From Trichocoleus desertorum NBK24 (GTDB taxonomy: Bacteria > Cyanobacteriota > Cyanobacteriia > FACHB-46): DNA of 64,000 nucleotides. The position numbers were made by a program, and so were the translations under genes. The stretch is taken from contig NZ_CP116619.1 of NCBI RefSeq assembly GCF_030409055.1, positions 1,831,628-1,895,627 on the forward strand, written 5' to 3'. The notes under the pieces were generated by a model. It was not told where the DNA came from and made no database searches. It saw nothing but the letters and a program-made list of their open reading frames with translations. Shown here in pieces: positions 1 through 64,000 of the stretch. Positions within the stretch are counted from its first letter, which is position 1. Every line of letters starts with the position of its first letter.

Positions 1-2
1 TC

Positions 3-50
3 TGGGCAGTGCAGTTACGTCCCTATTTGGATCTTGCCACCCCTGCTTGA
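3..50 (+). CDS. C-terminal tail of an unidentified gene cut by the window edge
   Basis: One open frame enters from the left edge and ends at a TGA at 48-50, giving a 15-residue tail (WAVQLRPYLDLATPA). Two other frames are also open for a similar length, so the choice rests only on the protein-like look of this tail. No function can be given. Confidence 0.25.
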   Translation, partial: WAVQLRPYLDLATPA

Positions 51-433
51 GAAAATGTCTTCTTGACTGAAACTTGACTCAAAACTCGGCTCCAGTATCC
101 CTAAAACTTTTGACAAGTCATCTTTACAGATCATCGTTTTTAGAAATGCTGGTTTTTAGAAATACTGAGCGAGTATCCCCAAGGCGACAGATGTTGCTAA
201 GGTTTTAATCTGCAACAGTTAGAGCAAGAAATGGGAACTGGCTCTCCAAGCTCAACCCAGCAGGTTTACAGGGTGCGATCGCATCTCAAAATCCTTAAAA
301 AAGCGTTAAATAATCGTATTCTTTGTCACATTATTTTACATTTTTATATAGGTTAAGTATAAATGCTCAAGGTGTATCCAGCATCGCTCCCGCCAAGAGT
401 TTGATGTCGAGGATACGGTCGGGAACGGTTACC
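51..433. other. intergenic stretch before the pentapeptide gene
   Basis: No convincing gene. It holds a 16-bp tandem duplication (136-151 and 152-167, one mismatch, core GTTTTTAGAAAT) and one HIP1 octamer at 275-282. An open frame runs upstream of the pentapeptide start from a TTG at 323, but that extension is not repeat-like and is probably not translated. Confidence 0.5.
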
Positions 434-970
434 ATGCAGAGGGTCAGCGCCAAAGAAATATTATCTTCCTACGCAGAAGGGCAACGGAATTTTAGCGAAA
501 TTGATGCTGAGGAAGTTTGTCTGTTTGAAGCAGATCTATCAAACATCAATTTACAAGGCAGCAACTTAGTCGCAGCTTACTTACCGTATGCCAATCTGAC
601 CCACGCCAATCTCCAGTCTGCGCAGTTGCAAGCAGCGGAGATGAGCAATATTCAGCTCTATCAAGCAGATTTGGCGGGAGCAGACTTACAAAAGGCAAAT
701 CTATCGCGGGCCAACTTGCGACATGCCAACTTGCAAGGGGCAAATTTAGCAGGCGCAGATCTATCTGGGGCAGATTTGTATAACGCTGACCTTACCGAAG
801 CAAACTTGTCCTCCGCCGACCTCAGCCGCACCAACTTAGAAAAAGCTAAACTTCAAGCGGCTCAGCTCACAGGCTGCAATTTGTACAAAGCTCAACAAGC
901 CAATCTGGAACAAGCTTATATCGATCGCACCACCATATTTCCTGATGGTCACCGAGACAGTCCTTCTTAA
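434..970 (+). CDS. pentapeptide-repeat protein
   Basis: The protein (178 aa from the ATG at 434) is built almost entirely of A(D/N)LXX pentapeptides, for example ANLQGANLAGADLSGADLYN, which fold as a right-handed quadrilateral beta-helix. Such proteins are abundant in cyanobacteria and mostly have no known biochemical role. There is no signal peptide or membrane segment, so it is probably cytosolic. The frame is open back to a TTG at 323 and has another ATG at 404; I prefer 434 because MQRVSAKEILSSYAEGQRNF resembles the usual N-terminal cap before the first repeats. Endonuclease V starts 9 bp downstream on the same strand, so the two may be cotranscribed. Confidence 0.85.
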   Translation: MQRVSAKEILSSYAEGQRNFSEIDAEEVCLFEADLSNINLQGSNLVAAYLPYANLTHANLQSAQLQAAEMSNIQLYQADLAGADLQKANLSRANLRHANLQGANLAGADLSGADLYNADLTEANLSSADLSRTNLEKAKLQAAQLTGCNLYKAQQANLEQAYIDRTTIFPDGHRDSPS

Positions 971-979
971 TCAAGCTCT

Positions 980-1639
980 ATGAAGATTCAACCACGACAT
1001 GATTGGCCCGCCACCGCTGAACAGGCCACTGTGATTCAACAGCAGTTGCGTGGTGAGATCATCATGACAGACCAACTAGGAACTGTGCAGCGCGTGGCTG
1101 GGGTCGATGTGGGATTTGAGGCAGAGGGGACAATTACCCGGGCTGCGATCGCAGTGTTGAGCTTTCCTGAATTGCAACTGGTAGAGCAAGCGATCGCCCG
1201 TCGCCCCACTACCTTTCCTTATATTCCAGGCTTTTTGTCCTTCCGAGAAATTCCCGCTGTCCTAGATGCGCTAGAGCAAATCACCACTACACCCGATTTG
1301 TTGCTTTGTGATGGTCATGGGATCGCGCACCCGAGACGGATGGGCATTGCGGCCCACATAGGGTTACTGGTGGACTTACCTGCCATTGGTGTCGGCAAGT
1401 CTTTACTAGTGGGAAAACATGATGAGGTGCCCAATGAGCGAGGCGCTTGGCAACCGCTACAGCATCGAGGCGAGACCATTGGAGCCGTGTTGCGAACCCG
1501 TATGAACACCAAACCCCTCTACATTTCCCTAGGGCACCGGATTAGTCTGCCGAGCGCGATCGATTATGTGATGCGCTGTACGCCAAAATATCGACTTCCA
1601 GAAACCACGCGCCATGCTCACAAATTAGCATCTGGGTGA
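980..1639 (+). CDS. nfi: endonuclease V (deoxyinosine 3' endonuclease)
   Basis: The 219-aa product has the length and motifs of endonuclease V, which nicks DNA one nucleotide 3' of deaminated adenine (deoxyinosine). Visible landmarks are VAGVDVGF with the first catalytic Asp, PYIPGFLSFRE with the metal-binding Glu, LLLCDGHGIAHPRRMG with the second Asp, and IGVGKSLL. It lies 9 bp after the pentapeptide gene on the same strand and its stop abuts the end of the convergent gene at 1641. Family assignment is secure; the physiological role (repair of deaminated purines) is inferred from the family. Confidence 0.95.
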   Translation: MKIQPRHDWPATAEQATVIQQQLRGEIIMTDQLGTVQRVAGVDVGFEAEGTITRAAIAVLSFPELQLVEQAIARRPTTFPYIPGFLSFREIPAVLDALEQITTTPDLLLCDGHGIAHPRRMGIAAHIGLLVDLPAIGVGKSLLVGKHDEVPNERGAWQPLQHRGETIGAVLRTRMNTKPLYISLGHRISLPSAIDYVMRCTPKYRLPETTRHAHKLASG

Positions 1640-1640
1640 T

Positions 1641-2048
1641 CTAAGGTTCGTGTTGTTGAGCGATCGCTAGGGTCTGGTCAATCATAATCCGCACAATCTC
1701 TAAGGCTTGATTCAAGCTTTCTCGAGGGCGAATCTGATAGGTGTAGCGTAAACCCCCTTTTCCTTGATCAGCAGGATGCTGCCACTGCAACACGGGATAT
1801 TTTTTACCAAAACCAGTTTGTCGTTTGATCCGGACATGCACTAGCCAAATCGGCCAGTCGCGATAAGTCGCAACGAAGTGAGTTTTATTTTTGTCGAGTT
1901 CAAGGCGTTGAGCAGCCAAACCAGCCCGACTAGAACCAGTGCTAGGCGTGGGATAACTTACCTGAACAGCCTTATGGGTGGATGAAACACTTGATCTAGA
2001 AGGATACAAGGATTGTGGAAGTGACCTCGATCCGGTAGTCATGTTCAA
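1641..2048 (-). CDS. conserved-looking hypothetical protein, 135 aa
   Basis: I do not recognise this protein. The first ~45 residues are Ser/Thr-rich and probably disordered. The rest is a compact alpha/beta-looking stretch with FVATYRDWPIWLVHVRIKR, VLQWQHPADQGKGGLRYTYQ and a C-terminal helix (ALEIVRIMIDQTLAIAQQ). There is no signal peptide, cysteine motif or membrane helix. It converges on nfi with almost no gap. A second ATG two codons in (2042) is an equal start. Function unknown. Confidence 0.6.
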   Translation of the reverse strand: MNMTTGSRSLPQSLYPSRSSVSSTHKAVQVSYPTPSTGSSRAGLAAQRLELDKNKTHFVATYRDWPIWLVHVRIKRQTGFGKKYPVLQWQHPADQGKGGLRYTYQIRPRESLNQALEIVRIMIDQTLAIAQQHEP

Positions 2049-2312
2049 TTTGCCCCCTCTGCTTACAATCCCAGCTCTCTTTGTTAGTCCTCTACTCGAT
2101 GCAGTTTAGTGACGAGAGCGACTATCTAGATTACCATCAGGGACGAAAATGCCGCTCACTATCTTGGGCACTCAACCTGTTAGTGCAAAATACTGATTCC
2201 TTAGATAACAGAACATCCCCCTTTAGAGTCATTCTCTGAATCTAGAATCATCAGACTTGAGTTGGGCGACAAATGTTCCTGATTTAAGGCTAGAGCCAAG
2301 CTATCTCTACTC

Positions 2313-2326
2313 GTAACTTTAGTTAC
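2313..2326. promoter_or_regulatory. NtcA-type binding site 1 upstream of cynS
   Basis: GTAACTTTAGTTAC fits the NtcA consensus GTA-N8-TAC exactly and is itself nearly a perfect palindrome. It lies about 60 bp before the cynS start. NtcA activates nitrogen-assimilation genes in cyanobacteria when ammonium is scarce, and cyanate use is under nitrogen control in other cyanobacteria. No perfect TAN3T box is found 22-24 bp downstream; TACTAC at 2349 is the nearest. Confidence 0.7.
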
Positions 2327-2337
2327 AACTACGTAGT

Positions 2338-2351
2338 GTAGTTTTAGTTAC
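2338..2351. promoter_or_regulatory. NtcA-type binding site 2 upstream of cynS
   Basis: GTAGTTTTAGTTAC is a second exact GTA-N8-TAC match, its centre 25 bp downstream of the first. It ends 33 bp before the cynS ATG, so it could be a second activator site or could overlap the core promoter and repress. Confidence 0.6.
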
Positions 2352-2384
2352 TACTGGAATCGATGAATATTGAGTGAACTTTTC

Positions 2385-2825
2385 ATGACGATTCCAGCAA
2401 TTACTCAGAAGCTACTAGCTGCCAAACAAATCCAAGGGGTAAGTTTTACAGATCTAGAAAAGATTCTAGGACGAGATGAAGTTTGGATTGCAGCAGTGTT
2501 TTATCGCCAAGCCAGTGCTTCTGAGGATGAAGCCAGTAAGTTAGTGGAGGCTTTAGGATTAGGGCCAGACGTGGCATCTGAGCTGACCGAATATCCCCTC
2601 AAAGGTCTAGGGCCAGTAGTACCAACCGATCCGCTGATTTATCGCTTCTACGAAATCATGCAGGTCTACGGCATGCCCTTAAAGGAAGTCATTCAGGAGA
2701 AATTCGGCGATGGCATTATGAGTGCGATCGACTTCACGCTGGATGTAGAGAAGGAAGCAGACCCTAAAGGCGATCGCGTCAAACTGACCATGTCAGGAAA
2801 ATTCTTGCCTTACAAAAAGTGGTAA
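2385..2825 (+). CDS. cynS: cyanate hydratase (cyanase)
   Basis: Cyanase converts cyanate plus bicarbonate to ammonia and CO2 (via carbamate), detoxifying cyanate and yielding nitrogen. The 146-aa product from the ATG at 2385 has the family's usual length. The N-terminal helical domain is followed by the catalytic C-terminal domain with [13 protein letters not shown] (catalytic Arg and, three residues on, Glu) and GIMSAIDF (catalytic Ser). The frame is open to a TTG at 2370, giving five extra residues, but the ATG is preferred. No cynABD transporter genes are adjacent. Two NtcA-type sites precede the gene, which suggests activation under nitrogen limitation. Confidence 0.96.
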
Positions 2826-2929
2826 ATCGGCAGTTTTAGGGAAAATTGTGAATATATGGGGAGCTTGCATCAGAGAAATTGCATCTACTCTAGAGTAGAT
2901 CGTTCTAAGGCTCCCTGTTTCCTTAATTA

Positions 2930-3913
2930 ATGCTCCACCATCATCACTCCTCCCATTGTGACCACTCCATCTCCGCTGCCTCTCTAAACCCAGGCAGCAC
3001 GCCAAAGCAGAAGTTGCGCTTGTTGTGGATAGCGCTCATTCTGACAGGTTGCTTTTCGCTAGCGGAGTTAGTTGTGAGTCACCGCAGCCATAGTTTGGCG
3101 CTACTGGCTGATTCAGGACATTTGTTCTCCGACACACTATCGCTCGCTTTGGCACTGTTAGCCACCTGGATCGCCCGTCTACCTGCTTCTGAACAAGCTC
3201 CTTTTGGCTACCGTCGGGTGGAGATTTTGGCAGCTTTAGCCAATGGGTTGAGCTTGGTCGCGATCGCCTGTTGGGTCGGATGGGAAGCGATCGCCCGACT
3301 ACAATCTCCCCCTACTGAAATTCTCAGCTTGCCCATGCTGATTACGGCTGTAGTGGGCTTAGGCGTGAATAGCTTAAATGCCTGGTTCTTGCATCGCGAC
3401 ACTCACCACGACTTGAATCTGCGGGGAGCCTTTCTGCATATGGTGGCCGATGCCGTTAGCTCTGTGGGTGTCATCTTGGCAGCGATCGCGGTTGGCAAAC
3501 TGCATTGGCTGTGGGCAGATGGAGCCATTAGCTTGTTGGTGGCGGGATTCATTGCCACTGGAGCCATTCCGCTGATTCAGCAGAGCTTGAATATTTTGCT
3601 AGAACGCACCCCTCAGCAGATTGATGTCCTAGCCCTCTCAGCAGCTTTAATGCAGCACGAGGCGGTGGTTCGCATTGACGCTCTGAAGCTTTGGACGGTC
3701 GCTCTGGGGCAAGAAGTGCTGTGTGTGCAATTACAGGTAAATTTAAGCGATGGGTTAGCCCGCGATCGCTTGTTGCAGAAAATTCAAGCCCAAATGCAGC
3801 AAGAATTCGGGATTCAGGATGTGATGGTGCAAATGACTCTAGCTCCTGGTCAGCAGGCGATCGCGACACAACTATCACCGACGCTGAGCGACCAGATTGT
3901 ACTTCCCAGCTAA
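2930..3913 (+). CDS. cation diffusion facilitator (Zn2+-type exporter)
   Basis: This 327-aa inner-membrane protein has the six-helix CDF fold and a C-terminal cytoplasmic domain. The N-terminus is histidine-rich (MLHHHHSSHCDHS), a likely metal-binding tail. The transport site shows HxxxD in TM2 (LLADSGHLFSD) and HxxxD in TM5 (LHMVADAVSSVG), the pattern of zinc-selective ZitB/CzcD proteins, so Zn2+/H+ antiport is the best guess (Cd2+ or Co2+ are possible). The 3' end overlaps the convergent gene at 3875 by 39 bp, and both frames look genuine. No metal-sensor gene is adjacent. Confidence 0.92.
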   Translation: MLHHHHSSHCDHSISAASLNPGSTPKQKLRLLWIALILTGCFSLAELVVSHRSHSLALLADSGHLFSDTLSLALALLATWIARLPASEQAPFGYRRVEILAALANGLSLVAIACWVGWEAIARLQSPPTEILSLPMLITAVVGLGVNSLNAWFLHRDTHHDLNLRGAFLHMVADAVSSVGVILAAIAVGKLHWLWADGAISLLVAGFIATGAIPLIQQSLNILLERTPQQIDVLALSAALMQHEAVVRIDALKLWTVALGQEVLCVQLQVNLSDGLARDRLLQKIQAQMQQEFGIQDVMVQMTLAPGQQAIATQLSPTLSDQIVLPS

Positions 3914-4864
3914 GAAGCCCGCGCCTTGCAACGTAGCAATTCCTTTTAGGGTATTGCCATTCACCTCCCCAGTAAACTGGATGGTTAGCGGCTGACCTTT
4001 CACCTTTTTGCTCGTTTTGAAGCTGATTTGTTTGCCCGTTAACTTAGCATTGTTGATTGCTAACGTTTCACTTCCTGCCGTCGCTGCGCCACTCACTTGC
4101 TGGAATTGCTGCCGCAAGAGCAAATTGACAGGTTGCGGGCCAATGGGAGTAGCTAATGTCCCTTGCCAGTTCCCCGCCACCCTCTCTGGCACCACCCAAT
4201 AGTAAATTGCATGAATGCGGCCCGTTTTAGGCACTCTCACCGTTAAGGTTTTATCGGGTTTCCACTCGCCCATATCAAAGGCATGCGAAACCACTCGCGA
4301 CCCCGGTTTAAGCTCATTCAACAGCTTAGGCTGCAATTTAAGGTTAACGGCGGGCAACAAGTAGAGAGTGACCACGGTGGCATCGCGAAGGTTGGTTTGA
4401 AACAAATCTTGCTGCAAAAACTGGACGCGATCGCCCAAACCCGCTTTTTGAGCGCTGGCATTACTCTCTTGAATTAGCTTTGGGTCGAGTTCTATCCCAA
4501 CTCCACGAGTGCCGTACTTCTGAGCCGCTGTCAGCACAATGCGCCCGTCACCCGAGCCTAAGTCATAGAGCTGATCTCGGCCTGTAACTCGCGCCACTTT
4601 AAGCATTTCGGCCACAACTTCATTCGGCGTTGCCACATAAGGTACCTCCTTCTCCACCACTGGGGCACTAGGAGAGGCGCTAGGAGTCGGAGGATTAACC
4701 GTAGGAGCCTCCGCCACTGGCACAGAAGCAGACACAACCGCCGAGTTAGAAGCCGAGACGGACGAGCTGGAGATGAGAGACTGAGTACAACTAGCCAAAA
4801 GCGCGATCGCAGTCCCTAAACCCATTCCCTTGGCGACTACAGCCATCCTGCGCTGCACTTCCAT
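3875..4864 (-). CDS. predicted lipoprotein with SAM-methyltransferase domain
   Basis: The N-terminus has a hydrophobic segment ending in a lipobox-like LLASC (Cys at residue 26), then a ~50-residue Ser/Pro/Ala linker. Residues ~75-220 are a class I methyltransferase-like domain: YDLGSGDGRIVLTAA (SAM-binding motif I), GIELDPKLI (motif II acidic residue) and VVTLYLLPAVN. The last ~110 residues are a beta-rich domain with repeated GxxISF/GNTLKG motifs. If it is exported as drawn, it would sit outside the cytoplasmic membrane, where SAM is not expected, so the substrate and even the activity are unclear. A cytosolic start further in is not obvious. Its 3' end overlaps the CDF gene by 39 bp. Confidence 0.8.
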   Translation of the reverse strand: MEVQRRMAVVAKGMGLGTAIALLASCTQSLISSSSVSASNSAVVSASVPVAEAPTVNPPTPSASPSAPVVEKEVPYVATPNEVVAEMLKVARVTGRDQLYDLGSGDGRIVLTAAQKYGTRGVGIELDPKLIQESNASAQKAGLGDRVQFLQQDLFQTNLRDATVVTLYLLPAVNLKLQPKLLNELKPGSRVVSHAFDMGEWKPDKTLTVRVPKTGRIHAIYYWVVPERVAGNWQGTLATPIGPQPVNLLLRQQFQQVSGAATAGSETLAINNAKLTGKQISFKTSKKVKGQPLTIQFTGEVNGNTLKGIATLQGAGFLAGKYNLVAQRR

Positions 4865-5043
4865 TCACTCCCCTCCTAATCTCAAGTTTGACGGCTTCTT
4901 CATAATTATGTCTGCTCCACCTTAATCTCGCATTGCCTCAGGCAGATCTAGCCAGAGCATCTCGCCTATGGCATACTCCCCAAGGGAGATGAAACACCCT
5001 AGAATTAAAGACCCGAGCGCTAAGCCTGCCTAAAGAAGCCTGC

Positions 5044-5856
5044 ATGAAGATTGCTACCTGGAACGTCAACTCCATCCGCACCCGCCTAGAGCATGTGATT
5101 AACTGGTTGCAAGCCAATCCAGTTGATGTGCTGTGCGTGCAGGAAACCAAAGTTATAGATGCTGACTTTCCGCGATCGCCCTTCACCGATTTAGGCTACC
5201 ACCTCTACATTTCTGGGCAAAAGTCTTACAACGGTGTTGCCCTAATTAGCCGCACTCCCTTAGAAGATGTCACCGCTGGATTCACCCCAATTTTAGGCGA
5301 AAGCTTAGTAGGTGAACTCGACACCCAAAAGCGAGTGATTACAGGAGTTTTAGATGGCATTCGCATCGTCAACCTGTACGTCCCCAACGGGTCCGAAGTT
5401 GGCAGCGAAAAGTACGTCTATAAGCTGCGTTGGCTCCAGGTGCTGCGAGAGTATCTCGAAGCTCTACGTCTCAAAGACAGAAACCCAAACCCACCCAAAA
5501 TTTTAGTTTGTGGCGACTTCAACATCGCCCTAGAAGACCGAGACATCCATAACCCCAAGGGCCGTGAAAAACACATTATGGCCTCGGATCATGAGCGTAC
5601 CGCTTTGCAAACCGTTCTAGAGCTAGGCTTTGCAGATGCATTTCGCAAATTTACCCAGGATGGCGGTCACTTTAGCTGGTGGGATTACCGCTCTGGATCG
5701 TTTCAACGCAACAGCGGTTGGCGAATCGACCATCACTATCTAACTCCCGCTTTGTATGAGCGCGCGATCGCTTGCACCATTGACGTTGCCCCCCGCCAAC
5801 TAGAAAAACCTAGCGACCATGCGCCTGTCACTGTCGAACTGGAGGTCGCCCTTTAG
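5044..5856 (+). CDS. xthA: exodeoxyribonuclease III
   Basis: This 270-aa member of the AP endonuclease/exonuclease III family cleaves DNA at abasic sites and removes 3' blocking groups in base-excision repair. Motifs seen in order: WNVNSIR, LCVQETK (metal-binding Glu), GVALISRTP, LVCGDFNIA (catalytic Asp/Asn), and SDHAPV near the end (catalytic Asp-His). Length matches bacterial XthA. It begins with ATG at 5044 and stands alone; the gene downstream is a reductase 70 bp away. Confidence 0.96.
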   Translation: MKIATWNVNSIRTRLEHVINWLQANPVDVLCVQETKVIDADFPRSPFTDLGYHLYISGQKSYNGVALISRTPLEDVTAGFTPILGESLVGELDTQKRVITGVLDGIRIVNLYVPNGSEVGSEKYVYKLRWLQVLREYLEALRLKDRNPNPPKILVCGDFNIALEDRDIHNPKGREKHIMASDHERTALQTVLELGFADAFRKFTQDGGHFSWWDYRSGSFQRNSGWRIDHHYLTPALYERAIACTIDVAPRQLEKPSDHAPVTVELEVAL

Positions 5857-5926
5857 ATAGTTGCAAACTCTTCGACTGAACTTGCTACACTGCATCAGAT
5901 AGTTCACCTTCCAGTTGAGTACCCCT

Positions 5927-6814
5927 ATGTTTTTAGTCACTGGAGCCACCGGAGGGCTAGGTCGCAAAATTGTCCACACGCTGTGTGAGCAAGAAAAAGC
6001 GGTGCGAGCTTTTGTGCGGTTGACATCCCGCTATGCCGAACTAGAACATCGTGGTGCGGAAATCTTTATCGGCGATTTGCGACAAGAACGCGATATCCAA
6101 AAAGCTTGCCAAGGTGTGCAATATGTCATCAGCTCTCACGGTGCGACTGGCTCTAGTGATGGGGATGCCCAAATGCTGGACTACCGCGCCAATATTGACT
6201 TAATCGATGCCGCTAAAGCAAATGGCGTGCAGCACTTTGTCTTTATTTCGGTGCTAGGAGTCGATCGCGGTTACGAAGACTCTCCCACCTTCAAGGCCAA
6301 GTTTGCCGTAGAGCGCTACCTACAAAACAGCGGCCTCAGCTATACCATCCTGCGCCCTTCCGGTTTTTCGTCTAACTTGCTCCCTCTCGCCGAGCAATTT
6401 AGCAACACTGGCATCTATCTCTTGATTGGCGATCCTCACAACCGCTCCTCAATCGTCAGCACCGACGACCTCGCCAGAATTAGCGTTGATGCTGTTTCCA
6501 ACGAAGCGGCCCACAATCAAATCTTTGCGGTGGGTGGACCCGAAATCTTAAAGCGATCGGATATCCCTGCGATCTTTGGCCGCATCTTTGATCGCGACCC
6601 CATTGTGATTAATCCCCCCTTATTCCTATTCGACAGCGTGAGAACCGCAGTTGGTCTAGTCAACACCAAAACTCAAAAGGCTTTGGGCACTCTCCGTACC
6701 CTCCTTGCTAATGAGTTTTTCTGTACTTCCAAAGAGATCGAGCGATTGGAATCTACCTTCCACATCAAAATGGAATCCCTCGAAACCTTCCTACGGCGTT
6801 ATTTGAGTGTTTGA
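5927..6814 (+). CDS. NmrA-like NAD(P)-binding protein (atypical SDR)
   Basis: The protein starts at once with a Rossmann loop (TGATGGLGRKIV, GxxGxxG), continues with IGDLRQERD and an atypical-SDR core (YVISSHGATG, HFVFISVLG), and lacks the classical YxxxK catalytic pair at its usual spacing. This places it with NmrA/NAD-dependent epimerase-like proteins; substrate unknown. The frame is open to a TTG at 5915, but the ATG at 5927 puts the Rossmann motif at the normal distance from the N-terminus. Its end overlaps the convergent DUF92 gene by 16 bp. Confidence 0.85.
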   Translation: MFLVTGATGGLGRKIVHTLCEQEKAVRAFVRLTSRYAELEHRGAEIFIGDLRQERDIQKACQGVQYVISSHGATGSSDGDAQMLDYRANIDLIDAAKANGVQHFVFISVLGVDRGYEDSPTFKAKFAVERYLQNSGLSYTILRPSGFSSNLLPLAEQFSNTGIYLLIGDPHNRSSIVSTDDLARISVDAVSNEAAHNQIFAVGGPEILKRSDIPAIFGRIFDRDPIVINPPLFLFDSVRTAVGLVNTKTQKALGTLRTLLANEFFCTSKEIERLESTFHIKMESLETFLRRYLSV

Positions 6815-7578
6815 ACTGCCAGCGCTAAAACAGCAACCGCGATCGCTCCAATTAACGTATTCAAGATATTGACCACTTCATTGGTAAGCCAATCATATTT
6901 AGATTGCAGAGTTGCACCAATGACACTCTCTAGATTGGTGGCAATAAAAGCTGCAATGATGCAAAGACCAACCCCCACTAGATCAATTAAGCCCACGCTC
7001 CAGCCGACGAAGGCGATCGCGGCAGAAGCAACAATGCCCGCCAGAGTGCCCTCTAAACTGACAGCACCCTCGGTGCCACGCGGTACGGATTGCAGAGTAG
7101 TAATCAGGAAAGTGCGTTTACCGTAGGCTTTGCCCACTTCACTGGCAGAGGTATCCGAGAGTTTGGTACTAAAGCTCGCCACATAACCAAGGAGCAGGAG
7201 AGGAATAAAGATACGAGCGTTATTGTCAGAATTAGACAGGGGAAGTAGAAACACTCCTAATGCACACAAGGCACCAACTAACGCAGAACCCCAAACATTC
7301 TCTGGGCCTCTTGCACCAGAACGTTTTTCAGCAATTCCTTCTGCCTCCTTTTGGGCCATGCCGATCCGAGTTACAGCAGAGCCTACGAGGAAATAGAACA
7401 TCACGACTACATATCCCTGCCAACCCAATGTTCCCCAAATTAGAACACCCAAGAAGCAGGCATGAAGCAGACCCGCAGGTGTGAGTAATTTCTTAGGAGC
7501 AAACCAGGCGATCGCACCCAAAACAGAATTAAGAACTAGCGCGATCAACCAGGGATTGGATGTGAGTTCAGTAGACAT
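6799..7578 (-). CDS. DUF92 family integral membrane protein (VTE6/phytyl-phosphate kinase-like)
   Basis: This 259-aa multi-pass membrane protein has the signature of the DUF92/TIGR00297 family: KKLLTPAGLLHACFLG near the start, ENVWGSALVGALCALG, SDTSASEVGKAYGKRTFLI, and VPRGTEGAVSLEGTLAG. In plants and cyanobacteria one branch is VTE6, which phosphorylates phytyl phosphate to phytyl diphosphate for tocopherol and phylloquinone synthesis. That role is plausible here but not provable from this sequence alone. About seven hydrophobic segments are visible. It converges with the NmrA-like gene. Confidence 0.85.
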   Translation of the reverse strand: MSTELTSNPWLIALVLNSVLGAIAWFAPKKLLTPAGLLHACFLGVLIWGTLGWQGYVVVMFYFLVGSAVTRIGMAQKEAEGIAEKRSGARGPENVWGSALVGALCALGVFLLPLSNSDNNARIFIPLLLLGYVASFSTKLSDTSASEVGKAYGKRTFLITTLQSVPRGTEGAVSLEGTLAGIVASAAIAFVGWSVGLIDLVGVGLCIIAAFIATNLESVIGATLQSKYDWLTNEVVNILNTLIGAIAVAVLALAVQTLK

Positions 7579-7783
7579 ATTTTAAGTTGCATTGAGGGGA
7601 TGTAGTCATTCAAGCAAAACCTGCTTACCATTATGATTATCTGTTTTAATTTCTGATGCCAACTCAGCCACCACTTCATTTTCACCATAGGTTAAAAGGG
7701 TATCCCTGATTTTGACTAAGGCTCACAATACAATTGATTTTTGTTTTCTTTAGATTATCAAACCTTTATATCTTTGACTTAGC

Positions 7784-8776
7784 ATGTCTTACTTTCTCTC
7801 AAATCTAAAGCAAAGAGGTTACTTAGAGCAACTTTCCATAACTGTTGGTATTATTGGCTCCCGAAAGCTATCAAACTTCAAGGAGCAAATAGACATCGGA
7901 AAAGGGTGGGATATTTTTTCACCCAACTTAACTATCTATGGGTTTGATGCTGACAGAATTGCTTGTGAGCAAATGAACTCTGCCCTTGCATCCCAAGGAA
8001 TTAATTGGAGTGAAAAACATTTTCCGGTTGCTCTCTGGAACTCCACAAACGAATCCGAAATATATATAACGAGAGATCCAGGATGTATCTCACTTCATCG
8101 ACCCAGCGAGGAATATCGTAAGCGGTTTACATCGAATGTCAAAGCAATGGAATTGATATCGACAGAAGTGATAAAAACTATCACTTTAGATAGTTTTTGC
8201 AAGGCTGAAGCAATCGATGAGATTGATGTTCTTCAAATTGATGTTCAAGGTGGGGAACTTCAGGTTTTGGAAGGAGCTACGGAAATCATAGGAATTAGCA
8301 CTCTGGCTATTGTTGCTGAAGTTGAATTTATGGAGCTATACGTAGGGCAACCATTGTTTGGTGATGTGGATGCTCATCTCAGGAAGCAAGGCTTTACATT
8401 GCTTGATTTAGCGAATATTCAGAGAGATCAGCGCCGAGATATTCCTATTGCTTCAGGCTACCATCCAGGCCCTTTAAGCTGGGCTGATTCCTTTTATTTT
8501 CGTGATTTAATTTCAAATAGATTCAATACTAGTTTGAAGACACCTAGTACAATTTTAAAGCTCGCATGCATTGCAGATGTCATGAACTTTCCAGACTACG
8601 CCTTGGAGATATTAGAATATCTCACTGTCAACTATGGTTCTAACAAACAATACAATTTTGCTGAAGTTATTATTGAAAGCTTATCTCAAATTCCACAATT
8701 ACTAGCGTTGCCAGAAATAGTTGAAAAAGGTTTTGAATCTCTACCCATCATTGCTAAAATGCGCAATTACATCTAA
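7784..8776 (+). CDS. FkbM-family SAM methyltransferase
   Basis: The 330-aa protein has a class I methyltransferase core of the FkbM type: YGFDADRIACEQMN (SAM-binding acidic region) and IDVLQIDVQGGELQVLEGA, the family hallmark. FkbM enzymes O-methylate sugars, lipids or natural products; no partner genes are nearby to suggest the substrate. The last ~80 residues form a helical extension beyond the usual domain. The gene and its flanks are clearly more AT-rich and nearly free of HIP1 octamers compared with neighbours, which hints at later acquisition. Confidence 0.85.
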   Translation: MSYFLSNLKQRGYLEQLSITVGIIGSRKLSNFKEQIDIGKGWDIFSPNLTIYGFDADRIACEQMNSALASQGINWSEKHFPVALWNSTNESEIYITRDPGCISLHRPSEEYRKRFTSNVKAMELISTEVIKTITLDSFCKAEAIDEIDVLQIDVQGGELQVLEGATEIIGISTLAIVAEVEFMELYVGQPLFGDVDAHLRKQGFTLLDLANIQRDQRRDIPIASGYHPGPLSWADSFYFRDLISNRFNTSLKTPSTILKLACIADVMNFPDYALEILEYLTVNYGSNKQYNFAEVIIESLSQIPQLLALPEIVEKGFESLPIIAKMRNYI

Positions 8777-8823
8777 ATAAATACTAAAGGATTGCTTAAA
8801 GTCTTCTTATCCATCAATGCTAC

Positions 8824-10215
8824 TTACTTACCAATACAAAAGCGGTTAAAGATGCGATCGAGTACAGATTCAGTGACTTCTTCGCCTGTGATTTCTCCCA
8901 AGGCTTGAATGGCTCCGCGCAGATCAATTGTCCAGAAGTCGAGGGGGAGGCGATCGCTCATGGTGTCTTGGACTTGCTGTAGAGACGCTTTGGCACGAGT
9001 TAGGGCAGCGGCTTGGCGTTGGTTGATGGCTAAATCTAAATTGGCGGCTTGCAGGTTTTCGGTCTGGACGGTGGCAAGGATGGCTTGCTCTAGGTCAGCA
9101 ATGCCTTGGTTTTGGGCGGCGGCTGTGGTGACGACTCGCCGGATGGGTGCAGGATAAGTGATTGATTCGAGATGTGGGGGTGCGACTAAATCAATTTTGT
9201 TGATAACTAAAATCAACGGTCGGTGATGCACTTGGTCATAGATGGTTTGGTCAGCCTCGGTCCAGCCTGCTTGAGCATCAATGGTGAATAGCACTAAATC
9301 AGCGGCTTGGGCTGCTAAGCGCGATCGCTCTACGCCAATTTTTTCGACTTGGTCTTCGGTGTCGCGGATTCCCGCAGTATCTAACACTTGTACGGGGATA
9401 CCACCGACTACTAGCTGAGATTCGACGACATCACGGGTGGTGCCAGGGAGATCGGTGACAATGGCGCGATCGCTACGGCTCCAAGCATTGAGTAAGCTGG
9501 ATTTACCGACATTCGGACGACCGACGATCGCAACTTTGAGGCCAGTTCGCAGCAGTTCTCCTTGTTCAGCAGTAGCGAGAATCTGAGTCACCTCAGCCAC
9601 TACTTGATGGAGTTGCGCTTGAATTCCTGGCTCATTCAGAGGTGCGAGGTCTTCTTCAAAGTCAATCCGGGCTTCAATTTCAGCCAAGATGTCTAAACAA
9701 GTGGTTCGGAGTTGGCGAATGGGATGGGCGAGTTTACCTTGTAATCCTGCTAGAGCGGTTTGAGCGGCTTGAGGCGATCGCGCTCCCACTAAGTCGGCAA
9801 TGCTTTCGGCTTGGGTTAAGTCAAGTCGGCCATTCAGGAACGCTCGGAGGGTAAACTCTCCGGGTTGTGCCAGTTGTGCTCCTTGCTCTAAGCAAAGCTG
9901 CAAAACCTGCTGCACCGCCATGATGCCGCCGTGACAGTGAAACTCGACGACATCTTCACGGGTGTAGGAACGGGGAGTTAGCATCAACAGCAGTAAGGCT
10001 TCGTCTACCACTTGCTGGGTTTCGGGGTGGCGCACATAGCCGTAGAGGATTTGGTGGCTCTGCCAAGTTTGCTGTCCAGGGGCATGAAACAGGGTTTTGG
10101 CGATCGCGACTGCTTCAGCTCCAGACATACGTACAATGCCAACGCTTCCTTGTTGCGGCACAATGGCTGTGGCGATCGCGGCGATCGTTTTTCCCTGTGT
10201 GACTCTCCTAGACAT
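8824..10215 (-). CDS. mnmE: tRNA-modifying GTPase MnmE
   Basis: MnmE with MnmG adds the 5-carboxymethylaminomethyl group to wobble uridine 34 of several tRNAs. The N-terminal tetrahydrofolate-binding domain ([20 protein letters not shown]) is followed by a helical domain holding the G domain: [12 protein letters not shown] (G1), LPGTTRDVV (G2), DTAGIRDT (G3), NKIDL (G4). The protein ends in the catalytic FCIGK with its essential Cys. The frame is open to 10242, but the ATG at 10215 (MSRRVTQGK) gives the usual N-terminus and a 463-aa protein. A housekeeping gene. Confidence 0.96.
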
Positions 10216-10843
10216 GATTGCTCCGTAACTGGAAGGCTTCAATTACTTGCCTACCCTTCATAATAGGGTCTGGGATGGAAACGCCAAGAGGATCGTCCAA
10301 TGTTGGGTTCTTTGAGCGCTGGCACCGGAATAAAGTTAGGTTTGCTCGCATTGGTGGGGCTGCTGTTGGTGTTTGGCGATCATCGGATTCCTGCCTGGGT
10401 CAACTTACTGCTCGATCGCTTTGCCTCGCCGCCTGTCAAAGAGTTTTATCAAAAGGTCGTGGAACCGCACCAGGAACTTGGTTGGGTGGTGGCGATTTTG
10501 GGATTAGTAGAACTCCTGGCAATACTGATTCCTGAAAAGCGAGGGCAGGCGTTTGTTGAGGTGCCTGTCAGCCTGGGTCTAACCATTACAACCAGTTGGT
10601 TTGTTTCTCGTTTATTCAAGCAATTTTTTGAGTTTTACATCTTAGAAGCAGTTATTAAAAGTGGGCGGAAGTCAAATAGTGAATTCCTGATTTTGATGCA
10701 ACTGCTGGTGAATGTTGGCATTGTGCTTGTAGCGATCGTGCTCTTTGCCCAAACCCACCGCATCAACATCGTTGGCTTAATTGCCAGCTTAGGAATTGGC
10801 GGTTTATCGGTGGCTTTTGCTGCCCAAAAAACACTAGAACAAC

Positions 10844-12132
10844 CTGCTTGACTGACAAAAGTCTGAGTGATTGAAAAGAAGGCTAGGAGGGAAGAGGAGC
10901 TTGGTTTAAGCTGATCAGTTACCACACCCATTAGCAAAACCAATGGCTCCTACTTCCCGTCTCTATGATGCGTTGCACGATTATCTGAGTCAATGCCAAG
11001 ACCTCTGGCGCGATGTTCGACATCTGCAAACGTTGTGCTGGATGATGGTTGGCATCATCCAAAGTCAGCAGATTCATCTCAATGGTTTTGGAGTTTATGT
11101 TCTGAGCCGCGCCACCTATGCTCAGTCCCATCAACGACGATTTCGGCGGTGGTTGTCGAATCGTCGCATTGACGTGGCAAGCATGCATCAGGTGCTGATG
11201 GCTCAAGCCTTATCTCAATGGAGTCACGAGCGGATCTATTTGAGCTTGGACACCACAGTGCTGTGGAATTGCTTCTGCCTGGTGTGGGTCGGGGTTGTGT
11301 ATCGAGGACGAACCCTTCCCATCGCTTGGAGAGTCGTTGCCCAATCCAGCAGCAGTGTGCGATTGTGGACGATTCAACGGGTGCTGCGCCAATCGGCACG
11401 GTTGCTGCCAGAAGGAGTCGCAGTCGTCTTGCTCGCAGACCGAGGTTTTGCAGATGGCAAGTTGATGAAGTATCTCACCCAGACCTTGGGTTGGCATTTC
11501 CGTATCCGCATCAAAAGCTCGTTCCAGTTTCAACTCGCCGGTCGTTGGCACCGGGTTTCATCGGTGCGACTGCAACCAGGCCAAGCCTACTTCACCCCAG
11601 CCGTGTTCCTGGGTAAAAAGAAACCCTATGGCAATGTTTACCTGGCCTTTGCTCATGACCGAGATGCGGATGAAGATTGGGTGGTCGTCAGCGATGAACC
11701 CACCACTTTACAAACCTTTGCCCAATACCGATTGCGGTTCCAAGTGGAAGAATCCTTTTTGGATCTCAAGTCGAATGGCTTCAACTTGGAAGCATCACGC
11801 TTACGGGACAAGTTTGCGCTAACTCAACTGTGTGGGGTGATGGCGCTGACCATGCTGTTTCTAGTGTTGCAAGGGGTTCAGGTGGTGACATCATGCCAGC
11901 GCCGTTTGGTCGATACTCACTGGAATCGGGGCATGAGTTATCTCAAGTTGGGCTGGAACTGGATTCGTTTAGCGATTACTCAACAGCGGAAACTCTCTCT
12001 GTTTCAGTTTCTATCGAGTGCACCGGACCCGCACCCTGCGATCGCTTCTCAACGACAACAGGATCAGTCCTTGAATCGTGAGTTTATTGTTCTGAAACGC
12101 TTTCCAGCTTTTTAGTTTTGTCAGTCAAGCAG
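10844..12132 (+). mobile_element. IS4-family insertion sequence (1,289 bp)
   Basis: The ends are perfect 17-bp inverted repeats (CTGCTTGACTGACAAAA at 10844-10860 and its complement at 12116-12132). A 10-bp direct repeat, CTAGAACAAC, flanks them, typical of the 10-12 bp duplications of the IS4 family. It carries one transposase gene in the same direction as the disrupted channel gene. Intact ends, intact gene and an exact target duplication point to a recent insertion. Confidence 0.96.
10943..12115 (+). CDS. IS4-family transposase (DDE)
   Basis: The 390-aa protein has an RNase H-like DDE core: IYLSLDTTVLW (first Asp), VVLLADRGFAD (second Asp), and the IS4 Y-2-R-3-E-6-K signature in YRLRFQVEESFLDLK (catalytic Glu). 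Full length with no stop or frameshift, so probably active. It starts about 100 bp inside the left end and stops one base before the right inverted repeat. Confidence 0.95.
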   Translation: MAPTSRLYDALHDYLSQCQDLWRDVRHLQTLCWMMVGIIQSQQIHLNGFGVYVLSRATYAQSHQRRFRRWLSNRRIDVASMHQVLMAQALSQWSHERIYLSLDTTVLWNCFCLVWVGVVYRGRTLPIAWRVVAQSSSSVRLWTIQRVLRQSARLLPEGVAVVLLADRGFADGKLMKYLTQTLGWHFRIRIKSSFQFQLAGRWHRVSSVRLQPGQAYFTPAVFLGKKKPYGNVYLAFAHDRDADEDWVVVSDEPTTLQTFAQYRLRFQVEESFLDLKSNGFNLEASRLRDKFALTQLCGVMALTMLFLVLQGVQVVTSCQRRLVDTHWNRGMSYLKLGWNWIRLAITQQRKLSLFQFLSSAPDPHPAIASQRQQDQSLNREFIVLKRFPAF

Positions 12133-12690
12133 CTAGAACAACTCTTAGGAGGAATCGTTTTATATCTCGATCGCCCCTTTGTGGTAGATGACTATATTGG
12201 CTTGCCAGATGGCGTATTCGGACGAGTGGAATCGATCGGTTTACGCTCAACTAAGATTCGTACTTCGGGCAAGGGGACATTAGTAATTGTGCCCAATAGT
12301 TCTCTAACACAGTTAACGATTGAGAATTATACAGGCGGCAAGAAGGTGATGGCTTTGGTTTACTTGAATTTCTATCAAGTGATTGCAATCGCTGACCGAG
12401 CCTTGGTGCAACAGATTATTATTGACAGCACCGATGATATTTTTGGCATCGATACCCAGAATACTATTGTTACGTTTAAGGATTTCACTGATGCTTTGGG
12501 ACAGGCGCGATCGCAAGCTCAAGTCACCTTCTTTATTTTGGGTTCAGAAGAAGTATCAATGACCCTGCGGCGGCAGCTTCTCGATATTGCCAACCAAACC
12601 ATTACAGAAAAACTCAAAACCTACGGGATGACATTTGATATCGAAGAGCCAACCATTTATGTGGATGCTCCCATCACCATCTAAATCTAG

Positions 12691-13797
12691 ATGAATATTG
12701 CTAATTCAGTTTCTAGTTTCATTCAAGTTGATGTTGCCAGAGCAATATTGCAAAGAGCAACTATTTTCTTATTATTTGTGCTGCTCTCTTTACTGGTTGG
12801 TCGCTATACTCCTGAAATTGTCAAGTTAGTAATTCGGCGGTTTTCACCAGAACAAGTCGCAGAAATTTATGACCATTTAATTGACCCGATTAAACCAGTT
12901 TTCAAGGTTGCTGGCACTTTCGTTTTGATTTCCTGGTCTCTCGCTTGGATTCGAGCCTATCCTGCGTTTTATGGCTTTATTAAGCCGTTTATTGATCTAG
13001 CAGTCGTTACAAGTTTAGCTTGGCTTGCTTCCAGGCTATTCCGGCAGTTTGTTCGCACCTATGGCATTGATTTAGTGCGGAAAGTAGGCCGAGAAGTTGA
13101 TGAATTGTTACTAGTAGTAGAGACGTTAGCCAACGTCTTGATTGGGTTTATTGCTGTCTTTGCTTTTGCCCAGAGTCAGCAATTTAACTTAATTGGCTTA
13201 ATGGCAAGCTTAGGTTTAGGCGGATTAGCGATCGCCTTTGCCGCCCAAAAAACCTTAGAACAATTGCTCAGCACAGTTGTCTTGTATTTAGACCGTCCCT
13301 TTGAACCAGGAGACTATATTCGCTTGCCCAGTGGATTATTTGGACGGGTAGAGTCTATCGGGTTGCGCTCTACTAAAATCCGCACTGCGGCGAAAAGTAC
13401 GCTATTTATTGTACCCAATTCTACTCTGGCCAACTTAGAGATTGAAAACATTACTAGAGGCAAGAAAATCATGGTCTTGCTCTATCTAGATTTCTTGAAT
13501 AATTTGCAAGACCGAGAGCAAGCTTTAGTGCAACAAGTGATTATCGAAAGTACCGATTCAGTGTTTGGCATTGACCCAGGTAGCACCAATATTACTTTTA
13601 CTCAACAAGCTCCACCGCAAGCAACCCAAGCCAGAGTTACATTTTTTATCTTGGGTTCTAGTGAAAACTCGCTGCAACTTAGGAAGCGATTGCTAGAGGT
13701 TGCCAATACTAAAATTTCTCAACAACTGAGAAACTTCGGTATTGAGTTTGTACTACAAGAACCCACAATTTATATTGAATCTCCCATCACAATTTAA
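12691..13797 (+). CDS. MscS-family mechanosensitive ion channel
   Basis: The 368-aa protein has three or four N-terminal TM segments, a pore helix (LIGLMASLGLGGLAIAFAAQKT), and the cytoplasmic beta domain (LYLDRPFEPGDYIRLPSGLFGRVESIGLRST is the region, ~residues 205-235) followed by the alpha/beta cage. It is a tandem paralogue of the IS-split gene 7 bp upstream, sharing long near-identical stretches around the pore and beta domain. With the upstream copy broken, this copy presumably carries the function. A third, longer MscS gene lies at 43766. Confidence 0.93.
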   Translation: MNIANSVSSFIQVDVARAILQRATIFLLFVLLSLLVGRYTPEIVKLVIRRFSPEQVAEIYDHLIDPIKPVFKVAGTFVLISWSLAWIRAYPAFYGFIKPFIDLAVVTSLAWLASRLFRQFVRTYGIDLVRKVGREVDELLLVVETLANVLIGFIAVFAFAQSQQFNLIGLMASLGLGGLAIAFAAQKTLEQLLSTVVLYLDRPFEPGDYIRLPSGLFGRVESIGLRSTKIRTAAKSTLFIVPNSTLANLEIENITRGKKIMVLLYLDFLNNLQDREQALVQQVIIESTDSVFGIDPGSTNITFTQQAPPQATQARVTFFILGSSENSLQLRKRLLEVANTKISQQLRNFGIEFVLQEPTIYIESPITI

Positions 13798-14132
13798 GCG
13801 CGATCGCTGTAAAATTCTTAACTAGTGCGTTTTATAGACTGGTAGTAGAAATTGCTAGCTCTGCTAACGATTGGTGCATGGTTCCCCCTGAGTTAATCCT
13901 GAGAATTCCATTTACACCCTTGAAATAGCAAGTTTTTCAGGCTAGAGGCAAAAAAGTCAAGACTGACAATTATGTTGTAGATACTACTAGAGAACCTATA
14001 GATGAAGCATTCTTGGACGGGAAGGCGATCGCCAAGCTTAAAAGCGATCGCCTTCCCAAGAAAACGCGATCGCCCTTACCATTAACGGAGTCCGTCCGAA
14101 GTCTAATAGAGGCGATCGCACTTGGCAACTTT
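13798..14132. other. HIP1-rich intergenic region
   Basis: No gene seen. At least five GCGATCGC or closely related octamers cluster between 13799 and 14120. Two of them form the arms of a 14-bp perfect hairpin (14019-14032 with 14044-14057, GGGAAGGCGATCGC, 11-nt loop). The right end meets the left end of the IS1-type element. Confidence 0.6.
14019..14057. repeat. 14-bp inverted repeat built on HIP1 octamers
   Basis: GGGAAGGCGATCGC at 14019-14032 is repeated in reverse complement at 14044-14057 with an 11-nt loop. Since HIP1 is itself palindromic, two HIP1 sites with matching flanks have become a strong hairpin. It lies more than 200 bp after the channel gene and lacks a T tract, so it is not an obvious terminator. 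Confidence 0.7.
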
Positions 14133-14196
14133 GGTCGTGCATCAAAATGTGGTGGGCTCGGTAAAGTAGAAAGGCACCCACCCCAAAGCATGATCT

Positions 14197-14574
14197 ATGG
14201 AATGCAAACTCTGTGCTTACCCCCGCACCCATAAACATGGCAAAGCTCCTAACGGTAGCCAACGATATTTCTGTCCGCAGTGCCAGCAAACGTTCAATGA
14301 ACGCTTTGACACCTTGTACTATCATCGCCAAGTCACGCCAGAACAGATTCGACAGGTATTGCAGGCCCATAGCGAAGGCAGCAGTCTGAGAGGGATTAGC
14401 CGCACGAGTGGACTGGCCTATAACACAGTCGTTAGCATCGTTCGTGCTGCTAGTCAGCAGGCGCAATTGGTGCATAATGCTCAAGTTCAGGCAGTACAAA
14501 CACAGGAAGTGAGCGCGGATGAACTGTGGTCATTTGTCGCAAAAAACAGAAACAGTGCCTTCCCGACGAGTTAG
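14197..14574 (+). CDS. IS1 transposase, upstream frame (InsA-like)
   Basis: This 125-aa frame has the InsA zinc finger (MECKLCAYPRTHKHGKAPNG then YFCPQCQQTF) and an HTH (LRGISRTSGLAYNTVVSIV). It ends shortly after the sequence AAAAAAC at 14541-14547. Ribosomes slipping back one base there would enter the downstream frame and make the fused InsAB' transposase, as in classical IS1. Confidence 0.9.
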   Translation: MECKLCAYPRTHKHGKAPNGSQRYFCPQCQQTFNERFDTLYYHRQVTPEQIRQVLQAHSEGSSLRGISRTSGLAYNTVVSIVRAASQQAQLVHNAQVQAVQTQEVSADELWSFVAKNRNSAFPTS

Positions 14575-15026
14575 AGGTGGGGGATTGCTGGATTGGCGTG
14601 AGTCTAGCGGATTCGAGTGGACTGATCCTAGCGGCCCGAGTGGGAAAACATACGGATGAATTGATTGAGGAGTTAGTGGTTAGTAGTGAAGGCAAAACCG
14701 TCTGTAGATGTTGGAATAGTGATGGTTGGGGAGGCTACGAGAGAGTATTGCCGCCTGAGATTCTCCACCATCTTGGTAAAGATAAGACGCAACGCTTAGA
14801 GAGAACCAATGGAGTGGTGAGACAACAGACCGGACGGTGGCACCGCAGACAGAACAAGTTTGGCAAGGTGTGGGAACAAACCAAGGTAACGACGCGGATA
14901 GTCGTGAGTTACTTCAATTGGATTTGGCAGCATAGTCGCTTGAAGACGACAGCAGCGCAACGAGCAGGATTAACGCTACAGCCCTGGACTTGGCATGATT
15001 TAATCACTTATCCCACTATTATTTGA
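14526..15026 (+). CDS. IS1 transposase, downstream frame (InsB-like)
   Basis: The 166-aa frame carries the DDE catalytic part (CWIGVSLADSSGLILAARVG, CWNSDGWGGYERVLP, and HxxxxLERTNGVVRQQTGRWHR region). It is in the -1 frame relative to InsA and is normally reached by frameshifting at the A6C run, not from its own start; the listed start simply opens the frame. Confidence 0.88.
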   Translation: MVICRKKQKQCLPDELEVGDCWIGVSLADSSGLILAARVGKHTDELIEELVVSSEGKTVCRCWNSDGWGGYERVLPPEILHHLGKDKTQRLERTNGVVRQQTGRWHRRQNKFGKVWEQTKVTTRIVVSYFNWIWQHSRLKTTAAQRAGLTLQPWTWHDLITYPTII

Positions 15027-15120
15027 TGCACTACCGTGTTTTCAAATTTGTCGAACTGATACATGAGATGATAAAAGCGGCAAGGCGGTGACCTTGTCGC
15101 TAGATTTTTTATGTACATTG

Positions 15121-15723
15121 TTACTGCATATTCTCTAAACGTTTTATAGCTTGAAACCACGCTTGCTGAGCAGCAGGAGGCCAAGAGGGGTCGAACTCTG
15201 GAAGCATTGAAAGTCTCATTTGTATTTTCTCTTTTAGACTCAACTTATTGGGAGAATCGTCTTCCTCGGTTTTACCTAACTTGGTTTCCATTGCCCCAGT
15301 TACCTCATGGAGATTATTGATTTCTTGCTCGTACTTAGTATTCTTTGAAAGAACTATTCGAGCGATCGCATCTGGTTCATTCTCAACAAGTTTTTTGATT
15401 TCCTCAATTTCTTCTTCAGATATCTCTGGGGATATGTAGTAATAGAATTCCTGAACTCCTGAACTCTTTGGGTTTTCACCTCCTCCACGCTTCTCCCGTT
15501 TAACAACACCAATCTTGATCAACTTATCAAGCCGAGAATGTTCATTCTGTGGCTTTGACTTTAAATCTTGAACCACTTCATTTAGCGTTGCTCCCTTTCG
15601 GTGGTTTAGATCTATTACGATCTTGTAATAGGGTTCGACGGATCGAACTTTCATCGACTGTATCCGTTCACGTAGCGACTGTCTTTGTGAATCCATGTAA
15701 TTCATTGGTTTCTGGTCGTCCAT
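15121..15723 (-). CDS. hypothetical protein with winged-helix-like N-terminus
   Basis: The 200-aa protein is not one I recognise. The ATG at 15723 is chosen because AGGAGGTG precedes it closely; the frame is open further to 15759. Residues ~30-110 (VEPYYKIVIDLNHRKGATLN..LDKLIKIGVVKREKRGGG) look like a winged-helix fold. An acidic coiled stretch follows (EISEEEIEEIKKLVENE), and the C-terminus has LPEFDPSWPPAAQQAWFQAI, a Trp-rich motif I have seen as a short C-terminal module in accessory proteins but cannot name. It lies just after the IS1 element and lacks partners. A DNA-binding role is only a guess. Confidence 0.65.
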   Translation of the reverse strand: MDDQKPMNYMDSQRQSLRERIQSMKVRSVEPYYKIVIDLNHRKGATLNEVVQDLKSKPQNEHSRLDKLIKIGVVKREKRGGGENPKSSGVQEFYYYISPEISEEEIEEIKKLVENEPDAIARIVLSKNTKYEQEINNLHEVTGAMETKLGKTEEDDSPNKLSLKEKIQMRLSMLPEFDPSWPPAAQQAWFQAIKRLENMQ

Positions 15724-16064
15724 TACACCTCCTTTTTGCCGTGTAAAGGATAATGACACTTGGAGGCAGAATTCAACAGGTAAGATGCCCTCCTAGCAAG
15801 AAATAACTAAGCATCTATGCCAGTTGATGTCCACAAAAGAGCATATTGAGGAAGTTGAGATTTAATTGATGAAGTGACGAATCTTTTTCTTGCCATTCAA
15901 CGATCGACTATGACTCAATAGTACTGCAAACGATCGTTGAATGGCAAGGCTAGTTGAATTCTATGCTTGCGTTTCTGAGAAAGCTGGTTCTGAGGAGCCT
16001 ATTGAACACAAAGGCGATCGCATGGGTGAAGCGATCGCGCTTCTGTACACAAAGGCGATCGCCT
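15724..16064. other. intergenic region with long inverted repeat and duplicated HIP1 tract
   Basis: No supported gene; a 62-codon frame at 15941-16129 overlaps the end of selO antisense and is probably chance. The stretch holds the 18-bp inverted repeat at 15889-15948 and, after it, ACACAAAGGCGATCGC twice (near 16007 and 16048). Confidence 0.55.
15889..15948. repeat. 18-bp perfect inverted repeat with 24-bp spacer
   Basis: CTTGCCATTCAACGATCG (15889-15906) returns as its exact complement at 15931-15948. The left arm is preceded by TCTTTTT. On the minus strand, that gives a long stem followed by A-rich sequence, and on the plus strand no T tract follows, so it is not a normal terminator. It could be a tiny transposon remnant (MITE-like) or an operator pair; I cannot tell which. 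Confidence 0.75.
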
Positions 16065-17501
16065 TCAATTTCCGGTACGAATCTTTGCTAGCAGATCATA
16101 GAATGGCTGCCAGTTATCTTCTTGGGTGATCGGTTCCCAAATCGCTTCAACTTCAGGGCGGATCAGAGGTGTGGTGGGGTTATGTCGGTTGAGCCTTTGG
16201 GCTATGTTCTCCATTTCCTCGATGGGCTGGCTGATTAGCAGGGTGTGATAATGTTGCCGCCAACGATCTAAACAGGCTTTTTGCTCATCGTTAGTAGCGA
16301 AGTCAGCAGTGTTTAGGATGCCGCCATCTTCTCGCCAACTGACGTTGAACTGTTGTTTCAGCTCGCGGAAGAAAGCGTGGTATCCCACTTCACACACTTC
16401 CAGCAATTGCAGCGTCCGTTTAATGAGTTCATTGGTCTCTGCTTCTGGTAGCTCAGCAAAACCGAGTTTATTCAACATGCGTTGACGATAGGTGGCATAG
16501 TAGTAATCGCCAAACTTGGCTAAACCCGCTTCCATATCCGCGATCGCCATCACCGCAGACAAAGGCGTTTGCAGCATTTCTAGATTGAGCTGACAGATTC
16601 CCGGCTGGTTGCCATAGCAGTAGCGCCCAGAATAGTCAAAATAGGCGGCTGTAAAGCGAAGATCGTAATGGTCCATAAAGGCATAAGGACCGTAATCAAA
16701 ACTCTCTCCAGTGATCGACATGTTGTCCGTGTTTAGCACCGCATGACAGAACCCTACCGACATCCACTGTGCCGTCAGTTCTGCCACCCGTTGCACTAGC
16801 TCTGCATAGAACAGGGCATAGCGATCGCTCTCTCCCTGCAAGTGAGGATAGTAGTACTCAATCACATGGTCTAGCAGCTTTTGAATCAGATCCTTCCGCT
16901 TCACGTAGTGCAAGCGCTCAAAGGTGCCAAAGCGGATATGCGATCGGTTGAAGCGCACCATCACTGAGGAGCGAGTGGGGGAGGGTTCATCACCGCGCCA
17001 CAAGTTTTCTCCCGTTTCAATCATGCTCAAGCAACGAGAAGTCCGCACACCCAGATAGTTCAGCGCTTCTGCCGCCAAGACTTCCCGCACGCCGCCTTTT
17101 AGTGTCAGTCTGCCGTCGCCACCACGAGAGTAGGGAGTGGTGCCAGAGCCTTTAGTACCAAAGTCGTAGAGTTCGCCATCGGTGCCGCGCACTTGACCGT
17201 AAAGGAAGCCCCGACCATCCCCCAAGAAAGCGTTATATTCACCAAACTGATAGCCGTGGTAACGCATTGCCAGCAGTGGTTGGCGACCCTCAAACCTGCC
17301 AAACGCCTCAATGAAGTCTTCGTCTGTCACCGCTTGCGGGTCAAGGCCGATTTTGGGCAGGAGGTCATCGTTACGCCACCGCAAAATTTGGGCAGGAAAC
17401 GCAGCGGCAGCGACCACATCAGAGTAGTCTTCCCCTAACGATTCAAAGGCAGGTTCGTAGTTGAGAGCCAGGAAAGGATTGGTACGAGCAGCGGGGGTCA
17501 T
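16065..17501 (-). CDS. selO: protein adenylyltransferase SelO (YdiU)
   Basis: SelO is a pseudokinase-fold enzyme that transfers AMP from ATP to Ser, Thr or Tyr of target proteins, linked to redox stress. The 478-aa product carries the family core: [35 protein letters not shown] (nucleotide-binding loop), [18 protein letters not shown] and [20 protein letters not shown] (metal-binding Asn and Asp). The C-terminal selenocysteine/cysteine of eukaryotic and some bacterial SelO is not evident. Length is normal for cyanobacterial copies. Stand-alone gene. Confidence 0.94.
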
Positions 17502-17590
17502 GCAAGATTACAGGTAGTCGTCCGGACTCCTTCATCCTGCCACTAATCCACCTGAGTTGTGTGCTGGGTTGGTGGTGCGATCGCCTTGGT

Positions 17591-19840
17591 TTAATCTTCG
17601 ATTTGGTTCAGACGGCGAATATTAAGCACATCGCTTAGTTTCTTAACTTGGCTGAAGGTGCGCTCTAGCTGGGCATGGTCGCGAATATCAATGCCGAGGT
17701 TGATCGTAGCCGTTTGATCGGGAAAGGTCTTCACCTGAGCATTGCGGACGTTAATGTTGTTGTCGGTCAAGCGGGACAGAATATCCTTCAGCACACCCAC
17801 GCGATCGATCACATCAATCTGAATATCCACCGGATAGTTTTGAGGTCTAGCCCGCTCTTCGTCAATGGGGTTCCAACTTACAGGAACGAGGCGATCGCCG
17901 GGGATTTGATCGCTATTTTGGCAACCTTGACGGTGAATCGAAATGCCATGACTCCCGCGCGTCACCACCCCTATAATGCGCTCACCAGGGACGGGGTTAC
18001 AACAACCCGCCAAGTGATAGAGTAGCCCTTCAACGCCCGCGATCGGGGACTTATTAGTGGGCACAACGGGAACAGGCCGAGTGCTGGTATGGAGTGGCAG
18101 TACTTCCAGCGCTGGGGCTACAGGTTGTTGAGCCTTGACCGTTTCTCGTAAACGGTTGACTACTAGGCTCAGCGTCACTTCTCCATAGCCCAAAGCTGCC
18201 AGTAAATCTTCCACACTGTGATAGTTGCAGCGCTCCGCCGTCACTTGCATGGGTTGAGACTTCAGCAGGGCATCAAAGCCACTCTTGCCTAATTCTTTTT
18301 CTAGCAGTTCTCGACCCCGCAGCAGGTTCTCGTCTCGGTGCGATCGCTTGTACCATTGCCGGATGCGGTTTCTGGCTCCACTGGTGACAACAAAGTTTAG
18401 CCAGTCGAGGCTAGGGTGTGAGTTTTTCTGGGTCAGAATTTCGACAATATCGCCGTTTTGTAAGGGCGTATCTAGCGTGACGATGCGACCATTCACCTTA
18501 GCACCTGCACAGTGGTTGCCTACTTCCGTATGGATGCGGTAAGCAAAATCAACTGAGGTCGCACCCGGACAAAGCGGCACCACATCACCCTTGGGCGTGA
18601 AAGCGTAGACATCGCCATCAAACAAGTTATCTTTGACGCTTTCCAAGTATTCTTGAGCGTCTTTGAGATCACTTTGCCACTCCAGTAACTGTCGCAGCCA
18701 GGTGAATTTCTCATCGGAGGCAGTCAGCAGCGTACTGCTCCCCCCCGTTTCTTTATATTTCCAGTGAGCGGCGATCCCGTATTCCGCCACATGATGCATT
18801 TCTACAGTCCGAATCTGGACTTCTAGTGGGCGTCCGTTCAGGCCGATGACGCTAGTATGCAAAGATTGGTAGCGATTGGACTTGGGCAAGCCAATGTAAT
18901 CTTTAAAGCGCCCGGGGATCGGGCGAAACGAGTCGTGAACAACGGCTAAAGCGCGATAGCACTCATCGTTGTTTTGCATAATCACTCGCACCGCAGCTAC
19001 ATCGTAAATCTCATGGAATTCTTTTTGCTGTCGCTGCATCTTTTGATAGATGCCGTAAAGATGCTTAGGACGACCGCTAATTTCTGAATGCTGCACTCCA
19101 ATTTGCTGGAGGCGATCGCGCAGAATCTCTGCTACTTTGTTGAGCCGCTCTTCGCGATCGGTGCGCTTTTCGGACACCAACTGCTGCATTTCGCGATAGG
19201 CTTCTGGCTCTAAATACTTAAACGACAAATCCTCCAATTCCCACTTAAACCGACCGATCCCCAAGCGGTTAGCAAGCGGTGCAAAGATTTCTCTGGTTTC
19301 CTGGGCAATGCTACGGCGCTTCGCTTCGGGTAGGTGCTCCAGGGTCCGCATATTGTGGAGGCGATCGGCCAGCTTAACGACAATCACTCGAATGTCTTGA
19401 GCCATTGCCAAGAACATGCGGCGGAAGTTTTCAGCTTGGCGTTCCCGTTTGCTAGAAAAGTTAAACTTCGACAGCTTGGTGACCCCCTCCACCAACCGTC
19501 TCACCTCTGGGCCAAAGCGTTCCTCAATTTCTTCGGCTGTCACTTCGGTATCTTCTACCACATCGTGGAGGAAGCCCGCAGCAATCATGGCGCTGCTACC
19601 CCCCAAGTCTCTCAGCAACCCTGAAACAGCCACAGGATGGGCAATATAGGGTTCGCCAGAGGCGCGATATTGCCCTTCATGCAACTGATAGGCAAACTCG
19701 AAGGCACGACAAATGAGATCTGTTTCTTCAAAGTGACCAGTCGCATTGGCTTCAGAACCTTTTTGCTGGGTGAGCAAACATTCCTGAAGCCAATCAGGAA
19801 CGACAAAAGGGGTGCTGGGAACTGTCGCCGTTAGGTTCAT
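17591..19840 (-). CDS. spoT: bifunctional (p)ppGpp synthetase/hydrolase (RSH)
   Basis: This long RelA/SpoT homologue makes and degrades the stringent-response alarmone. Domains in order: HD hydrolase (YIAHPVAVSGLLRDLG, FLHDVVEDT, VKLADRLHNMRTL), synthetase (RPIPGRFKDYIGLPKSNRYQ), TGS (DVYAFTPKGDVV), and a C-terminal ACT (ILSRLTDNNINVRNAQVKT). The intact HDxxED and the RxKD rather than ExDD motif of the synthetase both point to a bifunctional enzyme. The frame opens at 19921, but MNLTATVPSTP at 19840 is the likelier start (749 aa). Single-copy RSH is usual in cyanobacteria. Confidence 0.95.
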   Translation of the reverse strand: MNLTATVPSTPFVVPDWLQECLLTQQKGSEANATGHFEETDLICRAFEFAYQLHEGQYRASGEPYIAHPVAVSGLLRDLGGSSAMIAAGFLHDVVEDTEVTAEEIEERFGPEVRRLVEGVTKLSKFNFSSKRERQAENFRRMFLAMAQDIRVIVVKLADRLHNMRTLEHLPEAKRRSIAQETREIFAPLANRLGIGRFKWELEDLSFKYLEPEAYREMQQLVSEKRTDREERLNKVAEILRDRLQQIGVQHSEISGRPKHLYGIYQKMQRQQKEFHEIYDVAAVRVIMQNNDECYRALAVVHDSFRPIPGRFKDYIGLPKSNRYQSLHTSVIGLNGRPLEVQIRTVEMHHVAEYGIAAHWKYKETGGSSTLLTASDEKFTWLRQLLEWQSDLKDAQEYLESVKDNLFDGDVYAFTPKGDVVPLCPGATSVDFAYRIHTEVGNHCAGAKVNGRIVTLDTPLQNGDIVEILTQKNSHPSLDWLNFVVTSGARNRIRQWYKRSHRDENLLRGRELLEKELGKSGFDALLKSQPMQVTAERCNYHSVEDLLAALGYGEVTLSLVVNRLRETVKAQQPVAPALEVLPLHTSTRPVPVVPTNKSPIAGVEGLLYHLAGCCNPVPGERIIGVVTRGSHGISIHRQGCQNSDQIPGDRLVPVSWNPIDEERARPQNYPVDIQIDVIDRVGVLKDILSRLTDNNINVRNAQVKTFPDQTATINLGIDIRDHAQLERTFSQVKKLSDVLNIRRLNQIED

Positions 19841-20222
19841 GCCGTAGCTCTGAGGGAAGAATAAAGGGCGGAGAGTATGGCTGATTCTACTGCATCTAAA
19901 TGTGTTTAGATATACAAGCATGCCCAGCCAGCAGGCAATTAGCGATTGTGATAAGGGTTGGTAGAGGTGCGATAGTTATTGCGATCGAGGGGACTTGCGG
20001 TGCAAATCCACTGGAAGTACTCGAAAAACTGTGATCCCCGCCTCATTGAAGCTAAATCACGATGATATTTGAGTCAAAAAATACTAGCGAATATAAGGTT
20101 GATTTAATTAAAATTGGTAGCTTGCCTTTAAAGCCTAAGATCGCAGCCTTAAAGTTGCATCGAACCTTAGGTTTAATAGTAGGAACAAGCTCTTATTCTA
20201 ATCTTAACTAAAGACGCGCCGA
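19841..20222. other. divergent intergenic region between the RSH gene and patD
   Basis: It must hold the promoter for the leftward RSH gene and for patD. It contains the structured, cobalamin-riboswitch-like element at 19987-20044 on the plus strand; the remaining 180 bp up to patD is AT-rich with no further clear motif. Confidence 0.5.
19987..20044 (+). promoter_or_regulatory. possible cobalamin-riboswitch-like RNA element
   Basis: The stretch includes GGTGCAAATCC (19999-20009) and AACTGTGA (20027-20034) at roughly the spacing of the B12-box core, enclosed by a helix GGGGA (19989-19993) with TCCCC (20035-20039). The normally conserved CCCGC before the ACTGT is degenerate (CTCGAA), and I do not see the usual 3' partner of the P1/P2 stems. 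It would lie 180 bp before patD, read in the same direction. It may be a divergent riboswitch or a chance likeness. Confidence 0.35.
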
Positions 20223-20597
20223 ATGTTGCCAGAGGCTCATCGCCAAATCTATCAAGAATTTCTGCGATCGCTAGAGCAGCTTCAAGTGAAAGTAACTCAA
20301 GCGAAGCCTGACCCCGCTGCCTTAATCTTAAATTTTCAAGAGATTCAGCAGTTTTTTCAGCGCCAAGTTCTAACGCTTAGTTGGGACAGTCATCCTGATG
20401 CGGTGGTGGAACAGCGCGTACAGTCTTATCAAATTGAAATGAATAAGCAGCTCAAGTTGATGGGAGCGGACGTGATGTTTTTACAAGCAGCTCGGCAATC
20501 GAGTACGGCTCAGCAACGCCAAGTGCAGATTAGCGATCGCCTCAATTTGCTGATTGGGTATTGTAATGTGCTGCTACAGGACAAGGAGGAAGGATGA
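20223..20597 (+). CDS. patD: PatD-family protein (heterocyst frequency control homologue)
   Basis: The 124-aa helical protein resembles PatD, described in Anabaena as an SigC-linked factor affecting heterocyst frequency. Recognisable parts are MLPEAHRQIYQEFLRSLEQL and YQIEMNKQLKLMGADVMFLQ followed by AARQSSTAQQR. Homologues occur in cyanobacteria without heterocysts too, so its presence does not show that this organism differentiates. Assignment is from recalled family sequence pattern, not a search. No membrane segment or catalytic motif. Confidence 0.72.
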   Translation: MLPEAHRQIYQEFLRSLEQLQVKVTQAKPDPAALILNFQEIQQFFQRQVLTLSWDSHPDAVVEQRVQSYQIEMNKQLKLMGADVMFLQAARQSSTAQQRQVQISDRLNLLIGYCNVLLQDKEEG

Positions 20598-20717
20598 GGG
20601 ATGAGGGGTAAAAGGTGAAACGTTCTTAACTTTTCAGCCCTCCTTCATTCTTCGGATTTCTCGCGTGATACCCTAATCGTTAAATTGGCAAGTTCTACTG
20701 GAGGGAGAGGCTAGCCT

Positions 20718-21314
20718 GTGCAATGTCCCAAAGATCGACGAGTAGAGCTGGTAGATAGTACGCTGGCTCCTGCATTGGCGGCGAAGTGCTGCCCTGATTG
20801 TCAAGGTACTTGGATTCCAGCGGCGGAGTACGAATCTTGGCAAGCTCATCAACCTCAGCCAAAGGTTGAGGCGTTGCCGAAGGTGCTGGATGTGGAGTTT
20901 GTCCAGTCCCCGTTCGATGCCAAGGCTGCGTTGTGCCCGGAGTGTGGTCGCTACCTATCGCGGGCGAAGGTGGGGGTAAGAATTCCTTTTTATGTGGAGC
21001 GCTGCTTGGATTGTGGCGGCATCTGGTGCGATCGCGGGGAATGGGATGTTTTAGAGAAGATGGGGCTGCATACAGTAATTCAGCAACTATTTTCTAGTGA
21101 GTGGCAAACCCGCATCCGGGAGAAGGAGTACGCGATCGCGGAGCAACAGGCAACCATTGATAAGTTGGGGCCAGAGTTGGCGGCAAGGGTGTTTGAGTTG
21201 GCGGAATATTTACAGGCGCACCCAAATGGGGATTTTGGGGTGGCCTATTTGATGCGGCGGTTTGATAAGCCGGAACCGTTAAAGAAGATTTCTATGAGTC
21301 AGGGGCCTTTCTAA
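20718..21314 (+). CDS. zf-TFIIB-type double zinc-ribbon protein
   Basis: The 198-aa product starts at GTG 20718 (MQCPKDRRVELV). It has two four-cysteine ribbons: C-P-K-D...CCPDCQGTW and CPECGRYL...CLDCGGIWCDRGEWDVLE, the zf-TFIIB domain pattern. A C-terminal helical part (IREKEYAIAEQQATIDKL) follows. Such proteins bind zinc and are of unknown function. The upstream GAGGGAGAGG at 20701 is near enough to act as a ribosome binding site for the GTG. Confidence 0.85.
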   Translation: MQCPKDRRVELVDSTLAPALAAKCCPDCQGTWIPAAEYESWQAHQPQPKVEALPKVLDVEFVQSPFDAKAALCPECGRYLSRAKVGVRIPFYVERCLDCGGIWCDRGEWDVLEKMGLHTVIQQLFSSEWQTRIREKEYAIAEQQATIDKLGPELAARVFELAEYLQAHPNGDFGVAYLMRRFDKPEPLKKISMSQGPF

Positions 21315-21321
21315 AACCAAT

Positions 21322-21390
21322 CCCTTGGGGGCAAGTGCCCCCAACCCCCCGCTGAGGGACGGTTGCGTCCCCCAGACCCCCTCCAAACGA
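21322..21390 (+). repeat. GC-rich hairpin repeat, copy 1
   Basis: A 69-bp unit, 60 of 69 bases identical to the reverse complement of 55880-55948 with no gaps. It contains a perfect 8-bp hairpin (TTGGGGGC / GCCCCCAA, loop AAGT) and a second stem GGGACG / CGTCCC. It sits just after the zf-TFIIB stop and is followed by a long CT-rich tract (about 21,415-21,570), as copy 2 also is on its own strand. Confidence 0.85.
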
Positions 21391-21573
21391 ATCTAGGTAC
21401 AAGCATTTCGATTCTTGGGCTTCTCTTAATTTCTAACTTGTAAATTTCTGGCTTCTAGCTCCTGACTTCTAGCTTCTAGCTCCTGACTTTTAACTCCCGG
21501 CTCTTGGTTCTTCCATTTCATCCCTCCTCCTTTATCCTTCCCCTTACCCCTCACTTCTCACTCCTCACCTCCT

Positions 21574-23298
21574 ATGCCTTCCGACGCTCTGTTTTGTGTA
21601 GAAAATCTCCGAGTTGCCTATCCTGCTTCAAGTCGGGGTCGGACGGCTGATGGGGAAATCTATTGGGCGGTGGATGATGTGTCGTTTACGCTGCAACCGG
21701 GCGATCGCTTGGGATTAGTGGGGGAGTCGGGCTGTGGCAAGTCTACGCTAGGACGAGCGGCGATGCGGTTGTTGCCTCCTACTAGTCAGGTGGAGGGGCG
21801 GGTGACGTTTCGCGGGCAGTCGGTGTTTGACTTGTCTCCGGGGGAGTTGCGGCGGTTTCGGGGTGAGGCGGTGGCGCTGATCTTTCAAGATCCAATGACG
21901 CGGCTTGATCCGTTGATGACGATTGGGGAGCATTGTCTGGAGACGCTACAAGCTCATCAACCACAGTTGTCACGGAAGGAAACGAAGGAGCGGGCGATCG
22001 CAACGTTGGAGGCTGTGAAGATTCCGGCGAGTCGGTGGGCGCAGTACCCCCATGAGTTTAGTGGGGGAATGCGGCAACGGGTAGCGATCGCGTTGGCGTT
22101 GTTGCTTGACCCCAAGCTGATTGTGGCGGATGAGCCGACGACGAGTTTGGATGTAACGGTTTCGGCGCAGATTTTGCAGGAGCTGACGCGACTGTGTGCC
22201 GAGCGGGAGATGGCGCTGCTGCTGATTTCGCACGATTTGGCGATGGTGGGCGAGTACTGCGATCGCATTGCGGTGATGTATGACGGCAAGATGGTAGAAA
22301 CGGGGCCAACTGCCTCAGTGCTCGAAAAACCTCAGCATCCTTATACCAAAGCTTTATTAGAGTCAGCGCTGCATATTCAGGCGGTTCCGGCGGATGCACC
22401 GATTCCGTTACCAGATTTCTCGGTTATCGAGTCTGCAAGTGACGAAACCTCTGACTCAGGAGCGATCCCCGACCCCTGGGCTAATCCAGAGGCGTTGCTG
22501 CGGGTAGAAGATTTGAAGCAGTATTACACGTTGGAGCAAAATTTCATCGCGCGTCTGTTTAGCAAAAACGACCAGACTATCAAGGCGGTGGATGGAATCA
22601 ACTTGGAACTGTATTCGGGTGAGACGCTGGGCTTGGTGGGTGAATCGGGTTGTGGCAAGAGTACGTTGTCGCGCACGATTTTGCAGTTGATTCGGCCTAC
22701 GGGCGGCAGGGTGGAGTTTCTGGGAGAAGACCTAACTCGCCTCTCTAAGGAAGCCATGCGGCAACAACGGCGACAAATGCAAATGGTGTTTCAAGACCCG
22801 CGTGCTTGCCTCAACCCATTGATGACGGTGGGCCAGAGCATTGGTGACCCGTTGGTGATTCACCAGTTGGCAAACTCGGCTGAGGTGAAGCAACAGGTGT
22901 TCTACATGCTGAAGCGGGTAGGACTGACGCCTGCCGAAGAATTTTACCAGCGCTACCCAGCAGATCTTTCTGGAGGCCAACAGCAACGGGTAGCGATCGC
23001 CCGTGCCCTGATTACTCGCCCGAAGCTGCTAATCTGTGATGAGCCTGTGAGCATGCTAGATGCAACGGTGCAGACGCAAGTGTTGGAGCTGATGCGGGAG
23101 CTAAAGCAGGAGTTTGAACTCACCTATTTATTCATCACTCATGATCTCTGGGTGGCGCGTTTCTTCTGCGATCGCATTGCGATGATGAATGGTGGCAAGA
23201 TTGTAGAAATCGGCTCGACCAAGGAGATTTTTACGAATCCGAAGCACCCTTATACGCAAACTTTGTTGGGTGCTGCTCCGCTGCTGGCACGGCATTAA
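21574..23298 (+). CDS. peptide-type ABC transporter, two fused ATPase domains
   Basis: This 574-aa protein fuses two nucleotide-binding domains like DppD-DppF or GsiA. Domain 1: [11 protein letters not shown] (Walker A), [12 protein letters not shown] (signature), [12 protein letters not shown] (Walker B). Domain 2: [43 protein letters not shown]. Each is followed by the oligopeptide-type C-terminal extension ([12 protein letters not shown] and [13 protein letters not shown]). It energises uptake of peptides, nickel or glutathione-like solutes. No permease or binding-protein gene is near, so partners must be elsewhere. The start ATG at 21574 follows a CT-rich tract with no Shine-Dalgarno sequence. 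Confidence 0.93.
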
Positions 23299-23430
23299 CT
23301 CTTGTGAGGAAGCATTGCAATTTAGGCTAGTGGCTTAAAAGTGATCTAGGTTGAAGGTAAGCTCTGCGATCGCAACATAGACAGAGCTGCAATAGATCGT
23401 AACCGGGCGTTGCGATCGGGAGCAAAACCT

Positions 23431-23637
23431 ATGGCGGAACCGGAAGTATTAGACTGTCCCAAGTGTGGCAAGAAGGGCTTGGTGCGGTGCTTGCACAGTG
23501 AGGATGATCTGTTTCAGTGCGTCTACTGTGATTACAGTCATGATCTCACCAAGGCCAAAGAATCTGAGGGTGGACCAGGCACCGTGTTTTTAGCGATCGC
23601 ATCTGCTCTCTTAATCGCTCTCCTGCTGTTGGGTTAA
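23431..23637 (+). CDS. small zinc-ribbon protein with C-terminal membrane helix
   Basis: The 68-aa protein from the ATG at 23431 has a CPKCGKKG...CVYCDYSHD four-cysteine ribbon (residues ~9-40) and a hydrophobic C-terminal helix (VFLAIASALLIALLLLG), so it is probably tail-anchored with the ribbon in the cytosol. The frame is open to a TTG at 23410. Widespread in cyanobacteria as a hypothetical; function unknown. Confidence 0.75.
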   Translation: MAEPEVLDCPKCGKKGLVRCLHSEDDLFQCVYCDYSHDLTKAKESEGGPGTVFLAIASALLIALLLLG

Positions 23638-23654
23638 GGATCAGAGATTCGGCT

Positions 23655-24416
23655 TTACAGCTTGAAAGCGATCGCGCGAATTCGGCGGTAGTCAGCGAAC
23701 CAAGTTCCATCTCGGTAAAGTTGGGGGCGGGTTCGTTGGGCTATGTGGGTGAGAAAGGTGTCTTGTTGCTCTACTGGAACGGCTTGCAGAAAAGATTGAG
23801 CAAACATCTTGATCCAGTTTTGGATGCCATTTGCGTCAGCGAGGGGCGTAGGGCGATCGAATAAGGCAGCCAACTGGACTTCAAAGCCTTGTTGTTCGAG
23901 TAGGGTCGTATATTCGCTAATACTAGGAAAATACCAGGGGTTGAGGGTTTCGGGATTGGGATAATTCATTTCCCTCAAGCTTTGTTCTAATGCTGTCGCG
24001 ATCGCCTGCACATTTCCTTTCCCCCCAAACTCAACTACCAAGCGACCTCCTGGTTTCAGGGCTTGCCACGTACTTGCGATCGCCGCTTCGGGAGGTTTGA
24101 CCCAGTGCAGCACGGCATTGGAAAAGATGGCATCAAACTGTTCTACAAACGGGAGATTGGTGGCATCGGCAACTTGAAAGGAGAGAGCGGGATAATTTTG
24201 CTGCGCCTGGGCAATCATGCTGGGAGCACTGTCAATACCGAGAACTTGAGCACCGCGATCGCTGATTTGTTGTGTGAGTGCTCCGGTGCCGCAACCTAAA
24301 TCGAGAATCTGTTCGTCTGGTTTAGGGTCAAGTAGATCCAGCAGTGCTGCACCATATTCAGCCACAAAACTATGTTTGCGATCGTATAGGTCTGCGTTCC
24401 ACTGGTTTGTTGTCAT
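23655..24416 (-). CDS. class I SAM-dependent methyltransferase
   Basis: The 253-aa product resembles the trans-aconitate/malonyl-ACP methyltransferase branch: MTTNQWNADLYDRKHSFV at the start, ILDLGCGTGALTQQI (motif I), VLGIDSAPSMIAQAQ (motif II), FDAIFSNAVLHWVKPPEAAI and LKPGGRLVVEFGGKGN. These small-molecule enzymes have varied acceptors, and none can be named here. The frame opens upstream to 24524, but the ATG at 24416 gives the family N-terminus. An IS66 element lies about 95 bp upstream of this start and may have altered its promoter. Confidence 0.88.
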   Translation of the reverse strand: MTTNQWNADLYDRKHSFVAEYGAALLDLLDPKPDEQILDLGCGTGALTQQISDRGAQVLGIDSAPSMIAQAQQNYPALSFQVADATNLPFVEQFDAIFSNAVLHWVKPPEAAIASTWQALKPGGRLVVEFGGKGNVQAIATALEQSLREMNYPNPETLNPWYFPSISEYTTLLEQQGFEVQLAALFDRPTPLADANGIQNWIKMFAQSFLQAVPVEQQDTFLTHIAQRTRPQLYRDGTWFADYRRIRAIAFKL

Positions 24417-24512
24417 TATCTTTATTTCGCTTTTATTTGGCTCCTTGCATTGCCCCCTCAGTCCCCCAATCCATAGCCCCAGCGGGCCTTTTAGAAAAGG
24501 GGAAGCAAGAAA

Positions 24513-25948
24513 GTAATTGCTCAACTAGGTTGACCTAAGCACGCCTTTGGTAGAAGATGATAAACTTTTGCCATGAAGGAACTGCCCCCTCTCGCTGGAC
24601 TGAGTCACGCAGAAAAGGATGCCCTGATTCAAGGGCTGTGGCAGGAGTTGCAAACGTTGCGCTCAGAGGTCGAAAAGCTGAAGCAAAAACGGGTCAAGAA
24701 AACCTCCCGTAATTCAAGTTTGCCTCCTTCTCAGGGCTTCAAGCCAAATCAGAGGAGGGCTCAGTCCCCTGCCCCCAATGGTGAGGAAACGGGAAGTCAC
24801 CGTAACGGTGGGCGAGAATTGAGCCAACAACCGGATCAAGTCGTCTTTGCCCAAGCCAAGAGTTGTCCCCACTGTGGGGTCGAAGTGGAGCTATCAACAC
24901 AACGCTTGAGCGGGACTTACGAACGCATTGAATTGCCGCCGATGACTCCTCACATCACCCGGGTTGAACGTTACGGTGGGACTTGCCAGTGTTGTCAGCA
25001 GGCGTATGAAGCGCCTGTTCCAGTCGGTTTGGAGCCAGGGTCTCCCTTTGGCACCAGTGTCGTGAGTTTAGTGACCTATCTCCGTTACAGCCATGCCATC
25101 AGCTATCAACGGCTGAGCCAGCTGATGAGTGAGCTTTACGGTCTCAGCCTGTCCGAAGGAGCGATTGCCAATCTCCTGCAACGGGTGCGCTCTCAGCTAG
25201 AAAACCCGGTGGCCAAGATTGTCGAACGTTTACGCAGTGCTCGTCTCGTCGGCAGTGATGAGACGGGGGCACGAGTGAAGGGGACCAACCAGTGGGAATG
25301 GGTGTTTCAGAACGACCAGGTGTGTTTGCACGTGATTCGTCCCAGTCGTGGCAAAACGGTCATTGATACCGTGATGGCGGGGCATCAACCACAGGTTTGG
25401 GTGTCTGATTTATTCAGTGCCCAGACCGCCCATCCGGCGCACGACTGGCAAGTGTGTCTAGCCCATCAACTGCGCGATTGTCAGTATGCCATGGATGCGG
25501 GTGATGAGTTGTTTGCGCCCCGGATGAAATGGCTGCTCCTCAAAGCCATTGCCCTGCAACGGCGACGACACACCCTGGCTGCCTCAACCGTTCAGCAGTA
25601 TTGCTCTCGATTTCGCGGCTTACTGCGGGAGATCTTGAATCTGCAACCCAAATCGCTCGAGGGACAGCGGTTGCTCAAACGCTATCAGAAGATTCGGGCT
25701 CATCTGTTGCTGTTTTTGACGGATGAGACAATTCCGTCAACCAATAATGCCAGTGAGCAGGCGTTGCGCTGGAGCGTCGTCTTTCGCAAGGTGACGAACG
25801 GATTCCGCTCGGACTGGGGAGCGGAGCTATTCGCTCAGGTGCGATCGCTTGTCAACACTGCGAAGCGTCAGGGCATTGCTGCCTTTGATGCCATTTCCCG
25901 TGCCCTTACCTCACAGCAGACAGATTGGCTACTGGGTTGAGCAATTAC
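24513..25948 (+). mobile_element. IS66-family insertion sequence (1,436 bp, single-ORF type)
   Basis: The ends are 13-bp perfect inverted repeats GTAATTGCTCAAC (24513-24525 and complement 25936-25948). An 8-bp direct repeat GCAAGAAA (24505-24512 and 25949-25956) is the exact target duplication size of the IS66 family. Only one gene is present, without tnpA/tnpB, as in the ISBst12 subgroup. The element sits inside a GC-rich repeat tract whose halves lie at about 24450-24500 and 25960-25995. Confidence 0.95.
24573..25940 (+). CDS. IS66-family transposase (TnpC-like)
   Basis: The 455-aa protein begins with a leucine-zipper helix (LQTLRSEVEKLKQKRVKK) and the SRNSSLPPSQ motif. A zinc-finger (CPHCGVEVEL ... 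CQCCQQAYEAP) and the DDE domain follow: LVGSDETGARV (first Asp), VWVSDLFSAQTAHPAHDWQV (second Asp, then the LAHQLRD motif), and TNNASEQALRW (Glu). Intact and probably functional. Its stop lies 8 bp before the right end of the element. Confidence 0.95.
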   Translation: MKELPPLAGLSHAEKDALIQGLWQELQTLRSEVEKLKQKRVKKTSRNSSLPPSQGFKPNQRRAQSPAPNGEETGSHRNGGRELSQQPDQVVFAQAKSCPHCGVEVELSTQRLSGTYERIELPPMTPHITRVERYGGTCQCCQQAYEAPVPVGLEPGSPFGTSVVSLVTYLRYSHAISYQRLSQLMSELYGLSLSEGAIANLLQRVRSQLENPVAKIVERLRSARLVGSDETGARVKGTNQWEWVFQNDQVCLHVIRPSRGKTVIDTVMAGHQPQVWVSDLFSAQTAHPAHDWQVCLAHQLRDCQYAMDAGDELFAPRMKWLLLKAIALQRRRHTLAASTVQQYCSRFRGLLREILNLQPKSLEGQRLLKRYQKIRAHLLLFLTDETIPSTNNASEQALRWSVVFRKVTNGFRSDWGAELFAQVRSLVNTAKRQGIAAFDAISRALTSQQTDWLLG

Positions 25949-25998
25949 GCAAGAAATTTACTCTAGTCCCCCCAAATTTGGGGAGCTAGGGGGGCTGA

Positions 25999-26379
25999 TT
26001 AATTCTCAGGAATTGCAGAAATGGCCTCTAGAACTTGTTCTAAAACTGCATCTAAGTTAGCAAAGACTTCTTGGTTACGAAAGCGAATGACACGATAACC
26101 AAATTCGTTCAATTTCTGGGTGCGTGCACCATCATATTCAGTTTGTTGATCGTGAACTGCGCCATCCAACTCAATAATCAGCTTGTGTTTTGCACAGAGA
26201 AAGTCTGCAATGAAGGGGCCAACTGGGTGCTGACAACGAAACTTCAAACCGTACAGTTGCTTGCCTTTTAAGGCTTGCCAAAGTAGTTGCTCGGCAGGGG
26301 TGAGATGGTAGCGTAGCCTTTTGGCGGCGGATTCGATTTCGGGTGTGGTGCCCCGAATCCGAGGAGTTGTTTTATTCAA
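25999..26379 (-). CDS. DUF559 endonuclease-like protein
   Basis: The 126-aa protein matches the DUF559/Vsr-like fold of small restriction-type nucleases: LRYHLTPAEQLLWQALKGKQ, LKFRCQHPVGPFIADFLCAK, LIIELDGAVHDQQTEYD (metal-binding Glu/Asp) and RVIRFRNQEVFANLDAVL. These proteins are common and mobile in cyanobacteria, with no proven target. It lies right after the IS66 insertion site, in a repeat-rich stretch. Confidence 0.92.
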   Translation of the reverse strand: MNKTTPRIRGTTPEIESAAKRLRYHLTPAEQLLWQALKGKQLYGLKFRCQHPVGPFIADFLCAKHKLIIELDGAVHDQQTEYDGARTQKLNEFGYRVIRFRNQEVFANLDAVLEQVLEAISAIPEN

Positions 26380-26508
26380 TGCGGGTAGTTGCGATCGCTT
26401 GAATCTAAAGTTCCCTAGTTCTATTCATTGGTAGCCCTCAACACTGGCAGAGTAGTTTCACATAGCAAAAGAAAAATCTTGAATACGGTTCGACTCCTTG
26501 CACTGGTC

Positions 26509-26540
26509 CCCTCAATCCCCCAAACTTGGGGGATTGAGGG
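26509..26540. repeat. 32-bp near-perfect palindrome
   Basis: CCCTCAATCCCCCAA (26509-26523) and its complement (26526-26540) are separated by two bases. Shorter relatives flank the IS66 element (CCCCAAATTTGGGG at 25970-25983). These belong to the GC-rich palindromic repeats scattered through many cyanobacterial genomes. Confidence 0.8.
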
Positions 26541-26605
26541 ACTGAAAGCTCAACTAAGCACCACAGCGATCGCTTCTACTTCTTACGCGATTTGGTGGTG
26601 TAGCA

Positions 26606-26869
26606 CTAAACTTCCTGAGCTTCTCTGACTAGTGGTTGCGGTTGGGTTCTAGAGCGGCTGGCATGTTGCCCGTAGACATTGACGAGATAAGGCATGAGGT
26701 AGGTTAAGGCTCCGGAGATCCAGCGATCGCGGGTCATGTTGCCTCGTAGCGTGGCAGAACCGTGATTGATCAGAAACAAGAGAGAGCCAACAAACAAAGC
26801 TGTTTTTAGGCCAGTGGGAATAAACTCTTTGTCGAATAAGATAGCCAGATAGCCTTTGATTCCCTTCAT
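26606..26869 (-). CDS. nrtS: NrtS-like nitrate/nitrite transporter subunit
   Basis: The protein (87 aa from the ATG at 26869; open to 26899) resembles NrtS, a small bispecific nitrate/nitrite permease first described in Synechococcus sp. PCC 7002. Shared landmarks are the TM helix TGLKTALFVGSLLFLINHG, then LRGNMTRDRWISGALTYLMP and a second helix ending YLVNVYGQ. NrtS proteins are two-TM membrane subunits. The call is from memory of the family pattern. No GTA-N8-TAC NtcA site is seen in the 300 bp upstream. Confidence 0.65.
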   Translation of the reverse strand: MKGIKGYLAILFDKEFIPTGLKTALFVGSLLFLINHGSATLRGNMTRDRWISGALTYLMPYLVNVYGQHASRSRTQPQPLVREAQEV

Positions 26870-27062
26870 CGCCAATGAGCCATCACATCTACTGCTCAAG
26901 TTAAACTATTTCACCAATTGGAGCTGTGGAATAAATAGCAAACATTTTGCTCAGAATGTGTTATGAGCAGCGATATAACTGCTTTAGTTAGTGACTGTTT
27001 GGGTTAAGTGAGCGATCGCCTCTTGAAGCTAGAGATTATCACTTTCTTTACTTTAAGAAACA

Positions 27063-27191
27063 ATGATCCCAATCACAAGCAGACAAATCAAACCTTTAGA
27101 TATAGAACTGGTGGCAGAGGTTACAGAAATGCTTAGCAACTATCTTTTGGATAGGTGTTTAGTTAAAATACTTCATGCTTCTCTCATCTAG
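27063..27191 (+). CDS. possible small upstream ORF (42 codons)
   Basis: An ATG at 27063 opens 42 codons (MIPITSRQIKPLDIELVAEV at the start) and stops 17 bp inside the next gene, in another frame. The beginning looks like the N-terminus of an acetyltransferase-type protein, but nothing follows in frame. It may be a translated leader, a gene remnant or chance. The surrounding 26870-27174 stretch has no other feature. Confidence 0.25.
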   Translation: MIPITSRQIKPLDIELVAEVTEMLSNYLLDRCLVKILHASLI

Positions 27192-27894
27192 ACCGTTAAA
27201 AGATATATTCTTCTGCCCTGAAGAGTCAAACTTTTATTCAAACTGCATAGAAAATCTAGTTCTCAAGCATTGCGTCGGTTCAGAATCTATTATTGAATTT
27301 GGCTCAGGTGACGGTAGCCCTGTGATCCAGGCTTTACTCAGAACTGAATTTGAAGGCACCGTTCACGGCTTTGAAATCAATCCTTTAGCCTGTGATGTCG
27401 CTCAAGAGAAAATTAGCGAACAAGGCTTAAGCGATCGCTATCAAGTTCACTGCAAGTCGTTCTTTGATTCGCTTAAATTTCAGGCAGATTACTTAATCTC
27501 CAATCCTCCTTACTTGCCCGCTGTAGATAACAAGCTTTATCAGCCTTTGCTACATGGTGGTATTGATGGAATTACTATTACCAAAAAGCTACTTTCTTGC
27601 AATCATAAAAACGTTTTGGTGATGGCTGCTAGTTATTCCGATCCTCAGGGATTGGTAGACTACGCCAGAGAGCAAAACTACTTCGTTTCCGACTTCATCA
27701 TTTCACCACTATCCTTCGGCTACTACAGTTCTGACCCTAAAGTACAAAGCAGAATTGCCGAAATGCGCCGAGAGAAAAGAGCCTTCTACTCCGACAACCT
27801 GTATCTCCTAGCAGGTGTGCTATTTACCAAACAAGAAACCGCAGATACCGAGGATGTCTCCCCAGAACTTATGCAGTTGATGACAGCGCTGTAA
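27175..27894 (+). CDS. HemK-like SAM methyltransferase with NPPY motif
   Basis: The 239-aa protein has a class I fold: IIEFGSGDGSPVIQALL (motif I), VHGFEINPLACDVAQ (motif II), and YLISNPPYLPAVDN, the NPPY motif of enzymes that methylate amide or amino nitrogens (PrmC, RsmC, N6-adenine). The C-terminal half (FIISPLSFGYYSSDPKVQSR) is not one I recognise. It is not PrmC itself, as the N-terminal PrmC domain is missing. Substrate unknown. Confidence 0.82.
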   Translation: MLLSSRPLKDIFFCPEESNFYSNCIENLVLKHCVGSESIIEFGSGDGSPVIQALLRTEFEGTVHGFEINPLACDVAQEKISEQGLSDRYQVHCKSFFDSLKFQADYLISNPPYLPAVDNKLYQPLLHGGIDGITITKKLLSCNHKNVLVMAASYSDPQGLVDYAREQNYFVSDFIISPLSFGYYSSDPKVQSRIAEMRREKRAFYSDNLYLLAGVLFTKQETADTEDVSPELMQLMTAL

Positions 27895-27989
27895 AAGCTT
27901 ACACCATCTGACTCTAACCCCAAAACCCTTCTCCTAAAAAGATACAAAGAGAGGGGCTTTTTCATATGTTTTTGATGTTTTTTCTAACT

Positions 27990-28012
27990 CCCCTTCCCTA
28001 GTAGGGAAGGGG
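27990..28012. terminator. strong 11-bp palindrome, terminator-like
   Basis: CCCCTTCCCTA and its complement flank one G. It lies 96 bp after the methyltransferase stop and 34 bp after the end of the convergent gene's stop side. A weaker stem (CCCTTCTC / GAGAGGGG) followed by CTTTTT at about 27925-27962 may be the real terminator of the methyltransferase gene. Confidence 0.45.
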
Positions 28013-28045
28013 CTGGGGGTTAGCTGGGGGTTAGGTATCTACTTC

Positions 28046-29170
28046 TCAATCCAAAGTAGCAGCTGTATCTGCTTCCCGAACCGATCGCACCATTGCATCT
28101 CCCGCGCGATCGCCAATCAGCTTCTCTTGGTCATATCCCAATACAATTTGCCAAGCCTCATTGGGATACCGCTCCGCCAAAGGCAATGCCACATCATCAA
28201 TCATCCAGCGACCGTGGCGCTCATCCTCGCGGATATGCAGTTCCCAATAACCAGACGCAGTATCTGATAAGTTCAATCGTTGTGCCGCTGTTAAGTAGTT
28301 GCGGTAAATCCAAGGGCCAGCAATTTCAAAGTAAGCTAAGCCGCCGTTGTAGCGCAGATAGTGCTGCTTGCACTCGGTCAGCAAGAAGTTATGGTTAATG
28401 CTTGCTAGTACTTCCCAAGGCACCAAGTCAAAGTACGCTTCTGGCTCCGTGCTCAGACCCAACTCCGCCATCATATTGGCAAAGAAAGTCGAGTGCTTGC
28501 GGTTCAGCCGCCCGTTGCCATACTCTTCCAGCAGCACCCGCACCAATGTACAGTGTACCTCATTGCTAGCACCGCCCAAAATCCGCACCAAACGACTCGC
28601 TTCTACCAAGCCATCAAAGGACGCGATCGCTAGCAAACGCCGATATCCAGCCAAAGTCGCCTCTTCCCGGAGATAACGGCTGTTAGCATTCAGAGGTGGA
28701 TCAAGGTCAGCATCCGAGCGCTCAACCAGCGCCTGCTTCACCGCCGCCAGATCCATCTGCTGCAACGCCGCTACATCTAACTGCTGGCCTTCCCAAACTT
28801 GCCAAACTGACTCAATCCGATTGCGAATTTGCTGTAGATAAAACGATCGCTCATTGATGTAATGGCGTAGATCGTCATACCAAAAAAACTTGAGGCGATT
28901 AATCCGATACAGCACCCGCTGTACAAACCGATGAGCTACTTCCGCCTCAGGCTCCTCATTCACATATGCAGCATCCAAACCGATCGCTAATACTCGCTCA
29001 AAATCCTGAACCAATCCTGGTTCCGTCTGCACCCTTTGATCCAAATCTTCCAGTTCAAGTAACCGAACAAACTGTTGCTCCGCCTCCAAGTAGTTGGGGG
29101 TCGCTTGAGCTTCGGATACAGCGCTGGCTCCAGCCTTCGGGTTCTGGAGCATCATCGTACTGCTCTGCAT
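28046..29170 (-). CDS. iron-containing redox enzyme-like protein (heme-oxygenase fold)
   Basis: The 374-aa product is helical and matches the iron-containing redox enzyme family (heme-oxygenase-like diiron fold). Candidate metal ligands are in VLLEEYGNGRLNRKHSTFF (Glu and His), and WELHIREDERHGRWMIDD (His, Glu, Glu and His). The family includes diiron oxygenases and oxidases acting on amino acids and fatty acids; no substrate can be set. AAGGAAG lies before the ATG. It is preceded on the same strand by an 81-aa gene at 29471-29716. Confidence 0.8.
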   Translation of the reverse strand: MQSSTMMLQNPKAGASAVSEAQATPNYLEAEQQFVRLLELEDLDQRVQTEPGLVQDFERVLAIGLDAAYVNEEPEAEVAHRFVQRVLYRINRLKFFWYDDLRHYINERSFYLQQIRNRIESVWQVWEGQQLDVAALQQMDLAAVKQALVERSDADLDPPLNANSRYLREEATLAGYRRLLAIASFDGLVEASRLVRILGGASNEVHCTLVRVLLEEYGNGRLNRKHSTFFANMMAELGLSTEPEAYFDLVPWEVLASINHNFLLTECKQHYLRYNGGLAYFEIAGPWIYRNYLTAAQRLNLSDTASGYWELHIREDERHGRWMIDDVALPLAERYPNEAWQIVLGYDQEKLIGDRAGDAMVRSVREADTAATLD

Positions 29171-29470
29171 GAAATCTTCCTTTGTGTTGAAAACAGCTAA
29201 TCGCGATCGCTCAAAAGCTCTCGGCTCCTAAACCTCAGGACGATCTCGTCAAAGCAGGTGCCAAAACTGGTACCAAAGGAAGCTGAGACACTTGGTTTTT
29301 ATCAAAGTTTTTTATCAAACAAAAAACGTTAGGTAAAAACCAAACCGTGCCAGAGGTTTACTGTCTCCAAGGTAACGAAGCCACGCAAACTCTCCGTCCA
29401 TCCCCAGAAGGACTCAGCGCACACAGCAGCTTCTACCTTTTGGTGTGCAGGGATAAAAAGAGAAGGAGAC
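29171..29470. other. spacer upstream of the redox enzyme gene
   Basis: No supported gene (a frame at 29347 is antisense to the 81-aa gene). An AAAAACCAAG/TTTTT-rich stretch at 29285-29345 (CTTGGTTTTTATC..., GTTTTTTATC) contains repeated TTTTTATCAAA and is the likely promoter area or a terminator of the 81-aa gene. Confidence 0.4.
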
Positions 29471-29716
29471 CTAAGACCCGTGTTGAGCAGCCATTGCCGC
29501 AGGAGAAGTATTCTCCTGATAGTTACTGTCCAACCAGCAGCGTGGCAGAGATTCACCCGACGGAAAAATCAACTCCGTCTTAGCAAAAGATGTGGGATCT
29601 TGTTCCTCTTGACCATCTTGAATCCGACCCTTCACCTGGTCGTGCATGGGATTAGCGAGATCTTCAACTGACACAACCTCAATCAAAGCGTCATCATTTT
29701 TCTGCTTCAGAAACAT
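29471..29716 (-). CDS. conserved small cyanobacterial protein, 81 aa
   Basis: The product contains IEVVSVEDLANPMHDQVKGR, EEQDPTSFAKTELIFPSGES and LPRCWLDSNY, a pattern I know from a short family found only in cyanobacteria. Databases sometimes label it an acetyltransferase, for which the sequence gives no support. There is no membrane segment or metal motif. A ribosome site (AGGAG) precedes the ATG at 29716. It lies upstream of the iron-containing redox enzyme on the same strand and may be cotranscribed. Confidence 0.7.
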   Translation of the reverse strand: MFLKQKNDDALIEVVSVEDLANPMHDQVKGRIQDGQEEQDPTSFAKTELIFPSGESLPRCWLDSNYQENTSPAAMAAQHGS

Positions 29717-30059
29717 AGATAATCTCCTAATGTCTTGTGGGCATGGCTAAGGCTAGTACGGATATGCCTAGCTCAACGCCCCTCCTTAGCTATATCTTGA
29801 TTGCACAGAGTTCCAACGCTAGCCAGCAAACCTGGAGAGCGTCTTTTGGGAGTAACCTGACCCGATTTCCTGTAGCTCCTTAATATGTCCCATCTTGCCT
29901 TCAGGCGATCGCGTTACTCCCAAGCCTCCGACATTAAGAAAGCTGAACGATCATCAACCTTGATTACAAGATCCTCCTAACGGAATAAGCGAGTCAGTCT
30001 TGAGTGGTAGATTGATTGGAATTAGCAGGTTTTCGCCATCAACCTATCAGCTAGGATAT
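29717..30059. other. divergent intergenic region
   Basis: Separates the leftward 81-aa gene from the small rightward gene at 30060. One HIP1-like GCGATCGC is near 29905. I see no further motif. Confidence 0.4.
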
Positions 30060-30230
30060 ATGTACGATAAGAATTCCAAGAAAGACTGGGTGAGCGCGGG
30101 TGCAACTGCAACCGTTGGAGCAAGTCTTGCAGCAACCTTCTCCGTTTCCCAAGGACGTGATCCGCTCGTTGCCTTTGTTATTCTGGTCTTCGCCGTTGCA
30201 GTCGCCCTAGTAATCGATCACTTTTGGTAA
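30060..30230 (+). CDS. small membrane protein, 56 aa
   Basis: MYDKNSKKDWVSAGATATVG begins a short protein with one strong hydrophobic helix at the C-terminus (PLVAFVILVFAVAVALVIDH). The ATG at 30060 is preceded by TAGGAT. The frame is open to 30000 with a non-ATG start. Unknown function; a terminator hairpin follows at 30306. Confidence 0.55.
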   Translation: MYDKNSKKDWVSAGATATVGASLAATFSVSQGRDPLVAFVILVFAVAVALVIDHFW

Positions 30231-30305
30231 GAGTAACTTGGCGAGAATAACTTGGTAGAGCGATCGCCAAAAAGTATTAAAGCCTAAATACAAAATCCGA
30301 ACAAA

Positions 30306-30344
30306 AAAAACTTCACATCTCTCCTCAGAAAGTGTGAAGTTTTT
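30306..30344. terminator. bidirectional terminator
   Basis: A 12-bp perfect stem (AAAAACTTCACA at 30306-30317, complement at 30333-30344) with a 15-nt loop and runs of A and T on either side. It lies between the small gene ending at 30230 and the convergent high-light-inducible gene ending at 30418, so it can stop transcription from both. Confidence 0.85.
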
Positions 30345-30417
30345 GTGTCTAGCTACCAACTTCTCAAACGTAAACTAAATTTATTTTCTGAATCTCAAGC
30401 AAAGAAGAGAGTATTGA

Positions 30418-30618
30418 TTAGTGAATCAGGTTAAGCACATCGCGGACAACGCTGAAACCAGCTAAATCCCAAGCCAAATAGGCCGCAAAACCAATCATTG
30501 CCAGACGGCCATTCCACAGTTCTGCTTGAGGATTCCAGCCGAAAAGAAATGCGTTGCGCTCAATGCCGTTGTACGCGGGAGCTACAGAAGGCAGGTCAGT
30601 GGTCTTATTGGTCTGCAT
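30418..30618 (-). CDS. high-light-inducible protein (HLIP, one-helix chlorophyll-binding)
   Basis: The 66-aa protein has the chlorophyll a/b-binding motif FGWNPQAELWNGRLAMIGF (ExxNxR type) in a single TM helix. HLIPs accumulate under high light and other stress, bind chlorophyll and carotenoid, and protect photosystem II assembly and chlorophyll synthesis. AAGGAA sits at normal spacing before the ATG at 30618. One of several paralogues usually present per genome; which one this is cannot be told. Confidence 0.95.
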   Translation of the reverse strand: MQTNKTTDLPSVAPAYNGIERNAFLFGWNPQAELWNGRLAMIGFAAYLAWDLAGFSVVRDVLNLIH

Positions 30619-30924
30619 GTTTACATTCCTTAATACTAAAGGGATGCCTCTATGCTATGGCTGAGCTGTACTCCTGGGGTCTGTCATTAGAGGTATCTAT
30701 CACACCTGCCCAAGAGTAGAGGTTCCGAGGAACTTCTCGGTAGGTTATCCAATCGGGTGAAAATCAAGCCAGAAACCAGCAGATTTGCGGAAGAGCGATC
30801 GCGGTTGGTTGCACAGAGTGCAGGCGGTAGCTGACTGAATCGACATCAATTTGTGATGCCAAGTTCATATATCATCCAAAGCGATTGGCTAACATGCAGT
30901 TGCAACTGACATCCTGAAACTGCT
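30619..30924. other. intergenic region upstream of the HLIP gene
   Basis: Expected to hold the HLIP promoter (high-light regulated). I see no clear HLR1 motif or other repeat, only one GCGATCGC near 30796. Confidence 0.35.
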
Positions 30925-31080
30925 ATGAGACGATTCCGACAAGGGCTGCTGATTCTAATCTGTCTTTATGGGCTATATCTCATTAAGACAGCATTGGGAA
31001 TTGACATTTCTCAGCGCTACACAGCTTGGGAGGTCTTCAAGCTACCAGTCAAACCCTTGATGGAGCGCTCATCTGGCTAA
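30925..31080 (+). CDS. possible small single-TM protein, 51 aa
   Basis: ATG at 30925 opens MRRFRQGLLILICLYGLYLI, a positively charged start and one hydrophobic helix, then a short hydrophilic tail ending at TAA 31080. It overlaps the end of the convergent cupB by 4 bp. The charged-then-hydrophobic shape looks like a real membrane peptide; no homologue is recalled. Confidence 0.45.
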   Translation: MRRFRQGLLILICLYGLYLIKTALGIDISQRYTAWEVFKLPVKPLMERSSG

Positions 31081-32219
31081 TACCTATCCGGAACGTTCAC
31101 GATCTCTAAACGAGAGGTAATAAAGCGATCCATCCACTTTTCTAGATAGACTCGATTGGCTTGACGTTGTTTGGGATCTTCCGTGTCGAGCGGATGAGGC
31201 ATCAAGCCCCGAATCGCGGCTGTAGTCACACAGAACATCGACTTTTGGAAGCTCTCACAAATTTTCACCCGCAAATCATCTTCTCCCCGGATTCCCTGCT
31301 GATAGATGTCATGCAAGTAATCTGGCAGGAAGTGGCGCATATCCTGCATCAGCAGCGTCGGAGGGATGCCCGCCCCACCAATTGGCAACGGGTCAGCGTA
31401 TAGCGCTCCATAGGTAAACTGGTCTTGAAAAACCGGAATTTGTTGAGCTTGGGCGTTGTAAGATACCGTGCCGAGGAAAGGGGTGCCTCGGAAGAAAATA
31501 GTATCTACATAAGGAACTGCTGCATCCATCAAGAACGTCAGCCCTGCTGATTCAGGAATAATGTTATACACCTGACCCTTCACTTCAACGGCGTAAATCA
31601 AAGGTTGATTGGCAGCCGCAACCAAAGCATCTTGCACATGCTGCACCACCTCGGCGATCGACTGGATTTCCTTACGATCGAAGCGATCCGAGAGGTCGAT
31701 GAACATATCGCTCATCACCCGCCAAAACTGACCCAACACCTTGTAATAAGCTAATTGCCGAATCTGTTCTGGCAAAAAGTCTGGAAACACCCGCTGCAAA
31801 CTGCTCACCAACCAGTTATTTTTGGTTTTGGCTTGCATCACCCGCTGTGCCCGTTCGAGAAATTCCGGTGAGTCTAGATAAGTGTCGAGATCACCACCAC
31901 CATGCCACAACATGGTTTTCATCACGTACTCAGCATACTCATAATTGATCCGATCGTGATTCCAGAAGCGCAGTAGTTTCCCTAGGGAAATTTCCCCGTT
32001 GAAATATTTGAAAAACGGGAAGAGTTCTAGAAACTGATGGTCAGCAATATAAATCAAGTTTTTAGAGTAGGCATCCAGCACAACGCCGTAGCTTTTGAGG
32101 ATACCTACGACTTCTAAAACATTGACCTGACTATTGGCGAGAAGTGCCTCTCCAGCTTCTAGCCGATGCACATACTCCGCCAAGGGATGATTAGAGGGTT
32201 GCTGGATAGTACTGACCAT
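31077..32219 (-). CDS. cupB: CO2 hydration protein CupB (ChpX) of the NDH-1 CO2-uptake complex
   Basis: The 380-aa protein belongs to the CupA/CupB (ChpY/ChpX) family, which converts CO2 to bicarbonate on the cytosolic face of specialised NDH-1 complexes. Landmarks are LAEYVHRLEAGEALLANSQV, LFPFFKYFNGEISLGKLLRF and DYLHDIYQQGIRGEDDLRVK. I call it CupB because it follows ndhF/ndhD genes divergent from the ccm operon, the layout of ndhF4-ndhD4-cupB in other filamentous cyanobacteria, and because no cupS gene follows. CupA is the alternative. It begins 4 bp after the ndhD stop. Confidence 0.8.
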   Translation of the reverse strand: MVSTIQQPSNHPLAEYVHRLEAGEALLANSQVNVLEVVGILKSYGVVLDAYSKNLIYIADHQFLELFPFFKYFNGEISLGKLLRFWNHDRINYEYAEYVMKTMLWHGGGDLDTYLDSPEFLERAQRVMQAKTKNNWLVSSLQRVFPDFLPEQIRQLAYYKVLGQFWRVMSDMFIDLSDRFDRKEIQSIAEVVQHVQDALVAAANQPLIYAVEVKGQVYNIIPESAGLTFLMDAAVPYVDTIFFRGTPFLGTVSYNAQAQQIPVFQDQFTYGALYADPLPIGGAGIPPTLLMQDMRHFLPDYLHDIYQQGIRGEDDLRVKICESFQKSMFCVTTAAIRGLMPHPLDTEDPKQRQANRVYLEKWMDRFITSRLEIVNVPDRY

Positions 32220-32223
32220 TGGT

Positions 32224-33804
32224 TTAGTTCTCCTCCAGAGCGATCGCCGCTGAACTAGTTAATAGAGCTTCCTTTAGCAGTGTTTCAGTCGGAGCAGCCA
32301 CTTCATCATCTATTTCAGGAATCGGCGTCGCTTTAACCACCACCGTTGTAGATAGGGGTGCCATTGCTGTGATCGTCGTCTCACCCCAAGTGCTCAACCA
32401 TTGAGGTTGAATCCCTAAAACTACGATCAAGATTGCTAGGAAAATGGCGGGAGCGCGATCGCGCCAAGTGACGGGAGGTAGGTTTTCTACTGCTTCTGAG
32501 AGCCGTCCGAAGAAAGCTCGGTTCATTAACAAGAGAAAATACACCGCCGTCAAGCCAGTGCCTACCATACAGAGCAACGTCTGCACCGGAAATACTGGAA
32601 AACTGCCCCGGAAAACGATGAACTCCGAGATAAATCCGACCATGCCAGGAATGCCAGCACTCGCCATCACTCCCACAATCATCAAGGTGCCGATTAGGGG
32701 TAGGCCACGTTCTGGATTCAACAAACCTCGGACGACGTTCAAGTCGCGCGAACCTGCTTTGGAGTAAACCACCCCCACCAACAAGAACAGCATGGCGGAA
32801 ATTAAGCCGTGGCTGACCATTTGCATTAAAGTTCCGATCAAGCTTAAAGGAGTTGCTGCTGCCATTGCCAGAAGCACATAACCCATGTGAGCAATGGAGC
32901 TGTAAGCCACCATCTTCTTCATGTCGGTTTGGGCGATCGCCGCCAATGCCCCATAAAGCACACTCACAACCGCCCAGCTCGCTAACCAGGGTGCAACCAC
33001 TTGCCAAGCATCGGGAAACAAACCGTAGCCGAAACGGAGCAAGCCGTAAGTGCCCAGCTTGAGCAATACACCCGCCAGCATCACTGACATGGGAGTAGAA
33101 GCTTCTACGTGAGCATCGGGCAACCAAGTATGGAAAGGAAAGAGGGGAACTTTGATGCCAAACCCTACTAAAAGCAGGCTTAGCAGCACTACCTGCTGTC
33201 CCATTGGGAGCGTATGGGCGATGACGGTTTCGTAGTCGAAGTTGAAGGAGCCACTCAGCCAAGCCAGGCCGAAGTAAGAAGCCAGAACTAACACCCCAGA
33301 AATGGCGGTGTAAATCAGGAATTTGGTAGCCGCATAACCCCGACGAGCTCCACCCCAAATGGCAATCAGCAGGTAGAGCGGAATCAATTCCACCTCATAA
33401 AACAGGAAGAACAGCAGCAAATTCTGCGCTAAAAACGCTCCAGTCACAGCAGCGCTGAGCAACAGAAGCAAGCCATAGTAAAGTCGGGGTCGCTGAATTT
33501 CCTCGTCGGTGCTGTAAATGGCAACGCCTGTGAGGAGACAATTCATCACGACCAGAGGCAATGACAAACCATCGATACCCAGACGATAGGTCAGCCCTAA
33601 GTTATCTAGCCAGGGCAGTGATTCTTGAAACTGTTGTCCTGGTTCAAGCTGAAGAAACTGACTGGACAATGCCACCGACAGACCTAATGTGATAATGGCA
33701 AAGATCAAAGCTAGGGTTCGATAACGATGGGAAGCCAAAGTTTGAGGCCAAAATGCCACCAAAATTGCTCCCAAAACAGGTATCCAGATTAAGCCACTGA
33801 GCAT
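32224..33804 (-). CDS. ndhD4: NDH-1 subunit NdhD4
   Basis: This 526-aa proton-pumping subunit of the photosynthetic NDH-1 has the Mrp/antiporter fold with about 14 TM helices. Typical motifs are LGIDGLSLPLVVMNC, LFYEVELIPLYLLIAIWGG, PLFPFHTWLPDAHVEASTPM and TDMKKMVAYSSIAHMG (the conserved Lys and His of the proton path). It is the D4 type by neighbourhood (ndhF, cup, ccm). It starts 12 bp after the ndhF stop and ends 4 bp before cupB, so the three form one operon. Confidence 0.88.
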   Translation of the reverse strand: MLSGLIWIPVLGAILVAFWPQTLASHRYRTLALIFAIITLGLSVALSSQFLQLEPGQQFQESLPWLDNLGLTYRLGIDGLSLPLVVMNCLLTGVAIYSTDEEIQRPRLYYGLLLLLSAAVTGAFLAQNLLLFFLFYEVELIPLYLLIAIWGGARRGYAATKFLIYTAISGVLVLASYFGLAWLSGSFNFDYETVIAHTLPMGQQVVLLSLLLVGFGIKVPLFPFHTWLPDAHVEASTPMSVMLAGVLLKLGTYGLLRFGYGLFPDAWQVVAPWLASWAVVSVLYGALAAIAQTDMKKMVAYSSIAHMGYVLLAMAAATPLSLIGTLMQMVSHGLISAMLFLLVGVVYSKAGSRDLNVVRGLLNPERGLPLIGTLMIVGVMASAGIPGMVGFISEFIVFRGSFPVFPVQTLLCMVGTGLTAVYFLLLMNRAFFGRLSEAVENLPPVTWRDRAPAIFLAILIVVLGIQPQWLSTWGETTITAMAPLSTTVVVKATPIPEIDDEVAAPTETLLKEALLTSSAAIALEEN

Positions 33805-33816
33805 AACTCTTCCTCC

Positions 33817-35688
33817 CTACGCTGATGAACCCATCAGAAAATTGATGATGCCATTCACAAGAGACCTGTTCATAAACAAGCCCAAGAAGGTGATGCTCAG
33901 AAAAACAATCAGAGCATAAAACTGGCTTTGGCCCGAAGCACTGTACTTGAGAGTCTCGCCACTAAAAATCGAGGCGATACCGACGAAGTTGACAAAGCCA
34001 TCCACAACGTAGCGGTCGAACCAAGAGGTGAGCCGAGACAGTACATCCACACTCAGCACCACACTGACACGGTACAAGCGATCGACATAGAAATCGTAGG
34101 CCAGCAAGTCTTGCACAAATCTCAATGGAATCAAAATGGGTCTGGACAAAGTTCTGGTCAAGCCGATCGTTGCCCCTATCCCACAACCGATCGCACCTGA
34201 AAGGACTAGGAGGAAGACCGCTCCTAGGTTCAAGTAACTCCAGTCAGGTAACAACAACAGCTTTTGCATCATGAAGGGGACGAGCAGCGTCAGAATGGTC
34301 AAGCTCACCATCGGTACTGCCATCTGCCAAGGCACTTCTGGCGCTCGTCGAGTTTTAGGCTGTGGGGTGCCTAAAAACACTAGGCGAAATACTCGCGTCA
34401 AATTGATGGCACTCAAGGCATTGGCAATCAACAAAATTGCTACAATCCACGGGTGCTCAGCCCAGAAAACGTCCACACCCCGCTCTAGCGCCCAAAAGCC
34501 TCCTAGGGGGAATAAGCCAACTAGACCCGCAATTCCTACCAAGAAAGCGATCGTAGTTGCTGGCATTCGGGACCACAAGCCACCCATTTCCGTCAGGTCT
34601 TGGCTGTTGGTAGTGATGATGACCGAGCCGCCACTCATGAACAGCAAGGCTTTAGCAATTCCATGAGTAAGTAGCACCAAGAGGGCAAACCCACTCCACT
34701 GCATACCCACTGCAATGAACACTAAGCCCAAGTAAGCACTGGTGGAATGGGACAAGGCCCGCTTAATGTCTATTTGGGCGATCGCCACCAAAGATGCCCC
34801 AATTGCGGTCACTGCTCCTAACACCACCAGCGTGGCCAACACCACAGGAGACAAACCCAAAATCGGCTGCAACTTGATCAAGATATAAGCGCCACAACCC
34901 ACCACTAGAGAGTTTCGCAACACTGAAGCGGGATTCGGGCCTTCCATCGCTTCATCCAACCAGAGGTGTAGCGGAAACTGAGCACACTTGCCCGCAGGCC
35001 CTGCAATCAAAGACAAACCAAGCAAAGTTGCCGTTACAGGTGATAAATTCGCTGTTTCAGCCCAGGCGTACAAATCAGAAAAATTTAAGCTGCCTGCCAT
35101 GCTAGAGAGAGCCACAACGCCCATCAGCAGCAGCAAATCTCCTACTCGCTTGGTCAGGAAGGCATCTCGAGCCGCAGTGACAACCAGAGGCTGAGCGTAC
35201 CAAAAACCCACCAATAAATAAGTGGACAGCGTCAAAAGCTCCAAAAGGCCATAGCTGAGAAATAGCGAGTCACTCAGCGCCAAGCCACTCATCGCTGCCT
35301 CAAAAAATCCCATCAAGGCAAAGAAGCGAGCCAAGGCCCAGTCCTTCTCCATATACCCCAAGGCAAAGAGCTGCGCCAGGAAGCTCAGAATTGTGATTAG
35401 TTCCATCGCCCCGACGCTAACCGAAGAGATGTCGAGGGCAAAGGACAAGTCTAAATCAGCTACGCTCAGCCAATGAATAATGTACTGCTGTGGCGCTTGG
35501 TTCCAAGTCGCTCGAAAAAGCAACGTGCCATGAACGAAGGCAACAACCGTCATCAAAATATTGAAGTAAGCTGCTGGTCGGGGCCCAGTACGGCGCACAA
35601 TGCCGGTTGACCACGGCAGAGTTACGATCGCACCCAGCAACCCATAAAAGGGAACCCACCAGCTGGACTGGAGGAGAAACTGGTTCAT
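33817..35688 (-). CDS. ndhF4: NDH-1 subunit NdhF4
   Basis: The 623-aa NuoL-type subunit has the antiporter core (LFLSYGLLELLTLSTYLLVG, FPLHLWLDEAMEGPNPASVL, IDIKRALSHSTSAYLGLVFI) and the long C-terminal arm (AYDFYVDRLYRVSVVLSV to the end) that braces the membrane domain. In the constitutive CO2-uptake complex (NDH-1MS') NdhF4, NdhD4 and CupB form the distal end. It is first in a leftward operon diverging from ccmK across 837 bp. F3 type is possible but less likely given the location. Confidence 0.88.
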   Translation of the reverse strand: MNQFLLQSSWWVPFYGLLGAIVTLPWSTGIVRRTGPRPAAYFNILMTVVAFVHGTLLFRATWNQAPQQYIIHWLSVADLDLSFALDISSVSVGAMELITILSFLAQLFALGYMEKDWALARFFALMGFFEAAMSGLALSDSLFLSYGLLELLTLSTYLLVGFWYAQPLVVTAARDAFLTKRVGDLLLLMGVVALSSMAGSLNFSDLYAWAETANLSPVTATLLGLSLIAGPAGKCAQFPLHLWLDEAMEGPNPASVLRNSLVVGCGAYILIKLQPILGLSPVVLATLVVLGAVTAIGASLVAIAQIDIKRALSHSTSAYLGLVFIAVGMQWSGFALLVLLTHGIAKALLFMSGGSVIITTNSQDLTEMGGLWSRMPATTIAFLVGIAGLVGLFPLGGFWALERGVDVFWAEHPWIVAILLIANALSAINLTRVFRLVFLGTPQPKTRRAPEVPWQMAVPMVSLTILTLLVPFMMQKLLLLPDWSYLNLGAVFLLVLSGAIGCGIGATIGLTRTLSRPILIPLRFVQDLLAYDFYVDRLYRVSVVLSVDVLSRLTSWFDRYVVDGFVNFVGIASIFSGETLKYSASGQSQFYALIVFLSITFLGLFMNRSLVNGIINFLMGSSA

Positions 35689-35832
35689 TGAAATCGCCCT
35701 TGAAACTTCACCATCTAGTGCTGCTTAGAAACTCCCCAGAGTCAGCGGTGCTAACCCCAGAGAGCTCAGTTAAAAGTGTCCTATTAATCAGTGGATTAAA
35801 TCTTTATTAATATCCAGCTTAACGCCTCAACC

Positions 35833-35855
35833 CCGATAAATCCAGGGTTTATCGG
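35833..35855. promoter_or_regulatory. inverted repeat near the ndhF4 start (candidate operator)
   Basis: CCGATAAA, a 7-nt spacer, then TTTATCGG, about 145 bp upstream of ndhF4. A perfect 8-bp dyad with an odd spacer suits either an operator or a hairpin in a leader RNA. No T run follows on either strand. Confidence 0.45.
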
Positions 35856-36440
35856 CCAAAAAATCAGCAATGGGAGCCCTAACTTTTTCTTATACAAGTA
35901 AGCATAACTTTGCCTTTTAGTAACGCAATCGCAGACATATCAGCCTCCATTGTCAAGGGTGATTCGACCTTTACGTCGCTCCTTTCATGGCAGCAGAGAT
36001 CTAAATCTCCCTCTAATTTATCATCTCCCAAGGACATCTATAACCTTGCCGCATTTCTCTACTAGCTCCCGACTCAATTCGCCTACCTAATTTTTAGTTA
36101 GCTCAAGGAGTCGGCTCAAGAACCTAGCCCAAGACGGATTGCAATTTTAGGTTCTGATGCTTAAGAAACCAGCATTCAAAGGCGCAACTTGCAGGATGAT
36201 CTTTGCAATAAAAAGCCTAGAGAGAGTATCAGAAAAGAAGCCTTCCCACGAAAAAAACTTATATGCACAAAATGGGCTTTTAAATAATTAGTTTTAAAAA
36301 ACCTGACACTCAATGGAGCCCGCACTTCAAGGAGAATTAATTAAATTTAATAATCAGCGATATTAGATAATATCATTTTGTCTTATATTGCCAATGATAT
36401 AGAGCGTCCTCTATTCTTTAACACAGGATCTTAAAAGATC

Positions 36441-36484
36441 CGTTGAAGTTGAAACAATGGGCCTTCTCGTCCATTTTTTCAACG
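36441..36484 (+). promoter_or_regulatory. nested stem-loop in the ccmK2 leader
   Basis: Outer arms CGTTGAA (36441-36447) and TTCAACG (36478-36484) enclose inner arms AATGG (36456-36460) and CCATT (36471-36475), the latter followed by TTTT. The 16-bp palindrome at 36426-36441 abuts it. This lies 42 bp before the ccmK2 ATG and reads as a weak attenuator or an mRNA-stabilising structure. Confidence 0.45.
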
Positions 36485-36525
36485 CCGTCCATTCCATCAC
36501 TTTTATTTAACCCAGGAGATAAGCA

Positions 36526-36834
36526 ATGCCAATTGCAGTAGGCATGATTGAAACCAGAGGCTTTCCAGCGATCGTGGAAGCAGCAGACGCAATGGTCAAA
36601 GCAGCTCGCGTTACCCTAGTAGGCTACGAGAAAATCGGTAGTGGTCGTGTCACTGTCATCGTGCGGGGCGACGTATCTGAAGTTCAAGCTTCTGTATCGG
36701 CTGGCGTGGAATCTGTGAAGCGAGTCAACGGTGGCGAAGTGCTATCGACCCACATTATTGCTCGTCCCCATGAAAACCTGGAGTACGTGTTGCCAATGAG
36801 CTACACCGAAGCTGTAGAACAGTTCCGGACCTGA
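36526..36834 (+). CDS. ccmK2: carboxysome shell protein CcmK2 (BMC-H hexamer)
   Basis: The 102-aa BMC-domain protein forms hexamers tiling the facets of the beta-carboxysome shell. It carries [40 protein letters not shown] (with the KIGSGR pore loop, residues ~36-41) and [16 protein letters not shown]. Order K2-K1-L is the usual one in beta-cyanobacteria, and the longer second copy matches K1, so the two could be swapped in name. GGAG-like ribosome site CAGGAGAT precedes the ATG. First gene of the ccm operon. Confidence 0.93.
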
Positions 36835-36842
36835 TCGGGCGG

Positions 36843-36862
36843 CCAAAGCTTTACAGCTTTGG
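36843..36862 (+). promoter_or_regulatory. intercistronic hairpin between ccmK2 and ccmK1
   Basis: CCAAAGCT, loop TTAC, AGCTTTGG: an 8-bp perfect stem 8 bp after the ccmK2 stop. No T tract follows, so it would more likely stabilise or process the mRNA than terminate it. Confidence 0.6.
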
Positions 36863-36909
36863 TTCAGTATTTTTAGTCGGCGCTCAAAGAGAAAAAGGAG
36901 TTAGAACTC

Positions 36910-37257
36910 ATGGCAATCGCAGTGGGCATGATCGAGACCTTGGGTTTCCCGGCGATCGTGGAAGCCGCAGACGCAATGGTCAAAGCGGCTCGCGTTACCC
37001 TGGTTGGCTACGAGAAAATCGGTAGTGGACGTGTCACCGTCATCGTGCGAGGCGACATTTCTGAAGTCCAAGCTTCCATAGCAGCAGGTATTGAGTCTGT
37101 GAAGCGGGTCAACGGGGGACAAGTGCTGTCTACCCACCAGATTGCTCGTCCTCACGAAAACCTGGAGTATGTGCTACCCATCCGTTACACTGAGGCAGTC
37201 GAACAGTTCCGTGAGAGCGTGAATGGTCCTCGCTCACTTCCCCTAACCAGACCCTAG
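36910..37257 (+). CDS. ccmK1: carboxysome shell protein CcmK1 (BMC-H hexamer)
   Basis: 115 aa with the same BMC core as its neighbour ([26 protein letters not shown] pore loop, [14 protein letters not shown]) plus a short C-terminal extension ([14 protein letters not shown]) typical of the longer CcmK. Co-hexamers with CcmK2 are known from other species. AAAAAGGAG precedes the ATG. It ends 6 bp before ccmL. Confidence 0.93.
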
Positions 37258-37263
37258 GCTTGA

Positions 37264-37566
37264 ATGCTAATTGCTAAAGTTCGCGGCACGGTTGTCAGTA
37301 CACAAAAAGACCCTGGTCTACAGGGTAGTAAATTCCTCTTATTGCAACTGATCGATGAAAATGGCAACCTTCTACCAGAGTATGAGGTGGCAGCTGATTG
37401 TGTCGGGGCAGGGCTAGATGAATGGGTACTGATCAGCCGAGGAAGCGCAGCTCGTCAGCCTTCTAGCCAAGAAAAGCGCCCGATTGATGCGCTTGTGGTG
37501 GCAATTATCGACACGGTTACGGTTGACAATTCCCGGCTTTATAGCAAGAACGAGGTCTATCGTTAG
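37264..37566 (+). CDS. ccmL: carboxysome vertex protein CcmL (BMC-P pentamer)
   Basis: The 100-aa protein has the EutN/CcmL fold: MLIAKVRGTVVSTQKDPGLQ, FLLLQLIDENGNLLP, DCVGAGLDEWVLISRGSAAR and PIDALVVAIIDTV. Pentamers cap the 12 vertices of the shell. It follows ccmK1 by 6 bp. Confidence 0.96.
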   Translation: MLIAKVRGTVVSTQKDPGLQGSKFLLLQLIDENGNLLPEYEVAADCVGAGLDEWVLISRGSAARQPSSQEKRPIDALVVAIIDTVTVDNSRLYSKNEVYR

Positions 37567-37589
37567 TCGCCCACTAACAGTTGCTTTAG

Positions 37590-37618
37590 CAGCCAACGGG
37601 GTAATGAATTGTTGGCTG
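37590..37618 (+). promoter_or_regulatory. hairpin between ccmL and ccmM
   Basis: CAGCCAAC (37590-37597) and GTTGGCTG (37611-37618) with a 13-nt loop, followed by TTCTTG. Weak attenuator-like structure that could lower or protect the ccmM part of the transcript; the ccmL-ccmM gap (160 bp) is the largest in the operon before ccmN. Confidence 0.5.
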
Positions 37619-37726
37619 TTCTTGCAAGCCTGAGCCAGCAGTTCTCGTGAGGGTGGGTCTATAGCCTGCCCTACCCAACATTATTGCTGAAGGCCAGCAT
37701 GGCTATTTCAGTTAGGAGATTCAGTT

Positions 37727-39805
37727 ATGGTAGTCCGCAGTTCTGCGGCCCCCCCAGCTCCGTGGTCTAGTAGCACGGCCCAGCCGCAGATCAAGCCGCA
37801 GATCAAAGAGACGGCTTATGTCCACGCTTTCGCCAACCTTGTCGGGGACGTGCGAGTTGGTGACAATGTTCTGATTGCAGCGGGAGCCTATATCCAAGCG
37901 GATAAGGGCAGCCCTTTCTACATCGGCACTGGCACCAATATTCAAGACGGAGTAATGATTCATGGTCTAGAAAAGGGCCGAGTGATTGGGGATGACCAGA
38001 ATCAATACTCTGTCTGGATCGGCAGCAATGCTTCGATTACCCACAAGGCTTTGATTCACGGTCCAGCTTACGTTGGCAATGACTGCTTTATTGGTTTTCG
38101 CTCCACGGTGTTTAACGCTCGTGTGGGCAGAGGCTGCATTGTGATGATGCATGCTTTAATCCAAGATGTGGAAATTCCACCAGGTCGGTATGTGCCGTCC
38201 GGTGCAGTTATTACCAGTCAACAGCAGGCCGATCGCCTACCCGATGTGGAAGACTCGGACATTGAGTTTGTCAGGCACATGGTGAGCAACAACAATGCCC
38301 TACCTGCTGATGATCTCCATGCTGAAGATATTGCTTGTCTCATACCCATTCGTAATAAGTTAACGGAGCCTGATACCTTTGGGGAAGGTCAAGGTTCTGG
38401 CAGTCGCAACCATCAAGAGTCAACTATGCAATTAAGTTCTGAAGTACTGCAACAAGTGCGCCAACTCCTGGCTGGGGGTTACCGGATTGGCATCGAGCAC
38501 GTGGATCAGCGTCGCTTCCGCACCAATTCTTGGCAGAGCTGTGCCTCCGTTCAAGGTAACAGCGAATCTCAAGCGATCGCGGCGTTAGAAACTTGTCTCG
38601 CCGAGCACCAGGGTGAATACGTTCGTTTGTTTGGGATTGACACCAAAAGCAAGCAGCGAGTTTCAGAAGTGATCATTCAGCGCCCTGGCGATCCGGCGGT
38701 GACTGCCTCTAGCGGTGCTTCAACTAGCCGCAACTGGAGCAATGGCAGTGGTCAAAGCAGTGCTTCTGCGGCTGCTAAGAGTAGTTCTGCGAGTGGTAGT
38801 GGTGTGACCGCAGCAGTTCAGCAGCAAGTGCGTCAACTCTTGAGCCAAGGCTACCGCATTGGGACCGAGCACGTGGATGAGCGTCGCTTCCGTACCAACT
38901 CTTGGAACAGCTGTAGCCCCATCCAAGCAACGAGTGAAGCCCAAGTTTTGGCAGAACTGAATTCTTGTCTGGCTGAGCACCAAGGCGAGTATGTGCGACT
39001 GATTGGCATTGACTCCAAAGCTAAACAACGAGTATTAGAAACGATTATTCAGCGCCCTGGTGACCAGACCAACGCATCTAGCACTCCTACCTCCCGAAGC
39101 ACGGGTCACGTAGGGGGCGGTCAAACTTCGTCTCAAGGTACTGGCTTTAGTAGTGGTTCTGCAAGCGGTGATCTGCAACAGCAAGTGCGTCAGCTCTTGA
39201 GCCAAGGCTACCGAATCGGAACTGAGTACGCCGATGAGCGCCGCTACCGCACTAGTTCTTGGAAGAGTGGTCCTTCGTTCCAAGCCAAGCATGAATCAGA
39301 AGTGTTGGGCAACTTAACCAGCTTCTTGGCTGAGCACCAAGGCGAATATGTGCGGTTGATTGGCATTGACCCCCAAGCTAAGCGCCGAGCTTCTGAAACC
39401 TTGATTCAAACTCCCAGCGGTAAGCCTCAGGGGGCGAGTGTTCCCGTTTCCAATACCAACGGCAATTCGAGTAACGGTTCTAGCAGCTTCAGTAACCATT
39501 CCAGTGGTTCCAGCGCTGGTACCAGTGGCTTGTCTGCGGAAGTGCAGCAACAAGTACGCCAGCTGTTAAACCAAGGCTGCCGGATTGGCACTGAGTATGC
39601 CGATGAGCGCCGTTATCGGACTAGCTCGTGGAAGAGCGGCCCCTCCATTCAAAGCAATAGTGAATCGGAAGCATTCGCTTCTCTGAAAGCAATTGTGGCT
39701 GAGCATGAAGGGGAGTACGTGCGACTGATTGGAGTTGACCCCAAGGCTAAGCGTCGGGTGTCGGAACTCCTGATTCAGCAGCCCACAGCGATCGCTCAGC
39801 GTTAA
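37727..39805 (+). CDS. ccmM: carboxysome scaffold CcmM: gamma-carbonic anhydrase domain plus four SSUL repeats
   Basis: The 692-aa protein organises Rubisco. Residues ~30-210 form a left-handed beta-helix gamma-CA domain with Zn-ligand histidines at 79 (MIHG), 106 and 111 (THKALIHG). Cys204 is present, but residue 198, where a disulfide partner would be expected six residues before, is His. Four Rubisco small-subunit-like repeats follow (~237-320, 361-445, 481-562, 603-686), each with [15 protein letters not shown] and FRTNSW or YRTSSW. Repeats 1 and 2 hold Cys pairs (272/290, 396/414; spacing 18); repeats 3 and 4 lack them. ATG at 38426 (residue 234) is a possible start for the short form (about 459 aa). 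Ser/Gly linkers join the repeats. Confidence 0.97.
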
Positions 39806-39891
39806 TGATGTAAATTCCGGTGGAGGTTCTGATCTGTCAAAGGTCACCTAGTACAGCCGATTCTTGTTTGACTCTAGAGGTGCCCACGCTC

Positions 39892-40575
39892 ATGTCTTTG
39901 CCACCACTTCACCCCCCTGCAAATCCTGAAACTTATGTACGGGGTGACGTGACAATTCATTCAGGCGTTGCGATCGCACCGGGCGTGCTCATTCAAGCAG
40001 AACCCAACAGCCGGATCATCATTAATGCAGGCGTATGCATTGGGATGGGCAGCGTCCTGCATGCTTACGAAGGAACTTTAGAGCTGCGAGAGGGGGTGAA
40101 CTTAGGTGCAGGTGTTCTAGTCATTGGTGAAGTGACCATTGGCGCGAATGCTTGCATCGGTTCCTCCGCTACCCTCTTCAATTGTGAGATTGGGGCAGGG
40201 CAGTTGATACCCTCTGGCTCTGTGCATGGAGATTTGAGCCGTCAAGTAGCCTCAGAAAATGGTTTAGAAGCCAATGCTAAAATAACTTCTGAACCTACGG
40301 CGATCTCTCAACCTGTCGCTACTCCAGCGGCTCCATCTCAAACAACGACACCATCGCAAGTAACCCCAGAGACAACCTCAGAGGCAAACTCAGGGGCAAA
40401 CTCAGAGGCAACGCCAAAGGCAAACTCAGATCAGTCAGCCTTAGCAACAAAATCTCCGGAGGCAGCGCCAACTCAAGTTTATGGGCAGGCTTATCTCAAT
40501 CGATTGTTGGGAACGCTCTTACCCCATCGCCAAGCGCTAAATCAACCGATTCATAATGATGATTTAAGCGAATGA
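39892..40575 (+). CDS. ccmN: carboxysome assembly protein CcmN
   Basis: The 227-aa protein (ATG at 39892, behind GAGGTG; frame open to 39820) has an N-terminal left-handed beta-helix (SLPPLHPPANPETYVRGDVT to VHGDLSR, ~residues 1-120) that binds CcmM. A long Thr/Ser/Ala linker and a C-terminal amphipathic encapsulation helix (VYGQAYLNRLLGTLLPHRQA) follow; the helix contacts the shell. The linker contains imperfect repeats of SEAN/TPEA. Confidence 0.94.
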   Translation: MSLPPLHPPANPETYVRGDVTIHSGVAIAPGVLIQAEPNSRIIINAGVCIGMGSVLHAYEGTLELREGVNLGAGVLVIGEVTIGANACIGSSATLFNCEIGAGQLIPSGSVHGDLSRQVASENGLEANAKITSEPTAISQPVATPAAPSQTTTPSQVTPETTSEANSGANSEATPKANSDQSALATKSPEAAPTQVYGQAYLNRLLGTLLPHRQALNQPIHNDDLSE

Positions 40576-40672
40576 TGCCTAAGGAGGGCGAAGAATTCGG
40601 CTAACGACTTCTACAATTTAAGGAAGAATCATTGCCCGAATCCTCTGCTACAGGTTCTGATTAAGGTTTTAG

Positions 40673-41512
40673 ATGATGACACCTCCGAATAATTCTCCTG
40701 CCTCTGAACGGCTCCGTCGCATCCAAAGCCTCAAAGAAAGCGCGCTTGGCCTCGTTTCTACCCAGAGTTTTCCGGCCATTGTGGGCACCGCCGATATGAT
40801 GCTCAAGTCTGCGGGTGTTACATTAATTGGTTATGAGAAAACGGGCGGTGGCTACTGTACTGCGGTCGTGCGGGGTAGAATTGCAGACGTGCGTCTTGCG
40901 GTAGAGATGGGGGCAGAAACAGCAGAGAAGTTTGGGGAACTAGTATCTGCCGTGATCATTCCTCGGCCCCTTCCCAACCTAGAGGCCGTATTGCCCATTG
41001 GCACTCGCTTAGCCGAGTTAGCTCTCGAAAATTCTCAAAGCCGTCTGAGTAACTTAGCGGTGGGTCTGCTAGAAACAAGAGGGTTTCCGGCGATGGTTGG
41101 TGCGGCAGATGCCATGCTGAAGTCGGCGGATGTACAGTTGGCTGCCTATGAGAAAACGGGGGCTGGTCTTTGTACTGCCATTATTCGCGGCTCTGTGGCA
41201 GACGTGGTAATTGCAGTTGAGATTGGTATGCAAGAAGCCGAACGGATCGGAGAATTGCACGCCGTCATGGTGATTCCTCGACCCTTAGATGACCTAGAAG
41301 CGACCCTGCCAACAGCAGCCTGCTGGATTGAGAAAAAACCCGATCCTTTACCAATCTTGATCTCAATTCCAGTCCAGGAAGAAGAGAAAGAACTGGTTGA
41401 GCTAGAGAGAACAACTGTCCAACCTCTGTCCCTTCCAGCCCAAGTAGCTGAACCAGATTTGTTAGAACTCCCGGATCTACAAAAATTGCCGAAGCGCCTA
41501 GAAGAACTCTAG
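40673..41512 (+). CDS. ccmO: carboxysome shell protein CcmO (double BMC domain)
   Basis: 279 aa with two tandem BMC domains: ~20-110 (SFPAIVGTADMMLKSAGVTL, YEKTGGGYCTAVVRG) and ~128-215 (GFPAMVGAADAMLKSADVQL, YEKTGAGLCTAIIRG), then a charged tail. Such trimers with large pores form part of the shell and are needed for carboxysomes in Synechococcus elongatus. Start 40673 or 40676 (both ATG). Confidence 0.92.
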   Translation: MMTPPNNSPASERLRRIQSLKESALGLVSTQSFPAIVGTADMMLKSAGVTLIGYEKTGGGYCTAVVRGRIADVRLAVEMGAETAEKFGELVSAVIIPRPLPNLEAVLPIGTRLAELALENSQSRLSNLAVGLLETRGFPAMVGAADAMLKSADVQLAAYEKTGAGLCTAIIRGSVADVVIAVEIGMQEAERIGELHAVMVIPRPLDDLEATLPTAACWIEKKPDPLPILISIPVQEEEKELVELERTTVQPLSLPAQVAEPDLLELPDLQKLPKRLEEL

Positions 41513-41560
41513 CTGAGAGTTGAAAGTTAGAAGGTAGGAATTTTTTAGAGCGATCGCCCG

Positions 41561-42169
41561 CTAGGATTCTATTTCCAAGACCCCTTTTCTTTTGGCATGA
41601 ATACTTTTCATATGCCGCTTCACAGTGTTGACTGTGATGTATAGCTTTGTGGCAATTTCCTTATAGGAATAGTTGTCTTGATACAGTAACCAAACTTCTG
41701 CTTCTCGCGGTGTCAGACGATATTGCTGCACCTCGGCGATCGCTTTATTGTGCCTTGATTGATGTCGGTCTTCGAGGGTGACTAATAGAAATGGAGATTC
41801 GCTGCTCTCAGCCGATAGCCAGCTAGCGCGCACTCGAATGGTATTGAAATTAGGTGTCGTAATTTCTGACTCTACAACCAAGGTGGAGCTGCTTCGCTGC
41901 TGATTTTTCACTAGAACCTCGCAAACCAGCCAAATTTGCTGGGGAACACGTTGAAGTTGAGCCAAGCTCTGAGTTAGCTGACCACAAACTTGGCGGGCGT
42001 AATAATTGCCATGCACCCAGTCACCAGTAGCTGTCAGGAGCAAAATGCCATCCATAAAGCATTCAATGGCTTCTTGCAGTAAGGCGGGTTTTAATCTTGA
42101 GGTAAGGCGGTGGTCTAAAACTTGAAGGGATCGATCAGTTCTTTCAGGGAGATTGATTAAACTGTTCAT
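41561..42169 (-). CDS. LuxR-family transcriptional regulator
   Basis: The C-terminal ~65 residues are a LuxR/FixJ HTH: YRLTPREAEVWLLYQDNYSY then KEIATKLYITVNTVKRHMKS. The first ~130 residues look like a PAS-like sensor (AIECFMDGILLLTATGDWVH) with no phosphoacceptor receiver pattern. It runs tail-to-tail with ccmO, 48 bp apart, so it may be a local regulator of carboxysome genes, but nothing in the sequence proves it. Confidence 0.85.
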   Translation of the reverse strand: MNSLINLPERTDRSLQVLDHRLTSRLKPALLQEAIECFMDGILLLTATGDWVHGNYYARQVCGQLTQSLAQLQRVPQQIWLVCEVLVKNQQRSSSTLVVESEITTPNFNTIRVRASWLSAESSESPFLLVTLEDRHQSRHNKAIAEVQQYRLTPREAEVWLLYQDNYSYKEIATKLYITVNTVKRHMKSIHAKRKGVLEIES

Positions 42170-42680
42170 TTTGGGGGTTATTGAATTAGTATTTTGAAGT
42201 TTCGACCTATAGAGTTTTTGCTAGTCTTTTCCACATCACTCTATAGGTTGGGTCTTGTTTCCTATGCGCTTAGCTCACAATTTCAAGAGCAATTACCCAA
42301 AAAGCGTAAAACGTTATAAAAATTAAGATTGTCATCAAAAACTAAATAACTCTACCTACAAAGAGCGGTCATTCTGGCAGTATTACAAGAAAAAATTGGC
42401 ATTTCACCTAATACTTAGCCACGCTTTGTATCGTGAGCGACCGTATGCTCCTTCCTGTCAACAATAGGCAGTAGATCTCTACATCAACTGGTCTTTGCTC
42501 CAAACACTTAGCCCTAAGGAATCACTTGAGGTTTTGGGGAGAGTCGAGTGATCGCCTAAGCCCCAGCCTCTAGACCAGCTTTTGAGTAGCAATTTTTTCC
42601 TAAAACCTCAGCAAATCTATAAGAATTTTGATAATGTGTTACGTACTGTAATATTCAGACAAAAAGGTTACACGAAGGCA
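42170..42680. other. divergent intergenic region, 511 bp
   Basis: It separates the leftward LuxR gene from the gene at 42681. Mostly AT-rich, without strong repeats. A longer frame from 42582 leads into the gene at 42681 but its extra residues look untranslated. Confidence 0.4.
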
Positions 42681-43127
42681 ATGACTGGATTTATTCGCGG
42701 TTTCTTTGGTACGAAAGCAAAGACTGAAGATCCCACCCTAGAGTCCACTAATGGTGCAGGCAATAATGATGCTGGTGCTGCTACCAAGAACACAGATAGC
42801 CAGCCTGCCCCCACGTCTAGAGCCTTCTTCCTCAACGATGACGAAGCTAAAAGCTTAGGTAATGTCGAGTACATGCGGAAGGCGATGAAGATTCGCCGCA
42901 CTTTCCCTAAAACTGTGGGGAGCAATGTGAGGGAAATCGTGTCTGAAATCTCCTCTTTAGAGACCAAGCTACAACTCTCTCAAGCTCAAATAGAGATTGC
43001 CAACCCTGCTCCGGCAGCTCAACCGGAGTCAGCCATTCTCAACAATGATGCGATCGCGGAACGCCGTAGCACCGACAGCAGCATGGATCTATTCCGCAAT
43101 ATGGCCCGCGACCTGAAAAAGCGCTAA
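42681..43127 (+). CDS. conserved cyanobacterial protein of unknown function
   Basis: The 148-aa protein (ATG at 42681, preceded by GAAGG) has a short N-terminal MTGFIRGFFGTK, a low-complexity Asn/Thr/Ala linker and a conserved core FFLNDDEAKSLGNVEYMRKA then MKIRRTFPKTVG. I know this motif from cyanobacteria-only hypothetical proteins but not its role. The C-terminus (STDSSMDLFRNMARDLKKR) is helical. A terminator hairpin follows. Confidence 0.65.
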   Translation: MTGFIRGFFGTKAKTEDPTLESTNGAGNNDAGAATKNTDSQPAPTSRAFFLNDDEAKSLGNVEYMRKAMKIRRTFPKTVGSNVREIVSEISSLETKLQLSQAQIEIANPAPAAQPESAILNNDAIAERRSTDSSMDLFRNMARDLKKR

Positions 43128-43138
43128 CGTTTCTCCCT

Positions 43139-43167
43139 AGGTGTAGAGCAACTCCTGTTCTACACCT
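43139..43167 (+). terminator. terminator hairpin
   Basis: AGGTGTAGA (43139-43147) and TCTACACCT (43159-43167) form a 9-bp perfect stem 12 bp after the stop of the preceding gene, followed by CAAAATGTTTTC. Confidence 0.7.
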
Positions 43168-43277
43168 CAAAATGTTTTCAGAGATAGGAATTATTTGAAC
43201 CATTGCTAGCCCGCTTTTGCAGCTTGCGATGCTACCAGCTTAAGCGATCGCCCCTCCTGCTACCGTCTGAAGTTCAC

Positions 43278-43748
43278 CTACGGATTAACTGTGAGAACTA
43301 AGGGTCTACTGAAAGCGGTAAACTCCTCATTGGTCACGGCATCTCGGCCACTCACTTGGCACACAACTCGCACTTGTCCAGGTGTAACCGTACGGATTGC
43401 GGTCTCACGGTTAGTATTTTGGCCCGGAATTATCTGTTGAGGGCGATCAATCACATCAAAATTGAGGGCGATCGCCCAGGTAGCGCTGAGTGGGGAATAT
43501 TCGCAGAACGTATTGACATTAGCCAGAGGATTGGGTCCCCGGTTGCCATAGGTCTGAACCACCTTAGGCCGCTGACCTAAGCGAGTCGAAGGTTCAGTCA
43601 AGACCGCGTTGATGTAGAGCGGGTTAGTTGCAACGCTAACCGTTGCAGCACTAGCCACAGTGGGCTGAGCCAACACTAGAGCCACGAGAAGACCCAACAT
43701 TGCGATCATGCGAGTCAATATTCGCTGAATTGGAGAGAAACACATCAC
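43278..43748 (-). CDS. secreted hypothetical protein
   Basis: 156 aa with a clear signal peptide (MIAMLGLLVALVLAQPTVAS) then an AXA-like site (ASA). The mature part, YINAVLTEPSTRLGQRPKVV and VRVVCQVSGRDAVTNEEFTA, is beta-rich with two cysteines. No known family. It lies 17 bp downstream of the MscS gene on the same strand and may be cotranscribed, perhaps acting in the periplasm. Confidence 0.75.
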   Translation of the reverse strand: MMCFSPIQRILTRMIAMLGLLVALVLAQPTVASAATVSVATNPLYINAVLTEPSTRLGQRPKVVQTYGNRGPNPLANVNTFCEYSPLSATWAIALNFDVIDRPQQIIPGQNTNRETAIRTVTPGQVRVVCQVSGRDAVTNEEFTAFSRPLVLTVNP

Positions 43749-43765
43749 TGATACTCCTAAGAGAG

Positions 43766-45400
43766 TTACTGTTCTCTATTCATTGACTTCTTTGCAGATT
43801 CAGGTTCGTTGAGAGCTTCTATCTGTAACTTAGCGGACAGTTGGAGAATCGCTTTTTGAATTTGGGGAGAGAGTTCTAGCGCTCCAGAACGGATATGTAA
43901 ATCGCGTTGGGGCACGGGAATTTCAATTTGGCGTTGTCTTAATGAAGCTTCCATCCGGAAGTACAGCTCACTCTTCAAAAAATACTGTTTACTAGGCTCC
44001 GCCGTCCAAACTAGCAACTCAAAATTCAGCGCAGATTCACCGAATCCCTTAAACCAAACCTGAGGCGCTGGCACATTTAAGACATCCCGATGAGCCTTCG
44101 CTGCTTCTAGCAACACGGAACGCACCACATTTGGGTCAGACTGATAAGCCACATGCACAGGCAAATGCAAGCGTGCGACGGAGCTATGGTAAGTCCAGTT
44201 CTTGACTTCCCCTTCCAGCAAACGAGAGTTGGGGACAATGATAGAAGTTTGGTCGAGCGTACGGATAATGGTGCTGCGGGCTCCAATCCGCTCGATCGTG
44301 CCCTCGTACTCTCCCACTTCGACAAAGTCACCCACTTGCACAGGTCGCTCAAACAGCAGCACCACACCACTGCCAAAGTTCTTAGCAATATCTTGGAAGC
44401 CAAAGCCAATCCCTACCCCTAGGGCGCTAGCCACGATCGCCAATGAGGTGATGTCCAAGCCCCAAATTTGCAGCAGCACAATGGAGCCGATGAAGATCAG
44501 CGTGTATTTGGTGATGATCGCAACTGCTTCTTGAGCACTGCGATTGATGCCAGATACACTGAGAATCCGCGATCGCAAAACATTGGTCAGCGCTCCAGCA
44601 ACACCGATCAATCCTAATAACAAACCTACGAGAACCAGCAAATCAATAATGGAGTAGGCTTGCCTGCCCAAAGTGATGATGGGAGCTGTAAAACTCGTTA
44701 GCAAGGTATTGAGTGCGCCGTAGCTCCACTGCCGAGACACTGGAAACAGGTTCATGACATAGAATGCTGACCCGATCCATAGCACTGCCCGCGCGATCGC
44801 CAAACTTAGATACAGAAACAGATCGAGCAAATGAGGCTGCCCGTCGTTGGCAGTAGTCATAGGAAACCAGCGCTGGAGTCCTGGGCGCAGGGAGTAATGC
44901 CAGAAACGCCCTAGCAGCAGATGGATGACAAAGGCAACGAGCAAAACGCTAGCTGCCATCAACAATGCCTTCCGAACAAACTGGCTGCCGCGCTCGGTTT
45001 GCGACTCCTGCACTAAGGCTTGAATTTGTTCTGCCCAGAGCAAGGCTTGGTCCATTGGGGCGCGAGACAAAATTGTATCCCGACTCGTCACGGTCAGTAG
45101 ATAGCGATCGTTCACCACAATGGTCGGTAACTGATTGCGCTCTTCTACCTTGACCACGACTGGGTCTGGGTTCTGAACCACTTCTCGCAGTTGCAAGTTA
45201 ATCAAATCGGCTCTGTCTTTAGCGCTAAAGTCTCCCGAAGCACTGACACGAAAAATAGTGCGGCCATCCAGAACCACAGGCGCTTTGTCCTCAGATTGCG
45301 CCTGAGCTAGAGCTGGATTCAGCACCAGTAAGCAGATTAAGGCGATCGCCACTCCAACCGTTTTGAGTGACTGAGAGAAAGCTGCTAGATACCGATTCAC
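43766..45400 (-). CDS. MscS-family mechanosensitive channel with periplasmic N-terminal domain
   Basis: The 544-aa protein starts with a signal peptide (LKTVGVAIALICLLVLNPAL) and a ~110-residue periplasmic region (FRVSASGDFSAKDRADLI). Several TM helices, the MscS pore (LAIVASALGVGIGFGFQDIA), and the beta domain (FERPVQVGDFVEVGEYEGTI, GARSTIIRTLDQTSIIVPNS) follow. It is a longer type than the two at 10-14 kb and so the third MscS in the window. An osmotic release valve by family. Confidence 0.92.
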   Translation of the reverse strand: MNRYLAAFSQSLKTVGVAIALICLLVLNPALAQAQSEDKAPVVLDGRTIFRVSASGDFSAKDRADLINLQLREVVQNPDPVVVKVEERNQLPTIVVNDRYLLTVTSRDTILSRAPMDQALLWAEQIQALVQESQTERGSQFVRKALLMAASVLLVAFVIHLLLGRFWHYSLRPGLQRWFPMTTANDGQPHLLDLFLYLSLAIARAVLWIGSAFYVMNLFPVSRQWSYGALNTLLTSFTAPIITLGRQAYSIIDLLVLVGLLLGLIGVAGALTNVLRSRILSVSGINRSAQEAVAIITKYTLIFIGSIVLLQIWGLDITSLAIVASALGVGIGFGFQDIAKNFGSGVVLLFERPVQVGDFVEVGEYEGTIERIGARSTIIRTLDQTSIIVPNSRLLEGEVKNWTYHSSVARLHLPVHVAYQSDPNVVRSVLLEAAKAHRDVLNVPAPQVWFKGFGESALNFELLVWTAEPSKQYFLKSELYFRMEASLRQRQIEIPVPQRDLHIRSGALELSPQIQKAILQLSAKLQIEALNEPESAKKSMNREQ

Positions 45401-45678
45401 GTAGCTATCACGGATAGAACCACGATAAAGAGTTAGAAGGATGGCGCAATTTAAAGGGCCAATACTCGTAACGTTCTAGCACCTATTAGTTGTGACTGTC
45501 GTCTCCCCGTTGGTAGGCAAATCCAGTTAGATTCGAGTCCGAATAGGGGAGCTTTAGTTCGACCAGTGTGCCAGATCTTTTTCCGGTTCTAATTAGCAGG
45601 TGGTTTCAGAAACTCCTCGGACAGGCACTGAAGCTTGAATCATCAACCTGAAAATTGTCACTGCCTTAGGAGATTTTT

Positions 45679-46779
45679 ATGCGTCAGCTAATCCTTAAAC
45701 AAATGAAGTGCTATGAATCAGAAGATTGGGGGGCTGATGAGTGCCGCCTCGAAGTTTTTGCCGATGGAGCCCTTCAGCCTTATCTCAAGACCAGCCTCAA
45801 CAACGGTCAAGTTTGGGGAATCAATCGAACTTACAACTTTAGAAACACCGTCGATATCAAGTTATGGGACGAAGATTCGCCGGACGGAGATGACTTTTTA
45901 GGTTCCGCCAGAATTGAGACAGGAATAACCGACAGCGCTGTCTCTTTCACCCAAGATGGCGCAAATTACAAACTCTGGTATCAAGTCGTAGAGGTGCCAG
46001 ACGTTGATCCAGTCCAAGCAGCCATCGAAGCCTTTGAGCGATCGCCCCGTCCTGGTGTTTGGCCCTACACTTTAAAAGCAGAACTCCTAGCCGATATCCG
46101 AGCTACGGTGCTCAATCCCCTTGCTGTCAATCAAAGCTACACACCGTTTTGCGGCCCCACAGCGATCGTATATGAGTTAGTGTCTAAGCAGCCTGCTCGC
46201 TACGTCTCTATCTGTCAGGCTTTGTATGAAACTGGACAGTTTCAAAGCCGCACAAAAGTGGTCAGACCCTCGGATGGGCTGCGGAATAGCAAAGTTCGCT
46301 CAGGCATCTCAGTTGCTGATTGGATGCTAATTGCAACGCTGCGAGACACCGAAAACTTGATTTTTCCCGTGGATGCTAGCTCTAGCGGCATTGTGAATAA
46401 TATTGCAGGCATCACGACTCCTTGGGAGATGAAAGGCTGGATTTATGAAATTCTGGGCTATGACAACGTGAATTTCGACTCCACCTTCCTCTATGGTGAA
46501 TTCGATGCCATGCGAACCGCTCAAGCGGCCCGTCGTCAAAATGGTGTTGCCTTTCTGTTGATTGATGCCTCCATGCTGCAAGGTTCTGCCCCCGCGATCG
46601 CCTACCCCAACCATTGGGTGTCCTATCTAGGCAACTTGCAGATCGATGATGGGGTTTGGTACCAGCACGACAGCGGTCATATCCGGTTCGACTGCTACAG
46701 CTGGGGCCGCAAATACTCGGTTGATCTAGGCGAAGGCCCCTTTGAAGACTACATGTGGGGTGTCGTCACCGGATATTAG
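45679..46779 (+). CDS. C2-like domain plus papain-like peptidase fold protein
   Basis: Residues ~1-100 look like a C2-like beta-sandwich with acidic loops (CYESEDWGADECRLEVFADG, TVDIKLWDEDSPDGDDFLG). Residues ~130-366 look like a papain-type cysteine-enzyme fold: SYTPFCGPTAIVYELV (candidate nucleophile Cys158), YPNHWVSYLG (His312), then FDCYSWGRKY. No signal peptide. Similar folds occur in toxins of polymorphic or type VI systems, but also in housekeeping peptidases. Its tail-to-tail neighbour is a SUKH gene. Function is a guess; substrate unknown. Confidence 0.62.
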   Translation: MRQLILKQMKCYESEDWGADECRLEVFADGALQPYLKTSLNNGQVWGINRTYNFRNTVDIKLWDEDSPDGDDFLGSARIETGITDSAVSFTQDGANYKLWYQVVEVPDVDPVQAAIEAFERSPRPGVWPYTLKAELLADIRATVLNPLAVNQSYTPFCGPTAIVYELVSKQPARYVSICQALYETGQFQSRTKVVRPSDGLRNSKVRSGISVADWMLIATLRDTENLIFPVDASSSGIVNNIAGITTPWEMKGWIYEILGYDNVNFDSTFLYGEFDAMRTAQAARRQNGVAFLLIDASMLQGSAPAIAYPNHWVSYLGNLQIDDGVWYQHDSGHIRFDCYSWGRKYSVDLGEGPFEDYMWGVVTGY

Positions 46780-46789
46780 ATCTCTTGTT

Positions 46790-46828
46790 GATCCGTTGAG
46801 GTAGGTGCTTCGTCTACCTCAACGGATC
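46790..46828. terminator. bidirectional terminator
   Basis: GATCCGTTGAGGTAG and its exact complement (15 bp each) with loop GTGCTTCGT, placed between the convergent genes ending at 46779 and 46834. The strong stem can serve both, though T runs are poor. Confidence 0.75.
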
Positions 46829-46833
46829 AAAGG

Positions 46834-47448
46834 TTAGTTGCCGCCAAACAGCAAAGGCACAATATCCAAAAAATGCTGATTTGGCGGTTCTCGAAGCGCT
46901 AGCGATCGCTCGTTGGCTTGATAATTGCCTGATCGATATTGATCGAGCATCCAAGCGATGAAGTCGGTCAGCGAAGCAGCCAATACAAATTTCCTTTCCT
47001 CATCAACCCCAAAATTGATCACTTGCCCAACCGTACCTGCAGGACCAGGGTCTAGATCGATGCCTAGATGGTTGCCTCCGCCATCACGAGCGATCGGAAT
47101 CCATTTCAGATTGATGTATAAAGTCTTAATGGCATCCTGAGGAAAAGACTCACTCTCAATCTCAGTGGCAATCTCTTCATCTTCTAGGGTAAGGTCGCGC
47201 CAAGTCGCCCACTCACTATAGAGGCTGGCCGCACTCAGGAATTCCAGTCCTAAAAAGAGTCCTGTGGTCTGTCCTTGTTGTCCATTGTGATGTCTGTAAA
47301 AAGCCTTAAAGTCTTCGGGTAGCTCACAATTCAAACCACGCTCTAACTCACGGAGTTCCTCATTCGAGCAGCCAGAATTGAGGTCTGTTAACACTTCAGG
47401 GAGATGATTGCTAAGCCAACGCTCCAAATCCAACCAAAGTTCATCCAT
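46834..47448 (-). CDS. SMI1/KNR4 (SUKH) family protein
   Basis: 204 aa with the SUKH signature: EELRELERGLNCELPEDFKA, FYRHHNGQQG, LYINLKWIPIARDGGGNHLG and DLDPGPAGTVGQVINFGVDE. SUKH proteins are often immunity factors against nuclease or peptidase toxins in bacteria, and also have unrelated roles. The stop codon of the secreted protein upstream on the same strand directly abuts this ATG, so the two are one operon. Tail-to-tail with the papain-like gene. Confidence 0.85.
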   Translation of the reverse strand: MDELWLDLERWLSNHLPEVLTDLNSGCSNEELRELERGLNCELPEDFKAFYRHHNGQQGQTTGLFLGLEFLSAASLYSEWATWRDLTLEDEEIATEIESESFPQDAIKTLYINLKWIPIARDGGGNHLGIDLDPGPAGTVGQVINFGVDEERKFVLAASLTDFIAWMLDQYRSGNYQANERSLALREPPNQHFLDIVPLLFGGN

Positions 47449-47940
47449 TTAAGAACTGCTGATACAGGAATAGCTCAATTCGCTAAATGCTTTGGGATTG
47501 AAGACAGAATTTAGCCCTGTAAAACCTTGGATTCTTCCAAATTGATTGCGCGGTGGCTGTCCAGGCTGAAGTTGATAGACTTGACTAGCGATCGGTAAAT
47601 TGTTGACACCTGGTTTCACAATCGGGGTGACAATCAGTTGCACAGACTGACCTCGATCTGGCTCATCATGGTAGAGAGCTTGAAACTCAAAATCACCCAG
47701 CATCACCTTTGATGGATTGCGATCGCGCCGAATCGTTAGTTTGGCTTTCTGCTCTGGACGATAGCTGAGGGTAATACTGGGTCTGTAAACTAGCGTGCAT
47801 TGGGCGATCGCTGCGGGGGTAGGTTTCGGTGTAGATGCAGTAGACGTTGGGGTAGACCCACTAGCCAATAAAACAACCAGCAGCATCGGCGAAACAATCG
47901 GTTCTAGATGTTGAAGGAGTGCCATTGTCTTGTTCTCCAT
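47449..47940 (-). CDS. secreted hypothetical protein (possible lipoprotein)
   Basis: 163 aa with an N-terminal hydrophobic segment (MLLVVLLASGSTPTSTASTP) but no cysteine at the end, so a signal peptide or anchor followed by a Ser/Thr/Pro linker. The rest is a beta-rich domain (YRPSITLSYRPEQKAKLTIR, FEFQALYHDEPDRGQSVQLI) with three cysteines. Unknown family. Cotranscribed with the SUKH gene. Confidence 0.65.
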   Translation of the reverse strand: MENKTMALLQHLEPIVSPMLLVVLLASGSTPTSTASTPKPTPAAIAQCTLVYRPSITLSYRPEQKAKLTIRRDRNPSKVMLGDFEFQALYHDEPDRGQSVQLIVTPIVKPGVNNLPIASQVYQLQPGQPPRNQFGRIQGFTGLNSVFNPKAFSELSYSCISSS

Positions 47941-48074
47941 TTAACCAGAGTTCATCTAGTTCTAATCTGTCATTTTTAACTCCCTGAAATGGGGTTGTTG
48001 CAGTTTTAGATCTGCCTACCCACCCAACCGCTCTGCAATGTTAAATGCTGATGCCTATACTGGCAACGTATCTT

Positions 48075-50543
48075 TCATAGACCGCTGCGATCGCTGACAT
48101 CCTGTTGGCCCAGTGGTTGAACGCAAGGTTGAGGTTGCATCTTCGCCAACAAGGTTTGATTTGGGGAGAGGGAGCTAACAAAGCGGCTGTAAACAAGTTG
48201 GGTTGGAGACCAAGGCGAGAACCAATAGAGATACTGCGCGATCGCATTAGGTTCACTACTACTGGTTGCTTCAAACCGAATCAGCGCCAGATTGTTTAGT
48301 CCCACCACTTCTCGTCCATCTTGAAACCAGCGAGATCTCCAAAGCAGGAAAGGTTGCAGCCATTGGTGTCTAGCGTTCCTAGCTCGTCTCCAAGGAGGTA
48401 ACAACCACGGCACCTCAACCCCAAAAGGAGAAACTCGTGTCTGATCTCGTGGCACCCACTCCAAGGCACAGACCCAGTCAGGTGGCGTAGATGGGAGGTT
48501 ATCTTCTTGGAGGGATGCAATCGCTTTTTTAGAATCTTTCTGAGGGAGAGAGACAGTTCCACGACGAAGATGGGGCAATTGTTTGGCTGAAAGTTCCACC
48601 ATATCAGGTGACTTGCTCCAGCCTATCCAGTAACGAGGCTTTTCTGGCAGCAGCCAATGCTTCAACCGCGTGTGAATCAGCCGAGTCAGGGGTTCTTCAT
48701 TCTTCAATGCACTACAGGTCAATTGCACCAAGACAGAGGCAGGGGTAGCAGAAGGGGAATGGCTTTGACGGGAGAGACGCACCACAGAGCTGTAATGGAT
48801 ATCTCCAGACATCACGATCACCTGTTGGCGTTGAGCAAACAAAGTAGTGAGAAGTTGTGCTAGAGCTTCAGTTTGGATGTTCCAGGCATCCCCTACATCT
48901 GTGGAAAATACCTTATCCTTGCTTAACTGCCATTGATGAATCCAATCAATCACTTTCATCCCAAACACGTTGGTTGGAGCAATGATGAACGTAGCCTGGA
49001 GCGGTGAGTAGTTCTCTTGTTGCTGAGCTGTGGCTTGGAGCGGGATCGTGAGTTGCCGCTCAAAGGCTTGGGGAGACAGCAGCATGGGTGGGGCGATCGC
49101 TTTTTGATCTGCGGGATAACCTCGCCAAGTGCGCGTATCTAGCACCAATACTTCATGGCAAGCACTTCGGACTGTATAGTGCCAGGTAATCGCTTCTGGA
49201 TGCCGTTCTAGTATCAGCACAGGGCCATCGGAGACAAAAGTAGGCAAGCTAGTAAGAGGATCGCGGCTGGGCATGCCAACATAACGAGCGATCGCCTCAT
49301 AAGCAGTTGTATCTGTCCCCTTAGAATCAGACCAGGCTTGGACCGCAGCCAACAGTCCTGCACCGGATGTTCCTGCTGTAAATTGCTCTGGCGTATTTCC
49401 CCATGCTTGAAACACCCCATAAGCTAACAAGGCGTTTTGCACCGCTCGTCGCCCTAGCGGTCGGCCCAACACTCGCAGGCACCAAGCTTGGTTTAAGTTC
49501 CAGTCATCACTCACATCATGATCATCAAAGATCGTATATACCGGGATATTGGCAAGGGCACGCCGCACTTTCCACAAAGTATGGATAAACTGCCGCATAT
49601 CCCTAGCTTCGCGATCCCAATGTTTCCTGACCGAGCGATCGCCACTCATCTCCTTTCCAGTTGGGAGCGGTGTGGGCCAGCAGATCGGAGACCAAGCCAA
49701 TAGATAAGAGGCATAATACTCACCTAGGCTGAGGAGATGACTGTTGGCCTTAGCTCGTTGCTGGTGTAGTCCTGCTGTAAAACCTGCCTGCGTAGTTGCA
49801 ATCTCGGCTCGTTGCCCAGCAGGGAGATCCTTAGGCATGCGATACACTACATCATTTGGCTCTCTTCGCCCAACCGGAAGCTTCTCCTCCCAACCTAACA
49901 GCGCATCACCCAGATTGGTAGCAACCCACAACAAAGGGTCTGCCACATCATCTCCGTAAATTTGATCTCCGGTGAGGAACAACTGGTGAGGACGACATCG
50001 AGGCTGCGACGCTGTTTCCTCTATCAAACAATCGAGAATGGGTAGGGCATCAAATCCATTACCGTGGGATTTGCGGCAGGAACCCTGCACCATGCGTAGA
50101 TCTTGCAGTTGAGTTGGGGGCAGAACAAAAGTGGGTTTTTGGTGAGCAAAGTAGCTAATATTGACGGTTGGAAATTGGCTAGAACATAAAGCTTGCTGGA
50201 GCGTTTGCTGAAGCTTCGTATCCTCTTTCGTATCCTCCATAAGAAACTGGAGATCATAGGCGTAGATGCGATCGCTGTTGATCTGCTGCTTAGTAGTATG
50301 AGCGGTCACCGCAACCACATGCAAAAACTTGCCTAGCGCTATAGTGGAGCGGCTTCCTGTGCATAGGTCGTTGCCCAAGACTTCGCCATTATCTGTTGTT
50401 TCGTAGATCTTGAGTTCTACTTGACACGGCTGTCTCAAGGCTAACCAGACTGTGACTGATTCCGAGTCTGTATGTTGCAAAACTGGCCCTGCTAATATCA
50501 GGGGCAGTCCACTCAAAAACTCATCCCAGACTTGGTCTTTCAT
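48075..50543 (-). CDS. PhoD-like metallophosphatase
   Basis: The 822-aa protein has a ~100-residue N-terminal Fn3/Ig-like part and the PhoD-like catalytic core: MVQGSCRKSHGNGFDA, QLFLTGDQIYGDDVADPLLW (metal-binding Asp), FDDHDVSDDWNLN (Asp-His) and QVIVMSGDIHYSSVVRLS (His). Family members are Ca/Fe-dependent phosphodiesterases/monoesterases. No twin-arginine signal is seen, so this longer cyanobacterial variant may be cytosolic. The last ~150 residues are not part of the core. Confidence 0.9.
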   Translation of the reverse strand: MKDQVWDEFLSGLPLILAGPVLQHTDSESVTVWLALRQPCQVELKIYETTDNGEVLGNDLCTGSRSTIALGKFLHVVAVTAHTTKQQINSDRIYAYDLQFLMEDTKEDTKLQQTLQQALCSSQFPTVNISYFAHQKPTFVLPPTQLQDLRMVQGSCRKSHGNGFDALPILDCLIEETASQPRCRPHQLFLTGDQIYGDDVADPLLWVATNLGDALLGWEEKLPVGRREPNDVVYRMPKDLPAGQRAEIATTQAGFTAGLHQQRAKANSHLLSLGEYYASYLLAWSPICWPTPLPTGKEMSGDRSVRKHWDREARDMRQFIHTLWKVRRALANIPVYTIFDDHDVSDDWNLNQAWCLRVLGRPLGRRAVQNALLAYGVFQAWGNTPEQFTAGTSGAGLLAAVQAWSDSKGTDTTAYEAIARYVGMPSRDPLTSLPTFVSDGPVLILERHPEAITWHYTVRSACHEVLVLDTRTWRGYPADQKAIAPPMLLSPQAFERQLTIPLQATAQQQENYSPLQATFIIAPTNVFGMKVIDWIHQWQLSKDKVFSTDVGDAWNIQTEALAQLLTTLFAQRQQVIVMSGDIHYSSVVRLSRQSHSPSATPASVLVQLTCSALKNEEPLTRLIHTRLKHWLLPEKPRYWIGWSKSPDMVELSAKQLPHLRRGTVSLPQKDSKKAIASLQEDNLPSTPPDWVCALEWVPRDQTRVSPFGVEVPWLLPPWRRARNARHQWLQPFLLWRSRWFQDGREVVGLNNLALIRFEATSSSEPNAIAQYLYWFSPWSPTQLVYSRFVSSLSPNQTLLAKMQPQPCVQPLGQQDVSDRSGL

Positions 50544-50652
50544 CGCAAACTACCCAATGATTCCAGTAGTCTAGCCGAAAATTGTATTCTTGCTTACAAG
50601 ACAACCACTGGGAAGGGCGATCGCAAGAGTTTTTGAATTTATCAGTAGAAGA

Positions 50653-51000
50653 TTATTTTTGCAAATCTTCTAGAACGCTAGAGATCATGATTCTTAGCGC
50701 TGGAACATCCTCCTGAACCGCTCTCCAAAGAATTTCTACATCTGTATTGAAGTAGTCATGAATCAGCTTATCCCGCATTCCTGCAATATCTCTCCAAGGA
50801 ATAGTAGGATACTGGCTTCTCACAGGGTCAGGAATTCGCTTCACAGCTTCACCAATGATTTCAATCGCTCTTGAAACTGCAAACACTTTTTCTAAATTTT
50901 GCGAAAAATCTTCAAACTCAATGCCTCTTGTGAACTGTTCAATAGCGGCGATCGCATCAAGAATATCTTGCAGGTAGTCTTCAAGTTGTCGCTTAGTCAT
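50653..51000 (-). CDS. hepT: HepT-like HEPN ribonuclease toxin
   Basis: 115-aa HEPN protein with RDKLIHDYF, the Rx4HxY motif of HepT RNases; the Tyr is the residue AMPylated by the antitoxin. With the adjacent nucleotidyltransferase it forms a type VII (HEPN/MNT) toxin-antitoxin module. The genes overlap by 4 bp. Confidence 0.93.
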
Positions 51001-51290
51001 AGATAGACTACTTCTCTCAAGATCCGCTCTCCGATTCGGGGCTTTAAACCAGCTTTGTGTACTAGGTCAACCTTAACTCCTAAACTGTCGCTTAGATAGT
51101 TCTCTAAGTTGACAAACTTCAATAAGCTAGGGATTTCTGAAAATTCTACTAATAAATCAACGTCACTAGTTTCTGTCTGCTCTTGCCGTACATAAGAGCC
51201 AAAAATGCCTAGTTCACTAACTTTATATCGCTCTTGCAATGCAGCCTTATGCTGCATCAGCCATTGTCTAATCTCTTCCAGCGTCTTCAT
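50997..51290 (-). CDS. mntA: MntA-like nucleotidyltransferase antitoxin
   Basis: 97-aa minimal nucleotidyltransferase with [22 protein letters not shown]-x10-DxD, the catalytic motif. MntA neutralises HepT by adding AMP groups to it. Upstream of hepT with ATGA overlap. Confidence 0.93.
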
Positions 51291-51481
51291 GCCATTTAGA
51301 CCTTGCCTATGATACGGATTAAAGTATTTCTTCTGGCGATCGTTATCAAAGCTTTTACAAGTATGTAGAGTAATTTTGAAAACCCATCCCTACTTTGCTG
51401 TATTAGACCTCTATGTATGTAATGCATTGCGTACTCGATCTAGCCAATTTCCTTTATGAACAACTTTCACATAATACCAAT

Positions 51482-52036
51482 TCAATTTAAGGCTGCATAG
51501 AATAGGGCTTCTAAAATGAAATCATAACTGGTCAATGAAGCGACTTGTTCGGGAAGGAGTTCGCCTAAAATCTGGCTCAATCGCTTCTGCATCTGTGCGA
51601 TCGTTGTGAAGTGCTCGCCCTCTAGCTGAGATTTGAGATACTGCCACAATCGTTCTGCTGGATTCAACTCTGGTGAGTGAGCAGGTTGCAGTACCGGAAT
51701 CAGATTCTCTGCCCGACGCAAACTCTGAGCTTGATGCGCTTGCGCTCGGTCTAATTGAATCAGTGCCCGATCCTCGCCAAGTTCCGTTGAAAGTGCATCT
51801 AGGAAGGATTGAAACTGCTCAGAGTTGAGCTGAGTATACTCCTGCTCAAAGTGCCATCCACTCAGCGGTTCAACGACTCCATAGACCCAGAAGTTATCTC
51901 GCTTCCACGCTACTTTCGCCATCGGCTTCACTCCACAAGCAGTGATGACTCGCCCTGTCTCCGTTTTCAGTCCCAAGCGCATCTCATCTTGGCACAAATA
52001 CCGCAACCGTTTGCCTTGACCAAACAGGTTCTGCAA
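51482..52036 (-). CDS. IS630 transposase, downstream frame (DDE)
   Basis: 184-aa frame with YLCQDEMRLGLK (first Asp), LIQLDRAQAHQAQSLRRAEN (second Asp) and LQPAHSPELNPAERLWQYLK (Glu of the DDE set). It continues the upstream frame after slippage; its own start is nominal. Confidence 0.93.
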   Translation of the reverse strand: MQNLFGQGKRLRYLCQDEMRLGLKTETGRVITACGVKPMAKVAWKRDNFWVYGVVEPLSGWHFEQEYTQLNSEQFQSFLDALSTELGEDRALIQLDRAQAHQAQSLRRAENLIPVLQPAHSPELNPAERLWQYLKSQLEGEHFTTIAQMQKRLSQILGELLPEQVASLTSYDFILEALFYAALN

Positions 52037-52038
52037 AG

Positions 52039-52542
52039 TTAGAAGGGCAAGGGGGATGTTTTTTTAAACAAGGTGACTGCTTGCGGATCTTGCTGAATGC
52101 TTTGAGGACGAGGCACCTTCAATTTTGCTTTCAGCCGATAACGCACGGTTTTATGCACCGTTTTGTATTTCACGGCTTTGCCCAATTCGCTTCGCACCCA
52201 CTGTTCGACCTCCCCATAACTTTTGAATCCCTCCGGTTGTGCCAAACGCTCTTGCAGTTGCCGCAGCATCTCATCATCCATTTCTGGTGGACGACCCGGT
52301 GACTTCTCGAGGCGCAGCAACTCACTGATACCTCCTTGGCGATACTGTTGCAGCCAGCGAGTAATGGTTGAAGGATTGCGGCCCAAGCGTTGAGCAAGTT
52401 CTTGATGTTGCTGCACTTGAGCACTCTTGAGCCACCACAGCATTTGTAGTTTCTCTTTTTGGCTCACTCTTCGGGCTTGGTGCAAGCTCTTTTCGAGATA
52501 CTCCACACTCTCTTGAATTTCAACGTGAAAGGGGCGTGCCAT
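52039..52542 (-). CDS. IS630 transposase, upstream frame (HTH domain)
   Basis: 167-aa frame with two HTH units (ELAQRLGRNPSTITRWLQQY; YGEVEQWVRSELGKAVKYKT). Near the end the sequence GTTTAAAAAAACATC (minus strand, about 52060-52074) could cause a -1 frameshift into the catalytic frame, yielding one full-length transposase. Confidence 0.9.
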   Translation of the reverse strand: MARPFHVEIQESVEYLEKSLHQARRVSQKEKLQMLWWLKSAQVQQHQELAQRLGRNPSTITRWLQQYRQGGISELLRLEKSPGRPPEMDDEMLRQLQERLAQPEGFKSYGEVEQWVRSELGKAVKYKTVHKTVRYRLKAKLKVPRPQSIQQDPQAVTLFKKTSPLPF

Positions 52543-52753
52543 GATTGCTCAGAGTCAGTTAATTCTTCTTCTTAATTCTATGCACCTTTAAATTGAATTG
52601 GTATAACGCTTTGGATATTTCTTCCGCAAGTCTTGCTTTGTCTGTTTGACCATTAATTGCCAATTACCAGAAAGAACATAGGTGGCATTACCCTCAACTG
52701 GACATTCAAGGACAACTTTGTGGCTAAAACTGAAAGTGAAAACTACATATCCT

Positions 52754-53990
52754 CAGTAGATCGCAAATTCATTCCAGAGCGGGTAAGTAGATGGCTGTGA
52801 TGACTGGAAAATGCCGCTCCACTGCCTGGGACAGGAATTCCAGCATTGTCTTGAGGGCAAACAGTTCTCGGTAAACCACTCGCCCTCCTCGTTGTGTCCA
52901 ACTGATAAAGAACCACAGCAAATACACCCAAAGATTGACTAGGACAAACGCTAGAGCGACAAACAGAAAGCGGGTTACAGGATTTTTACTCGTGGTGCGG
53001 ATGCGACACTGGTTCTTGATCCTGTAACTGGTTTCAATGCCAAAACGGTCTCTGTAATGCCGATGGGTCTGGTGCAGGGCAACCTTCACCCGATGCAGCA
53101 CATAGACAGTGTATTGAATCCCATGCTTGCCCTTGAGCCCTTTGTAATAGTTACAAATCACCCGCATCTGACAGTTGACCGAACCATACTGGGGACTGTT
53201 GAGGGTGTAGGGTGTCTGGTAGCTGCGCCGTCCCCTTAGCAGTTGACGGGTTCCTCCAGTTTTGCCCCGAATCACCGCAGGCATCAGGAAGAGAATCTGC
53301 AATGCCTTCAGCCAACGGATGACAGGGAAACTATAGAACCCTCGATCCAAGTAAAGCCGTTTGACTCGGACTCGCAGCGGACTCAACCTTGCGAGCAAAT
53401 AAGTCAGGGTCGCCACTAAGGTTTCTTGACGATGCACTGCATGAATCCCTAGGGTCACACGTTTGTGACGACAGACAACATAGACTGTGGCATAGGCGAA
53501 GAATGAGGTAGTTCCAGCTTTAGCTTGAGAGCGGTAGATGTAGGGAGCCTCCACCTCACTTGGGTTGCCGTAGTAGGGAATTAAGTGTAAATCGATGGCA
53601 ATGCGATGCTGCCTTCTGCAAATCTTGGGTGGAATTCGGCTTTGCAGAGCCGCATTGAGTTGGCTCTCCAGGGTTGCCATCTCATCCAATTTGTCCAAGT
53701 GATAGCGGATACCATTACCACTGGGTGTACCTTGCAAGCGTTGAGCCGTGTGTTCGATGCTATCGCCTCGGCTGGCAGCCCGCAGCAGAATCTCGAATAG
53801 GTCTTGGGGGGTGTATCCGCCTTCCATGTTCAGTGGAACAGACTCGAGTAGACAATCAAGGGCAGCTTCCAGTGTCCCTTCATCGGTCAGAGCGGGAGCA
53901 GGAGATAATGAAGATGGGTAGGTCGTCATGGCTTGATCTAATGCTTTTAGCCTGACCCTACCCCTTTCCTAGAGAATTTGCGATCTACTG
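52754..53990 (-). mobile_element. ISH3-type insertion sequence (1,237 bp)
   Basis: 17-bp perfect inverted repeats CAGTAGATCGCAAATTC (52754-52770 and complement 53974-53990) and a 5-bp target duplication ATCCT (52749-52753; 53991-53995). It interrupts the zinc-ribbon gene. Confidence 0.95.
52769..53929 (-). CDS. ISH3-family transposase (DDE, IS4 superfamily)
   Basis: 386 aa: HRIAIDLHLIPYYGNPSEVE (first Asp), KRLYLDRGFYSFPVIRWLKA (second Asp) and YRDRFGIETSYRIKNQC (Glu, Y-R-E-K-like). Intact, likely active. Confidence 0.92.
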   Translation of the reverse strand: MTTYPSSLSPAPALTDEGTLEAALDCLLESVPLNMEGGYTPQDLFEILLRAASRGDSIEHTAQRLQGTPSGNGIRYHLDKLDEMATLESQLNAALQSRIPPKICRRQHRIAIDLHLIPYYGNPSEVEAPYIYRSQAKAGTTSFFAYATVYVVCRHKRVTLGIHAVHRQETLVATLTYLLARLSPLRVRVKRLYLDRGFYSFPVIRWLKALQILFLMPAVIRGKTGGTRQLLRGRRSYQTPYTLNSPQYGSVNCQMRVICNYYKGLKGKHGIQYTVYVLHRVKVALHQTHRHYRDRFGIETSYRIKNQCRIRTTSKNPVTRFLFVALAFVLVNLWVYLLWFFISWTQRGGRVVYRELFALKTMLEFLSQAVERHFPVITAIYLPALE

Positions 53991-54460
53991 ATCCTAGCCA
54001 TAGTTCAGTGCCTATATAGCATTCCTTAGGTCTAAGTGACTTGATTTGCAGAAGTCTTTGCCATTCTATAGCCCTACCTAAAAGGTCAGTTGGAAAGTTT
54101 TGTGCTTCTCGTCGATAGTATGCAATCACATCATCTATACTCCAGGAACCTGGTGGAAGTAGCTCAAACGAAAGCCTTTTGACGGGAATGTCGTTTTCAT
54201 ACCACCAAATTTCCTCGCCAATCCTATAAGGATCAGGTAAGTCTGTGCGACAAACACCACAGATTGGTTTCAGTTTTAAACTGTGAGGACGGATTCTGTT
54301 TTGCTTTCCACATTTTGGGCAGACCTCAATCGGATACGTTTCTTTAAACGGCATAGGAGTAAACTACTGACCCGCGCTCTAGTGTTTCCTAAATATATTA
54401 GGATTTACCTCCCAAACCTATTAGTAGCGGAGAGATCGGGAACGCAGACTGAGTTCTTGC

Positions 54461-55666
54461 CTAGTGTCTTGCTAGTTGTGGCGATCGCCCTGTTTGACCC
54501 GTCATTAATCGCAGAGCCAAATACTTGAAAGGTCGGAGAGTTCGCATCATCCAAAGACCCAAGCGCCGGATGATTACCAAGGGAATCCAGTTATTTGAAA
54601 AACAGCGATCGAGGAGATCCGTAAAGCCAAGGATCATTAGGTTTTCCAGTTTGCGCCAGCGTTCATAACGTCGTAGCACTTTCAAGTCACCAATGTCTTC
54701 TCCTTTTTGGTGCGCCTGCAACAACACCTGAGCTAATGCCGCCGCATCTCGAATTCCCATATTCAAGCCTTGACCACCTACCGGATGGCAACAGTGAGCC
54801 GCATCCCCCACCAATGCCAAACGCGGTAACGTGTAGCGATCGCTCTGCATCAATTGCACCTGAAACACATAGCGATCGCTCGCCAGGGATAACTTGCCCA
54901 TTTGGTCGCCGTAGCGTCGCGAGAGTTCCGCCAAAAACGACTCATCATCTAGATCAGCCATCGCCTTCGCTTCCGCATGAGGAGCCGTCCAGACAATTTG
55001 GCAACGGTTTTCAGGGAGCGGCAAAATCGCAAACGGGCCACTGGGCCAGAACCGCTCATAGGCAATGCTACCGTGATCTTTTTCCGGCTGAATCACACAA
55101 GTAATACAAGACTGCCAGTACTTCCAGCCACGAGTGCGAATCCCTGCTTGTTGACGAAGAGGCGATCGCGATCCATCCGCCGCCACCAGCAACCGAGTCC
55201 GAATCGTGCGAGTTTCTCCTTCAACTGCCACCTTCAGCTCAACCCCATCCGGTTGATAATGCGCCTGCACGACCTCCGCCGGACACAATTCCGTGATATT
55301 CGGGCTGTTATCCAAACAGTCATACAGCGATCGCATAATGACATGGTGCTCCGCCACATAGCCCAGCGCCTCCGTCCCCAAATCCTCCGGCAGAAACTGC
55401 ACCACATTTGGATGATCCGCATCCGAGAGACGGATCTGGCAAAACGTCGTCACCTTCGGCAAAATCTCCTGCCACAACCCCAAACCTTCAAAAATTTTGC
55501 CCGACAGTAACGTCACCGCATAAGCCTGCCGTCTACTCAACCCCGCCGTCCGAGGTCGCGTCTCAATCAGCGCCACCCGCAACCCTGAATTCCGCAACGC
55601 ACAAGCCAGCAGCGTCCCTACAATGCCGCCACCCGCGATCGCCAAATCATAGTCAAAAGCAACCAT
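54461..55666 (-). CDS. UbiH/COQ6-type FAD-dependent hydroxylase
   Basis: 401 aa. The N-terminal dinucleotide motif AIAGGGIVGTLLACALRNSG, the mid-chain LLVAADGSRSPLRQQAGI (DG motif) and LALVGDAAHCCHPVGGQGLN (GD, FAD ribityl) are those of class A flavin monooxygenases. Ring hydroxylation in quinone-type biosynthesis is the usual role of the family in bacteria; in cyanobacteria, which use plastoquinone and phylloquinone, the actual substrate is unresolved. Confidence 0.9.
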   Translation of the reverse strand: MVAFDYDLAIAGGGIVGTLLACALRNSGLRVALIETRPRTAGLSRRQAYAVTLLSGKIFEGLGLWQEILPKVTTFCQIRLSDADHPNVVQFLPEDLGTEALGYVAEHHVIMRSLYDCLDNSPNITELCPAEVVQAHYQPDGVELKVAVEGETRTIRTRLLVAADGSRSPLRQQAGIRTRGWKYWQSCITCVIQPEKDHGSIAYERFWPSGPFAILPLPENRCQIVWTAPHAEAKAMADLDDESFLAELSRRYGDQMGKLSLASDRYVFQVQLMQSDRYTLPRLALVGDAAHCCHPVGGQGLNMGIRDAAALAQVLLQAHQKGEDIGDLKVLRRYERWRKLENLMILGFTDLLDRCFSNNWIPLVIIRRLGLWMMRTLRPFKYLALRLMTGQTGRSPQLARH

Positions 55667-56073
55667 GCTTAACCGTCTTTAATAAAACAGCCTGAGAAAT
55701 CGTGATTTTTCTTAATTGTTACGCGAACAGGCGAGAGGGGCAAGGCAGAAGAATGAAGGAGGAGGAAAGAAGGATGAAAAGGGTGAGGCTGGGAGATAGG
55801 AGATAGAAGCTAGGGGTCAGAGGCTAAGTGCTAAAAGCCAGAACCAACAACCCAAGACTCGAAACACCCACAGTCAAACTCGTCTGGAGGGGGTCTGGGG
55901 GATGCAGCCGTCCCTCAGCGGGAGTTTGAGGGCAGGTGCCCTCAAGGGTTCGGTTCTTCCCACAAAGAGCCAAACAGTGACCCGCCCCAACCGTTTTCAA
56001 AAATCCTCAGTAGACTCAGGAAAGACCATGAAACTTTACATTTCCTCACTTACCCAGGAGCTACTCCCCTAGC
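55667..56073. other. intergenic region with hairpin repeat copy 2
   Basis: About 407 bp without a gene. A purine-rich stretch (55740-55850, GAAGGAGGAGG and similar) is the complement-like counterpart of the CT-rich tract after repeat copy 1. Repeat copy 2 lies at 55880-55948. The rest leads to egtC. Confidence 0.55.
55880..55948 (-). repeat. GC-rich hairpin repeat, copy 2 (inverted)
   Basis: Reverse complement matches copy 1 at 60 of 69 positions without gaps. In the 8-bp main stem one pair changed from G-C to A-T on both sides (TTGAGGGC / GCCCTCAA), a compensatory change, while two other changes fall in the loop. The second stem has one mismatch. Confidence 0.85.
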
Positions 56074-56862
56074 ATGTGCCGTTTACTAGGCTACTTAGGG
56101 CCATCCATCTCACTCGATCGCCTGCTCAACAAGCCTGAGCACTCACTCATCGTCCAAAGCTACCAGCCCCGCGAAATGACCTCTGGCCTACTCAACGCCG
56201 ATGGTTTTGGCATTGGTTGGTACCACCCCCAGCAAGCAACAAACCCCTTTACTTACAAAAACACCTCACCCATCTGGAACGACCCCAACCTCTCCAGTCT
56301 CAGTCGCTACATCGAGTCAGGTTGTATCCTAGCTAACGTCCGCAGTGCTACCGCAGGGATGGGCGTTGACTTGAGTAATTGCCAACCTTTTCAACAAGAT
56401 TCCATCTTGTTCATGCATAATGGCTTCATCAAAAATTTTCGGCACACACTGCGGAAAGCCATTTGCGATCGCCTAGACGAGAAGTCCCATCAGGTGATTC
56501 AGGGTACGACCGACTCAGAGCATATCTTCGCGCTATTGCTCCATTACTGGCACCAAGCCCCAGAAAAACCTCTAGAAGATGCTCTGCAGCAAACTCTCAT
56601 CGTCCTCTCTGATCTTACAGAGAGACAGCAGTTAGAGTTTTCGGCCAATATTCTGATCAGCGATGGCAAACGGTTGGTTGCTTCTCGCTTTGCCACTCAG
56701 ACCTCGACCCCTTCCCTGTACTGGCTACGGGACGACCCCACGCTTCCCAATGCCGTAGTCGTGGCCTCTGAGCCGCTATTCGCCGGAGATTGGATTACTT
56801 GCCCAGAACGTAGCATTCTGACAGTAGAAGATGACCTCGACATCCAGACTCGCCTCATCTGA
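56074..56862 (+). CDS. egtC: EgtC-like class II glutamine amidotransferase (ergothioneine pathway)
   Basis: 262 aa beginning MCRLLGYLG, so Cys2 becomes the N-terminal nucleophile after Met removal. Other class II motifs: LNADGFGIGWY, LANVRSATAGMG and LFMHNGFIKNF. EgtC removes the gamma-glutamyl group from the sulfoxide intermediate in the five-gene ergothioneine route. It overlaps egtB by 32 bp, and the two are certainly cotranscribed. Confidence 0.9.
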   Translation: MCRLLGYLGPSISLDRLLNKPEHSLIVQSYQPREMTSGLLNADGFGIGWYHPQQATNPFTYKNTSPIWNDPNLSSLSRYIESGCILANVRSATAGMGVDLSNCQPFQQDSILFMHNGFIKNFRHTLRKAICDRLDEKSHQVIQGTTDSEHIFALLLHYWHQAPEKPLEDALQQTLIVLSDLTERQQLEFSANILISDGKRLVASRFATQTSTPSLYWLRDDPTLPNAVVVASEPLFAGDWITCPERSILTVEDDLDIQTRLI

Positions 56863-58156
56863 TCCACAGCTTAGCCAGCTAGAGTTACAGAGGCAGCAAA
56901 TGCAGCAATGGTTGCAAGACTGCCGCGTGGGCACACTCGCTTTATTTCAAAACGTTGACACTGAGACGTTTCGCCAACAAATCCATCCCGAATTTAGTCC
57001 CATTGGTTGGCATTTGGGACACATCGCCTTCAGCGAAGGGCTGTGGATTCTGGAACATTGTGCAGGTCAACCACCCCTATTCCCCCAATACCGACGCCTT
57101 CTTGCTGCAGATGGTTTGCCCAAGGCCGAGCGCTGCAACCTACCTAATTTTGAGGAGATTTGTGAGTATCTAGAAGCAGTCCGAGCCGAAGTACTTCAAT
57201 ACTTACAAATAGCTCCCCTCGACCAACAAGAACGGCTGTGGCACTGGCTGCTACAACACGAAAGCCAACACAGTGAAACTATTAGCTTTCTCCTGCAATT
57301 ACACCGTTGGACTTCTGGTGCAAAACCACAACCCAAGCTACAGCCCCCTCAACTCCAAGCAGCTCCTCGCACTTGGGGCGAAATGATCTGCATTCCTGCT
57401 GGAAGCTTCGAGCAAGGCAACGATTCCCTAGACGCGATCGACAACGAACGCCCAGTGCATCTGGTACATCTCGACACTTACTGGATCGATCGCTACCCTG
57501 TCACGAATGAACAGTACCGCCGATTTATTGCTGCTGGAGGCTATGACCATTCAGAGTGGTGGTCAACAGCAGGTTGGCAGTGGCGACAAACAAACACCAT
57601 TACCCAACCCCTCTATTGGCAAGACGAACCCGCTTGGGCCGATCATCCCGTCTGTGGCGTGAGTTGCCATGAAGCAGAAGCCTACGCACGCTTCATCGGC
57701 AAACGCTTACCCACCGAAGCCGAATGGGAAAAAGCTGCCAGTTGGCATCCCCAAACCCAACAGCGCCAAACCTATCCTTGGGGCGAAATTTTTCCAAGTG
57801 CCGAGCAATGTAACCACGACCATTTGCAAGGTCAAACCACAGCCGTCGATGCTTACCCGTCTGGGCAAAGCCCCTATGGTTGCTACGACATGCTAGGCAA
57901 TGTCTGGGAATGGACTGCTTCTTGGTTTGATGGCTACGACGGGTTTGAATTCTACCCCTATCGCGGCTACTCGCAAGTGTATTTTGATGGGCAGCATCGC
58001 GTTTTGCGGGGCGGCAGTTGGGTCACTCGGCCTTGGGGATTGCGCTCTGCCTTTCGTAACTGGTATGACCCTGGCACCCGACAAATTCTTGCTGGCTTTC
58101 GCTGTGCCCAAGATGTAGAGCCTGCGATCGCGGCCTCAGATGGGCCAGAGGCTTAG
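56831..58156 (+). CDS. egtB: EgtB-like sulfoxide synthase
   Basis: 441 aa. N-terminal DinB-like domain has the three-histidine iron site (GWHLGHIAFSEGLWIL, then HESQHSETISFLL). C-terminal formylglycine-generating-enzyme-like domain: DRYPVTNEQYRRFI, GNVWEWTASWFDGYDGFEFY, VLRGGSWVTRPWGLRSAFR. EgtB links hercynine to gamma-glutamylcysteine or cysteine with O2. egtD (hercynine methyltransferase) is not in the window. An internal ATG near 56891 would give a shorter protein. Confidence 0.9.
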   Translation: MTSTSRLASSDPQLSQLELQRQQMQQWLQDCRVGTLALFQNVDTETFRQQIHPEFSPIGWHLGHIAFSEGLWILEHCAGQPPLFPQYRRLLAADGLPKAERCNLPNFEEICEYLEAVRAEVLQYLQIAPLDQQERLWHWLLQHESQHSETISFLLQLHRWTSGAKPQPKLQPPQLQAAPRTWGEMICIPAGSFEQGNDSLDAIDNERPVHLVHLDTYWIDRYPVTNEQYRRFIAAGGYDHSEWWSTAGWQWRQTNTITQPLYWQDEPAWADHPVCGVSCHEAEAYARFIGKRLPTEAEWEKAASWHPQTQQRQTYPWGEIFPSAEQCNHDHLQGQTTAVDAYPSGQSPYGCYDMLGNVWEWTASWFDGYDGFEFYPYRGYSQVYFDGQHRVLRGGSWVTRPWGLRSAFRNWYDPGTRQILAGFRCAQDVEPAIAASDGPEA

Positions 58157-58261
58157 AATTTTTTGAGCTTTTCTCCAGCAGGCTTAATGGGAGAATACAA
58201 AAGCCAGAATTCAGGAGCCAGAATTCAGCAATCCATCTCGATTAGTTACAAGGGAATAGCA

Positions 58262-59032
58262 ATGTTAGCAAAGCGGATTTTGCCCTGTTTAGATGTCAAA
58301 GCAGGCCGAGTCGTTAAAGGTGTGAACTTTGTAGATTTGCGTGATGCTGGCGATCCAGTAGAGTTAGCGCAAGCCTATAACGAGGCAGGGGCAGATGAGC
58401 TAGTCTTTCTCGACATTACTGCTACCCACGAAGACCGAGGGATTATTTTCGATGTGGTTCACCGCACCGCAGAGCAGGTGTTTATTCCCCTAACTGTCGG
58501 TGGAGGCATCCAAAACTTAGAAACAATTAAAAATTTGTTAAGAGCGGGAGCTGACAAAATCAGCCTAAATTCAGCAGCAGTGCGCGACCCCGATCTGATT
58601 AATCGAGCCCGCGATCGCTTCGGCAGACAGTGCATTGTAATTGCCATTGATGCTCGGCGGCGACAAGATCCTACCAATCCAGGGTGGGATGTATTTGTGC
58701 GGGGTGGGCGAGAAAACACTGGGCTAGACGCGATCGCTTGGGCCAAGGAAGTAGAGGAACGCGGAGCAGGCGAACTCCTAATCACGAGTATGGATGCCGA
58801 TGGCACTCAAGCAGGCTACGACGTAGAGCTAACCCGCACCATCGCTGAGCAGGTACAGATTCCAGTCATTGCCTCAGGCGGAGCGGGTAACTGTGAGCAT
58901 ATCCATACAGTCTTGACCGAAGGCAGGGCAGAAGCGGCTTTGCTGGCCTCTCTACTCCACTATGGGCAGTTGACAGTGAGCCAAATTAAACATCACTTAG
59001 CCGAGCATCAAGTCCCAGTGCGGCTGCTCTAA
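58262..59032 (+). CDS. hisF: imidazole glycerol phosphate synthase cyclase subunit HisF
   Basis: 256-aa (beta/alpha)8 barrel. Start ATG 58262 ([20 protein letters not shown]); the frame is open to 58163 but the upstream residues are not HisF-like. Catalytic Asp residues in CLDVKAGR (Asp11-type) and [14 protein letters not shown] (Asp130-type) are present; phosphate loops VGGGIQ and ASGGAGN too. With HisH it makes the imidazole ring and AICAR in histidine synthesis. hisH is not adjacent. Confidence 0.97.
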
Positions 59033-59187
59033 CCTTTTACCTATCTGAGTTCCAGCTTTTAAGAGTGACAAAATGCAACTCATAGATTGAAACAAAGGTT
59101 AAGGCTAGACTCCTGCCCCCTCCTTTAGAGGCAGAGATATCTTAATGTCTGTTACAATCCGTAAAGATTGCGTTTCGTAAACAACTA

Positions 59188-59535
59188 ATGTTTACTTCTC
59201 TCATTGTTTTAGCTATTTTTGTGGTTGTCACTGCTCTGGTGGTCTGGGCTTTGCGTTTGATGCAAAAAGCCATTGAGCAGCAAGAATTTTCTTTGATGTT
59301 GGCTGGGTGCTTGGTGGCGACCGCAGCAGCGGCAATCATGGGAGTTTGCTTCATGATGAGCGACTACATGGGCTATGTGAGCCAACTCACCCAACGCTCC
59401 TACATAACCCATACTTTTTCTGAGTTGCCGATTTGGGAAATCCAAGTTGAAGAAGCAGCCCAGTTTACAACTTCTCTTCACCAGGAGCCCTTACCGAAGC
59501 GTGCTCCCAAAACCTTTGCAACTGTAAAACCCTAA
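59188..59535 (+). CDS. small membrane protein of unknown function
   Basis: 115 aa with two hydrophobic helices (FTSLIVLAIFVVVTALVVWA; LMLAGCLVATAAAAIMGVCF) and a hydrophilic tail (WEIQVEEAAQFTTSLHQEPL). The start ATG has no clear Shine-Dalgarno sequence. No known family. Confidence 0.6.
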   Translation: MFTSLIVLAIFVVVTALVVWALRLMQKAIEQQEFSLMLAGCLVATAAAAIMGVCFMMSDYMGYVSQLTQRSYITHTFSELPIWEIQVEEAAQFTTSLHQEPLPKRAPKTFATVKP

Positions 59536-59970
59536 ATTGCAGAACCACGCGAACTCAATATCCCTAATAAGTCCTAATAAGTCATTGAGTCTTAACAGTT
59601 TTTGCTAGAAGAGAAAGCTTAAAACTGGATAGAAACTGAAATTTAACGTCAAAAATATACAAACTTACTTAACTTTTCCTAATAGGGTTAGAAACATAGA
59701 GCTATAGCCGCAACTAAGAAAAATAAACCGAGTGTCTTAAGGCTGCATTTTCGTCTCTAGCCATCTGGTTCCATACGGAGTTCAATCTATTCAATCTCTT
59801 GGCATTGTCACAAAGCCAGGTTCGGTGGCAATCCTCAACTTGACGTTGGAAGAATTTAACGTTTAATATTCACGAGTTTATTTGCAGGCTTACCGGGTAT
59901 CTTTGGGAACTTTGGATAAAGTGGATGAGTTGCTCACCCAGATTTTTTGCAGGAGTCTATTAACACCCGT
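59536..59970. other. intergenic region, 435 bp
   Basis: No gene seen. It has a 10-bp tandem repeat CCTAATAAGT (59563-59572, 59573-59582) and AT-rich sequence at 59,640-59,730. The open frame of the REC-GAF gene extends to 59947. Confidence 0.45.
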
Positions 59971-60942
59971 ATGGACAACGCCATCCCTGAACTTGCCATC
60001 CCCGAACTTAATAGTATTAGTCGTCAGTTAATGAGCTTAGAAAAACCTCAAAAACCTAAAATGCTTGTGGTAGATGATGAGCCAGATAACCTGGATTTGC
60101 TCTACCGCACCTTTCGGCGTGATTTTCAAGTACTGCGAGCTGAGAGCGGTGTCCTAGCGTTAGACGTACTTGCCACTGAAGGTGAAGTAGCGGTGATCAT
60201 CTCTGATCAACGGATGCCAGAGATGAAAGGCACTGAGTTTCTCAGCAAAACCGTGCCGCAGTTTCCCAATACCATGCGGATCATCCTCACAGGCTTTACA
60301 GATGTTGAGGACTTGGTAGAAGCCATCAACTCTGGACAGGTGTACAAGTACATCACCAAGCCTTGGGACCCGAATGAACTGAAAGCTGTAGTGCAACGCG
60401 CCGCAGAAACCTATGAGTTGCTAAAGCAACGTACTGAGGAGCTACGGCGGGCACAAGCCCAAACCAATCTGCTTTCGGCGATTGTCCAAGTGGCTCAAAG
60501 CTCTGCCAGTTTAGAAGCTTGTCTGGAACCGATCGCGATCGCCTTTGGCAAAAACTTTTCCGCCCACGGCTGCATTCTCCAACTGGTGGAAGGTAATGCT
60601 TTGGTGGCGACTCAGGGTGTTTATAGTGCCACTGGCGGTCTAGAAAATTGGCTGGATCAAGATCCGTTAGCGAAGGAAGCGATCGCCAGTCAGCAAATGC
60701 AAGTGGCGGTCAATATCCCTACTGACGACTCCTTAGCAAGTGTGGGACACTATCAAGCATCTGGAGTTCAAGCGCATCTCATCGTCCCCATTCCCTACCG
60801 GGGTGAAATCTTAGCCGTACTGTCGCTGCAATGGAAAAAGCCTTGCAAGTTGCGCGAAGATGAGTTGACCCTGATTCACCTATCAGCTCAACAAGTTGCC
60901 TTAGCCTTAACCTGCACTCGCTATTACCAACCCGTGGTTTAA
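59971..60942 (+). CDS. response regulator: receiver plus GAF domain
   Basis: 323 aa from the ATG at 59971 (TTG 59947 is an alternative, closer to an AGGAG; the choice is uncertain). Receiver domain (~residues 30-150): MLVVDDEPDNLDLLYRTFRR, phosphoacceptor Asp in VIISDQRMPEMKG, Thr in RIILTGFT and Lys in YKYITKPWDPNE. A coiled linker and a GAF domain (~170-310) follow. No output or enzymatic domain and no adjacent kinase, so it may act by protein contacts. Confidence 0.88.
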   Translation: MDNAIPELAIPELNSISRQLMSLEKPQKPKMLVVDDEPDNLDLLYRTFRRDFQVLRAESGVLALDVLATEGEVAVIISDQRMPEMKGTEFLSKTVPQFPNTMRIILTGFTDVEDLVEAINSGQVYKYITKPWDPNELKAVVQRAAETYELLKQRTEELRRAQAQTNLLSAIVQVAQSSASLEACLEPIAIAFGKNFSAHGCILQLVEGNALVATQGVYSATGGLENWLDQDPLAKEAIASQQMQVAVNIPTDDSLASVGHYQASGVQAHLIVPIPYRGEILAVLSLQWKKPCKLREDELTLIHLSAQQVALALTCTRYYQPVV

Positions 60943-61145
60943 GGTTCAGGTTGTTCTAAAAATGTACTTTTATGGTTTGAGGTGTAAAGCGCGATCGCCC
61001 CTGACTACACTCTAGAACTAATTACACTCCAGAATAATGGAGTATGCTGTGTGGTGTTTAGGTAGCCAGCTTGCCTCTATTACCCAGCTAGAGTAGTAGG
61101 CTAGTGTAACCGACCTATTTTTGATTCGGTTTCAAAAGTTTGGCA

Positions 61146-61925
61146 ATGACACTTCGCGATCGCACCCCCCCTCTCCTAGAAGATCCCTTCAGTTCATCCG
61201 GAACTGTAGAGTTACAAAACGCGGATCAAGCCGCTCCGATCCAAGCTCTTTTTGACCGGATTGCTCCGATCTATGACCAACTCAATGACTGGTTAAGTTT
61301 GGGGCAGCACCGAATTTGGAAGCAAATGGCAGTCAAATGGAGCAATGCTCAACCCGGAGATACCTGCCTAGACTTATGTTGCGGCAGCGGTGATTTAGCT
61401 CAACGACTCGCGCGGCAAGTCGGCCTTACAGGTCAAGTTTTTGGAGCAGATTTCTCAAAAGCGCAGTTGGCGATCGCTCAGCAGCGGCTAGAAGCCAGTT
61501 CTTGCCCTCCCATCATCACTTGGGTTCAGGCGGACGCATTAAATCTGCCGTTCTCAGAAGCACAGTTTGACGCTGCCACAATGGGCTATGGCCTGCGTAA
61601 CGTCACCGATATTCGGCGCAGCCTAGAGGAATTACACCGGGTGCTCAAGCCAAGATCCAAAGCAGCAATCTTAGACTTTCATCGTCCTGCTAACCAGGAA
61701 TTTCAAGCCTTTCAAGCCTGGTATCTCAACAACATTGTGGTGCCTCTAGCCGAACAATTTAATCTGCGGGAAGAGTATGCCTACCTCAGTCCCAGCCTCG
61801 AAAAGTTCCCAATTGGCTCCGAACAGATGCATCTAGCTCGCCAGGCTGGTTTCTCTGAAGCCACACACTACCCAATTGCCGGGGGTACGATGGGAGTACT
61901 AGTTGTGACAAAAGGATCTGACTAA
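61146..61925 (+). CDS. menG: 2-phytyl-1,4-naphthoquinone methyltransferase (phylloquinone synthesis)
   Basis: 259 aa, UbiE/MenG type: [35 protein letters not shown] (motif I), [14 protein letters not shown] (motif II), and [20 protein letters not shown] then [18 protein letters not shown]. In cyanobacteria this enzyme makes the last methylation of phylloquinone, the photosystem I electron carrier A1. TTG at 61140 is possible; ATG 61146 preferred. The next gene begins 5 bp on. Confidence 0.93.
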
Positions 61926-61930
61926 GTACC

Positions 61931-63160
61931 TTGGAGTTGTCTAACCTCTGGCTTTTCGCTGGTCCTCCTGTTGTAGGTGGCATCATTGGCTATTTCACCA
62001 ATGATATTGCCATTAAAATGCTGTTTCGCCCCTATCGCCCTTACTACCTAGGCAAGAAACAACTGCCGTTCACTCCTGGCTTGATTCCTAAAAATCAGGA
62101 GCGGTTAGCGAAACGCATTGCTGACACGATTATGGGGTCTTTGTTGACTCCGGAGGAATTACAAAATTTAGCTCGTCGTCTACTCAAGACAGAGCGAGTC
62201 CAAGCAGCAATTCTCTGGTTGCTGCAATTAGGTCTGGATCAAGTTCAAGCAGATAAAGAACAAAAAACTGCCAAAATCTTAGGCGGCATTCTGCGGGATC
62301 TATTAGGCCAATCGATGCCTCGCCTGCTGAAAGTGTTAGCGCGGCGAGAAGATTTTCTCGAAACCCAACTGAATCAAATTTTTGATCAAGTTCTGTTGGA
62401 GTTTCAACTGACAGAAGACCAAGCAAATAAATTGTCAGAATGGCTTTTGCAAGTCGTGTTGCCGCCAGATGCGATTCGTCAAGCTTTGGTTGATTTTTTG
62501 ACCGATCGCAACATTCAAATTATTGATGAAGGTTTCCGCGAAAAAGCCAGCGGTACTTACTGGGTCGTCGCTAACTTGTTTGGGCTACGAAACTCCCTGA
62601 CCCGCCTCCGCACTTTCTGCCTTGATGAACGGGAGGCTAGCAACGCTCGCATCGCCGAACTGACTTTATCCTTGGCAGTGAGACAGCGCTTGAGAGAGTG
62701 GCTACAAAATCTCTCTTTACAGAATTTGCCTGTTTCTACCGTGCGGCAGCTCCGCAAAACTATGCGCGACAGCGTCCGGCTATATATCCAAAACCGAGGC
62801 TCGGACGTTTTACAAGGTTTGAGCAAATCGATTGACTGGGAAAACCTGGCTACGGTGGTTCTTAGTCGCCTCCGAAATTCGGCTGTAGTCAATGCGTCGT
62901 TAGGGACAGTGAGTCAGGAATTGGCTTTAGTACTAGAACGGTACTTGGAACGAGATTTAGAATCTATTGTGGCTCAAGCAATTCCAATTTTAGATATCGA
63001 TCAAGTGATCATCGATCGCGTCAAAGCCACTTCGTCGGCTGATTTGGAAATGGCTATTCAAGGGATTGTCCGTAGTGAGCTACAAGCGATCGTGAATTTA
63101 GGAGGCATTCTTGGCTTCGTCATTGGCTCTTTCCAGAGCATCTCGTTTTTGCTGCGTTGA
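61931..63160 (+). CDS. DUF445 family membrane protein
   Basis: 409 aa with an N-terminal helix and the DUF445 motif [20 protein letters not shown] and [20 protein letters not shown], a long helical middle part and a second helix at the C-terminus ([20 protein letters not shown]). Family function unknown. The start is a TTG at 61931 or 61937; no ATG is near. Five bp after menG, so probably cotranscribed with it. Confidence 0.85.
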
Positions 63161-63181
63161 CCTAGGGGCATTCAGTTACGG

Positions 63182-64000
63182 TCAATCAGGCTCAACTAAA
63201 CCGCTTTCAATGTCTTTGTAAAGTTCTTTCAGGTTTTGTTGTTGTACCCGTCGGGATACACGCCGATACTTTTTGCTTTCCAGCTTGGGTTCTTGCTGGA
63301 CTTGCCCTTCTTCTTTGGTTTTGGCTTTAGTCGTTGATTCTGCATCTTTGAGTCGGACGATCGCAGCTTGGCGAGTTACTGCCTCTTCCAGCAAATTGAG
63401 ATAGTCTTCGTACCGCTCCCAATCCCCCCGAACGGCGCAGTTCGGCTCATCCCGGTGTAAGCAGTCATTGAACTGGCAAGAGATATCTGCCAAGCGTCGT
63501 CGTGCTTCTGGAAAATAGTTGGCTAACTCTTCTGGCGCACTATCGAGTTCAGGCTGATTAAACCCAGGCGTATCAGCCAGCAACCCCCCGGCGGGTAACT
63601 CAAACAGTTCCACATGCCGAGTGGTATGCCGCCCCCGTCCCAACTTGCCAGAAACCTGACCAACTCGTAAGTCTAACGTGGGAACCATATGGTTAATTAA
63701 GCTGGATTTACCCACTCCCGAAGGCCCAGCTACCACTGTGATTTTTTGGCTCAGGCGCTGCTGTAGGGCTGTCAGGCCATCTTCCTGATAGACACTAATC
63801 AGAATGGGTTCATAACCCCATTGATTCAGGCGATCGCACCATTGCTGTTGTTCAGCGGGTGTCAGCAAATCTCGCTTGTTCAAACACAACACCACATCTA
63901 TCCCAGTCGATTCTGCTTTTACCAAAAATCGACTCAGCTGATGCGGGTCTAGGGTCGGTTCAGCCAAGGCAAACACCAACAAAATTTGATCCACATTAGA
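63182..64000 (-). CDS. rsgA: ribosome small-subunit maturation GTPase RsgA (5' end outside window)
   Basis: The frame runs off the right edge; a GTG at 63994 is an internal Val, not the start. Circularly permuted G motifs appear as G4 (CLNKRDLL), G1 (VAGPSGVGKSSLINHM), G3 (LADTPGFNQPEL), followed by the zinc-knuckle CQFNDCLHRDEPNCAV (Cys/His). RsgA checks late 30S assembly. The C-terminal ~70 residues are Lys/Glu-rich and longer than in E. coli. Confidence 0.96.
   Translation of the reverse strand, partial: SNVDQILLVFALAEPTLDPHQLSRFLVKAESTGIDVVLCLNKRDLLTPAEQQQWCDRLNQWGYEPILISVYQEDGLTALQQRLSQKITVVAGPSGVGKSSLINHMVPTLDLRVGQVSGKLGRGRHTTRHVELFELPAGGLLADTPGFNQPELDSAPEELANYFPEARRRLADISCQFNDCLHRDEPNCAVRGDWERYEDYLNLLEEAVTRQAAIVRLKDAESTTKAKTKEEGQVQQEPKLESKKYRRVSRRVQQQNLKELYKDIESGLVEPD

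Follow-up and report, generated by a model that had tools for sequence, protein, structure and literature searches.

The closest described relatives of the CcmM protein analysed here differ in whether their N-terminal domain is an enzyme. CcmM of Thermosynechococcus elongatus BP-1 is an active gamma-carbonic anhydrase (gamma-CA; structure 3kwc), and the T. elongatus genome lacks CcaA (PMC9120777). The CcmM domain of Synechococcus elongatus PCC 7942 (M58), in contrast, is a trimeric scaffold that binds the C-terminal peptide of CcaA (PMC8580825). CcaA-bearing cyanobacteria tend to possess an inactive CcmM, for which a cysteine pair and a few further residues are diagnostic (PMC5472144, PMC9120777, PMC9865033, reviewed in PMC13249358); the published strain sets are small, comprising 12 alkaliphiles (PMC5472144) and 17 thermophiles (PMC9120777). 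No survey of comparable size to that presented below, relating the CcmM pair to CcaA, was found in the openly accessible literature searched.

The CcmM studied here is encoded within a 64,000-nucleotide stretch of the Trichocoleus desertorum NBK24 genome, referred to as the window. It shares with T. elongatus CcmM its fold family, the three zinc histidines and a high identity over residues 1-212, but lacks the Cys194-Cys200 pair, Arg53 and Glu56 of that enzyme. It resembles S. elongatus CcmM in being long, in keeping the three histidines, in having lost the Cys194 equivalent and in occurring together with CcaA. However, in S. elongatus CcmM neither cysteine remains and the entire C-terminal helix sequence is gone (17 departures from the conserved positions defined below), whereas the window protein still has the second cysteine and the greater part of the helix. 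Arg53 and Glu56, by contrast, are present in S. elongatus CcmM and missing from the window protein. The window protein also has four SSUL modules as opposed to three. The inactive S. elongatus protein was itself present in our sample (row G402), its sequence being identical to the 7d6c/7o4z stretch, with three histidines and no cysteine pair. We consider it highly likely that the T. desertorum CcmM would act as a trimeric carboxysome scaffold, the gamma-CA domain of which is no longer an enzyme, and that CcaA would be the carboxysomal carbonic anhydrase.

The ccmM gene (37727-39805, + strand) encodes a protein of 692 aa that scored 879.6 bits against NCBIfam NF053794 (cut-off 550) and contains four RuBisCO_small stretches. 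The gamma-CA-like domain occupies residues 1-212 (37727-38362, +), as delimited by a phmmer match of these query residues to 3kwc (E 4e-95). It is followed by the SSUL modules, i.e., the four RuBisCO_small stretches, from Met234 onward (38426-39802, +), with Met234 being a candidate short-form start by likeness to M35. Two ccmK shell protein genes (36526-36834 and 36910-37257, both Pfam BMC) and ccmL (37264-37566, Pfam EutN_CcmL) precede ccmM, while ccmN (39892-40575; NCBIfam NF053793, 162.6 bits over ORF residues 25-142) and ccmO (40673-41512; NCBIfam NF053792, 368.7 bits) follow it, giving a beta-carboxysome cluster of the order ccmK-ccmK-ccmL-ccmM-ccmN-ccmO, all on the + strand. The ccmN ORF opens at 39820 and its family match starts at the ATG at 39892. 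This cluster is adjoined by a CO2 uptake cluster of the ndhF-ndhD-cupA type on the - strand, with a ChpXY family match at 31077-32219. With a gamma-CA-like domain followed by SSUL repeats, and with its gene located within a ccmK-L-M-N-O cluster, CcmM is, as judged from these sequence features, a beta-carboxysome scaffold. Given that SSUL modules 1 and 2 possess cysteine pairs (C272/C290 and C396/C414), and that modules 3 and 4 have none, with Cys618 as a single cysteine, the redox switch of the scaffold seems to be kept in modules 1 and 2 (38540-39802).

The initial annotation had proposed that His198 and Cys204 correspond to Cys194 and Cys200 of T. elongatus, with an offset of 4, and that the activating disulfide could not form. 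In a phmmer comparison against solved structures, the query motif HAEDIAC aligned without gaps to CAENIAC of 3kwc, from which it follows that His198 (CAT, 38318-38320, +) stands in place of Cys194, and that Cys204 (TGT, 38336-38338, +), the Cys200 equivalent, is kept without its partner. This alignment could have placed another cysteine at position 198, but placed a histidine there. The only other cysteines in the domain, C120 and C137, both match 3kwc cysteines outside the pair, so neither of these ordinary conserved residues substitutes for C194, and a replacement cysteine was ruled out. The argument of the annotation was thus sound: where active gamma-CAs of the T. elongatus type have Cys194-Cys200, the window CcmM has His198 and Cys204, and the activating disulfide cannot form. 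Two congeneric genomes showed a related state, with His at the first cysteine position in one (G387, domain 97% identical) and Ser in the other (G386, domain 79% identical), and with the second cysteine kept in both. As the first cysteine is missing (His, His, Ser) and the second retained in each of the three species sampled from the genus, all of which possess CcaA, the simplest history would be a loss of the first cysteine in the common ancestor of the genus.

By alignment to 3kwc and by reading of the codons, His79 (37961-37963, +), His106 (38042-38044, +) and His111 (38057-38059, +) were confirmed to occupy the three zinc ligand positions, as had been annotated. The same approach revealed damage that the initial annotation had not mentioned, namely that Gln57 (CAA, 37895-37897) and Lys60 (AAG, 37904-37906), together spanning 37895-37906 (+), replace Arg53 and Glu56 of T. 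elongatus. Alignment to Methanosarcina Cam chains placed these residues opposite Arg59 and Glu62, the Cam residue count being consistent with published numbering in that His81, Gln75 and Asn73 were in place. Both Cam residues are listed among the active-site residues of gamma-CAs, and Glu62 is described as taking part in the transfer of protons and the binding of bicarbonate (PMC7199487, PMC4519908). The statement that T. elongatus CcmM has no equivalent of Glu62 (PMC4519908) was not borne out, since Glu56 aligned there. Arg and Glu were present at these two sites in all 78 CcmM from CcaA-less genomes. Of the residues that mark an active gamma-CA, the window protein therefore lacks Arg53 and Glu56 and possesses the three zinc histidines, Trp13 and Asn185; Asn67, Gln69 and Asp70 are also kept. 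The congener G386 retains the Arg and Glu but carries D55N and N67T. Thus, the active site in this genus is damaged beyond the missing disulfide.

The initial annotation had raised the use of a separate carboxysomal carbonic anhydrase as one alternative, and a genome search for ccaA upheld it. The genome, a single contig of 5.46 Mb, contains three beta-CA genes, one of which (G000:C1:851395-852168) encodes a full CcaA of 258 aa. Its best solved relative was the CcaA-type enzyme of beta-carboxysomes 5swc (E 2.6e-104, residues 1-211), from which it showed no notable difference; the zinc motifs CxDxR and HxxC and a docking peptide are present. The C terminus, GWLPREQAHRIYRGSY, when compared with GWLAPEQQQRIYRGNAS of S. 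elongatus, retains the docking Trp and Arg, equivalent residues of which (W257 and R265 of S. elongatus CcaA) were shown to be necessary for docking on CcmM (PMC8580825). On the CcmM side, the docking residues N124, R126, D141 and Q159 and the head-to-head residues R164 and D172 (all S. elongatus numbering) are kept in the window protein; the docking residues were the same as those of S. elongatus except at position 81 of the interface, where Ile replaces Leu. A transposase-like ORF fragment was observed upstream of ccaA (L001:436-990, +), and would be compatible with a published proposal that ccaA was gained horizontally.

The remaining two beta-CAs carry N termini that, from sequence, are of the exported type, and neither has a CcaA docking tail. 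A second intact gamma-CA paralogue of the kind present in G002, G298 and G390, as a rescue for CcmM, was not found in this genome, in which the remaining hits were weak. Outside the window, at G000:C1:1059898-1061076 (L130:961-2142, - strand), lies a gene adjoining a CobW/COG0523 GTPase gene and encoding a protein of 393 aa whose N terminus is hydrophobic and which carries two gamma-CA-like domains in tandem. Domain 1 of this protein has only the His102 equivalent and domain 2 only the His75 and His107 equivalents, such that both halves together could form one composite zinc site. The same split of histidines was observed in both congeners and also in G185 and G289.

In order to place the window in a wider context, the CcmM domain was extracted and aligned from a source sample of 386 genomes of the phylum and 59 relatives, and CcaA was searched for in the same genomes, with score, length and tail being used to tell it from shorter, tailless relatives. 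The cysteine pair was lost in 42 of 74 genomes with CcaA, compared with 1 of 79 without (153 genomes; Fisher 5e-16, ignoring relatedness). The exception, G237, is a draft of approximately 300 contigs from a genus in which most other sampled members have CcaA; with this draft set aside, both cysteines were found in 78/78 CcmM of CcaA-less genomes. A separate scan of named genomes showed the pair to be kept in 80/80 CcmM, and together these two sets indicate that the loss in the window is not background variation. By parsimony on a domain tree built without the C-terminal columns, the cysteine state changed at least 14 times, and a model with a CcaA-dependent loss rate was preferred on the same tree (LR 33, p ~7e-8), which derives from the same short domain and is poorly supported. 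Phylogenetically independent pairs on supported branches numbered only three, leaving a sign test without power. Among 40 further genomes the trend was the same, the pair being lost in 8 of the 29 that have CcaA and 1 of the 11 that do not, a difference that is not significant alone (p 0.40); losses were few in this set because it had been chosen for high similarity to the window. Its CcaA-less exception, G574, is a draft that is 69% complete and has a congener with CcaA (G562). Given that the strain carries CcaA as a separate carboxysomal carbonic anhydrase, the loss of the cysteine and of active-site residues is ordinary and has evolved repeatedly. The surprise expressed in the initial annotation was therefore overrated, as the same loss occurred in about half of the sampled CcaA genomes and the principle had already been published; what is new is this case, in which the domain is caught at an early stage, and the addition is a modest one.

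Further observations concerned individual genomes. Three of those with CcaA (L162, L163 and L347 in G058, G083 and G211) encode a family f14 CcaA that finishes in TDTFSVSG and in which no docking peptide could be recognised, and their CcmM lack both cysteines despite this tail. In G308, in which CcaA is present, CcmM (L097) has both cysteines, an Asn in place of His75 and changes at other conserved residues, from which the active site would have decayed earlier than the disulfide. Two CcmM-type genes were observed in G298 (L102/L123), G002 (L106/L121), G390 (L167/L277), G389 (L271/L273) and G407 (L278/L281). The long scaffold of G002 and of G298 is without one zinc His and both cysteines, whereas the short gene (~309 aa) keeps all of these, as if the roles of scaffold and enzyme had been shared out between the two.

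Erosion elsewhere in the domain was measured against a yardstick of 78 positions that are nearly invariant in CcaA-less CcmM. Among CcaA genomes, the median number of departures was 1 where the pair was kept and 13.5 where it was lost, or 1 and 10, respectively, when positions 191, 192, 194 and 200 were left out (p 6e-12). No erosion was seen in the 32 of 74 CcaA genomes that retain the pair, and the presence of CcaA by itself does not, therefore, mean an inactive CcmM. The window CcmM departs at 10 of the 78 positions (T11A, L17T, I35V, P48A, S51Y, R53Q, E56K, G191D, Y192D and C194H in T. elongatus numbering), within a range of 5 to 32 for eroded CcmM overall. When the 78 positions were divided into 43 relaxed and 35 kept in other eroded CcmM, with the window's own family omitted, all 10 departures fell within the relaxed positions and none within the kept ones (p 0.0017), the pattern of a domain that is no longer constrained by catalysis but is still constrained by its use as a scaffold. 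Given the retention of Trp13, Asn67, Gln69, Asp70 and Asn185, the erosion is only partial. In the 44 cysteine-less CcmM, the zinc histidines were kept in 39, 44 and 41 cases, whereas Glu56, Asn67 and Asn185 had decayed in 29, 16 and 18; the second cysteine alone was kept in ten of these genes and the first alone in one.

The partial nature of the erosion (10/78, in a range of 5 to 32) and the many other genomes that combine an intact-looking CcmM with CcaA would be compatible with both enzymes contributing, CcmM having a low residual activity beside CcaA. The dual-enzyme genomes, however, form two groups (medians of 1 and 13.5 departures), and the window falls into the group that has lost the pair, making this shared arrangement very improbable. 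It is also unlikely, if somewhat less remote, that the domain is still an active, redox-independent carbonic anhydrase, with its C-terminal helix held without the disulfide, for example through a metal bound by His198-Cys204 or through packing alone. The three zinc histidines and Cys204 are indeed kept, the helix after Cys204 is near normal, and the Cys200 equivalent persists in 3/3 species of the genus. Yet the Arg53 and Glu56 equivalents are lost as well, with D55N and N67T instead in G386, and the Ser of G386 means that the members of the genus do not even share a His-Cys metal site. The changes R53Q and E56K thus make an inactive domain more likely than one stabilised otherwise, these being the two remaining alternatives of the initial annotation. 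The predicted structure of the domain (mean pLDDT 68) fell below 50 in the C-terminal stretch, i.e., 191-214, and has no bearing on this question. Also against continued activity is the behaviour of T. elongatus CcmM209, which Pena and co-workers reportedly found in 2010 to be inactive when reduced. The inactivity of reduced CcmM209 is summarised in a review (PMC13249358). Finally, the probability that codon 198 was misread or misassembled is negligible: the genome is closed in one contig, a change from TGY to CAT takes two substitutions, and the error was already refuted by the congeneric genomes, with the same His in G387 and a Ser in G386.

We thus favour a CcmM that acts as a scaffold without catalysis, with CcaA as the enzyme. 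Once CcaA was present, CcmM catalysis would have come under relaxed selection, and as early as the ancestor of the genus the active site and the disulfide would have decayed, whereas trimerisation, docking and Rubisco binding would have remained under selection. Carbonic anhydrase activity in the carboxysome would then come from CcaA that is attached by its C-terminal peptide to the gamma-CA-like domain of CcmM. The zinc site that remains probably has a structural role. Rather more tentatively, and at somewhat below even likelihood, the zinc site of CcaA-bearing CcmM may have been retained after the loss of catalysis in order to clamp the scaffold trimer structurally; crystals of the inactive S. 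elongatus domain likewise contained a bound metal ion, Ni2+ (PMC8580825). On this reading, the window would represent an early stage in which the first cysteine was lost first.

At the level of genomes, a rule emerges in which the cysteine pair is present in every well-assembled CcaA-less genome sampled and its loss accompanies decay of the active site. The pair may therefore serve as a marker of whether a carboxysome relies on its old carbonic anhydrase or on a borrowed one. The genus of the window lacks one cysteine and two active-site residues but is otherwise intact, and would be a convenient intermediate in which the cost in activity of each loss could be determined.
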